Shown: in pieces, positions 1 through 36,629 of the stretch
Numbering within the stretch: position 1 is the stretch's first letter
Layout of the letters: each line of letters starts with the position of its first letter
NCBI GenBank assembly: GCA_019359395.1
Contig: JAHHHK010000048.1
Span: 1 to 36,629 of the forward strand
Direction: 5' to 3'
Length of the DNA stretch: 36,629 bases
Origin: Komarekiella atlantica HA4396-MV6
GTDB taxonomy: Bacteria; Cyanobacteriota; Cyanobacteriia; Cyanobacteriales; Nostocaceae
The notes under the pieces: model-generated
Told to the model about the DNA's origin: nothing
Database searches by the model: none
The model's input: only the letters and a program-made list of their open reading frames with translations
Position numbers and translations under genes: made by a program

Positions 1-1
1 T

Positions 2-106
2 GAGTGCCAAGTATGGGTTGAGGAAATGGTCAGTTCCATTCGCAATAAGCAGGCATATTATCAGCGAGGTTTAAGGGCTAGGAAACTTATACAGCAAGCA
101 CTTTAG
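2..106 (+). CDS. C-terminal end of an unidentified protein (partial)
   Basis: An open frame enters from the left edge and ends at a TAG at 104-106, giving 34 residues that start ECQVWVEEMV and finish RKLIQQAL. The short, charged, helical tail with WVEE and AYYQ motifs would suit the C-terminus of a glycosyltransferase, but it is too short to assign. It ends only 5 bp before the Crp-like fragment that follows, in another frame. Whether it is a real gene end or part of a rearrangement junction cannot be decided here. Confidence 0.35.
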   Translation, partial: ECQVWVEEMVSSIRNKQAYYQRGLRARKLIQQAL

Positions 107-111
107 CTCGT

Positions 112-501
112 TTGTCGCCCCTTGAAGGTGGATACCTTCAAAGTCTGCTACTGCGTTATGTACAAGCTACATACACTGAACTTGCACAGGGAGCTGCCTG
201 CAACCGTCTTCATACGCTAGAGGAGCGACTCGCCCGTTGGTTACTGACAGTTAATGATCGTTTACAACTAGAGAATTTTCCGCTCACTCAAGAATTTATT
301 GCTCAAATGCTGGGTGTGCGTCGTTCTGGTGTCACAGTAGCAGCTAGCACCCTTAGCCGAGCCGGAATGATCAGTTACAACCGTGGTAAAATTAGTATTA
401 TGAATCGAGAGGATTTAGAAGCTACTTCCTGCGAGTGTTATCGAGTCATCCAAAACGAATTTACTCGGTTACTGAACAATAAACCTCGGCACAATTTATA
501 G
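112..501 (+). CDS. Crp/Fnr-family DNA-binding domain, sensor domain missing
   Basis: This 129-residue product matches the C-terminal half of cyanobacterial Crp/Fnr regulators. It has the dimerisation-helix region (LLLRYVQATYTELAQ, about 11-26), the CNRLHTLEERLARWLL segment (30-45), a helix-turn-helix (about 58-86, including LGVRRSGVTVAAS) and a wing (GKISIMNRE). It closes with the family's typical SCECY motif. The roughly 110-residue N-terminal cyclic-nucleotide/effector fold is absent. The frame is closed upstream by a TAG at 79-81, and the preceding bases do not encode that fold in any frame I read. The only in-frame start near the 5' end is TTG at 112, with no obvious ribosome-binding site. 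It is either a truncated regulator that still binds DNA or a pseudogene; I favour a pseudogene or a stand-alone DNA-binding fragment. Confidence 0.6.
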   Translation: MSPLEGGYLQSLLLRYVQATYTELAQGAACNRLHTLEERLARWLLTVNDRLQLENFPLTQEFIAQMLGVRRSGVTVAASTLSRAGMISYNRGKISIMNREDLEATSCECYRVIQNEFTRLLNNKPRHNL

Positions 502-659
502 ATAAGTCTTTTTGTGCCTCTATGTGCGAAACCGGACAGACTCACGGAAGTGATTAGATTTACTCTATAAGAAAGTGACATTATTATGCCATTTATAAAC
601 GTCTGCATCGTAATGTAATTGCTATTCTCAGGTGTTAAAACTACACGGTCGTAAGAATA

Positions 660-1070
660 ATGTCTAACGAATCCATGTTTTTTAAAGGTCTACGCCTGCT
701 CGTTGTCGATGACGACCCTGATACGAGGACGCTACTAACCTTTCTATTTGAATTGGACGGAGCAGAGATTGTAACAGCTGCTTCGGCAAGTGAAGCTTTA
801 GAAGTCATCTCATTTTTTAAACCAGATATCCTGATAAGTGATATTTGCTTACCAGATGAAGATGGCTACTCATTATTGAGGAAGGTGAGAAATCTGGAAG
901 CAGGGCGAGGAAGGAAGATTCCAGCTATTGCTCTGACGGCATCTGTTAGCGATGAAGATCGTGTACATGCACTCGCGGCAGGTTTTCAAATATATTTATC
1001 TAAACCAATTGACTTGGAAAAGTTAGCTTGTGTAGTTGCTGATTTGGCTGGACTCAAACAATACGCGTAA
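660..1070 (+). CDS. Single-domain response regulator (CheY-like receiver)
   Basis: This 136-residue protein is a lone receiver domain. It has the acidic pocket VVDDDPD (residues 15-21), the phospho-acceptor Asp61 in SDICLPDEDG, the switch Thr93 in ALTAS and the conserved Lys115 in LSKP. No output domain follows, so it should act through protein contacts, either as a phosphorelay intermediate or by controlling a partner, as is common for CheY/CheB-like orphan receivers in cyanobacteria. No histidine kinase lies beside it; the kinase at 7788-9566 is distant and on the other strand, so a partnership cannot be inferred. The start is ATG at 660. It has its own upstream intergenic region of about 160 bp. 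Confidence 0.9.
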   Translation: MSNESMFFKGLRLLVVDDDPDTRTLLTFLFELDGAEIVTAASASEALEVISFFKPDILISDICLPDEDGYSLLRKVRNLEAGRGRKIPAIALTASVSDEDRVHALAAGFQIYLSKPIDLEKLACVVADLAGLKQYA

Positions 1071-1135
1071 AGGGGACTAGGGATTGGGTATTATGGCGGT
1101 TCCCGCATAAGTTAAGGTACAGAAAAAAGATAATT

Positions 1136-1282
1136 AACCACAGCGAAAAGTTTGCGCGTTCGGGTAACAGGAGCGCAAAACTTTTCAAGACAGCGAAAAG
1201 TTCTGCGGGAGGGTTTCCCTCTCTTACGAGACGCTAACGCGAACCGCAGGAAACTTTTCAAGACAGATAAACAAAGATATTC
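1136..1282 (+). repeat. Dispersed hairpin repeat, two units (copy 1)
   Basis: The repeat begins AACCACAGCG and holds two tandem units about 50 bp apart. Each has a GAAAAGTTTGCGC-type left arm and a GCGCAAAACTTTTC-type right arm, so each can fold into a long hairpin. The second unit carries an inner segment with CTGCGGG and GAACCGCAG. Related copies lie at 4353 and 27064. The 340-bp gap 1071-1410 contains this repeat, the palindrome at 1283 and a short CCCCAGT-type run near 1361, and no gene. Confidence 0.75.
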
Positions 1283-1311
1283 GTAGGGACACGGCATTGC
1301 CGTGTCCCTAC
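1283..1311. repeat. 29-bp palindrome, GTAGGGACA type
   Basis: Two perfect 14-bp arms (GTAGGGACACGGCA and its complement) surround a single T. Palindromes of the same design, GTAGAGACGTT with a central CAT or CATG, occur at 28858-28886 and 34389-34416. This is a dispersed intergenic element of cyanobacterial type that could form a transcript hairpin. Confidence 0.75.
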
Positions 1312-1410
1312 CCGTGTGCTAAGTATTTGAGATTGGGTATTGATTATTTATTCACCTAGTCCCCAGTCCCAAAAAGCAAGCCTGCACTGCTTTTAGCAGT
1401 ATAATGTCGC

Positions 1411-3984
1411 GTGATTTCAATAATGATGCGGCGACACCCATACATGAAAAGCTCCAGAAAAGGTTGGTTGCGTAAAAGGCTCAAAATCACCGCGATTGTG
1501 CTGTTAGTACTGGGGTTTTCGCTAGTAGGATTTGTCACCTATACTGTGCGCCAATCCTTTGCCGTAGAGAGTGGTACAATTCAAGTACCTGGAATTAAAG
1601 CAGAAGTAACTGTCCAGCGCGACAACTGGGGAATTCCCCATATTTGGGCTGCTAACTCGCACGATTTATTCATGGCGCAAGGTTACATCCATGCCCAAGA
1701 CCGTTTCTGGCAAATGGATTTTTGGCGGCACATCGGTTCTGGGCGACTGGCAGAAATCTTTGGTTCCTCCCAAGTAGAAACTGATAGGTATCTGCGGACA
1801 ATGGGTTGGGCAAGAGTAGCGCAACAAGAAATCCAGCAAATGGATGCAGAGATGAAGGCAAATCTGCAATCCTATGCTGATGGGGTAAATGCTTATCTGA
1901 CGCAGCGTCAAGGCAGCGCCCTAAGTCTGGAATACGCTGTACTGCAATTTTTGAATCCTAGTTATAAACCAGAACCTTGGCAACCGCTACACTCCCTGAC
2001 TTGGGGCAAAGTGATGGCTTACGACTTGGGCAGAAATTTTGAGAGTGAAATTGAACGTACCATTTTGCTCAAAACTCTTACTCCTGCTCAGGTGGAAGAA
2101 CTTTTCCCGTCTTATCCTGAAGATTTGCCAGTGATTTTGCCTGGGTTCCGAGGAAGAGGGGTTGGGAGCAGGGGGCTGGGGGCTGGGAGCAGGGAGCAGG
2201 GGGCTGGGGGGGAAATTACTACGGTCTTGAAGTCAATTACTCAGCCGATGATGGCTTTGGAAAAACTTATAGGCAGTACGGGAATAGGTATTGGCTCGAA
2301 TAGCTGGGTGATATCTGGTGGGCGTACGGCTACAGGTAAGCCGATTTTGGCGAATGACCCTCATTTGGCTGTGCAAATACCTTCTATCTGGTATGAGATT
2401 GGTTTACATTGTACAACCAAGGGGGCAGAATGTCCTTACAATGTTACTGGCTTTTCCTTTGCGGGAATGTTGGGAGTGATTGTCGGTCATAGCGATCGCA
2501 TTGCCTGGGGTGTCACCAATGTACAATCAGACGTGATGGATTTATACATTGAGAAAATCAACCCAAACAACCCCAACCAGTACGAGGTTAACGGCAAGTG
2601 GGTAGATATGCAATTGGTGAAAGAGACAATTCAAGTTGCAGGGAGTCAGCCGATTGTCCAAACAGTCCGCTACACCAGACATGGGCCGATTCTCTCTGAT
2701 GTTTCACCCGATTTGAAGCAGTTTAATCAAAATCAGCGAGTCAAACTACCACAAAACTATGCTGTTGCTCTGCGTTGGACAGCCTTAGAACCATCTAAAC
2801 TGGCATATTCAATTGGGCAGATGAATCGCGCTCAAAACTGGCAAGAATTCCGCGCCGCGGCTCAAAACTTTGATGTTCCTGCTCAGAATTTGGTTTACGC
2901 AGACATCGAAGGCAATATTGGCTATCAATTGCCTGGGAAGTTCCCCATCCGCGCAAAAGGAGAAGGACGCTATCCCGTTCCTGGTTGGACAGATGAATAT
3001 GAATGGCAAGGCTATATTGACTTTGAGCAATTACCCACAAGTTTCAATCCATCCCAAGGCTATATTGCTACCGCAAATAATTTGGTTGCAAGTGAATATC
3101 CTTACCTAATTACTACCGACTGGGTTTATGGCTACCGGGCAAAGCGCATTACTGAGATGATTGAACAGCAAAGCCAGCCAATTTCTCTAGACTATGTGCA
3201 GCAGATGCAGGGTGACAATCGAAATTTGAATGCACAGATGCTAGTGCCATTGCTGCAAACTATTTCTCTGAATACGCCCCGCCAGGAAGCAGCGCGGAAA
3301 TTACTGCTGGATTGGGATTTGCAATTAGGAATGTCGTCGCCTGCTGCTGCCCTCTTTGAGATATTCTGGAAGCATTTGCTAGCTGATACTTTCCACGATC
3401 AGTTACCTCAAGAGTACTTTCCCGATGGTGGCGATCGCTGGTATGCTGTAATCAAAAATCTCGCCAAACAGCCTAATAGCATCTGGTGGGACAACCGCAA
3501 CACGCAAATAGTAGAAAACCGCGACCAAATTTTGCGACAAGCTTTTACAGGAGCCGTAGACGAACTCGAACGTCTTCAAAGCAAAGACCCAAAAAATTGG
3601 AACTGGGGCAAATTACACACCATCACCTTTCGCAATGGCACGTTAGGGAAATCTGGAGTTGCACCGATTGAAGCTTTGTTTAATCGTGGTTCTTTCCCAA
3701 CTGCGGGTAATGGGGAAACTGTGAACGCTAACCGTTGGAGGGCAAACAAATCCTTTGAAGTGACTGATATTCCTTCTATGCGGATGATTGTAGATTTGGA
3801 CAATTTGGATAACTCATTAGCTATTCACACCCCTGGACAGTCAGGTCATGCGTTCCATCAACACTACGCTGATATGGTTGACCCTTGGGGTAAGATTGAA
3901 TATCACCCTATGCTGTGGAAACCAAAGACAATTGTAGCAAGGACTGCTGCAACACTCAGGTTACAGCAGTTTTCAGGTAAATAG
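1411..3984 (+). CDS. Penicillin acylase-family (Ntn) amidohydrolase, likely acyl-homoserine lactone acylase
   Basis: The protein (857 residues from the GTG at 1411; ATGs at 1423, 1426 and 1444 are alternative starts) has a basic N-terminus and one membrane/signal segment (about 27-47). The alpha-chain region contains DNWGIPHIWA (71-80) and AQGYIHAQDRFWQMD. The autocatalytic site GSNSW places the N-terminal nucleophile at Ser296, followed by ANDPHL, as in penicillin and AHL acylases. The product should be a membrane-associated or periplasmic heterodimer that hydrolyses amide-linked acyl groups. Anabaena has an AHL acylase of this family and size (AiiC), so quorum-signal degradation or recycling is a reasonable guess, but the substrate cannot be read from sequence. 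The inter-chain spacer, about 246-267, is written by a G-rich heptamer tract (2158-2213). Confidence 0.88.
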   Translation: MISIMMRRHPYMKSSRKGWLRKRLKITAIVLLVLGFSLVGFVTYTVRQSFAVESGTIQVPGIKAEVTVQRDNWGIPHIWAANSHDLFMAQGYIHAQDRFWQMDFWRHIGSGRLAEIFGSSQVETDRYLRTMGWARVAQQEIQQMDAEMKANLQSYADGVNAYLTQRQGSALSLEYAVLQFLNPSYKPEPWQPLHSLTWGKVMAYDLGRNFESEIERTILLKTLTPAQVEELFPSYPEDLPVILPGFRGRGVGSRGLGAGSREQGAGGEITTVLKSITQPMMALEKLIGSTGIGIGSNSWVISGGRTATGKPILANDPHLAVQIPSIWYEIGLHCTTKGAECPYNVTGFSFAGMLGVIVGHSDRIAWGVTNVQSDVMDLYIEKINPNNPNQYEVNGKWVDMQLVKETIQVAGSQPIVQTVRYTRHGPILSDVSPDLKQFNQNQRVKLPQNYAVALRWTALEPSKLAYSIGQMNRAQNWQEFRAAAQNFDVPAQNLVYADIEGNIGYQLPGKFPIRAKGEGRYPVPGWTDEYEWQGYIDFEQLPTSFNPSQGYIATANNLVASEYPYLITTDWVYGYRAKRITEMIEQQSQPISLDYVQQMQGDNRNLNAQMLVPLLQTISLNTPRQEAARKLLLDWDLQLGMSSPAAALFEIFWKHLLADTFHDQLPQEYFPDGGDRWYAVIKNLAKQPNSIWWDNRNTQIVENRDQILRQAFTGAVDELERLQSKDPKNWNWGKLHTITFRNGTLGKSGVAPIEALFNRGSFPTAGNGETVNANRWRANKSFEVTDIPSMRMIVDLDNLDNSLAIHTPGQSGHAFHQHYADMVDPWGKIEYHPMLWKPKTIVARTAATLRLQQFSGK
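2158..2213 (+). repeat. Heptanucleotide tract inside the acylase gene
   Basis: Eight consecutive 7-bp units of GGGGCTG / GGAGCAG type encode a Gly/Ser/Arg-rich stretch (about residues 250-268). The tract falls just upstream of the Ser296 cleavage site, in the spacer that is normally excised from penicillin acylase precursors. It belongs to the class of cyanobacterial short tandemly repeated heptamers also seen in menE and menC. Confidence 0.85.
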
Positions 3985-4115
3985 ACCACAGTGAGCCAAG
4001 AGAGCAGGGAAAGCTGGGGAAGCAAATACAAGAATCAGAGATAGCAAACGCTTATACTCTTTATCCAGTAATAATTTGAGCTATTTAGCTATCACATAAC
4101 TTTTAAAGACTCATT

Positions 4116-4355
4116 ATGTCTAAACGCAATTTGCTTAAAGGCCGTACTACTAGTTCAGTTGCTCTATAACCAGAAGTTGCGATCGCAGTTATTGGACTGT
4201 TATCTGCAACTGCTGATGGTGAAGGCATAACCATAGAAGAAGAATATGCTTTAAGTGAAATGCTAGGTAGCGTTTTCCAATTTGGGGATTACTCTGATGA
4301 AGATTTTGAAGAATTGATACAGAAAGTCGCCAGCTTGCTAGAAGATAAATCTAAC
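4116..4355 (+). pseudogene. TerB-family (tellurite-resistance-like) protein, broken
   Basis: The reading frame starts with ATG at 4116 (MSKRNLLKGR), meets a TAA at 4167-4169 (codon 18), and continues in the same frame through PEVAIAVIGLLSATADGEG and EEEYALSEMLGSVFQF to VASLLEDKS. This matches the first half of cyanobacterial TerB-like proteins (helical, with the acidic ADGEG motif), which are about 140 residues long. The second half is missing: homology stops exactly where the dispersed hairpin repeat begins (about 4353), and the frame then runs through the repeat to a stop near 4467. There are thus two lesions, an internal stop and a repeat insertion or deletion at the 3' end. A downstream ATG at 4260 gives only a short fragment. 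Confidence 0.7.
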
Positions 4356-4432
4356 CACAGCGAAAAGTTTGCGCGTCCGGGTTTCCCGGCGCAAAACTTT
4401 TCAAGACAGATATTTATCTATGTTCATCTGTT
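4353..4432 (+). repeat. Dispersed hairpin repeat (copy 2), ending the TerB pseudogene
   Basis: One unit of the family seen at 1136 and 27064: AACCACAGCG, a left arm GAAAAGTTTGCGCG, a right arm GCGCAAAACTTTTC, then AAGACAGAT and a TTTATCT-type end. It directly abuts the last TerB-like codon. Confidence 0.7.
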
Positions 4433-4461
4433 TGTTCCGATTTTTGCAAGAAGTCTATTGT

Positions 4462-5079
4462 TTAGTTAGAAATTGGTACATTTTTAAATGCGGCTGTATC
4501 TGGTACAAAAATATCCAGGTTTTTGACACCATCGGGAACTCTGACCCAAATATAAGCATCAGCCGAGGCATTTGGACGTAGTGGATACAAAGCAACGCCT
4601 CCTGTTGAGCGATCTGCGGCAACTCCTTTGTAGGTTTCGCTAGTTTCGGGATTACGAGCTGTCGTACTAGCGATCGATATAATATCACTACCACTAACTC
4701 TGTCTGTCGCCTTGCGACGGATACGCATTTGTACATTCACCACATCACGGTTTCCGGATTCTGGATCTTTAATCCGTTTTGCTGAAAGTAACTCCACTTC
4801 TGCCTTAGTGCCAAAAGCAGGCTGTACAAATTGACCAGGCTGAATTGATGAGGTAGTAGCGGTTGCTGATGTTGTTTGATCTGGGGATGGAGATGCTATT
4901 GGTTCTGAGGAAATTGATTTTTCAGTAGAAGTTGGCGCTGGAGCAGTATTACTACCCGTGTTATTATTAATAGTATTTAGCGTCTGTCGCAGTGCAAAAA
5001 CTTCGTAAGCTGCATAGCCACCACATACTAAAGCTAAACTAGATAGTAATACAGCCACACCAGACAGAAATGTACTCAC
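4462..5079 (-). CDS. Membrane-anchored protein of unknown function with Ser/Thr/Pro-rich linker
   Basis: This 205-residue protein has one N-terminal hydrophobic segment (about 5-25, LSGVAVLLSSLALVCGGYAAYEVF), a low-complexity linker rich in Ser, Thr, Pro and Ala (about 40-80), and a C-terminal globular region (about 85-205). The globular region is beta-rich (KAEVELLSAKRI, VVNVQMRIRRK, AYIWVRVPDGV). The layout suggests a periplasmic domain tethered to the inner membrane, with a fold reminiscent of DUF4352-like immunoglobulin-type domains, but I do not recognise the family. The start at 5079 is GTG. The frame stays open upstream to about 5157 without an ATG, so a slightly longer N-terminus is possible. 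It is convergent with the TerB pseudogene and divergent from dacB. Confidence 0.7.
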   Translation of the reverse strand: MSTFLSGVAVLLSSLALVCGGYAAYEVFALRQTLNTINNNTGSNTAPAPTSTEKSISSEPIASPSPDQTTSATATTSSIQPGQFVQPAFGTKAEVELLSAKRIKDPESGNRDVVNVQMRIRRKATDRVSGSDIISIASTTARNPETSETYKGVAADRSTGGVALYPLRPNASADAYIWVRVPDGVKNLDIFVPDTAAFKNVPISN

Positions 5080-5271
5080 ACCGTTGCCTCGATTTCGTAT
5101 TTTTATAAATGCAGGTTTGTTACCTTTTAATTTTATAATGAACTGCTTAGGTATTCAAATATATCGGCATCTTTTCTAGACAAATTTAGTCAGTATACTT
5201 AGCAACTTCTGTTTTAACAAAGAAGTCAAGGTTAAGCTGATAAAATCTATCATGAGCAGAAGGGGTATTTA

Positions 5272-6747
5272 GTGAAATTTAATGCATTTAAAAAACCACT
5301 GAGTTTTTTACTGTTATTCTTGTCTACTCAAATAGCGTTTAGTTCTAGAGTTGCTAAAGCACAAACGCAAATCGCACCGACAACTCCCACAAAATCAATT
5401 TGCTCTGCCCAACTGGCAACGGCTATAGATACTGTAATCAATCGTCCTCTATTTAGTCGGGCCCGTTGGGGTATTTTAGTACAACCACTTGCAACCACGC
5501 AAACTCTTTACAATCGAGATGCTCAGAAATATTTTACTCCAGCTTCTAATGTCAAGCTGCTGACAACAGCTGCCGCATTGCAACAGCTTGGGGGCAATTT
5601 TCGTTTTCGTACTTCAATTTATGACAATGGCAATGGTGTTTTGCGTGTTGTTGGTAGGGGAGATCCCAGTTTAAATGATACTCACTTACAATATTTAGCA
5701 AAGCAGTTGAAACAGAAAGGTATTATTCAAATTAAACAGTTGATTGCCGATGATAGTTATATTCAAGGAGAAATTGTTAACCCCACTTGGCAATGGGAAG
5801 ATTTGCAGTCAGATTATGGCGCACCAGTCAGCAGCTTTATTCTAAATCAAAATATTTTTAGCTTGAAGCTTCTACCGCAAACTATAGGTAAAGTTTCACA
5901 AGTTGTGTGGGATGATATTAACGAGGCTAAACAATGGCGAACAATTAATCAGTCAGTCACAGTTGAAGAAACTCAACCCACTAATATCAATTTTACCCGC
6001 GATTTATCAGGAACAGTATTGCGAATTCAAGGACAAATAACAGCAAATTCTGAACCATATTTACTCAATTTGCCTATAGTTGATCCTAATTATTACTTCT
6101 TACGGCGCTTTCGTAATGCTTTGGTAACAGAAAAAATTACCTTGGGGCAAACATTCGTACTAACTGGTGGTACTAATAAACAGGAAATTGCAGTTGTAGA
6201 GTCGCCACCTTTATCGGAATTATTATTAGAGACGAATGTAAATAGTAATAATCTTTATGCTGAGGCGCTACTTAGAGCATTAGCTGTGAGAAAACCAAGA
6301 GTGCAAAATCAAACAAGCGCTGATGTCGGGTTAGAAGTTGTCAAAGCGAGTTTAACTCAATTGGGAGTTGATCCCGCAAATTATGTTTTGGTGGATGGTT
6401 CAGGGTTATCACGTCGTGATTTAGCGACTCCAGAAGCTTTTGTACAAACTTTGCGAGGAATAGCGAGAACACCAGCAGCATTTGTGTATCGCGCATCTTT
6501 ACCTATTGCTGGGAAAAGCGGTACTCTGAAAAATCGCTTTCGTAACACACCCGCAGAGGGTATTGTGCAAGCAAAAACTGGCACTATGACGGGTGTGGTT
6601 TCCCTATCTGGATATGTGAATGCGCTTAGGTATGAGCCGTTAATTTTCAGTATTATTGTCAATCAATCGGAACAGCCAGCAACAGTTGTGCGGCAGGCAA
6701 TTGATGAAATTGTGGTGTTATTGACGCGGTTGCAGAGCAATTGCTAA
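5272..6747 (+). CDS. dacB: D-alanyl-D-alanine carboxypeptidase/endopeptidase (PBP4, peptidase S13)
   Basis: This periplasmic penicillin-binding protein trims or cleaves peptidoglycan cross-links. The 491-residue product starts with a signal peptide (about 1-30, ending AKA-Q). It has the three active-site motifs: SxxK at Ser92-Lys95 (PASNVKLL), SxN at Ser325-Asn327 (NSNNLYAEAL) and KSG at Lys415-Gly417 (AGKSGTLKNRF). A KTGTM motif follows near the end. The length is close to E. coli PBP4 (477). The GTG start at 5272 is supported by an AAGGGG ribosome-binding site six bases upstream. The gene converges with the FHA gene, with only five bases between their stop codons. Confidence 0.93.
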   Translation: MKFNAFKKPLSFLLLFLSTQIAFSSRVAKAQTQIAPTTPTKSICSAQLATAIDTVINRPLFSRARWGILVQPLATTQTLYNRDAQKYFTPASNVKLLTTAAALQQLGGNFRFRTSIYDNGNGVLRVVGRGDPSLNDTHLQYLAKQLKQKGIIQIKQLIADDSYIQGEIVNPTWQWEDLQSDYGAPVSSFILNQNIFSLKLLPQTIGKVSQVVWDDINEAKQWRTINQSVTVEETQPTNINFTRDLSGTVLRIQGQITANSEPYLLNLPIVDPNYYFLRRFRNALVTEKITLGQTFVLTGGTNKQEIAVVESPPLSELLLETNVNSNNLYAEALLRALAVRKPRVQNQTSADVGLEVVKASLTQLGVDPANYVLVDGSGLSRRDLATPEAFVQTLRGIARTPAAFVYRASLPIAGKSGTLKNRFRNTPAEGIVQAKTGTMTGVVSLSGYVNALRYEPLIFSIIVNQSEQPATVVRQAIDEIVVLLTRLQSNC

Positions 6748-6752
6748 ATAAG

Positions 6753-7526
6753 CTACTTCTTAATTAAACCCTGGAGCGATCGCAAATCATAATCCAAGAT
6801 TTTACCAGTCGCAAAAAGTTGATATCCAGCAAATAATAAAGCAGAGGATACCAAAATTACAAAAAGATTAACTGACGCGAATACATTACCAGTAAAAGCT
6901 ATTACAGCAATTCCTAGGGCTATTAAAATCCATCCTAAATTAGGGTTTATACGTCGTTGTAAGAGCACGAAAACCCCGGCGCTACATAGCAAGATCCCAG
7001 GAATACGAAAAAAGATCCCAACTCGAATGCTTGCAGTTAAAATTACGACACCTGCAACCATCAAAGCTAAACCTACAAGCTTGGTTGTCTTATCCACCGA
7101 AGTTTTTCTTTGGGTTCCAGCGTCTTGAGACTGAACTGTGTTAGACGAAGGATTTTGTTGATATTGTGGCTTAGCTTGAAGTACAAATGTTACTTTACCT
7201 CCTTGACCGAGGTCTATTCTATCTCCTAAATTTACTTGATAAGGAGTTCTAGGCTTTAACCTGATGTTGTTGAGAAAAGTACCATTGGAGCTTTCCAAGT
7301 CTTCAATGAAGTAATTACTCCCATCTAGCTGAATCTGTGCATGAATACGAGAAACTAAATCAGCATTTGGTAAACTGGAAATATCAATATCTGGGAAAAT
7401 TGGAGCATTTGGTTTACCAACGCGGATTACAGCAAGATTCGGTGGTAAATCAAAAGCAGTGTTAGTCTGCACATGAAACAGCTCTAAACTCAGCCCTGTA
7501 GTGTTGAATGTATTGAAATTTTGCAT
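6753..7526 (-). CDS. FHA-domain membrane protein
   Basis: An N-terminal forkhead-associated domain (about residues 25-120 from the ATG at 7526) binds phosphothreonine peptides in this family. The core motifs are present: IRVGK at the first strand, SRIHAQI with the Ser-Arg-x-His signature, and EDLESSNGTFLNN. A Pro/Gln/Ser linker follows, then a C-terminal half with about four hydrophobic segments (VGLALMVAGVVILTA, IPGILLCSAGVFVLL, GWILIALGIAVIAF, VNLFVILVSSALLF), so the FHA domain should face the cytoplasm. The frame extends upstream to a TTG at 7547, but the ATG at 7526 is the more natural start. No kinase or phosphatase lies next to it, so its partner is unknown. Confidence 0.85.
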   Translation of the reverse strand: MQNFNTFNTTGLSLELFHVQTNTAFDLPPNLAVIRVGKPNAPIFPDIDISSLPNADLVSRIHAQIQLDGSNYFIEDLESSNGTFLNNIRLKPRTPYQVNLGDRIDLGQGGKVTFVLQAKPQYQQNPSSNTVQSQDAGTQRKTSVDKTTKLVGLALMVAGVVILTASIRVGIFFRIPGILLCSAGVFVLLQRRINPNLGWILIALGIAVIAFTGNVFASVNLFVILVSSALLFAGYQLFATGKILDYDLRSLQGLIKK

Positions 7527-7787
7527 GGCTTGTTTTTTGAGGAGCAATTTCCCTAGTTTTATTTGTGCTTAGGTGATATCGCTGTTATAAACTTTAATAT
7601 TCATTTGCAACCGCAGCAAGTTAGTCTATTCGTAGTTGAGTTAATAAAACATAGCAATATCCGGGTAAGTCTCGACTTCATGTCTCAAACTTAGCATAAT
7701 TGGAAATCACTAACAGGTGAAGAAGATAAATCTCCTCCCAAATCTAACGTTAAACTCTTTGGATAGCGCCTCTAACGTTTATCATGT

Positions 7788-9566
7788 CTACGCTTGCACT
7801 GTTTCCAATTCAATTTTGCAGATTTGCTGTTTCTTCTGCTGGCGTAAGGGAATATTAATCCAAAACTCGGTTCCTTTCCCCAGTTCTGACTCACACCGCA
7901 GCACTCCAGAGTGTCTCTGCACAATAATTTGGTAACTAATCGATAAGCCCAAACCTGTTCCCTGACCGACAGATTTAGTTGTAAAAAATGGATCAAACAA
8001 CTTCTGCTGAACCTCTTCAGTTATACCTGGGCCATTGTCAGCAATTTGTACTATTACTTGATTATCGCTGATAAGTTGGGTGCAAATTGTAATCTTGCTG
8101 GGATGAGTGTGAATCTGTTCGGAAGAACGCTGATCATTGTGACTTTCAAGGGCATCGATCGCATTATTAATAATGTTCATAAACACCTGATTTAACTGCC
8201 CTGCGTAACACTCTACCAAAGGCAACTGCCCATATTCTTTGATAATTTGAATCTGGGGATGCTCCGGCTGAGCTTTGAGTCGATTTTGCAAAATCAGCAG
8301 GGTACTATCAATACCTTCGTGAATATCAACCTCTTTCATATCTGCTTCATCCAGACGAGAGAAGGTGCGTAAAGACAAGACAATCTGTTGGATTCGCAAA
8401 GATCCCATTTTCATGGAACTGAGAATTTTAGGCAGGTCATCTAGCAAAAACTCCAAGTCAATGTCCTCAAGCTTTTCCTGAATTTTATACCCTGGATTGG
8501 GAAATTCTACTTGGTAAAGGTGCAATAGCTCTAGTAAATCTTGTGTGTATTGACTAGCGTAAGTGATGTTGCCATGAATAAAGTTAACGGGGTTATTAAT
8601 TTCGTGTGCCACTCCTGCAACAAGCTGACCCAGACTGGACATTTTTTCAGTTTGGATTAGTTGCGATTGGGTGTTTTTGAGTTCTTGCAGGGTTTGCTGG
8701 AGTTCTGTTTGTGCTTGTTCGCGTTCACAAAGTGCGCGTTCGCGATCGCTAATTTCGTTTTCTAGACTTTGGTTTAGTTTGGTCAATTCACTGCTGCGCT
8801 CTAATAATACACTGTGGGATTTAGCTAGTTTTGTTACCATGCGGCTAAATTCATGCGACAGTTGCTCAATTTCATCACCTGTTTGCAAGTTCAAGCAGTA
8901 GTCCAAGTTACCTGCACCAATTGCTTCAGCTCCTTCCTGTAACTTTTGCAAAGATCTGATGACCGGAAGCAAAATCAGCACAAACTTACCAACAGGAACA
9001 AGAAGGATAAAAATCACGATCGCATAGGACACCATTTGTGAAGTTCGTTGAAGTTGTACCAATTCCTGCTCAGCTTGGAACCCTTGCTGACGGGCGCGAT
9101 CAATCAGCTTGGTTAAAAAGAAGTTAATATCTCTGTTCAAAGCATTAATTGCTCTGAAATCCTGTTGAGAATCAGCCAGATAAGTTTCAGATGAAGTTTG
9201 AATTGGATCTGCTAGCTCACTTGCTAAGCTAACAAGAAACTGATGACGACGAACAATTGCGTCTAGCTCTGGAGCCTGGGGCATCAAACGTTCTAGCTCG
9301 TTGAGGTCAGCGAGAAACTTAGCTTGATATTTTTCTAGATCTAAGTATCGGTCTTTTAGTAATACATAGTCTTTGAGTATAATAATTTCATTTGTTAAAT
9401 CAACCTCTAATTGAAGTGCCACTTCTATCATGCGACTGCTTTTCTCAAACTTTTGGTGAATAGATTTATCAGCTTGATTTCGTAAGACGGTACTCCCACC
9501 CACAAAGACAGCGATTAAGGCAGTAACTACAGCAGAAGAAGCTATAAACTTAGTTGAGATTTTCAT
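7788..9566 (-). CDS. HAMP-domain sensor histidine kinase
   Basis: The 592-residue kinase has a first membrane segment (about 8-26) and a mostly helical periplasmic region (27-180). A second membrane segment (about 179-203), a HAMP linker (about 200-253) and a coiled coil (254-310) follow. The dimerisation helix carries the phospho-accepting His321 in VAGVAHEINNP. The ATPase domain has the N box (NIINNAIDAL), G1 (DNGPGI) and G2 (GTGLGLSIS). Its ATG overlaps the stop of the upstream PhnD-like lipoprotein gene by four bases (ATGA), so the two are probably translationally coupled and the lipoprotein may deliver the signal to the periplasmic helical domain. No response regulator is adjacent. Confidence 0.92.
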   Translation of the reverse strand: MKISTKFIASSAVVTALIAVFVGGSTVLRNQADKSIHQKFEKSSRMIEVALQLEVDLTNEIIILKDYVLLKDRYLDLEKYQAKFLADLNELERLMPQAPELDAIVRRHQFLVSLASELADPIQTSSETYLADSQQDFRAINALNRDINFFLTKLIDRARQQGFQAEQELVQLQRTSQMVSYAIVIFILLVPVGKFVLILLPVIRSLQKLQEGAEAIGAGNLDYCLNLQTGDEIEQLSHEFSRMVTKLAKSHSVLLERSSELTKLNQSLENEISDRERALCEREQAQTELQQTLQELKNTQSQLIQTEKMSSLGQLVAGVAHEINNPVNFIHGNITYASQYTQDLLELLHLYQVEFPNPGYKIQEKLEDIDLEFLLDDLPKILSSMKMGSLRIQQIVLSLRTFSRLDEADMKEVDIHEGIDSTLLILQNRLKAQPEHPQIQIIKEYGQLPLVECYAGQLNQVFMNIINNAIDALESHNDQRSSEQIHTHPSKITICTQLISDNQVIVQIADNGPGITEEVQQKLFDPFFTTKSVGQGTGLGLSISYQIIVQRHSGVLRCESELGKGTEFWINIPLRQQKKQQICKIELETVQA

Positions 9567-10534
9567 TTCGCCGCCTCGAAGTTCAAGTGAAGATCTACTC
9601 GAAGTTGCTTAATAGATGCATAGTCTGCATCCTCAACTAAGGTGTATCCGCCTACTTCAGTCCCTACAATATCTTCAATGCCATCGGGTATATTGAGGAA
9701 TGCCCATTTTAAATCTTGGATCAATTCAGGAGAGAGTTTCTTGGAAACCAGCATTGGCGAATGGGGAACAGGAGCAGACTCCCAAAGGACTCTGGAGTTA
9801 GCAGATGTGAGCTTGCCGATTTTTTGCCGTTTCATGTAAGACGGGATATTTGTGGCTACTGCATCGACGAGTCCATTTTCCAGCGCCGCTTCGCTTTTAG
9901 CGTGAGTACCAGGATAAATAACTTGGGCAAAGTCCTGCTCAGGGTTAATCTTAAGCTTTTTCAATGCTGCGATCGGCATGAGATAGCCAGAGGTGGATGA
10001 TTTGTTGACAAAAGCAATTCGCTTACCTTTCAAGTCTTCTAACTTCTTAATAGAACTATTCGCTTTGACGATAATTGCAGCCCGATACCACGGTCGTCCT
10101 GTGTACTTATCAATTGGCGCAATTAACGGTTCAACTTCAGCACCACGCTCCAAAGCCTCAAAGTAAGACACAGCCCCGACATAAGCCATATTTACCTTTT
10201 CATCCACCAGCCAATCAACGACTTGTTTGTAATCCTTGGCAACTTGGAAATCAACCTGTCGCTTTAGTGATTTTTCCAGGTATTCATCCAACGGTTTAAT
10301 CATCCGTTCTTGCTCTATCTGACTTTGCGTAGGCAACACGCCAATTTTTAAAGTAGATAAGTTATTTGTGCTACTAACTGAGACGCGATCGCCAGTAGAC
10401 TGATGATTGTCAGATACTTTCCCAGTACAGCCTGCGCCTAGTAGCGCTACAACCACTGCTAAAGTCAGAACTCTGCCTTTGCGGAATAGGCAATATTTAG
10501 CGATGAGCCACTGCGCTGCTAGGCACTTCTCCAT
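9563..10534 (-). CDS. PhnD-like phosphate/phosphonate-type substrate-binding lipoprotein
   Basis: The protein has a lipoprotein signal with lipobox LLGAGC (Cys36 from the ATG at 10534; an upstream TTG at 10564 would add ten residues). A type 2 periplasmic-binding fold follows: LKIGVLPTQ, DYKQVVDWLVDEKVNMAYVG, LEDLKGKRIAFVNKSSTSGYLMP and ALENGLVDAVATN. These are the hallmarks of the PhnD/PtxB/phosphonate-binding superfamily. No ABC permease or ATPase gene accompanies it. Instead it overlaps a histidine kinase gene by four bases, suggesting a sensory rather than a transport role. The ligand cannot be determined; phosphonate, phosphite, phosphate or another small anion are possible. Confidence 0.85.
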   Translation of the reverse strand: MEKCLAAQWLIAKYCLFRKGRVLTLAVVVALLGAGCTGKVSDNHQSTGDRVSVSSTNNLSTLKIGVLPTQSQIEQERMIKPLDEYLEKSLKRQVDFQVAKDYKQVVDWLVDEKVNMAYVGAVSYFEALERGAEVEPLIAPIDKYTGRPWYRAAIIVKANSSIKKLEDLKGKRIAFVNKSSTSGYLMPIAALKKLKINPEQDFAQVIYPGTHAKSEAALENGLVDAVATNIPSYMKRQKIGKLTSANSRVLWESAPVPHSPMLVSKKLSPELIQDLKWAFLNIPDGIEDIVGTEVGGYTLVEDADYASIKQLRVDLHLNFEAAK

Positions 10535-10789
10535 AAAATTAAATTCAAAGTATAGACAGCTCAAAAATTCCAGAACTGTACATGGCCGCTCAGCTGCCTG
10601 CTTACTCAGTCCTTGGCTGAATATATTTTTCCCTAAAGCAATGTCAAGATCACAGCTTCGAGGGGATCAACTGGTCAAATGGCAAATCTACAAGGTCTTC
10701 AATAATAATTTATAAAAAGTAACAAATTGCACACATCTAAAGAAACCTATAAACACTTATTCTGATGTACTCAACAAAAACACAATATA

Positions 10790-10989
10790 TTAATTAAGAC
10801 TTACATTTTCTCGTTCAGCCGCCTCAACCAAACGCGATGCAGAAATTTCGGCATTCGTAGAAGTAGCTTACCGCTGTAGTTATCATCTGTACGGTTAATG
10901 ACTTCTTTCTGTACCTCACTAAAGTCAGAAACGCTATAGTGGGTTGGTATTTTTAATAAATCAGTAGGCAGTGTTAATGGAGTGTAACC
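10790..10989 (-). pseudogene. HicB-like antitoxin remnant, frameshifted
   Basis: Read on the minus strand from 10989, the frame gives TPLTLPTDLLKIPTHYS, then DDNYSGKLLLRMPKFLHR. This is the characteristic C-terminal DNA-binding segment of HicB-type antitoxins (NYSGKF-RMPKSLHR). After the His-Arg the homology jumps frame: the adjacent frame reads RLVEAAERENVSLN and stops at 10790-10792, whereas the first frame runs on to 10801. No start codon is evident, and the preceding in-frame codon (10990-10992) is a stop, so both the N-terminal domain and the last residues are lost. No HicA toxin gene is visible nearby. The rest of the gap 10565-11130 holds only repeat-like sequence near 11028-11128. Confidence 0.55.
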
Positions 10990-11027
10990 TTATCTACAAC
11001 TCTATTTCTCCTGCCTGTTTTCTGTCT

Positions 11028-11128
11028 TGGAAAGTTTTGTACGGATAGCGCAGCGTCAAGCTTTCTCTACTTTGAGGCTGCGCCAACGCGAACCGTTCAG
11101 ACTTGTCGCTGCGCCTGTGTGGTTTATT
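11028..11128. repeat. Degenerate dispersed repeat
   Basis: The segment includes GAAAGTTTTG, two GCGCAGCG/GCTGCGC-type arms and CCAACGCGAACCG, which echoes the CTAACGCGAACCG inside the repeat at 1136. It ends in GTGTGGTTT, similar to the CTGTGGTT end of the copy at 27064. It lies just past the 3' end of the DUF2791 ATPase gene. Confidence 0.4.
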
Positions 11129-11130
11129 AA

Positions 11131-12453
11131 TCACAAACTAAATTCCGCTGCATTATCTTCATCCACATCTTTCCCCGCAGCAGTAGGTTTAAATTTAGAA
11201 CCATGAATTAATTCACCAAACGAAATTCCTGGATTTTGATGAATAATATTCAACAAACTCATAAAATCCCGCACAATTTCCCCTGGCGTAAGTAATGCTT
11301 CTGCACCCAAGCGATTGACAATTTCTTGGATAAACTCCTTTAACTCAGGATTTGTCAAAACTTTGTCATACCCAAAATTGACAGCATGAATCTCAGTTAA
11401 GCGCTGCAAAAGCGTGAGGATTTCTACCTCACTTAACGGGTTTAGCCGAATTACTGGCCCTAAATATTCTTGAACACCAGCTTGTGTGACAAAACGGCTT
11501 TCTTTTGTACGCCTTTGCCAAGCTTGGTCTGCAAAAAGTCCTCGTTTGGGGTCTTCTAAAAATCTTGTTGTTCCACCGATAACAATGCCAAGATGTTCTG
11601 CTTTGCACTGCATAGTATCATTAAACATTGCTAGGAGTCTGTTATAGTTTTTTTCACGAGTAACTGTAGTTGAGATTTGGTATATATGTACGGCTTCATC
11701 AAGCAACACTAAAAGTCCTTTATAACCAATCTCAGCCACAAACTTAGCAAATAATTTAATGTAGTCATACCAACTATCATCATCAATAATAACTCGTACT
11801 CCCAAGGCTGCTTTTGCCTCAGTTTTAGTACTAAATTCTCCACGAAACCAGCGCATTGCAGCGTTTTTCAATTCATCATCATCTGACCGATAGCCACGCC
11901 AATAAGCAATAATAACGCTGCCAAAATCGAACCCGTGAACTAAGTCTTCAATATACTGAACTACTTCCCTAATTTTGGCTTCAACTCGGTCATCAAAACC
12001 GTCATCATTGGGACGCATTCCAGTTTCTTGAACTACTTCTTGTTGGATTTTATTAATCCATCCTTCCAAAATTGAGACTAAAGCACCACCATCAGGACGA
12101 GTTTTTGTAGCTAGGCGGCTCATTAGTTCTCGATAGGTTGCTACACCTTCATTATTACTTCCTGCCAGTCGGCGTTCGGAAGATAAATCAGCATCAGCTA
12201 CTACAAACCCTTGCTCCATAGCACGGTTACGAATCATTTGTAGCAGAAAGCTTTTGCCTGAACCGTAATTACCAATTATAAAACGAAATGACGCTACACC
12301 TTCGGCAATGTCGTCAAGATTTTGTAATAAGCTTTTAAGCTCCTTTTCTCGACCTACTGCTATATGTTCAACTCCCACTCTTGGTACTACCCCCGCACCA
12401 AGAGAGTTTATTAAGGCAGTAGATATTTTTTTCGAGAGTTTGAGCTTTGCCAT
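11131..12453 (-). CDS. DUF2791 (BrxC/BrxD-like) P-loop ATPase
   Basis: This 440-residue P-loop NTPase has Walker A GNYGSGKS (61-68), used in the phrase FIIGNYGSGKSFLLQMIRN, and Walker B LLVLLDEA (247-254). A sensor-like segment (HLGIVIGGTTRFLED) and GLFADQAWQRR follow. These are signatures of the DUF2791/BREX ATP-binding family (BrxC/BrxD relatives), which occurs in phage-defence and Ter-linked DNA-processing clusters. It is the last gene of a minus-strand run with the TerB-C coiled-coil gene (96-bp gap) and a DUF815 ATPase. No helicase, methylase or protease partner follows; downstream lie repeats and a HicB remnant. The start is ATG at 12453 with an AGG-containing upstream site. The family call is firm, the role is inferred. 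Confidence 0.82.
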   Translation of the reverse strand: MAKLKLSKKISTALINSLGAGVVPRVGVEHIAVGREKELKSLLQNLDDIAEGVASFRFIIGNYGSGKSFLLQMIRNRAMEQGFVVADADLSSERRLAGSNNEGVATYRELMSRLATKTRPDGGALVSILEGWINKIQQEVVQETGMRPNDDGFDDRVEAKIREVVQYIEDLVHGFDFGSVIIAYWRGYRSDDDELKNAAMRWFRGEFSTKTEAKAALGVRVIIDDDSWYDYIKLFAKFVAEIGYKGLLVLLDEAVHIYQISTTVTREKNYNRLLAMFNDTMQCKAEHLGIVIGGTTRFLEDPKRGLFADQAWQRRTKESRFVTQAGVQEYLGPVIRLNPLSEVEILTLLQRLTEIHAVNFGYDKVLTNPELKEFIQEIVNRLGAEALLTPGEIVRDFMSLLNIIHQNPGISFGELIHGSKFKPTAAGKDVDEDNAAEFSL

Positions 12454-12549
12454 TTATTAAACCTCACTTTATTTAAAATGCAGAGGCGCGTAGCTAGAAG
12501 TTAGGGCTTATGCTTACCTCACTAATAATCTAACAACGGCAATAATAAT

Positions 12550-13893
12550 TTAATTTGATGAGGCGTGTCTAGCCATGATAATTTCATACATTTCGATCAT
12601 TTTTCTGACGTTTGTGATATGCTCCTGATAAACTTCTGGAAATTCTAAATTAGGCTCAATTATTAATTCACCAATAGTATCACTTGCCCGCTCGTTTATA
12701 GAATCGATTAAGAGATTTGGCATGGTAATATTTGCTTCGGCAATTTGTTTAATAGCTACTTTGGGATTATCTTGCTCGACTATAGCTTTTAATACTTGCA
12801 TTTCATGCCCTGGTAATTTTTCCAGAAAATTATTCCATTCATCAGGTAAATTTTCTGAGATATCGACTTGAGTATTTATTAGTTCTAAGGGTTCAATTAA
12901 TTCAGAAAAAGTAAACAAGTCAAGATTCTCTCCCTGTGCGTCTTCAGGCAACGTTACCGGCGGATTAATTGTTTCTACTTGTTGGAGTAATTCCCAAACT
13001 TGATTTTGCAAAAGATCTCGTTCTTCTTGCAATAATGTAATTTGCTCTTGTAAATGATTGAGTTCAACTTTCTGAGACGCGATTTGAGTTTGAAAGGAAT
13101 TCAGGCTAGCTTCTATATTTGCTCTGGCATTGGTTGTAGCTACTAATAATTGATTTTCTTTAGTTGCCTCAGTTTCTAGCTCTTGAATTTTGATTCGCAG
13201 TTCGTGCAATTTTTCTTCTAATTGAGGTTTGAGTCTACCTAACAGAGTTAAATTGCTTTCAAGTTCTCGTTTTTCTTGCTGGAGTTCACAAATTTGAGTT
13301 TGTAACTGAGTGATTTCAGCACGAGATGTATTATAATTCAACTCTAGACGACGTTTTTCAGCTGTAAGAGTAGAAAAAGAATTGTTCAGTTCTGTTTTAC
13401 TTTTATCAAGATGATAAAGTTCAGTTTTCAGGTTGTTGATTTCAGCGTCTAACTGCTTTCTTTGCCCTGCAAAAGTGCTTAACTCTCGATTGAGACTATC
13501 CCTTTGATTACGGCATTCTGTAACTTGATTTTGCAGTTGCTTCGATTCTGCATATAATAAACTACGATGTTCTTCTATTTGGTTGATTTCTCTGACAATA
13601 CGGAACTTCAATCCCTCCATCTCTTTAATTCGTTTGCGGAGAGAACCTAAAACAAGCATTTCATGATTTCTGCGTCGCTTATCTACAAATAACGCTGCTG
13701 TATATGTAGCAAGTACGGTAATTACACCTGTGATAAAGGCTTTATTGAAATCCCAGCTTGGGACGAGACTGAGCCCAAAACTCACACTGAAGGCTACTAT
13801 GCCTAAGATAAATCGATTGCTTACCATTACTGATTGCATATTGCTTATTTTTAAGGTAGTTAAGTTATCAGAATAAGTAGTTATTAAGGTCAT
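12550..13893 (-). CDS. Membrane-anchored coiled-coil protein with TerB-C-like C-terminal domain
   Basis: The 447-residue protein has two closely spaced hydrophobic segments (about 27-45 and 52-70). A long coiled coil (about 78-310) is rich in Gln, Glu and Leu heptads (QLQTQICELQQEKRELESN). A compact C-terminal domain (about 330-440) reads LPDEWNNFLEKLPGHEMQVL, then EANITMPNLLIDSINERASD and TIGELIIEP. That last part matches the TerB C-terminal domain (TerB-C) found in tellurite-resistance-like stress systems. Both ends of the coil should be cytoplasmic, making a membrane-tethered spacer that presents TerB-C. Its neighbours are a DUF815 ATPase upstream and a DUF2791 ATPase downstream, and TerB-C/DUF2791 pairs are known from Ter-linked predicted defence clusters. 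Start: ATG at 13893; ATGs at codons 19 and 23 are alternatives that keep both membrane segments. Confidence 0.75.
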   Translation of the reverse strand: MTLITTYSDNLTTLKISNMQSVMVSNRFILGIVAFSVSFGLSLVPSWDFNKAFITGVITVLATYTAALFVDKRRRNHEMLVLGSLRKRIKEMEGLKFRIVREINQIEEHRSLLYAESKQLQNQVTECRNQRDSLNRELSTFAGQRKQLDAEINNLKTELYHLDKSKTELNNSFSTLTAEKRRLELNYNTSRAEITQLQTQICELQQEKRELESNLTLLGRLKPQLEEKLHELRIKIQELETEATKENQLLVATTNARANIEASLNSFQTQIASQKVELNHLQEQITLLQEERDLLQNQVWELLQQVETINPPVTLPEDAQGENLDLFTFSELIEPLELINTQVDISENLPDEWNNFLEKLPGHEMQVLKAIVEQDNPKVAIKQIAEANITMPNLLIDSINERASDTIGELIIEPNLEFPEVYQEHITNVRKMIEMYEIIMARHASSN

Positions 13894-13986
13894 TACCCCT
13901 CACATAGTTGTTTTGAAATCTCCGATTTTAAGTATTTGTGCATAAGACTGTTTTCTTAATAACAAAAAAGTTAAATCACCAGCAAA

Positions 13987-15351
13987 TTAATTTTCAGTTT
14001 GTGTATCGGACGTATTGTTATTTGCACTAAATAGTGCTATATCTGCTTTTAAAAAATCAACAAATTGCCGTGCCGTGCGACCAGAACGACCGTTGTGCCG
14101 AGTTGCCCATTGTAATGCTTGATATTCTAAATCTTCTGGCTTAATATTAATTTCAGCTTGTGCTGCTAGATGCCCGACAATTTTTAAATAAGTTTTCTGA
14201 TCGGCTGGTTCAAAGGTTAAGGTTAAACCAAAGCGATCGCTAAATGAAAGTTTCTCTTGCATAGTATCCCATGCATGGATTTCTTCGTGATCTTTAGGAG
14301 CAGGTCTATCGACAAAAAACTCTCGAATCAAGTGGCGGCGGTTGGAGGTGGCGTAAACAACTGCGTTTTGAGGTCGCGCTGTTAAATTACCTTCTAAAAC
14401 TACTTTGAGGGCTTTAAAAGCATCATCATCTTCTTCAAAAGAAAGGTCATCGACAAAGATGATAAATTTTTGTGACACTCCCCGCAGATGTTCCACAATT
14501 TTTGGTAAATCTTTTAAATCAGATTTTGTCACTTCCAACAGACGGAGCTTGCGATGATTATATTCATTCAATAAAGCTTTTACCAAAGAAGATTTTCCCG
14601 AACCGCGACTACCATAAAGTAATACATGCAGTGCCATTTCTCCTGATAATAAAAACTCTGTATTTTTGAGCAAAGCATCTCGCTGAGATTCGTAACCTAC
14701 AAGTGTAGTAACTTGAACTGGATCGTAATACGGAATACCGACAAACTGCCCAGATTGCCAGCGGAGAGCGCGATATTCTGCAAATAAACCTGAGCCAAAT
14801 TGCTGATAATAAGCTGCTAAATCTTCTACAGCATTACCCCAATTTTCTAAATGTTGTAGAGATGCAATGAATCTTGTACCTACTCCTACCTCTTTCAAGT
14901 CTTGATACCAAACAACTGGTGAAATTGGCAGATGAGCTACAGTTTGTACCCACTCACTCAAAGCAGCGCTGCTACATTCATAAAGACTCTGCAATACTTG
15001 TAAATCATGTTGAGCTGCTGTTACTAAAGCTGGAGGCAAATCTTTAAATTCTCGCACTTCAGCCATCCTTGTAAAAGGGTTCTCTGAGATGAGAATTTGA
15101 GTAATTAGGTAGTCCTCCCAATTTTGATTTCTAGCAGCCAAAGCGTGGAAGTAAGTACCGTAGGCTTGGAGGCAACCCCGCGCATCGGCATCAGTGTAAC
15201 GTATAGCTTGCAACAGGTCAAGAAATGCCACCCCTACTTCGCCTTGGAGGACAGATTGGTACAGTAAAAGTGACGCTGCTTGGCGCTGGAGAAATTGAAC
15301 CTTTGTGTAGGAGGAAGTACTTGCCGTTGGCATCGCTTGATTATCCATCAA
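13987..15351 (-). CDS. DUF815-family AAA+ ATPase
   Basis: A helical N-terminal half (about 15-200) precedes an AAA+ module. Walker A is GSRGSGKS (247-254), Walker B FIIFVDDLSFE (296-306), a sensor 1-like Asn sits in YATSNRRHL, and an arginine-rich stretch lies near SDRFGLTLTF. The C-terminal lid region includes NGRSGRTARQFVDFL. This matches the DUF815 ATPase family, which is widespread in cyanobacteria but has no settled function. It is first in a minus-strand series, 93 bp before the TerB-C coiled-coil gene. Whether it is functionally part of that unit or only a neighbour is unknown. The start ATG at 15351 is followed directly by a second ATG. Confidence 0.85.
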   Translation of the reverse strand: MMDNQAMPTASTSSYTKVQFLQRQAASLLLYQSVLQGEVGVAFLDLLQAIRYTDADARGCLQAYGTYFHALAARNQNWEDYLITQILISENPFTRMAEVREFKDLPPALVTAAQHDLQVLQSLYECSSAALSEWVQTVAHLPISPVVWYQDLKEVGVGTRFIASLQHLENWGNAVEDLAAYYQQFGSGLFAEYRALRWQSGQFVGIPYYDPVQVTTLVGYESQRDALLKNTEFLLSGEMALHVLLYGSRGSGKSSLVKALLNEYNHRKLRLLEVTKSDLKDLPKIVEHLRGVSQKFIIFVDDLSFEEDDDAFKALKVVLEGNLTARPQNAVVYATSNRRHLIREFFVDRPAPKDHEEIHAWDTMQEKLSFSDRFGLTLTFEPADQKTYLKIVGHLAAQAEINIKPEDLEYQALQWATRHNGRSGRTARQFVDFLKADIALFSANNNTSDTQTEN

Positions 15352-15435
15352 TCAACTGGGTGATTTAGCTAAACAGCTATGGTAAATTGTCTGCTGACCC
15401 TGGCAGTAAAGTCAAAGTCTACATAGGTTTTAACA

Positions 15436-15756
15436 ATGTATCTAAGTATAATTGCTACTCTTGCTTACGGTATTTTAGCGATCGCTGGTGGCATTATTGG
15501 TTACATTCAGGCTAATAGTCTAGTTTCACTCATCAGTGGCAGCATTAGTGGATTATTACTAATTTTTGCCGCTTATTTTCAACTCCAAGGACAACCCTGG
15601 GCTTTAATTTTAGCAGTGTTAGTTACTAGTGTGTTAGTAGTTGTTTTTGCCTTTAGGCTGATCAAAACACGTAAGTTCATGCCTGCGGGATTGATGACTA
15701 TTTTGGGTATGCTGACACTGGCGGCAATGGTAAATCAAATTGTTGTCTTAAGGTAG
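15436..15756 (+). CDS. TMEM14-family small membrane protein
   Basis: This 106-residue protein is almost entirely hydrophobic with four predicted membrane helices. Gly-rich segments (YGILAIAGGIIGYIQA, SLISGSISGLLLIFAAY) and the RKFMPAGLM turn before the last helix are typical of the TMEM14 family. Plant plastid members (FAX proteins) are linked to fatty-acid export; in cyanobacteria the substrate is not established. It is divergent from the DUF815 gene, with 84 bp between the starts. Confidence 0.85.
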   Translation: MYLSIIATLAYGILAIAGGIIGYIQANSLVSLISGSISGLLLIFAAYFQLQGQPWALILAVLVTSVLVVVFAFRLIKTRKFMPAGLMTILGMLTLAAMVNQIVVLR

Positions 15757-15887
15757 CATCAGCTTGCGGTAATAAGCATCCTGTTCTTGTTTGACGAAGA
15801 AGGAGACAGGAGTCTGGATTTGAGTTAAGTGTTACAAAATAATTAAGTAAGGGAACACTAGTCTTGTTCAACAAGCTAGGTAAATAA

Positions 15888-16178
15888 ATGCGAGTATCCC
15901 TTTTCTTAGATGGTGCAAACTTCTTCTATATGCAGAGAGATTGTTTGAGATGGTGGACAGACCCAAAGAAAATTTTGGATTTTGTAAGAACAAAAGGCGA
16001 ATTGATTGATGCGTTTTATTATATGGGTGTAGATGCTCCTCCAGAAGCTAGACAGGAAGCTTACTTAAAAGCATTGCCAACTATGGGCTATACGTTGGTC
16101 ACAAAAACTTTAAAGAATATTCTGCTTTCTGATGGGACTACAAAACAAAAAGCAAACTTAGATGTTGAAATTAATTAA
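15888..16178 (+). pseudogene. NYN-domain (LabA/DUF88-like) protein, 3' half missing
   Basis: The 96 residues match the N-terminal half of cyanobacterial NYN-domain proteins. They include RVSLFLDGANFFYMQRD with the first catalytic-type Asp8, DAFYYMGVDAPPEARQE and TLVTKTLK, ending KANLDVEI. In full-length relatives (about 170-200 residues) the next part brings the VSGDGDF motif with further acidic residues of the PIN-like nuclease site. Here the frame hits TAA right after LDVEIN. The stop is only three bases from the convergent yoeB stop, and the missing half is not found on the far side of the toxin-antitoxin module. The protein is probably inactive as a nuclease. Upstream, ATG at 15888 follows a purine-poor leader without a clear ribosome-binding site. 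Confidence 0.7.
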
Positions 16179-16181
16179 TAG

Positions 16182-16496
16182 TTAATAATGATAACGAGCT
16201 TGTAAAAAATTTATTTCATCATCTTTTACAAGATATACAATTCTATGTTCTTGTGTTAAACGGCGAGACCAAGTATTAGGATCTAAATATTTTAGAGGTT
16301 CCGGCTTACCTTTCCCCTTAAAAGGATCTCGGCAAGTCTCTTTGACAAGATCCAAAACTTTAAGGGTAACTCGTTGATCATTTTCCACCCAAAATTTTAA
16401 GTCTTCTAAAAATTCAGGTTGGAATACTGTTTTTCTTTGCTTTGGAGTTGCTGGAATTTCTTGTTTTGATTGGTTTTTAAGGTTCTTCTTGGTCAA
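16182..16496 (-). CDS. yoeB: YoeB/Txe-family mRNA interferase toxin
   Basis: This ribosome-dependent endoribonuclease toxin has 104 residues. The YoeB core starts at about residue 24 (VFQPEFLEDLKFWVEND) and contains GKGKPEPLKY with Glu66, WSRRLTQEHRIVY with Arg85, and the C-terminal ARYHY with His103-Tyr104. These correspond to E. coli YoeB Glu46, Arg65, His83 and Tyr84, so the active site is complete. The N-terminal 20-odd residues are a basic extension not found in E. coli YoeB; an internal start could remove it. The frame overlaps the 3' end of yefM by 20 bp, the usual coupled antitoxin-toxin order. Confidence 0.93.
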   Translation of the reverse strand: MTKKNLKNQSKQEIPATPKQRKTVFQPEFLEDLKFWVENDQRVTLKVLDLVKETCRDPFKGKGKPEPLKYLDPNTWSRRLTQEHRIVYLVKDDEINFLQARYHY

Positions 16497-16770
16497 ATCC
16501 TAACTCCTTACTAAGATCATCCAAGCTTTGAGATTTCACAACTCCTGATTTAGCTCGATTTAAAGCTGTTAGCAAACGTTCAGCGTTACGGGGGGAACGT
16601 AAAAGATGAGCAGTTTCTAGAATACTAGAAAGTTCATCAACAGATATTAAAGCTACATTTTCAGCATTACGACGTGTAATGATTACAAAATCGCATTCTG
16701 AAGTAACTTTATCGCACAGTTCAGACAGCTTTTCTCGTGCTTGTGTGTAAGTATAAGTAGCAGAAACCAT
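16477..16770 (-). CDS. yefM: YefM/Phd-family antitoxin
   Basis: The 97-residue antitoxin pairs with YoeB. Its N-terminal DNA-binding half (MVSATYTYTQAREKLSELCD, then FVIITRRNAENVALISVDEL) is classic Phd/YefM. The C-terminal part (about 60-97) is the toxin-wrapping tail. The ATG at 16770 is preferred over the TTG at 16779 because YefM proteins begin with a short strand of exactly this type. The gene precedes yoeB with a 20-bp overlap. Three TGTACA boxes lie 40-80 bp upstream (see 16810-16851), implying autorepression by YefM and the YefM-YoeB complex as in E. coli. Confidence 0.92.
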   Translation of the reverse strand: MVSATYTYTQAREKLSELCDKVTSECDFVIITRRNAENVALISVDELSSILETAHLLRSPRNAERLLTALNRAKSGVVKSQSLDDLSKELGFDQEEP

Positions 16771-16809
16771 AGGTATCAAAACTTTCCTTTGTACTTGTAA
16801 ATTGAATTA

Positions 16810-16851
16810 TGTACATTCTCGCTTAACCTGTACACAAAGTCTGTACAGGTT
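16810..16851. promoter_or_regulatory. Predicted YefM operator: three TGTACA boxes
   Basis: TGTACA occurs at 16810-16815, 16829-16834 and 16842-16847. The last two are the inner parts of a perfect 10-bp inverted repeat, AACCTGTACA (16825-16834) and TGTACAGGTT (16842-16851), separated by 7 bp. TGTACA is the core recognised by YefM at the E. coli yefM-yoeB promoter. The position just upstream of yefM on the minus strand fits an autoregulatory operator. Confidence 0.75.
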
Positions 16852-17547
16852 GATGCTTTTATCGTAACATAACAGAAATTAATAAAGTAAAATTTTCAAA
16901 TCGTTGACAAAAGTCCGAATACTGTGTTTTCTACATAACTGCACATCTACGTTGTCAATGGCTTATTAGTAACAGAATTAATATATTACTGAGGCGTTAA
17001 GGTAGCAAATAGTAAAATATGAAAAAAAATTAATTATTCTCTGGCTAAAATTTCCGGTTGTCTTAGCTTTGTGATGATAAATAAAAATAATAGGGTTAAA
17101 TGTCATGCTTCTTGATGCGAACGAACTCTTAGGTTTTTCGCTGTTTATAAGCTGACATAATTGTTATTAGTACTACATTTTTCCATCAATTCGGGAAAAG
17201 CAAATATCTTCATTTGCCAATGAATACTTAATAACAAATAACACTTACTGCTAATAATTTTGTTTGTGGTGGCGTTGATCTCTGATAAAACTCTACTCTA
17301 GATGGATACAAGTAGCTATGCTGAAAAATGTAAAGAATTGATGGTATCTTTGAGCAAATTTTAAAGGTAAAGTGAAGGGTTTCGTGCCATTTTGGCAGGT
17401 TTTTATCAGACAGATGGGATATTAGTAGATTGTACCAATCGTTATTGTTATTCACACACTAGTTGCTATCTACCGAAAACGGCTAAAGCTAAATCAATCC
17501 CGATATAGGTGATTATCTCCGCAATTTTAGGAACTAGGAAATAATAC
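16852..17547. other. Intergenic region, AT-rich, no supported gene
   Basis: About 700 bp separate the YefM operator from the kinase gene. No reading frame here has family resemblance. A 75-codon minus-strand frame (17228-17455, GTG start) and very short plus-strand frames at 17105-17155 (16 codons) and 17302-17364 (20 codons, containing Ser, Thr and Cys) are present, but nothing supports their expression. Promoter elements for the kinase gene presumably lie here, but I cannot mark them with confidence. Confidence 0.5.
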
Positions 17548-18780
17548 ATGGTATTATCACTGTCTTCTCATAACGTTATCCAGTATTTGCAAGATGCAGG
17601 TCTGTGTAGCTCAGAAGATGGCGCAGCAAATGAATCTGAGTTACCACATAGTAAGAATTGCAATTTACTGGTGACTCTGGCAGATAACCGTAAACTGCTG
17701 GTTAAACAAGAACGTAGCATTAACAATGATGGAATGCCCCACGAGTTTTTTAATGAGTGGTTATTTCATCAGTTACTTCAACAGTTTCCGGTTCTAGGCA
17801 ATATTTCTGCGATCGCATCACTAGTGCTGCACTTTGATGAGGAAAATTCTATCCTTGTCCGCAATTACCTCAATGACTATCTGGAACTTGGGAGAGTATA
17901 TCACAGAAATGATATTTTTCCACCAGAAATTGCCTCTGCGATCGGCACTACTCTGGCTGGGCTGCATCGCGCAACCTTCAACCGCCGAGAATATAGTGAT
18001 TTTATGGCAACTGCTCCTCAAGGACAGTTTCGCTATGGCTATTACAACCCGGCACAAGGAATAGGGTCAATTAGTTCAGAGATTTTTGGTACAGTTCCCA
18101 CTGATGCGCTGAAATTTTATGTTCTCTATCAGCGCTACGAGAGTTTGGAATCAGCAATTGCTGATTTAGCAAATGAGTGGCAGCCTTGCTGCTTAACACA
18201 TAACGATCTAAAGTTAAATAACATTTTGGTTCATTCCAGATGGGAGCAGCTAGACAATTGCCTGGTACGACTAATTGACTGGGAAGCTTGCTCTTGGGGA
18301 GATCCGGCATTTGATTTAGGGACTTTACTAGCAAGCTATTTAGAAATTTGGCTATCTAGTCTCGTGGTAGATCCCACCATTGAATTAGAAGAATCTTTGC
18401 ATTTGGCGATGACACCTCTAGAGGTTTTACAACCTTCAATAGTTGCTCTAATTAAAGCTTATCTCAATGCTTTTCCGATGATTTTGGAGTACCGTCGTGA
18501 TTTTATGTTGCGCGTTATTCAATTTGCAGGGCTAGCACTGATTCATCAAATTCAGGACATGATTACGTGCCGCAAATACTTTAATAATGCCGACATCTGT
18601 ATGCTTCAAGTTGCTAAAAGTTTGCTCACTATGCCTGAGCAATCTGTACTGACTATTTTTGGTATTTCCGAGTCAGAAATCTTCACAACTGTGGGAAACT
18701 TTCATAAAGTTACTCAGCCAGAAAAAGAGCAGCAAGTACTTCGCATTTATTATGAAAAAACTCGGCTGCGTGGTTGTTAA
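17548..18780 (+). CDS. APH-fold phosphotransferase, likely protein/peptide kinase partner of HopA1-like gene
   Basis: This 410-residue kinase-like enzyme has the aminoglycoside phosphotransferase fold. It has an N-lobe lysine in KLLVKQE (Lys53), the catalytic loop HNDLKLNN (His218, Asp220, Asn225) and the metal-binding IDWE (Asp244) followed by GDPAFDLG. All catalytic residues are present. Downstream, 259 bp on and on the same strand, is a HopA1-family gene. An APH-fold kinase beside a HopA1-like lyase is the arrangement of class V lanthipeptide (LxmK/LxmY-type) and thioamitide gene clusters, where Ser/Thr side chains are phosphorylated and then eliminated. A role as a peptide Ser/Thr kinase is therefore plausible. 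Small-molecule phosphorylation, as in antibiotic resistance enzymes, remains an alternative. Confidence 0.82.
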   Translation: MVLSLSSHNVIQYLQDAGLCSSEDGAANESELPHSKNCNLLVTLADNRKLLVKQERSINNDGMPHEFFNEWLFHQLLQQFPVLGNISAIASLVLHFDEENSILVRNYLNDYLELGRVYHRNDIFPPEIASAIGTTLAGLHRATFNRREYSDFMATAPQGQFRYGYYNPAQGIGSISSEIFGTVPTDALKFYVLYQRYESLESAIADLANEWQPCCLTHNDLKLNNILVHSRWEQLDNCLVRLIDWEACSWGDPAFDLGTLLASYLEIWLSSLVVDPTIELEESLHLAMTPLEVLQPSIVALIKAYLNAFPMILEYRRDFMLRVIQFAGLALIHQIQDMITCRKYFNNADICMLQVAKSLLTMPEQSVLTIFGISESEIFTTVGNFHKVTQPEKEQQVLRIYYEKTRLRGC

Positions 18781-18790
18781 TAGCATATAG

Positions 18791-18833
18791 CAGAACAATT
18801 TAAAAGATAATTTGGATATTTTGAATTGTTCTG
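18791..18833 (+). terminator. Hairpin after the kinase gene
   Basis: A perfect 10-bp inverted repeat, CAGAACAATT (18791-18800) and AATTGTTCTG (18824-18833), is extended outward by imperfect AGCA/TGCT pairing. It lies 10 bp past the kinase stop. No long T run follows, so it may be a weak terminator, an attenuating or stabilising hairpin between the kinase and HopA1 genes, or a protein-binding site. The rest of 18781-19039 holds no gene. Confidence 0.45.
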
Positions 18834-19039
18834 TGTGCTATTTATTATGAAATTATACTTCAGGAAAAATTAAAAGGTTCTTTAAGAGAAAAATAAGTTT
18901 ATACAAACAAATATTAATAATTTATCCGTGGTGTAAATCCTAGATTATACTTTTTAAGTAATCTGAGAAACAACAAATATATTTGCCACAAAATGATTGT
19001 TTGATTCTAAATTATGAGTTTTGAGTTCTGAATTGATTA

Positions 19040-20125
19040 ATGCTAGATTCTTCTACCAATCAACTGCTAACTACATTATTCGACATTGTTACCAATATCC
19101 AGATTGAGTCAAATTTTTGTATTTACCATCCCAATTACCTACCCTTTGCTCTGCCGACTAAAGTAGCTGACAGATTTCAGCAAACCCCCTCGGCTTTGCA
19201 GCATAAGTATCTCACTCTGCTGTTGCGAAACTTCCTCTATGGAATTTATTACAATGGCTCGCTGCAAACTACTTTGGCAGTCAATAAGGAAATTACAAAT
19301 CACACGCAGTGCCATAATTTAGAAAACGATTCCGCCTTGGGAATTGATTGGGAATTTTATGAGCAACTCCATGAGTGTAATCATGGTATCGGTTATTTTG
19401 ACTCTAGTTGGCGGGTGTTGCGGCAAGAGCCTGATGGGAGTATGGCTGTGACTAAAGGCGGTTTGACACTTTATGTTGAGCCAGACTGTCATCTCAAACC
19501 TAATATTAAATCTGCCAAAGCGGGTGAGCTAGTAGCCATCTGGATGCCCAAAAATCGACTGCAAAATGGTTGTTATGTAGCAGTTAGCAATGTTGGACAA
19601 GAACGGCAAAACCCAGATGCGGATTTGGGAGCAGGGAGAATCTATTTTAATTTCACACCATTTGGTGCGATCGCGCTCATGGAAAGCCTAACTCAGCAAC
19701 TAAATGCTGCTGCTATTCCTTTCAGCTTTCAGGTTCTCTACAATCCCTCTGCATACGAACGCTATGACTCAGGGGTACTCTTCTTTGAACTCCACGACTA
19801 TCCAGCCATCCGCGAAATTCTACAGGCTGTTTATACTGAACATCAATCCTATTTTCAAACCGAAATACCCTTGTTCACAAAGTTTTTAGCACCAGGACTA
19901 AGTTTAGCTGAGGAACCAACCCAAAAATTTGCGGCGCAAGAGAGTTTTGGGATGAACCGTTGTCAAATTGTAGCTAATGCTTTGTTGGAGGCTTGGCAAA
20001 AAGGTAAGAATGCAATGGAGGAGCGGATGAGGGTAATTGACCAACACTTTGCCCAGCACTCAATTGATTTGCAGCATCCTTATCTAAATCCCAGTTCTGA
20101 AGATATATATTACCCTTTAAATTAG
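19040..20125 (+). CDS. HopA1-family protein (predicted phospho-Ser/Thr lyase)
   Basis: The 361-residue product matches the family named after the type III effector HopA1. It has an N-terminal helical part (about 1-100) including HKYLTLLLRNFLYGIYYNG, then a mixed domain with GWRV-like SSWRVLRQEPDGSMAV, KGGLTLYVEPD, AGELVAIWMPKNRLQNGCYVAV and AGRIYFNFTPFGAIALM, ending in a conserved helical tail. There is no secretion apparatus here, so this is not an effector. In class V lanthipeptide and thioamitide clusters HopA1-like proteins act with an APH-fold kinase to eliminate phosphate from phospho-Ser/Thr, and the kinase gene just upstream repeats that pairing. The lyase activity is inferred from this context. 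Start: ATG at 19040. Confidence 0.78.
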   Translation: MLDSSTNQLLTTLFDIVTNIQIESNFCIYHPNYLPFALPTKVADRFQQTPSALQHKYLTLLLRNFLYGIYYNGSLQTTLAVNKEITNHTQCHNLENDSALGIDWEFYEQLHECNHGIGYFDSSWRVLRQEPDGSMAVTKGGLTLYVEPDCHLKPNIKSAKAGELVAIWMPKNRLQNGCYVAVSNVGQERQNPDADLGAGRIYFNFTPFGAIALMESLTQQLNAAAIPFSFQVLYNPSAYERYDSGVLFFELHDYPAIREILQAVYTEHQSYFQTEIPLFTKFLAPGLSLAEEPTQKFAAQESFGMNRCQIVANALLEAWQKGKNAMEERMRVIDQHFAQHSIDLQHPYLNPSSEDIYYPLN

Positions 20126-20304
20126 TAAACAGTAAACAGTAAACAGTTATCAAGGGGTATGGTGAGGGATTTAAACCGGGCTGATAGTGCCTTGTACTAA
20201 TCGGCTTTGGGTTATTCGTTTTCAGTTGTCAGTACTCGCCTCCTTAGTGGTTCTCCTTAAACCTAATTATCTTGACTGTTTACTGTTTACCGTTTACTGA
20301 TAAC
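20124..20304. repeat. Element bounded by inverted AGTAAAC heptamers
   Basis: Three tandem AGTAAAC units and AGTTATCA (20124-20152) overlap the HopA1 stop codon. Their inverse, beginning TGACTGTTTACTG and ending GTTTACTGATAAC, lies at 20273-20304. The roughly 120-bp centre has no gene. This is a palindromic repeat island of the type common between cyanobacterial genes. Confidence 0.65.
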
Positions 20305-20329
20305 AACTGTAGTTACAGTAAAATTGTAG

Positions 20330-20355
20330 AGCAGGTTTATTACCTGCTATTTTTA
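20330..20355 (+). terminator. Candidate intrinsic terminator
   Basis: Stem AGCAGG (20330-20335) with CCTGCT (20343-20348), a seven-base loop, then ATTTTTAT. It is positioned to end transcription from the HopA1 side just before the thioesterase start at 20374. The short stem keeps confidence moderate. Confidence 0.45.
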
Positions 20356-20373
20356 TACTTTAAATTTTGAAAG

Positions 20374-20820
20374 ATGTCTTTCACTTATAATCGAACAGTT
20401 CACTTTCAAGATACTGATGCTGCTGGAGTCGTTTATTTTGCTAATGTTTTGAGTATTTCTCATGAAGCTTACGAAGATTCTCTAGAGAGATCAGGTATTA
20501 ACATTAAAGAATTTTTCACTAGCTCATCTGTAGCTTTTCCGATTGTTCATGCTAGTGTGGATTTTTTGCGTCCGATGTTTTGCGGTGATAAGTTAGTGAT
20601 TAGCTTAATGCCCCAAAAGTTAGGTATTGATAAGTTTGAAGTTGCTTACGAAATTTCAGTTGGTGATGTGGTTGTTGCTAAGGCAATTACTAGACACGTT
20701 TGTATTGAGGTGAGTAGTAGAAGTAAGCAGGAATTGTCTGATGAGATTATTCGGTGGTTGGAAACGAACCGCAGAGACGCAGAGGGCGCAGAGAGAAGAA
20801 AGTCAAGAGAGATTATGTAA
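20374..20820 (+). CDS. 1,4-dihydroxy-2-naphthoyl-CoA thioesterase (4HBT hotdog fold)
   Basis: This enzyme hydrolyses DHNA-CoA to DHNA, the step before MenA in phylloquinone synthesis. The 148-residue hotdog protein has the 4HBT active-site motif [11 protein letters not shown] with catalytic Asp15, followed by HEAYEDSL and the [18 protein letters not shown] strand pair. This is the pattern of the Synechocystis DHNA-CoA thioesterase. It sits beside menE, menC, menA and menF, which supports the assignment over a generic acyl-CoA thioesterase. The last 16 or so residues ([16 protein letters not shown]) are written by a GCAGAG(A/G)-type repeat and are probably not part of the conserved fold. The 3' end overlaps the convergent menE by 18 bp inside that repeat. 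Confidence 0.88.
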
Positions 20821-22356
20821 GAATTTTGTGGCTATTTGCTGTAGTTTTTGACGGTTGATTTTACCTTGAGAGTTGCGGGGTAAGCTTTGCTGGGGAATCC
20901 AATGTTTGGGAATTTTAAATTTGCTAAGTTTGTCTTTGAGTAGGGTTTGAATTTCTAAGGTCGAGATATTTGGGTTTTGGGGAATATAAATGGCTGTTAA
21001 TGCCTGTCCCCAGTGTTTATCTGGTATGCCAATAACACAAACATCAATCAGCATTTTAGTTGCTAATATAGCTGACTCAATTTCTGCTGGATAGATGTTT
21101 TCACCACCTGTAATAATTTTATCGCTATTACGCCCGATAATATTTAAATGACCTTGGTCGTCTAAAAAACCTAAGTCATCTACTTGGAGATAATTTTGTA
21201 TTTTATTAGTTTGATAATAGTAACCAAGAGCTAAAGATTTAGCCTGAATAGTAATATTTCCTATTTGATTTGAATTTAAAATTTCTCCTTGCTGATTGCA
21301 AATTGTTACATGAGCATGGGGGAGAATCTGACCACTGCTTATTTTACCTTTAAGAAAATCATCGGGTTTAAGGGTGGCAATTTGAGAGGCGGTTTCTGTC
21401 ATCCCATAAGTAGGTGCTAATCGGATGTAATGGAATCTTGCCTTTTCTAACAGTTCATTCCATGCTGGCGCACCTCCTAAAAGTACAGTTTGAAATTGGG
21501 TTAACCACTCAGTTAATTCCGGGTTTTGTAGAAGACGTTGTAACTGCGTAGGTACTAAAGATAGGAAAAATTTTGATTGTTCAATATTGAATATTTGACC
21601 AGATTCTACTGCTTTGAATGGCTGAATAACTAGCTGTCCTCCGGTTGTGAAGGAGCGCATAAATTGCATCAAACCACTGACGTGATATAGCGGTAATACA
21701 CAAAAACAGTTGACTTGTTTTAGTTGAAAATATTCTGTAAATCCTTGGACAGATGCCATTAGAGTTTCCCAAGTGTGCATGGCAAATTTAATCTCTCCCG
21801 ATGAGCCACCTGTGGGAATCATGATCAGTGCTGTTAGCGGATAGCTCTGGTTTAGCCCGTGCTGAGTGCTGTAAAGCCCTGCGGGCATGGCTGCGCTTAG
21901 AGCGGATAGCTCTGGTTTAGCCCGTGCTGAGTGGGAAAGTGGGGGAGTGTGAGATAAGGGAGAAGGGGTAGTCTTTTCTTCCCAGTCCCCAGCCCCCAGT
22001 CCCCAGTCCCCAGTCCCCAGTCCCCAGTCCCTAGTCCCCAGTCCCCAGTCCCCAGCCCCCAGTCCCCAAATAATGTCTGGCTGCACTAAATCAAAGACTT
22101 GTTGCCATTCTTGTTTTCCCCAATCGGGGTTACAGAGAAAAACTGAACAATTAGCTGCACAAGCAGCAATAAAACCTGCTAAAAACTTTATTGGTTCACG
22201 TTCAGCTAAGATGATTTTTGGTGGCGTTCCATATACTGATAAGTATGTTAGTTGTAAATATAATTCTTCAGCTATTTTCTGAAACTGAAGGCTGTTATGA
22301 CCAATCAGCCATTCGTGATCAGCATGTTTTTTAAGATAGTCTAAAGGTCGTTCCAT
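20803..22356 (-). CDS. menE: o-Succinylbenzoate-CoA ligase with large repeat-derived insert
   Basis: This ANL-family ligase activates o-succinylbenzoate with ATP and CoA in phylloquinone synthesis. Motifs: P-loop [13 protein letters not shown] (about 179-191), [23 protein letters not shown] and the C-terminal [13 protein letters not shown] with the catalytic-type Lys. At 517 residues it is longer than usual. The excess lies between PDIIW (about 97) and LTALIMI (about 175) and consists of a heptamer-encoded DWGLGTG-like repeat plus a segment carrying a 33-bp duplication. The insert precedes the P-loop at a variable linker, so activity may be retained. The gene is 17 bp downstream of menC on the same strand, so the two are probably co-transcribed. 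Confidence 0.92.
21836..21933 (-). repeat. 33-bp direct duplication inside menE, read in two frames
   Basis: Identical 33-bp copies occupy 21836-21868 and 21901-21933, 65 bp apart. Because 65 is not a multiple of three, the copies are translated in different frames: [11 protein letters not shown] from one and [13 protein letters not shown] from the other. Both are open. Confidence 0.9.
21981..22064 (-). repeat. Twelve tandem heptamers inside menE
   Basis: Twelve 7-bp units of CCCAGTC (variants CCCAGCC and CCTAGTC), 84 bp in total, encode a glycine- and tryptophan-rich stretch of period seven residues (GLGTGDW). Twelve units keep the frame; gain or loss of one or two would shift it. Confidence 0.93.
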
Positions 22357-22373
22357 AGACTTTGAAGCCAGGT

Positions 22374-23405
22374 TTATTTGTGTTCAAAAAAGTGGGTGAT
22401 ACCAAAACCAACTGCTCTGTTATGTTGGGATAATTCTGCTGCTAGTTGGAGTGCTGCTTGTCTTGCGATCGCAGTTTCAAATACTGATGAAAATACAGCA
22501 TCAATTTTATGCTGTTGACAAAATTGCCGTAGACGAGATGGTGAACCGACTATCGCAGGCTTAATAACAAAAATTTCTCGCCAACCTTGTTGATAACAGG
22601 TGACGAGTTGGTTAAATGTGGCGACAGACTCATCTAAAGCGATGGCAGTGCCATAAAACATACTCAATTCCAACATCCTCTCCAGTTGTCCAACAGGTAG
22701 CGGTTGTTCGATAAATTCAATTTCTACAGATATTTCTTGATTTGCCTTGATATTGTCGCAAGTCCACAGCCATAAGTTAGCCTCCTCATAGCTGAGTCCG
22801 CCGTTAGCATCTAATCGCAGTTTTGTAGAAGTTGGTAAGCTATGCGTAAGTATGTCGAAAATTTCCAGTTCATGAGCGATCGCATACACGCCAATTTTCC
22901 ATTTAAACGTACGATATCCCTGCTCCCACAAAGTTTCCCATTGACTTAAAGCCGCTTCCCCAGCGGGTAATAAAGCACTATAAGTGAGAGATTGAGCATT
23001 GAACATTGGAGAATGGACATCGGGAACAGACAAGGGAGAGCCTTCTTCAATAATTCTTCCTTGTCCCCAGTCCCCATTGCCCCTTATCCCCAAAGAGCGC
23101 CATGTGTTCCCCAGTCCCTCTAAAGCTGACTCAAAGCCAAATTGACAAGCAGGTAATTCATCTGGAATGGAGAAAATTGTCTCGTCTGTGATTTCCTCTG
23201 GTAGTTGGCGACAAAAATCTAAAGCTTGTTCTATGGTTTCGGAACCAAACCAGCTAATAGGGGCAATTTCTCCCCAGCCGACTCTACCTATTTCATCGGT
23301 GAGGTTGATGATAATACCATCTCGGATATCCCAAATACCATGACTGGTAGTTAAAGATTGCACAAACCTACGTCTATAGGGACGAAATTTAAATCTGTAA
23401 GTCAC
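22374..23405 (-). CDS. menC: o-Succinylbenzoate synthase
   Basis: This enolase-superfamily enzyme dehydrates SHCHC to o-succinylbenzoate. Its catalytic and metal residues are visible: Lys168 and Lys170 in TFKWKIG, Asp199 in LRLDANGG, Glu233 in FIEQP, Asp258 in ALDES and Lys282 in VIKPAI. The N-terminal capping domain includes GWGEIAPISWFG. Between ESALEGL (98) and LTYSALLPAGEA (about 140) is a roughly 40-residue stretch with Gly/Asn/Asp/Trp sequence (GIRGNGDWGQGR). It is encoded by about four degenerate CCCCAGT-type heptamers near 23054-23090, apparently a repeat insertion in a surface linker. The gene lies 17 bp before menE and 149 bp after menA on the minus strand. Confidence 0.92.
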   Translation of the reverse strand: MTYRFKFRPYRRRFVQSLTTSHGIWDIRDGIIINLTDEIGRVGWGEIAPISWFGSETIEQALDFCRQLPEEITDETIFSIPDELPACQFGFESALEGLGNTWRSLGIRGNGDWGQGRIIEEGSPLSVPDVHSPMFNAQSLTYSALLPAGEAALSQWETLWEQGYRTFKWKIGVYAIAHELEIFDILTHSLPTSTKLRLDANGGLSYEEANLWLWTCDNIKANQEISVEIEFIEQPLPVGQLERMLELSMFYGTAIALDESVATFNQLVTCYQQGWREIFVIKPAIVGSPSRLRQFCQQHKIDAVFSSVFETAIARQAALQLAAELSQHNRAVGFGITHFFEHK

Positions 23406-23447
23406 TAAATGTCATTTGTTATTTGTCCTCTCTTACAAAGTTCTGTT

Positions 23448-23500
23448 CGCCGGAAGCCGGCGCTCAGACTTTGCGCTTTGTCATTTGTCATTACAAATGA
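23448..23500. repeat. Hairpins between menA and menC
   Basis: A GC-rich hairpin, CGCCGG-AAG-CCGGCG (23448-23462), is followed by an AT-rich inverted pair, GTCATTTGT and ACAAATGAC. Several TCATTTGT copies fill the gap. This is a dispersed repeat within the men gene series that may attenuate transcription or protect mRNA. Confidence 0.45.
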
Positions 23501-23554
23501 CCAAGGACTAATGATTAAGGACAGCCGCCAAAAATCTTACAATTTATAGAGTTA

Positions 23555-24451
23555 CTAAAGCATAAATCCCAAACCTAACAGTAAGCAACTCCAGAAATGC
23601 ACGGCTACGGCGATGAATTTGCAGTTACTAACTTTTTCTGGCTGGTGATGATTTTTTTGGACATGACGACACAGTTTGATGGCAAAGGGTAAACTCAACC
23701 AACTCAGCAATGTCCAAACTGGAAAAAATCCCCACAGCACAAATACCAAGGTGAGGGGATAAATACTAGCAGTGAACCAAATTAGTAGTTGAGCAGCCTT
23801 TGCAGTTCCCAGACGGACGATAGGCGATCGCTTGCCGGCGGCTATGTCATCCTTAACTTGGTGAAAGTGTGAGCAAAACAAAATTAAACTTGTGACGATG
23901 CCGACAATTATTGAGGCTGCTAAACTCGTCATTGACCAAGTTTGGGTTTGACTGTAGTATGCTGCTGCTACTGCCAAGGGGCCAAAGGCGAAAAAGCAAA
24001 TAATCTCGCCTAAACCTTGATATCCTAAGCGAAAGGGCGGCCCTTGGTATGTGTAGCCTAATGCACAGCAAAGCAGAATTATGCCAATGATAGTTGGGTC
24101 TTGTTGCCAAGTGGCGATCGCTAATATGCCCAGCAATCCCAAACCTAAACACAAATTTCCTAACCAAAATATTAATGACTTATTGCCAGTTAAGTTCACC
24201 AGAGAATGGTGTTTATTTTGATCAATCCCTGTTTCTGAATCAAAGACATCATTACTGATATTTTCCCACGCCAGAATTAAAATTGCTGCACCTACAAAAG
24301 TAGAAAATACTGCACCATTAAAAATTTTAGTTTCGGCAAATGCTACTGCTGTTCCTACCCAAATGGGCATAATGGCAACGCTGTACATCGGCGGTTTAAT
24401 CGCCGCCATCCATAACTTAGTCTTGGGATATAAAATCTGCTTAGTAGTCAT
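23555..24451 (-). CDS. menA: 1,4-dihydroxy-2-naphthoate prenyl(phytyl)transferase
   Basis: This UbiA-family membrane prenyltransferase joins DHNA with the phytyl (or polyprenyl) diphosphate chain, making the precursor of phylloquinone. The 298-residue protein has about eight or nine membrane helices. The two Asp-rich motifs are present: NDVFDSETGID (67-77) and the second around Asp201-Asp202 in QVKDDIAAGKRSP. GYTYQGPPFRLGYQGLGE is a signature of cyanobacterial MenA. It is the first gene of the minus-strand menA-menC-menE series and divergent from menF, so the 306-bp gap between menA and menF probably holds both promoters. Confidence 0.93.
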   Translation of the reverse strand: MTTKQILYPKTKLWMAAIKPPMYSVAIMPIWVGTAVAFAETKIFNGAVFSTFVGAAILILAWENISNDVFDSETGIDQNKHHSLVNLTGNKSLIFWLGNLCLGLGLLGILAIATWQQDPTIIGIILLCCALGYTYQGPPFRLGYQGLGEIICFFAFGPLAVAAAYYSQTQTWSMTSLAASIIVGIVTSLILFCSHFHQVKDDIAAGKRSPIVRLGTAKAAQLLIWFTASIYPLTLVFVLWGFFPVWTLLSWLSLPFAIKLCRHVQKNHHQPEKVSNCKFIAVAVHFWSCLLLGLGFML

Positions 24452-24757
24452 CAGTCGTGATTAATTAAATTGCCCGAATATTACTCACACGTTAGATTTT
24501 ATGATTTACAGAGACACTAGATACTAGTAAGGTACAAAAAACTGCTAATTTTATCATGGCTGTTTAACCTTCTGTTACTAACACCCACCCTCATGTTGCA
24601 GATCAAAACTAAGCTTGGCTTGTCAAGGTCTTGGAACACCACAAACAAAGCAAACTACACGCTGGTGAAATGGCGACTTAATATGTTACCTGTAGAAATA
24701 CGACCACGATTAATTACACTTTAGGAAGTTAACTTAAAAAAAATTTACTTTAGATCC
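24452..24757. other. Divergent menA-menF intergenic region
   Basis: About 306 bp separate the divergent starts of menA and menF and should contain both promoters. A 43-codon plus-strand frame (24593-24724) and a neighbouring frame broken by three TAA codons (24556-24732) are present, but I recognise neither. I see no riboswitch-like structure. Confidence 0.5.
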
Positions 24758-26167
24758 ATGACAGTTTCACCATGTCGTAGTAACTCCTTTGTAGAGCACA
24801 AAGATTTATATCAATTTCTGTTAACAGTGCAAGAAAAGTGCCTCAAAAATAATAGCAGGCAAATTGTCAGTATCTCCCAAGAGATTAACTTGGTTGATCC
24901 TTTAGTTGTATTGAATAAACTTACACAAGTAAATGAAATAAATTTTTACTTTGAGCATAAAGGTAAAGGAGAAGCGATCGCGGCAATTGATACTGTAACA
25001 AAATTGCAAATTGATGGCATAGAACGTTTTACTAAAGCTGAATATTTTATCAAATCTTGTCTAAAAAATATAATTAACTTTGGTAACGCTAATCAACCTT
25101 TTTCTGGGCCTCACTTTTTTTGTTATTTCAGCTTTTTTGACAAAAATACCCAAACAGATTATCCATTTCCATCTGCTACCGTTTTCTTACCAAGATGGCA
25201 AGTAGCTGTGAAAAATCAGCGTTGTATATTAGTAACGAATACAATTATCAATAGCAGTGTAAATATTCAAAGAGTATTGCAGACTGTGCAGGGTAAAATT
25301 GAATTTCTCCAGTCTTTAGAATCTTATCCCCATATTGATTGTTTTCCGGCATTCCGCAAGAAATCCGTCACAAATGCAACTCAATTTAAACGTTCAGTAT
25401 CTTCTGTTCTGGAAAAAATCCGCTCTAGCCATTTAAGTAAGATTGTCCTAGCAGATACGCTAGATGTAAGGTCAAGTAGTCATTTTAACTTATTCAAATC
25501 ATTAAATAATCTCAGGCAAATACATCCTAATTGTTATATTTTTTCCACAAGTAATGGGAAAGGGCAAAATTTTATTGGTGCAAGTCCAGAACGATTAATT
25601 AGTATTAATAATCAGCAGTTAATCACCGATGCTTTGGCTGGTTCTGCACCACGAGGTAAAACACCAGCTGAAGATGCTGCCAATGCCAATCGTTTATTAA
25701 ATAGTGAAAAAGAAAGACATGAACATTTGCTAGTAATTGATTTCATTACTCAACGTTTATCCCAGCTAGGTGTATTACCCCAAGTATTAGCACCGCGCTT
25801 GCGACAATTATCTAATATCCAGCATTTATGGACACCAATCAGCGCCATCGTTCCTGCCAACGTACACCCGTTAAAAATTGTCGCTCAACTGCATCCTACA
25901 CCAGCTGTTGCTGGTGCAGCACGAGATGTTGCCTGTGCCGAAATTCGTCGCTATGAAAGCTTTGAGAGGGGATTATATGCCGCGCCTCTAGGTTGGATAG
26001 ACTCTGAGGGGAACTGCGAGTTTATTGTCGGAATTCGTTCAGCACTGATAGATGGCGATCGCGCTAGACTTTACGCAGGTGCCGGTATTGTCGCTGGTTC
26101 TGATCCTGATAAAGAGTTTGCAGAGGTGCAGCTCAAACTTCAGGCTTTACTGAAAGCATTAGTGTGA
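24758..26167 (+). CDS. menF: Isochorismate synthase
   Basis: This chorismate-utilising enzyme converts chorismate to isochorismate, the first step of phylloquinone synthesis. The 469-residue protein has a variable N-terminal half and the conserved catalytic half: SKIVLAD with Lys228, FIGASPERLI, DALAGSAPRGKT, SEKERHEHLLV, HPTPAVAGAARD, RGLYAAPLGWID and the C-terminal YAGAGIVAGSDPDKEF. These give the Mg-binding Glu residues and the isochorismate-specific pattern without glutaminase or pyruvate-lyase domains. The start is ATG at 24758. It is followed 26 bp later by a DUF1995 gene on the same strand, so a two-gene transcript is likely. Confidence 0.93.
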   Translation: MTVSPCRSNSFVEHKDLYQFLLTVQEKCLKNNSRQIVSISQEINLVDPLVVLNKLTQVNEINFYFEHKGKGEAIAAIDTVTKLQIDGIERFTKAEYFIKSCLKNIINFGNANQPFSGPHFFCYFSFFDKNTQTDYPFPSATVFLPRWQVAVKNQRCILVTNTIINSSVNIQRVLQTVQGKIEFLQSLESYPHIDCFPAFRKKSVTNATQFKRSVSSVLEKIRSSHLSKIVLADTLDVRSSSHFNLFKSLNNLRQIHPNCYIFSTSNGKGQNFIGASPERLISINNQQLITDALAGSAPRGKTPAEDAANANRLLNSEKERHEHLLVIDFITQRLSQLGVLPQVLAPRLRQLSNIQHLWTPISAIVPANVHPLKIVAQLHPTPAVAGAARDVACAEIRRYESFERGLYAAPLGWIDSEGNCEFIVGIRSALIDGDRARLYAGAGIVAGSDPDKEFAEVQLKLQALLKALV

Positions 26168-26193
26168 ACTACTGAAACAATGGGAGTAGACAC

Positions 26194-26943
26194 TTGAGTA
26201 TGATACAGAATATGAGTGAACTTCCCAACAGTCTTGAAGATGCGATCGCCCAATCTCGTGTAGCTACCCAAGCAGCCTTGGCAGATGGGCATACTCGCTT
26301 ACAAGTTGAGTTCCTATTCCCAGAACTCAAACCCATCACAGTCGCAGAGCAATTTCTGCCAGTTTTTACAGCTTATGATTCCCGCTTGAAAATTTTCTTT
26401 GCCGATGCTGGTGGTGCTGCCCTTGCCCGCCGTGATTGGGCAGATGCACCATTTAAAATTGAGGATGTTGGTACAGGTAGAGCCGCCTCCTTAGAGTCAA
26501 AAATTCAGCCAGAGGATGAAATATTTTTATTTATTGCCCCTACTTCCGTGGAAGTACCACAGCTAGAAAAGTTGTGTGAAGTAATCGGCTCACGTCCTTT
26601 AGTCATGTTAAATCCTCGCCTAGAAGATTCTGGAACTGTAGGCATTGGTTATTCAGCCAGAAAAATCCGCGATCGTTTCATTAGTACCATTGAGTCCGCC
26701 TATTATCTCCGCCCGGTAGATGATGAAACTGCCGTATATCGCTACTATCCAGGACAGTGGGAAGTTTGGCTGGAAACTAACGGCGAATATCAAAGAATCG
26801 CCGAATTACCCAAAAAACCATCAGGTGATGATTTGGATCTCATCCTCATGAAGGGACAACCGCAAACAACCGACGCTGTACCTGCGAAAAAGCCCAATGT
26901 GTTCAAGAGTCTGCAACGGTTTTTTAAGGCACTGAGTAGTTAG
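26194..26943 (+). CDS. DUF1995-family protein
   Basis: The 249-residue soluble protein matches the cyanobacterial/plastid DUF1995 family: LEDAIAQSRVATQAALADG near the N-terminus, LQVEFLFPELK, DAGGAALARRDW, FIAPTSVEVPQLEKL, RPLVMLNPRLEDSGTVGIG and a C-terminal RYYPGQWEVWLE. A plant relative (LPA3) takes part in photosystem II assembly; the bacterial role is not settled. The TTG start at 26194 has a GGGAG ribosome-binding site seven bases upstream. ATGs at 26200 and 26212 are alternatives. The short gap after menF suggests co-transcription. Confidence 0.8.
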   Translation: MSMIQNMSELPNSLEDAIAQSRVATQAALADGHTRLQVEFLFPELKPITVAEQFLPVFTAYDSRLKIFFADAGGAALARRDWADAPFKIEDVGTGRAASLESKIQPEDEIFLFIAPTSVEVPQLEKLCEVIGSRPLVMLNPRLEDSGTVGIGYSARKIRDRFISTIESAYYLRPVDDETAVYRYYPGQWEVWLETNGEYQRIAELPKKPSGDDLDLILMKGQPQTTDAVPAKKPNVFKSLQRFFKALSS

Positions 26944-26965
26944 CTGACTTGAATTAATCTGGGAC

Positions 26966-26992
26966 GGTGCGTTAGTTAGAAGATAACGCACC
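26966..26992. terminator. Hairpin after the DUF1995 gene
   Basis: Arms GGTGCGTTA (26966-26974) and TAACGCACC (26984-26992) give a 9-bp stem with a nine-base loop. This GGTGCGTTA/TAACGCACC design is common as a dispersed cyanobacterial repeat and could also act as a terminator, although no strong T run follows. Confidence 0.5.
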
Positions 26993-27063
26993 CTAATGGC
27001 TTGGAGCCATTGCCGGGCTATGATTATTAGACTGATTGCAAAAATCCGAATAAAAGCAAAAAT

Positions 27064-27221
27064 AACCACAGCGAAAAGTAAGCGAAGCTCCGGGTAACAG
27101 GAGCGCAAAACTTTTCAAGACAGCGAAAAGTAAGCGAAGCTCCGGGTAACAGGAGCGCAAAACTTTTCAAGATAGATAAACACAGATAAATATCGGTGTT
27201 TATCGGTGTTTATCTGTGGTT
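27064..27221 (+). repeat. Dispersed hairpin repeat, two tandem units with terminal inverted repeats (copy 3)
   Basis: Two 52-bp units (from 27069 and 27121) are nearly identical and carry GAAAAGTAAGCGAAGCTCC then GGAGCGCAAAACTTTTC arms. They are followed by GATAAACACAGATAAA and TATCGGTGTT twice. The whole is bounded by AACCACAG at the left and CTGTGGTT at the right. It is the most complete copy in the window. The gap 26944-27253 holds this repeat and the hairpin at 26966, no gene. Confidence 0.75.
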
Positions 27222-27253
27222 CGATTCAACAAATCTCGCTTTATGCAAAAAGT

Positions 27254-27895
27254 CTATTGAATACTGTTAGCGAAGTCGTATTTACCTCCACGTTCGAGGG
27301 CGCGTTTGTAAGCAGGGCGGGCATGAATTCGCTCTACAAATTCCTTGATTTTTGGTCGGCTCTTAATCTGTTCGGGAAGCTTGGCGACCATTTCGAGAGG
27401 AAAGCTCATTTGAATATCGGCGGCGGTGAATTCTTCGCCTACAAACCACGTACTTTTACCAAGCTCGCCTTCTATGTAATCAAAGTGAAGCTTAATCTGA
27501 GGCGCGATGAATGCGTCCATCGCGCTGCTGTCCGCTATTCCAAAACGATTGAAAATGAGGTTCATCACCAGCGGTGGCATTGCAGAGCCTTCAGCGTAAT
27601 GCAGCCAATATGTGTAGCGCAGACGCTCCGGCGTACCCGCTGGCGGGACTAGCTGACCATTACCGTAGCGATCTATTATGTATTCGATAATCGCGCCCGA
27701 CTCCGCTACCGTAAGATCTGCATCTGTAATCACGGGTGACTTGCCAAGTGGATGGACTTGGCGCAGCGACACTGGTGCTAGCATCGTCTTGGCATCGCGT
27801 TCGTAGTACTTAATCTCGTATTCGATATTTAATTCCTCAAGCAGCCATAGCACGCGCTGCGATCGCGAGTTGTTGAGATGATGCACAACGATCAT
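27254..27895 (-). CDS. Glutathione S-transferase family protein
   Basis: The 213-residue protein has an N-terminal thioredoxin-like domain (about 1-80): NNSRSQRVLWLLEELN supplies the Ser/Arg catalytic region, HPLGKSPVITD the cis-Pro region, and ESGAIIEYI the glutathione-binding Glu-Ser. A helical C-terminal domain follows with FVGEEFTAADIQMSFPLE, the conserved N-capping motif. It probably conjugates or reduces electrophiles with glutathione in the cytoplasm; the substrate is unknown. A strong AAAGGAGAAA ribosome-binding site precedes the ATG at 27895. It stands alone between the repeat at 27064 and the toxin-antitoxin pair. Confidence 0.9.
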   Translation of the reverse strand: MIVVHHLNNSRSQRVLWLLEELNIEYEIKYYERDAKTMLAPVSLRQVHPLGKSPVITDADLTVAESGAIIEYIIDRYGNGQLVPPAGTPERLRYTYWLHYAEGSAMPPLVMNLIFNRFGIADSSAMDAFIAPQIKLHFDYIEGELGKSTWFVGEEFTAADIQMSFPLEMVAKLPEQIKSRPKIKEFVERIHARPAYKRALERGGKYDFANSIQ

Positions 27896-28032
27896 AAAAG
27901 GTTTCTCCTTTGGCGGCTCATTGCTATCCGACCTCAGTTAGTCTCTAATTTCTTATTAGACAGACTTTTTCAATCTTTAACTAACAGCATAATCTGTATA
28001 CTGCCGCACATAAGGCGCGTAAAAAACCATGA

Positions 28033-28057
28033 AGACAATTTGCGCGACCGATAACCT
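28033..28057 (+). repeat. 25-bp direct repeat, left of toxin-antitoxin pair
   Basis: AGACAATTTGCG followed by CGACCGATAACCT. It matches 28830-28854 at 23 of 25 positions, and the DUF433/DUF5615 pair lies between the copies. Confidence 0.7.
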
Positions 28058-28116
28058 TTGATGCGATCGCATTTGAGTTCAGTTACGATTGTTGTTACTC
28101 CAGCAGAAATTAGCCT

Positions 28117-28446
28117 ATGAGCTTTACTTTAGAGCGCGAAATGCCTCCTCTTCGTGAGGATGCAACGGGAGCAATTCGAGTAGGAAATTCAAGAGTTTTA
28201 CTAGAGCTAGTAATTCGAGCATTCCAGGATGGTGCATCTGCTGAATCCATCGTCCAGCGTTATTCAACGCTATCTTTATCTGATGTTTACACCACAATTG
28301 GTTATTACCTTCGACACCAAGACGCTGTAGAAGCCTACCTTAACCGTCGAGAACAGTTAGCTGAATCTGTGCATCAGCGTTTGTTGAGTGTTCAACCCGA
28401 TTTGAGGCTAATTCGTTCTCGGTTGTCATCTGGGCGGCAATCTTAA
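28117..28446 (+). CDS. DUF433-family antitoxin
   Basis: The 109-residue protein fits the DUF433 (VapB-like) family: DATGAIRVGNSRVLLELVIRAF, GASAESIVQRYSTLSLSDVYTTIGYYL. This is a compact helix-turn-helix that binds DNA and the partner toxin. The gene is followed after eight bases by a DUF5615 PIN-like gene, the standard order for this toxin-antitoxin type. The C-terminal 30-odd residues are a charged tail that probably holds the toxin-binding segment. The start ATG at 28117 has no strong ribosome-binding site. Direct repeats flank the pair. Confidence 0.85.
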   Translation: MSFTLEREMPPLREDATGAIRVGNSRVLLELVIRAFQDGASAESIVQRYSTLSLSDVYTTIGYYLRHQDAVEAYLNRREQLAESVHQRLLSVQPDLRLIRSRLSSGRQS

Positions 28447-28454
28447 AGGCAATT

Positions 28455-28805
28455 ATGCTAAGACTGCTTAATGATGAAAACTTCAACGGCGATATTGTTC
28501 GAGGGCTATTTCTGCGTCAACCAAATCTTGACTTACTTCGCGTTCAGGATGTTGGTTTACGAGAAGTAGATGATCCAGCAATTCTAGACTGGGCAGCAAA
28601 TAATGATCGCATTGTCTTAACTCATGACCGTGCAACAATGCCAGACTTCGCTTACAAGCGACTGTTAAGAGGAGAGCAAATGTCAGGATTGTTCGTGGTT
28701 AATGATCGGATGCCGATTAGACAAGCAGTTGATGAATTACTACTGCTTGTTGGCTGTAGTGAACAGTCGGAGTGGAAGGGGATTGTACTATATTTGCCCT
28801 TATGA
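28455..28805 (+). CDS. DUF5615 PIN-like toxin
   Basis: The 116-residue protein has the PIN-like acidic residues of DUF5615/Mut7-C-type nucleases: LLNDENF near the N-terminus, DPAILDWAANNDRIVLTHD in the middle, and GLFVVNDRMPIRQAVDEL near the C-terminus. It is predicted to be an RNase toxin neutralised by the DUF433 protein encoded eight bases upstream. The start is ATG at 28455, and the pair is evidently co-transcribed. All acidic motifs look intact, so the module is probably functional. Confidence 0.87.
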   Translation: MLRLLNDENFNGDIVRGLFLRQPNLDLLRVQDVGLREVDDPAILDWAANNDRIVLTHDRATMPDFAYKRLLRGEQMSGLFVVNDRMPIRQAVDELLLLVGCSEQSEWKGIVLYLPL

Positions 28806-28829
28806 AGTTTAATCAATACGGTTTAAATA

Positions 28830-28854
28830 AGACAATTTGCGTGACCGATGACCT
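28830..28854 (+). repeat. 25-bp direct repeat, right of toxin-antitoxin pair
   Basis: AGACAATTTGCG followed by TGACCGATGACCT, the right-hand partner of 28033-28057. The palindrome at 28858 begins four bases later. Confidence 0.7.
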
Positions 28855-28857
28855 ATG

Positions 28858-28886
28858 CTAGAGACGTTGCATTGCAACGTCTCTAG
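28858..28886. repeat. 29-bp palindrome, TAGAGACGTT type
   Basis: Arms of 14 bp (CTAGAGACGTTGCA and its complement) surround a single T. It is of the same design as 1283-1311 and 34389-34416. Placed between convergent genes, it may end transcripts from either side. Confidence 0.75.
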
Positions 28887-28903
28887 ATTAAATTTCTCAG
28901 CGA

Positions 28904-31903
28904 CTAATTACCTTGCAACGGGGCATTTAAGACTTTCTCGATGCGATCGCGCGTTTCTAGAATGTGCGCTTTGGTGTATTCATCATTGGAATTCACCTGC
29001 TTGAGTTCGTCATCTAATTGCCTAAGTTTATACCAAGCTAGAGTGCGAGCATCTTCAGGTACATATTCTTTTCGCAACACCATAGCAGTCAAGATATTCA
29101 AATACTCCCGCTGTAAGCCTCGCCGCAAACTGGCAATCTTTAACGGTTTGCTTGTTGGTTTTAATACTTCCGTCCAAACACCTGTTTGTAAAGTATCAAA
29201 TAATTCTGGTAGAGTCAGGGCTTCTCCTGCCTTTGTTTTGAGTTCGATATCTTTGAGACGGGAGAGGCGATCGCGAGAAAGTAAATCCCGCAATACTGCG
29301 CTTTGCATGAACAAAACCGAGTCATGAATTGGATAATCCAAACGACCAACCAGCGGATTACTACCCCAATGTCGCCAACGTGACGGTGCTAATTTATTTA
29401 ACAGTTCTGGTGCAAAGTTAAGCGCATCCTCGGCAAATACGTATTTTTGTAGCGTTTCTAAAGCCTGCCGTTGTTGTGCAACTGGCACTGGTTCAAATGG
29501 TAAGCGGCGATCGCGATTGGCTAGCGTTTCGCTAGCCTTAACTCTGTAAAAAGACTGCCCACCAATATACTTGCTTGTGTAATATACTTGCTGAAAATAG
29601 TTACCTAAGACTGTACTAAAACGTTCACTCAAATCGCTGTAACTCTCTCCATCCATTGGGTAACGCTTATTGAGACGCTCCCACATCACACGAGAATTAT
29701 TTAATTGCCATTGAGAATAAAGCAACACATCGCCGCTGTTGTCCCAAGCATCGGCAGTGGGGTCGAGGCCATACACATCCTCATCTGTGGAATAACTTAA
29801 CTCCGGCTTGTAGGATTGCTGAGCAATTTCCTCTAAAATCGGCTTTTCTGCTATGGGAGATGCTGCCTGAATTTGTGTATAACCGTACTTAATTGCCCAT
29901 TCATCATACGGGCCCACCATAGTAGGAAAATAATCTCCCTGCTTTGTGCCTTGAGGGGCGATGTTTGGGGGAACATAATCCATCACCGATGCTGTCAAAC
30001 CCTTAGTGCGGGTAATTTCTGTATTATTCATCTCTTCTGCTGGCAGCAGGGTACTACCACGGAAGTTGTGGCGTAAACCAAGGGTATGTCCAACTTCGTG
30101 AGCAATGATTAAACGTAAATATTGATTGGTATATTCTTTAAGTTGATCTTGATTAGGTACAGTATCTTGCAGCAGTGACATCGCCAGTGAACCAAAGGCA
30201 AACTGGTTAGCAGCTTCCATGCCGTAGCATAAATCGTACTCACCTGCCAGTTTAGATAAACGATTCAATAACTCTTGTTTACCCTGCATCTGCGGGGAAG
30301 CATCGTTGTTGGTATTTAAACCGTTGGCGCAGAGTAGGCGATTTTGCATCAATGTTGATAAAGAAGTGCGTTCTGTTTGGCTGGGTTGGACGATTTTGCG
30401 ATAATCATTCTTGAGTGCGCGCACAAAGCTAGCATCTACCAAAATATCTGCATCCAAAATTTCCCCAGTCAACGGGTTAACGCGGGATGGCCCCAGTGCA
30501 AAATATCCATCTACCGTGTTAATCCAGCGAATCGTGTTGTAGCGAATATCTGCTGGATCCCATGTGGCGTCATCTGGCATTTGCCGTACTTCAATTGCAT
30601 CTTTAAATCCGGCTTTTAAAAAAGCCTTGTTCCACATTAGTACCCCTTCTTTAATGGCATCACGATACTCGAAGGGCGTGGCATTATCAATCCAGAAGAC
30701 AATCGGTTTTTTAGGTGGCGAAATTGCTGCTTTGGGGTCTTGTTTTTCTAAATCCCAGCGATTGATATAGCGGACAAAGGGATCGCCGCGATCATCTTTG
30801 GATAAGTCTTGGTAAGCGGTGATGAAATAGCCGACACGTTCATCAGCCAAACGTGGTCGGTAACTTTTGTCTGGTAGTTGAGACAAACTATAGTGGACGC
30901 GGAGGGTGAAGCCACGATTGTCAGGTAGCGCCGTAAAATTCCGCATTTCATTTTCGCTGCTTTTACCGCTACTGGAGAAGTTCAAAACTGACTCAATTTC
31001 TAAGTTTTGCGGGAAGACTTTAGCAGTGCCAAAATAAGACTTGTCTGTGCTTCCGGGCAATCCTAAATTTACAGATAATCCGGCTAAGTCTGTTAGTAGC
31101 AAATCTCCTAAGTCAATCAGAATAGTTTTGCGTTCTGGATGAATACTTTTAATAGTGATGGTATAAAGAACAGAGTCGCTGAAAGACCGGGCAAGCGATC
31201 GCGCCTGGGGATCGCCATCACGAGTCCGAAAATTCACATTGCGAACAACAAAGTGTAAGTTTTTACCTACTCGCTGGAAATAAAACAGAAAATCTTGCAA
31301 AGGCATACCACTATAAATGCCTCTTTCCCCAATGCCTGATTCCAAAGTTGCCGTAGCTAAATAATTCTTATTTAGTTGCTCTGGTTTAACTTCTAGATAA
31401 ATTTTATTCTTTTCTTGATTCCGATAAAGGGTAAATAGTCCTCCTGATTTTTTAGTATCTTTCACCACTTCATCAAATGGCTCTAAGTCGTCCTTTTTTG
31501 GCGGTTTAGTACTAGAATTCGGCTTTTCATTCGGCTTATCTGGAGTTTTTTGTACTTGCAAAAATGGCTGCTGCCCTGTTTTTTTCAGATCGTTAACTAC
31601 CCAAATAAAAGATTGACGCTGTGCCTGTTTGTTCTGATTAACTACCCAAACTTGTGATGGTAGCCTCACTTTCTCAGAGGTATTGGCGTTTGCAGATGAT
31701 GCCGAAAGCAGGGTCGAAGAATTTCCTTGCCGACTATTTTTAATTCCTATAGCAGTGGGACGACGTCCATTTTTATAAAAGCCCTGAGTTACTGTACCCA
31801 TCTTTTGATCAACTTCAGTAACAGGCAGTGACTTAGCGCTAGTAGTTGCTATTCCTAAAAACAAACTATTTAACAAAATTATACAAAAGGTTAATCTGTT
31901 CAT
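28904..31903 (-). CDS. Large secreted zinc-dependent metalloprotease (DUF5117/DUF4953 type)
   Basis: The 999-residue protein has a signal peptide (about 1-24, ending TTSAKS) and a low-complexity region to about residue 150. A DUF5117-like beta-rich region follows (KIYLEVKPEQLNKNYLATATLESG). The zincin domain has the metzincin motif HEVGHTLGLRH (His602, Glu603, His606, His612) and a Met-turn candidate in SVMDYVPPN. A long helical C-terminal region (DUF4953) completes the known architecture. It is expected to be periplasmic or extracellular; the natural substrate is unknown. The gene stands alone with ATG at 31903. Its 3' end is next to the palindrome at 28858. Confidence 0.9.
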   Translation of the reverse strand: MNRLTFCIILLNSLFLGIATTSAKSLPVTEVDQKMGTVTQGFYKNGRRPTAIGIKNSRQGNSSTLLSASSANANTSEKVRLPSQVWVVNQNKQAQRQSFIWVVNDLKKTGQQPFLQVQKTPDKPNEKPNSSTKPPKKDDLEPFDEVVKDTKKSGGLFTLYRNQEKNKIYLEVKPEQLNKNYLATATLESGIGERGIYSGMPLQDFLFYFQRVGKNLHFVVRNVNFRTRDGDPQARSLARSFSDSVLYTITIKSIHPERKTILIDLGDLLLTDLAGLSVNLGLPGSTDKSYFGTAKVFPQNLEIESVLNFSSSGKSSENEMRNFTALPDNRGFTLRVHYSLSQLPDKSYRPRLADERVGYFITAYQDLSKDDRGDPFVRYINRWDLEKQDPKAAISPPKKPIVFWIDNATPFEYRDAIKEGVLMWNKAFLKAGFKDAIEVRQMPDDATWDPADIRYNTIRWINTVDGYFALGPSRVNPLTGEILDADILVDASFVRALKNDYRKIVQPSQTERTSLSTLMQNRLLCANGLNTNNDASPQMQGKQELLNRLSKLAGEYDLCYGMEAANQFAFGSLAMSLLQDTVPNQDQLKEYTNQYLRLIIAHEVGHTLGLRHNFRGSTLLPAEEMNNTEITRTKGLTASVMDYVPPNIAPQGTKQGDYFPTMVGPYDEWAIKYGYTQIQAASPIAEKPILEEIAQQSYKPELSYSTDEDVYGLDPTADAWDNSGDVLLYSQWQLNNSRVMWERLNKRYPMDGESYSDLSERFSTVLGNYFQQVYYTSKYIGGQSFYRVKASETLANRDRRLPFEPVPVAQQRQALETLQKYVFAEDALNFAPELLNKLAPSRWRHWGSNPLVGRLDYPIHDSVLFMQSAVLRDLLSRDRLSRLKDIELKTKAGEALTLPELFDTLQTGVWTEVLKPTSKPLKIASLRRGLQREYLNILTAMVLRKEYVPEDARTLAWYKLRQLDDELKQVNSNDEYTKAHILETRDRIEKVLNAPLQGN

Positions 31904-32455
31904 CTAATCCATCCCTGACAACTATGACTAGTTAATTTTTAATTTATGCAAGGTTATCCAGTTTTACCTCTGCTAATTGAGTCAATCTAAAAATTCTTTT
32001 AGCAGCCTGGTATCAAGCAACTAACATTTTAGTTTAGTTTTCATTTCTAATTTTTAGCTTTGTTGAACTGTTTTACTGTAGTATTCTTCCTAATAACTAC
32101 GTCTGTAACAAACAGTACGTATTATTTTTGGCTCAGACTAGTGAAGATGCTGGAACAGAAGTAGAACTTAAGCAAAATGTTAAAGCTCTCTCAGAAATAA
32201 AAGAGTTTTAGATCTGACACTTTAGCCTCATTGTGAGCAAAAGCGTTAGGTTCCTCAAGGTTAGCGAGATGCCATCTGGCACGCTACTCTTAACTAGCAA
32301 CTCCTTCGAGTCAGGCGATCGCTAACGCACTATTACGGAAGTACTTAGTACTTATTTTACTAATATATTTTTTGATTGAAAAGCTTACTAGCAAGGAAAT
32401 ATATTTACATAAAGTTTATCACAACAGTAACTTTGTAGTATTAACAGGCACAACA
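31904..32455. other. Intergenic region, no supported gene
   Basis: About 550 bp lie between the divergent metalloprotease and pentapeptide genes. A plus-strand frame ending at 32211 reads AQTSEDAGTEVELKQ then NVKALSEIKEF. It looks protein-like but has no start codon and no recognised family, so it may be a remnant. A dispersed GGCGATCGCTAACGC motif lies near 32315. The pentapeptide frame could extend back to a TTG at 32372. Confidence 0.5.
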
Positions 32456-34210
32456 ATGTCAACATATTTATCTCAGGTTTGGAAGCTGTTGAGAAATTAT
32501 GTGAGGGGTACAAGGTTAAAGCAGATGCCGAAGACAACATCTCTGGAAGCTGAAGCGGCTGTGCCTCCAGGAAAAATCATTAAAGAATTAGACAACGTTA
32601 AATTCGCTCCAGATCATTTACAGGATTATTTATGGTTTCAAAAACTGCAAAAAAGTTTGGAAGAATGGACAATAGGCAGCAGCTTGACTTTGAAGCCCAA
32701 TACGCTGCTATATGAGAAGTCTCCTGAAGGAAATCTAGGCGATCGCCAGCTGCATGAAGAGATTTACGATTTACTCGGCAACGATGCCCTGAAACCAGAA
32801 ATAGTCGAACAATTAATGCAATTCCTTGTAGCTAGTAAAAAAGTTCGCCCGGAAATGCTTTTCCAGCGGCTAGAAGATTTTTATCGTCGCTGGTACCAGG
32901 GAGAATTTATTGACGCTACACCGGAGTTTAACCTGCCTCAGCAAAAAATGTTAAAGCTGGCAGCACAAAATATTACCATCGGACTCAGACAAGTAGATAT
33001 ATATACAGGGCTGAACGTACTGATTTTACTCTTAGAGTTACATCGCTACGCACAAGGGCGAGATGAACTCAAACAACAAATTACTTTTTATCCATCTGCT
33101 CAACCAGATACAGAAAATTTTTTCACATGCCAATTGCTTCAGATTATTAACTATAGTGATGCTTTGGAAATTGGCAATTTTAGTACTATTGTTGGGGAAT
33201 TTCTCAGAGGTGGCAACTTTAGAGGTGCTTATCTCGGTGATGCCAACTTAACTGGCGTCAACTTCAGCGGTGCCGACCTGAGCGGTGCTTACCTCGGTGA
33301 TGCCAACTTAACTGGTGTCAACTTCAGCAGTGCTAACCTCAGCGGTGCTAATCTCGGTGATGCTAATCTCAGCGGCGCTAATCTTATCGGTGCTAACCTC
33401 AGCCGTACTGATCTTGGTAGTACCAACCTCAGCGGCGCTAATCTTATCGGTGCTAACCTTAGTCGCGCCAATCTCACCCACGCCGACCTCAACAGCACCA
33501 ACCTCAGCAATGCTAACCTCAGCCACGCTGACCTCAGCAGCGCCAACCTCAAAAATAGCGAACTCAGTCGCGCCGACCTCAGCAACGCTATCCTTTTCGG
33601 TGCTAATCTCAGTGACGCCAACCTCATCAGCGTTAACTTTAGTCATGCTGATCTTTGCCGCGCCGACCTCAGCGGTGCTGAATTGTGCCACGCTATCCTC
33701 AACGGCACTAACCTCAGCGACACAATTCTTTTTAGTACCAACCTCAGCGACGCCATCCTGGTCGCAGCAGACCTTAGTTACGCCAAACTCAACGGCGCAA
33801 AGCTCAACGACGCCAGACTCAACGGTGCAATGTTCTTAGGCGCTGACCTGAGTGGTGTAGACCTCAGCAGAGTAAGTCTCAACGATGCCGATCTCAGCGG
33901 GGTAACTCTCAACGACGCCGACCTGAGCGGTGCTGACCTCTCCGACGCTGTACTTTTCGGCACAGACCTCAGCTATGCCAATCTCAAGAGTACCAATCTG
34001 TCTGGCAGTAACCTCAGCGGTGCTATCCTCAATGGCGCGGATCTCAGCCACAGCAACCTTAGCTACGCCATTCTTAGTGGTGCTGACCTCAGCGACGCCA
34101 ATTTAGCAGAAATGACTTGGGGTGAAAAGCAGCAGTGGGAAGGGGTACGAGGATTAGAGACAGCGGTTAATGTGCCAGAAGCTTTAAAAGAACAACTGGG
34201 ACTAAATTAG
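32456..34210 (+). CDS. Pentapeptide-repeat protein with NACHT-type linker, lacking the NACHT domain
   Basis: The C-terminal half (about residues 253-560 from the ATG at 32456) is an uninterrupted array of roughly 60 A(D/N)LSx pentapeptides. It should form a right-handed beta-helix of about 15 turns. The N-terminal part is not random. KLQKSLEEWT (about 63-72), DRQLHEEIYDLLG (96-108), RLEDFYRRWYQGEFIDATPE and VDIYTGLNVLILLLELHRYAQ are the linker that joins NACHT ATPases to pentapeptide repeats in cyanobacterial STAND proteins. The NACHT module itself is absent and replaced by about 60 unrelated residues. The next gene encodes a NACHT protein that ends at the equivalent linker. A TTG at 32372 is an alternative start. 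Role unknown; it may be a sensor subunit or a decayed copy. Confidence 0.85.
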   Translation: MSTYLSQVWKLLRNYVRGTRLKQMPKTTSLEAEAAVPPGKIIKELDNVKFAPDHLQDYLWFQKLQKSLEEWTIGSSLTLKPNTLLYEKSPEGNLGDRQLHEEIYDLLGNDALKPEIVEQLMQFLVASKKVRPEMLFQRLEDFYRRWYQGEFIDATPEFNLPQQKMLKLAAQNITIGLRQVDIYTGLNVLILLLELHRYAQGRDELKQQITFYPSAQPDTENFFTCQLLQIINYSDALEIGNFSTIVGEFLRGGNFRGAYLGDANLTGVNFSGADLSGAYLGDANLTGVNFSSANLSGANLGDANLSGANLIGANLSRTDLGSTNLSGANLIGANLSRANLTHADLNSTNLSNANLSHADLSSANLKNSELSRADLSNAILFGANLSDANLISVNFSHADLCRADLSGAELCHAILNGTNLSDTILFSTNLSDAILVAADLSYAKLNGAKLNDARLNGAMFLGADLSGVDLSRVSLNDADLSGVTLNDADLSGADLSDAVLFGTDLSYANLKSTNLSGSNLSGAILNGADLSHSNLSYAILSGADLSDANLAEMTWGEKQQWEGVRGLETAVNVPEALKEQLGLN

Positions 34211-34257
34211 GAAGGGAGGCTTGGGAGTATGTACAAGGACTGAATGTAGTATTCAAA

Positions 34258-34362
34258 ACATCAACTAACGCATGTCGGACATCAATTAACGCATGTCGGA
34301 CATCAACTAACGCATGTCGGACATCAACTAACGCATGTCGGACATCAACTAACGGGTATGTC
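34258..34362. repeat. Five tandem 21-bp repeats containing a palindrome
   Basis: Four 21-bp units (ACATCAACTAACGCATGTCGG, one with an A-to-T type change) and a degenerate fifth run from 34258 to 34362. Each junction creates the palindrome ATGTCGGACAT. The array lies between the pentapeptide and NACHT genes. It has no variable spacers, so it is not a CRISPR array. Confidence 0.9.
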
Positions 34363-34388
34363 AGTACATAAATAAAACCCAAAATCCT

Positions 34389-34416
34389 GTAGAGACGTTA
34401 CATGTAACGTCTCTAC
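34389..34416. repeat. 28-bp perfect palindrome, GTAGAGACGTT type
   Basis: Two 14-bp arms (GTAGAGACGTTACA and its complement) meet without a loop. It is of the same design as 1283-1311 and 28858-28886. Confidence 0.75.
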
Positions 34417-34505
34417 GTGTGTGGTCTATTCAATTGAAAACGACTGTAGACGCGTAAATTTGGCGTTATGCTCTAAATTACCAGTAATGATACGAGTCTA
34501 GGCGA

Positions 34506-36542
34506 ATGAACAAGCCCTTATCGCAATTTTGGCAGCGATTGGTCGCCCCCGTTAAGGAACATTTTTCACCGGAGATACTGGAGACAACAGCTGAGTCTAG
34601 TAAAGCAGTCTTGGAATTAGGAAAAACCTTGGAAGAACAAGGTACAAAACTAGAACTTTTGAAACCTCTGGTAGAACACTCAGACTCGCTGTTAGATGTT
34701 TTGTGTTCACCTGTAGCGCAAGTTATGGGTGCAGGGTTGCCTTTTATATCAATTGCGATCGCACTTCTCAAGTTTTACCGCGAAAAGACTCACACTGAAC
34801 CAACCTTAGAAGATTGTGTAGTACTCATTAGCCAAGCAGCATATCTAGAAAGTTTTGCAGAAATCATCGCTGAACACCAGCAATTATTGGCTAGTTGGAA
34901 TAGTCAACAGTATAGTGATCAAGCACTCAAAAAGGCACTCAAAGAACTAGACGATTTTGAATTAGATGCTGATGCGGCAAAAAGAGCCATCGCATCTTTT
35001 CCTGAGTCACAGTTAGTTAAACACTTTAATAAAGTATTATCGGCAAGATTACAACAAGCAGGACTGACTCAACCAGAAGCCGAGGATTTTACAGCATCAG
35101 TCGCTCGGAATACCGAAATCTACTTTTTGCAAGCCTTAGCAGCGGCTCGTAATTCTGTCCAACCTCTAGCTGACTTGTATAGCAATGGGGGGATAGAAGT
35201 AATAAAAAAATATGGAAGTATCCAAGATTATCTAGAACAAGAAATCGAATCCAAACCTAAAGAAAATGTATTTAGTGAATCTTTTACATATAAAGATATT
35301 TATGTAAAGCCCCAAGCGAGGAAAATAGATCCTAATGGAAATATTAATGATTCATCAAAATTAATAGATTTGGAGAATTGGGTTAAAAACACTCTTTTTG
35401 ACAAAGACCTTAATATACAAAGAAAAGTGATATTTATTCAAGGAGGCCCAGGAAGAGGTAAAAGTATTTTTTGTCGGATGTTTGCTGATTTGGTGCGCCT
35501 GGATTTATATCGCAGGTGGACACCTATCTTAATTCGCCTGCGGGATATTGAGGTATTTCAGCCGAGTTTAGAAGAAACTTTACGCTCTAGGTTGAAGTCA
35601 AAGTGCCATTTTGCCTTAAGAGATGACTGGCTGATTGATCCTCATATACGGTTCTTGTTTATTTTAGATGGCTTTGATGAGTTACGAATTGAGCGCAGCA
35701 ATAACCCAAGTGTAGAAAGATTTATTAGACAAGTAGGGACATTTCAAGAAGACTATGCTCAAAAACATCGAGTAATAATCACAGGACGAGCAATGGCTTT
35801 GCATGGCATTGACCGTCTACCAGCGAATCTGGAAAGGGTGGAAATTGCCGAAATGGATACCGAATTGCAAAACCAATGGTTTAATAATTGGCGTCAGCAA
35901 TTTCCCACTGATAAAACAACAGCATTTCAAGAGTTTTTGCAAAATGCTCAATCCTGTCCAAACCAAGTTAAGGAGTTAGCTAAAGAGCCACTATTGCTGT
36001 ATATGTTGACAGCAATGCACCGAGACGACAAGTTAGACATTAGCAAATTTGAGCAAGCCACTGGGACAGCAGCAAAAATTTTAGTTTACGAACAAGCATT
36101 AGATTGGGTACTCACCAAACAGCGTTCCGACTCTCGTCACCCAGATTTAAATTACGAACTTACTCGACAAAACCCAGAAGCATTACAGCGAATATTAGCA
36201 GAAGCAGCGGTGTGCGTAGTGCAGTCAGGGGGAGAAAGTGCTTCGATGCAGATGGTGAAAGCACGCTTACAGCAAGATGATGAAGCGAAAGAACTCATAG
36301 CCAAAGCTGAGAAAGAACTGGGAGAAGAATCACTAAAAACGGCATTAAGTGCTTTTTACCTCAAGTCTAATGATGATGGTGGTGTTGAGTTTTTCCACAA
36401 GAGTTTTCGTGAATTTCTCTGTGCTGAACGACTCAAACAAAGCTTGGAGGAATGGACGGAACCAGGTAGACGGGGTAAAACTTTCAATGTTGATGAGCAG
36501 CAATTCAAGGGGCGACAATCGCCTCTAAACCGAGGCAGATAA
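34506..36542 (+). CDS. NACHT (STAND) ATPase, C-terminal sensor region missing
   Basis: This bacterial NLR-type protein has a helical N-terminal region (about 1-250) with a hydrophobic patch (AGLPFISIAIALLKF). The NACHT ATPase has Walker A GGPGRGKS (313-320), Walker B FLFILDGFDEL (383-393) and a sensor-like VIITGR. The winged-helix/superhelical part ends with FFHKSFREFLCAERLKQ and SLEEWT. Cyanobacterial relatives continue from there into a linker and repeats. Here homology stops at DEQQ (about residue 666), and a foreign tail, FKGRQSPLNRGR, reaches a stop at 36540-36542. Such ATPases sense infection or stress and oligomerise. Loss of the repeats would remove the sensor, unless the break is caused by an inserted element and the rest lies beyond the window. 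ATG at 34506. Confidence 0.85.
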   Translation: MNKPLSQFWQRLVAPVKEHFSPEILETTAESSKAVLELGKTLEEQGTKLELLKPLVEHSDSLLDVLCSPVAQVMGAGLPFISIAIALLKFYREKTHTEPTLEDCVVLISQAAYLESFAEIIAEHQQLLASWNSQQYSDQALKKALKELDDFELDADAAKRAIASFPESQLVKHFNKVLSARLQQAGLTQPEAEDFTASVARNTEIYFLQALAAARNSVQPLADLYSNGGIEVIKKYGSIQDYLEQEIESKPKENVFSESFTYKDIYVKPQARKIDPNGNINDSSKLIDLENWVKNTLFDKDLNIQRKVIFIQGGPGRGKSIFCRMFADLVRLDLYRRWTPILIRLRDIEVFQPSLEETLRSRLKSKCHFALRDDWLIDPHIRFLFILDGFDELRIERSNNPSVERFIRQVGTFQEDYAQKHRVIITGRAMALHGIDRLPANLERVEIAEMDTELQNQWFNNWRQQFPTDKTTAFQEFLQNAQSCPNQVKELAKEPLLLYMLTAMHRDDKLDISKFEQATGTAAKILVYEQALDWVLTKQRSDSRHPDLNYELTRQNPEALQRILAEAAVCVVQSGGESASMQMVKARLQQDDEAKELIAKAEKELGEESLKTALSAFYLKSNDDGGVEFFHKSFREFLCAERLKQSLEEWTEPGRRGKTFNVDEQQFKGRQSPLNRGR

Positions 36543-36629
36543 AGGTTTGGGGGATAAAGACCCCTTGAAAAATTTGTGTACTTATTGAGAATGAAGTGTA
36601 TAAGGGTAGTAGATTCTTCTGTGGGAAGC
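36496..36629 (+). other. Foreign sequence at the NACHT gene break, possible intron or mobile-element end
   Basis: From about 36496 the sequence no longer fits the NACHT family. It shows three successive small hairpins: GGCGA-CAA-TCGCC, CCTC-TAAACC-GAGG and GGGG-GATAAAGA-CCCC. A stretch ending CTTCTGTGGGAAGC reaches the window edge. The GGGCGAC start and the dense small stems recall the 5' end of a group II intron (usual start GTGCG), but one consensus base differs and no maturase is visible. Another mobile-element end is equally possible. Confidence 0.35.

What the first reader, a model, noticed from the sequence alone, without database searches (positions are those of the whole stretch)
17548..20125. 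Stand-alone APH-kinase / HopA1-like pair resembling a split RiPP dehydratase
A complete APH-fold kinase (His218, Asp220, Asp244) is followed by a HopA1-family protein. That pairing is known from class V lanthipeptide and thioamitide pathways, where the kinase phosphorylates Ser/Thr and the HopA1-like lyase eliminates phosphate. Here there is no cyclase, decarboxylase, transporter or obvious precursor, and the neighbour is the phylloquinone cluster. This could be a housekeeping or trans-acting dehydratase, or an unknown peptide pathway.
Basis: partly seen in the sequence, partly recalled or inferred. Interest (0 to 1): 0.72.

Follow-up and report, generated by a model that had tools for sequence, protein, structure and literature searches.

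The report
Conserved kinase with disabled peptide lyase
Nearly every sequenced genome in one large group of filamentous cyanobacteria carries one copy of a gene pair that looks like a peptide-antibiotic dehydratase whose second enzyme has lost its key catalytic residue, whose peptide substrate gene is not found, and whose kinase has gained an almost invariant tail; this suggests an antibiotic-making machine turned into a housekeeping kinase of unknown target.

Summary
In detail: an intact APH-fold kinase (17548-18780) is followed by a HopA1-family protein (19040-20125). By profile both resemble LxmK/LxmY (class V lanthipeptides). The pair is not a stray RiPP cluster. It belongs to a distinct orthologous group ("W-type"): a W kinase was found, as one match, in 211 of 217 genomes of the window's GTDB family; full-profile matches of that strength were seen in no other family of a 388-genome order sample. 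W-type differs from the related K-type pairs of the same genomes in three ways. (1) The lyase's general-base Lys (CaoY Lys219) is Gln/Glu/His in 35 of 35 W-type proteins; it is Lys in 61 of 62 K-type. (2) By one motif, 43 of 59 K-type loci sit beside GG-leader precursors but 0 of 35 W-type loci do; 7 of 9 genomes with only a W pair had no hit to that precursor family. (3) The W kinase has a C-terminal extension ending in near-invariant RLRGC. Best reading: a domesticated class V dehydratase with an active kinase, a silenced lyase used as a binding subunit, and a functional tail. "Housekeeping" fits; "dehydratase" probably does not. Target unknown. Linkage to phylloquinone genes is widespread, not obligatory.

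The parts
17548..18780 (+). W-type kinase, APH fold, LxmK-like, 410 aa; K53, E70, H218-N-D220, N225 and D244 kept
   Evidence: PF01636 9.4e-13, NF038156 1.6e-20; conservation over 35 orthologues
18661..18777 (+). C-terminal part of the kinase (residues 372-410) beyond the end of the LxmK profile match; variable linker, then YYxKTRLRGC at the very C-terminus
   Evidence: LxmK profile match ends at residue 368; last 5 residues 0.98 mean pairwise identity against 0.32 in the linker, with different synonymous codons and stops; the W-conserved columns 401 and 406-410 are gaps in 54 or 55 of 55 K-type kinases
19040..20125 (+). W-type HopA1-family protein, LxmY-like, 361 aa, presumed lyase-deficient
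   Evidence: PF17914 1.7e-63; LxmY 9DK1 by sequence profile and, weakly, by model
19730..19732 (+). codon of Gln231, at the place of the catalytic Lys of LxmY-type lyases (CaoY Lys219)
   Evidence: alignments; Q31 E2 H2 of 35 W-type against K61 E1 of 62 K-type
20374..20820 (+). hot-dog (4HBT_2) thioesterase next in line, probably the DHNA-CoA thioesterase of phylloquinone synthesis (recalled); frequent neighbour, not shown to belong to the system
   Evidence: PF13279 1.4e-17; same strand and within 300 bp of HopA1 in 29 of 35 W-bearing genomes of 31 genera, but found in only 38 of 80 named loci
20803..26167 (.). phylloquinone genes menE (-), menC (-), MenA-like ORF (-) and isochorismate synthase-like gene (+)
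   Evidence: MenE and MenC by profile; chorismate-binding enzyme; MenA was not scanned, its label rests on position and recall; synteny

Best explanation
A domesticated class V (LanK/LanY-like) dehydratase. An ancestor of the window's family had an ordinary kinase/HopA1 RiPP dehydratase. One copy lost its precursor peptide, replaced the general-base Lys of the lyase by Gln, gained a C-terminal tail ending RLRGC on the kinase, and became fixed as a single-copy gene pair. Most likely mechanism (inferred): the two proteins form a heterodimer like LxmKY; the kinase phosphorylates Ser/Thr of a protein, peptide or its own tail; the HopA1 subunit, which keeps most of the pocket arginines but not the base, holds the phosphorylated product without eliminating phosphate. 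The conserved tail is a docking, pseudosubstrate or autosubstrate element. Shown: orthology, distribution, residue loss, tail constraint, no precursor found nearby. Not shown: kinase activity, lyase inactivity, complex formation, target.
For: LxmY (9DK1) is the only PDB sequence match of the HopA1 profile at E 0.1 or better (identity of 9DK1 from passages of PMC12141560). Lys219 of CaoY is essential (K219A leaves only phosphorylated peptide; PMC9486802, parts 1 and 2 of 5 read); that site is non-Lys in 35 of 35 W-type proteins and in 77 of 78 of the named set. The Tyr236 equivalent is also relaxed: Tyr in 19 of 35 W against 49 of 55 K. Kinase motifs are kept. W is one clade with 100% SH-aLRT, nearest to tailless kinases (quick tree). 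211 of 217 family genomes have one W kinase. W proteins are about as conserved as several men enzymes: median identity to the window 71.3% (HopA1) and 73.2% (kinase) over 30 genomes, against 70.9% MenE, 71.6% MenC and 82.4% MenA over 20-24. The tail is constrained at protein level. Precursor motif in 0 of 35 W loci against 43 of 59 K loci.
Against: No biochemistry. One natural W protein (L166) has Lys at the site and four of the named set have Glu, so loss of activity is not certain. The CaoY Arg187 equivalent is kept in 30 of 35, which could mean retained chemistry. The kinase profile found no LxmK chain in the PDB at E 0.01, only other APH-fold kinases, and scores far below the LxmK cut-off. 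One named locus (L201) has the W kinase but no HopA1 match in the roughly 5 kb downstream, so the partner is not strictly obligatory. AlphaFold models were poor (pLDDT 52.7 kinase, 64.6 HopA1; TM-score to LxmY only 0.38), so pocket and tail geometry are untested. Thr405, the candidate phospho-acceptor in the tail, is missing in 3 of 35.
Confidence: 0.55

Rival explanations
1. Still-active dehydratase: the HopA1 subunit eliminates phosphate with another base (Glu, His, water or a shifted residue) and the pair dehydrates an unlinked peptide or a cellular protein.
For: The fold and most pocket residues are conserved (R241 34 of 35, R200 30 of 35); a few orthologues carry Glu or His, and one carries Lys.
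Against: Gln, the residue in 31 of 35 and 72 of 78, is not a base; Lys219 replacement kills CaoY (PMC9486802); no precursor found in cis, and no hit to the known leader family in 7 of 9 W-only genomes.
Confidence: 0.18
2. Self-modifying kinase: the C-terminal tail (YYEKTRLRGC) is a precursor fused to its own kinase, phosphorylated at Thr405 in cis and clamped by the pseudo-lyase, or even turned into a Thr-Cys thioether.
For: By the profile end, the tail lies just beyond the C-lobe region that binds the leader peptide in CaoK and LxmK models (PMC9486802 and PMC12141560 passages); T405 32 of 35 and C410 35 of 35; tail and Lys loss mark the same clade.
Against: T405 is Pro or Ala in three genera that keep RLRGC, and two orthologues end in Phe but keep Thr, so Thr and Cys do not go together as a ring would need; the tail has low confidence in a poor model.
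Confidence: 0.15
3. Phylloquinone enzyme: the pair acts in the men pathway, for example as a small-molecule kinase working with the adjacent thioesterase.
For: Same-strand thioesterase within 300 bp in 29 of 35 W-bearing genomes, overlapping by a few bases in one.
Against: The thioesterase was found in only 38 of 80 named loci; of the 41 loci without it that hold a HopA1 gene, 37 have at least 1.5 kb of sequence downstream, and one cluster of 24 other ORFs lies downstream instead. Full-profile W matches are limited to one family, whereas phylloquinone is general in cyanobacteria (recalled).
Confidence: 0.07
4. Decaying relic of a RiPP cluster.
For: Replaced catalytic Lys and no precursor found; HopA1 gene not found in L201.
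Against: Kept in 211 of 217 genomes, conservation near that of MenE and MenC, near-invariant tail with synonymous codon change.
Confidence: 0.03

Closest known systems
LxmK/LxmY lexapeptide dehydratase (class V lanthipeptide; PDB 9DK1-9DK3) and CaoK/CaoY of cacaoidin
   Same: Kinase plus HopA1-family protein as neighbours; HopA1 protein matches LxmY by sequence profile (E 4.8e-6) and by a moderate model (Foldseek E 4.8e-10, TM-score 0.38); kinase matches the NCBIfam LxmK profile along most of its length.
   Different: Catalytic Lys absent; no precursor, cyclase, decarboxylase or exporter found beside it; kinase has an extra conserved tail; profile score far under the LxmK cut-off (73.5 against 315 bits); no LxmK chain among PDB hits of the kinase profile.
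Cyanobacterial K-type pairs (putative class V-like RiPP loci; PMC9486802 speaks of type-B LanA, all cyanobacterial)
   Same: Nearest relatives; up to 5 per genome and also in the window's genome.
   Different: K-type keep Lys (61 of 62) and 43 of 59 loci hold precursors with an LFxDSESFL-type leader and GG site; one in this genome also has M16 peptidase, HlyD and a C39-peptidase ABC transporter nearby. Identity with the type-B LanA of that paper was not checked (its supplement was not read).
Thioamitide TvaC/TvaD-type pairs and sprPT/sprH3 (PMC7794033 passages; PMC9486802)
   Same: Same kinase/HopA1 pairing; PMC7794033 notes distantly similar homologues in Cyanobacteria.
   Different: Those sit in RiPP clusters; the W pair does not.
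HopA1 effector family (PF17914; Pseudomonas syringae structures 4rsw, 4rsx)
   Same: Pfam family; weak fold match (E 0.3 and 0.06).
   Different: No secretion context seen; paired with a kinase.

Membership tests
Class V lanthipeptide synthetase (LanK/LanY) | APH-fold kinase with intact HxD...N and D motifs | tested here: met
Class V lanthipeptide synthetase (LanK/LanY) | Kinase recognised as LxmK (curated cut-off 315 bits, or LxmK chain in the PDB) | tested here: not met
   73.5 bits; no LxmK chain at E 0.01. Five tailless cyanobacterial kinases tested also fail the cut-off (67.6-104.3 bits), so it does not separate W from K
Class V lanthipeptide synthetase (LanK/LanY) | HopA1-family partner encoded next to the kinase | tested here: met
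   35 W loci by construction (W was called by the score of the kinase beside a HopA1 gene); independently, a kinase-first search found HopA1 in 78 of 80 loci; in L150 only its first residues match before the contig ends, L201 has none
Class V lanthipeptide synthetase (LanK/LanY) | Catalytic Lys (CaoY Lys219) in the lyase | tested here: not met
   Gln231 here; 0 of 35 W-type have Lys, 1 of 78 in the named set
Class V lanthipeptide synthetase (LanK/LanY) | Pocket Arg residues (CaoY Arg187, Arg229) | tested here: met
   R200 and R241 in the window protein; 30 of 35 and 34 of 35 in W. The CaoY sequence itself was not seen; mapping rests on the LxmY alignment and residue spacing
Class V lanthipeptide synthetase (LanK/LanY) | Precursor peptide gene | tested here: not met
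   0 of 35 W loci with the leader motif; 7 of 9 W-only genomes with no leader-family hit, 2 with weak hits. A precursor of another kind, unlinked, is not excluded
Class V lanthipeptide synthetase (LanK/LanY) | Phosphorylation and elimination of a substrate | not testable with these tools
   needs protein
HopA1 family PF17914 | Profile score over cut-off | tested here: met
   214 bits against 22.7
Phylloquinone (men) enzymes | Stable linkage with and co-distribution with the men genes | tested here: not met
   linked to the thioesterase within 300 bp in 29 of 35 genomes, but thioesterase found in only 38 of 80 named loci; full-profile W matches in one family only

The most novel reading that the evidence does not exclude
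A RiPP dehydratase was converted, once, into a core two-protein phospho-switch of heterocyst-type cyanobacteria: the kinase phosphorylates its own RLRGC tail or a docked protein, and the dead lyase has become a reader that traps the phosphorylated residue instead of eliminating it. This would be a pseudoenzyme-based signalling module built from antibiotic machinery.
Probability: 0.2. Interest if true: 0.85.

Novelty: new variant of a known kind. Interest (0 to 1): 0.62.

Why it matters
[quoted passage not shown] Here is a near-universal cyanobacterial pair that fits that handle but is probably not a RiPP cluster, so it is likely to be mis-mined. If the reading is right, it is also a case of a natural-product enzyme recruited to core cell biology, with a defined residue change and a new conserved tail, in organisms some of which are genetically tractable; knock-out and mass spectrometry could test it directly. 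My searches of the held library listed no paper describing this pair; most subscription journals are not held.

Tried and rejected
alr2463: Table 5 of PMC4365693 (section 13, part 1 of 2 read) lists an 'aminoglycoside phosphotransferase' in the core of six heterocyst formers, with a 9.8-fold change at 12 h of nitrogen starvation. I hoped it was the W kinase. If gene order is like that of PCC 7120, alr2463 is another gene, so I make no expression claim.

Loss of nitrogen fixation explaining absence of W: not supported; G017, a complete genome without a W kinase, has two strong PF00142 (NifH family) matches of 458 and 370 bits, like its relatives; that Pfam family also holds ChlL (recalled).

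A tail conserved for DNA reasons: rejected, since codons and stop codons vary while residues do not. Tail motif in other proteins of this genome: the pattern gave 3 matches, of which only the window one reads R-L-R-G-C-stop; the backwards control gave 6, so the count itself is not above chance.

A structure-based pocket and tail test failed: the alignments were too uniform and the models poor. Only the HopA1 model was compared with the PDB. I ran no phylum-wide search and did not scan the viral or metagenome collections. BLAST clusters of small ORFs near W loci were the TM14 gene, the YefM gene and, by my reading, antisense or shadow frames. The K precursor cluster (56 loci) is single-linkage and partly noise; I quote the motif count (43 of 59).

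Dropped rows and limits: two short PF17914 matches (G011:C297, G054:C76) were not fetched. 7 of 62 K rows (six without an assigned kinase, one with a partial one) are left out of the K counts (hence 55); five of them do have a kinase by tblastn. In one search a regex missed 3 rows; one search replaced it. L150 and L201 gave no HopA1 ORF (hence 78). W was called by a kinase score of 500 bits or more against the window kinase. In one search at most 8 first-look candidates per genome were scored, at most 4. Match lists were cut after the best ones. The samples overlap.
Full report
WHAT IS THERE. The window holds an intact 410-aa APH-fold kinase (17548-18780) and a 361-aa HopA1-family protein (19040-20125) on the + strand, 259 bases apart. 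The kinase matches the NCBIfam LxmK model over residues 29-368 but far under its cut-off (73.5 against 315 bits); five tailless cyanobacterial relatives are also far under it, and the kinase profile found other APH-fold kinases but no LxmK chain in the PDB at E 0.01. The HopA1 profile's only PDB match at E 0.1 or better is 9DK1-9DK3 chain B, which PMC12141560 (passages) identifies as part of the LxmKY lexapeptide dehydratase. A moderate model agrees in ranking (9DK3 E 4.8e-10, but TM-score 0.38; HopA1 effector structures at E 0.06 and 0.3).

TWO KINDS OF PAIR. PF17914 was found in 41 of 60 relatives. I fetched 97 distinct HopA1 ORFs with flanks (two short matches were left out) and found two groups. 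The W-type, to which the window belongs, has 35 members, one in each of 35 of the 36 genomes of the window's family in that sample (31 genera; five genomes are of the window's genus), and none in the 24 genomes of 24 other families. The K-type has 62 members, 0 to 5 per genome. A quick tree of 95 kinases makes the W-type one clade with 100% SH-aLRT; its nearest neighbours are tailless kinases (G026 L114, G385 L244), though two end branches are long and many deep forks are open. In 217 genomes of the family, 211 have one W kinase match at E 1e-160 or better; the six without are two incomplete genomes (54% and 72%), three fragmented drafts, and one complete genome, G017. One of the drafts, G208, does hold a HopA1 protein scoring like W-type. 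In 388 genomes of the order, at least 71 of them of this family, the full-profile matches of 595 bits or more are all in this family; two near-W kinases elsewhere (592 and 574 bits) stop before the tail. One of these has a HopA1 partner with Arg at the Lys site; the other's HopA1 gene is in two pieces. By record titles the group includes Nostoc, Anabaena, Dolichospermum, Scytonema, Tolypothrix, Calothrix, Nodularia and Komarekiella; the nearest named kinase, 98% identical, is from Komarekiella delphini-convector, family Nostocaceae. That these are the heterocyst formers is my knowledge, not a test.

THE LYASE HAS LOST ITS BASE. In CaoY, Lys219 is the proposed general base, K219A leaves only phosphorylated substrate, and Arg187, Arg229 and Tyr236 also belong to the site (PMC9486802, parts 1 and 2 of 5 and passages). 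LxmY aligns a Lys to window Gln231 both with the single sequence and with the profile. At this site W-type proteins have Gln 31, Glu 2, His 2 of 35; K-type Lys 61, Glu 1 of 62. In 78 named W loci: Gln 72, Glu 4, His 1, Lys 1. The Tyr site is also relaxed in W (19 of 35 against 49 of 55), whereas the Arg sites are largely kept (30 of 35 and 34 of 35). So the change is specific, old and nearly fixed. Loss of lyase activity is the natural inference, not a result.

THE KINASE IS INTACT AND HAS A NEW TAIL. Catalytic residues are conserved in 34 or 35 of 35. The W kinase runs about 40 residues past the end of the LxmK profile match. The linker is variable (mean pairwise identity 0.32), but the last five residues are 0.98 identical: L and R in 35 of 35, G 34 of 35, C the last residue in 35 of 35, with varied synonymous codons and all three stop codons. 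In the named set 78 of 80 end in Cys and 2 in Phe. The W-conserved tail columns 401 and 406-410 are gaps in 54 or 55 of 55 full-length K-type kinases.

NO PRECURSOR FOUND. K-type loci are a positive control: 43 of 59 carry ORFs with a leader such as MANITLSELHAAGSELFQDSESFLNELSD..GG, and one K locus of this very genome has an array of them with an M16 peptidase, PPIase, HlyD and a C39-peptidase ABC transporter near the pair. By the same motif 0 of 35 W loci have one. Of nine genomes that have a W pair and no other HopA1 gene, seven have no hit to the leader family at E 0.01; two have weak hits (best 7.6e-7 and 2.8e-5); five of five K-bearing controls have 4 to 19. An unlinked precursor of another kind is not excluded.

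NEIGHBOURS. The gene order DUF815 - TM14 - kinase - HopA1 - thioesterase - menE - menC - menA - isochorismate synthase is widespread. The thioesterase follows on the same strand within 300 bp in 29 of 35 genomes, is farther in three and not found in three, one of these on a short contig. In named loci it is found in 38 of 80. Of 41 loci with HopA1 but no thioesterase, 37 have 1.5 kb or more of downstream sequence; a cluster of 24 unrelated ORFs lies downstream in these, on the opposite strand in the 12 shown. The pair therefore survives relocation as a two-gene unit. HopA1 is not strictly obligatory: locus L201 has the W kinase, thioesterase and men genes but no HopA1 match. Median identity to the window is near that of MenE and MenC and below MenA.

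INTERPRETATION. The simplest account is domestication of a class V-like dehydratase: precursor lost, lyase base lost, kinase kept, tail gained, then fixation in one family. I think the HopA1 subunit now serves as a binding partner of the kinase and may hold phosphorylated residues; this is inference. Rivals are an active dehydratase with another base, a self-modifying kinase whose tail is its substrate, and a phylloquinone function. The first is disfavoured by Gln at the site and by missing precursors, the second by Thr405 being absent in three genera, the third by relocation and by the restricted distribution.

STATUS IN PRINT. PMC7794033 (passages) reports distantly similar kinase/HopA1 homologues in Cyanobacteria; PMC9486802 reports putative cyanobacterial type-B precursors. 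I saw no description of the lyase-deficient, tailed, precursor-free orthologue group in the listings; HopA1 together with heterocyst gave no paper.

Noticed in passing
window 21981-22068: A (CCCAGTC) heptanucleotide repeat of 12.6 copies lies inside the menE reading frame and adds a GDWGLG-type stretch to the protein.
   Followed up: partly
window 15888-16779: A 96-aa NYN-domain ORF stops just before a YoeB/YefM toxin-antitoxin pair (on the other strand) between the TM14 gene and the kinase. The NYN ORF was seen in no other W locus; the toxin-antitoxin genes were seen only in loci of the window's genus there.
   Followed up: partly
window 11131-15351: BrxC/D-like ATPase matching PADLOC SngB at E 1.1e-177, a TerB-C protein weakly matching SngA (1.8e-15), and a DUF815 AAA protein stand in a row: perhaps a Shango-like defence set (name recalled); the helicase partner was not looked for.
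   Followed up: partly
L032 (G000:C24): This genome also holds a full-looking class V-like RiPP locus: an array of near-identical precursors, kinase/HopA1 pair with catalytic Lys, M16 peptidase, PPIase, HlyD and C39-peptidase ABC transporter.
   Followed up: partly
G000:C68:210966-211424: A fifth HopA1 copy in this genome is interrupted by a stop codon; described only.
   Followed up: no
L244 (G385, another family): A kinase close to the W clade without the tail, whose HopA1 partner has Arg at the Lys site: a possible intermediate.
   Followed up: partly
L201 (Dolichospermum sp. FACHB-1091): W kinase with thioesterase and men genes but no HopA1 match in the locus: a natural kinase-only case worth a look.
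   Followed up: partly
L042, L066, L071, L074, L104, L105, L108, L120: A conserved roughly 85-110 aa ORF follows HopA1 on the same strand in eight K-type loci (a KYxWAC motif), perhaps an unrecognised part of these RiPP loci.
   Followed up: no
G020:C2, G211:C76: A PF00142 (NifH family) gene is split into two pieces about 9 kb apart in these genomes, as if an element sits inside it.
   Followed up: no
plasmid hits H3, H10, H11, H13: HopA1-like sequence lies in proteins annotated as LanC-family lanthionine synthetases in Deinococcus, Pseudonocardia and Rhizobium plasmids.
   Followed up: no
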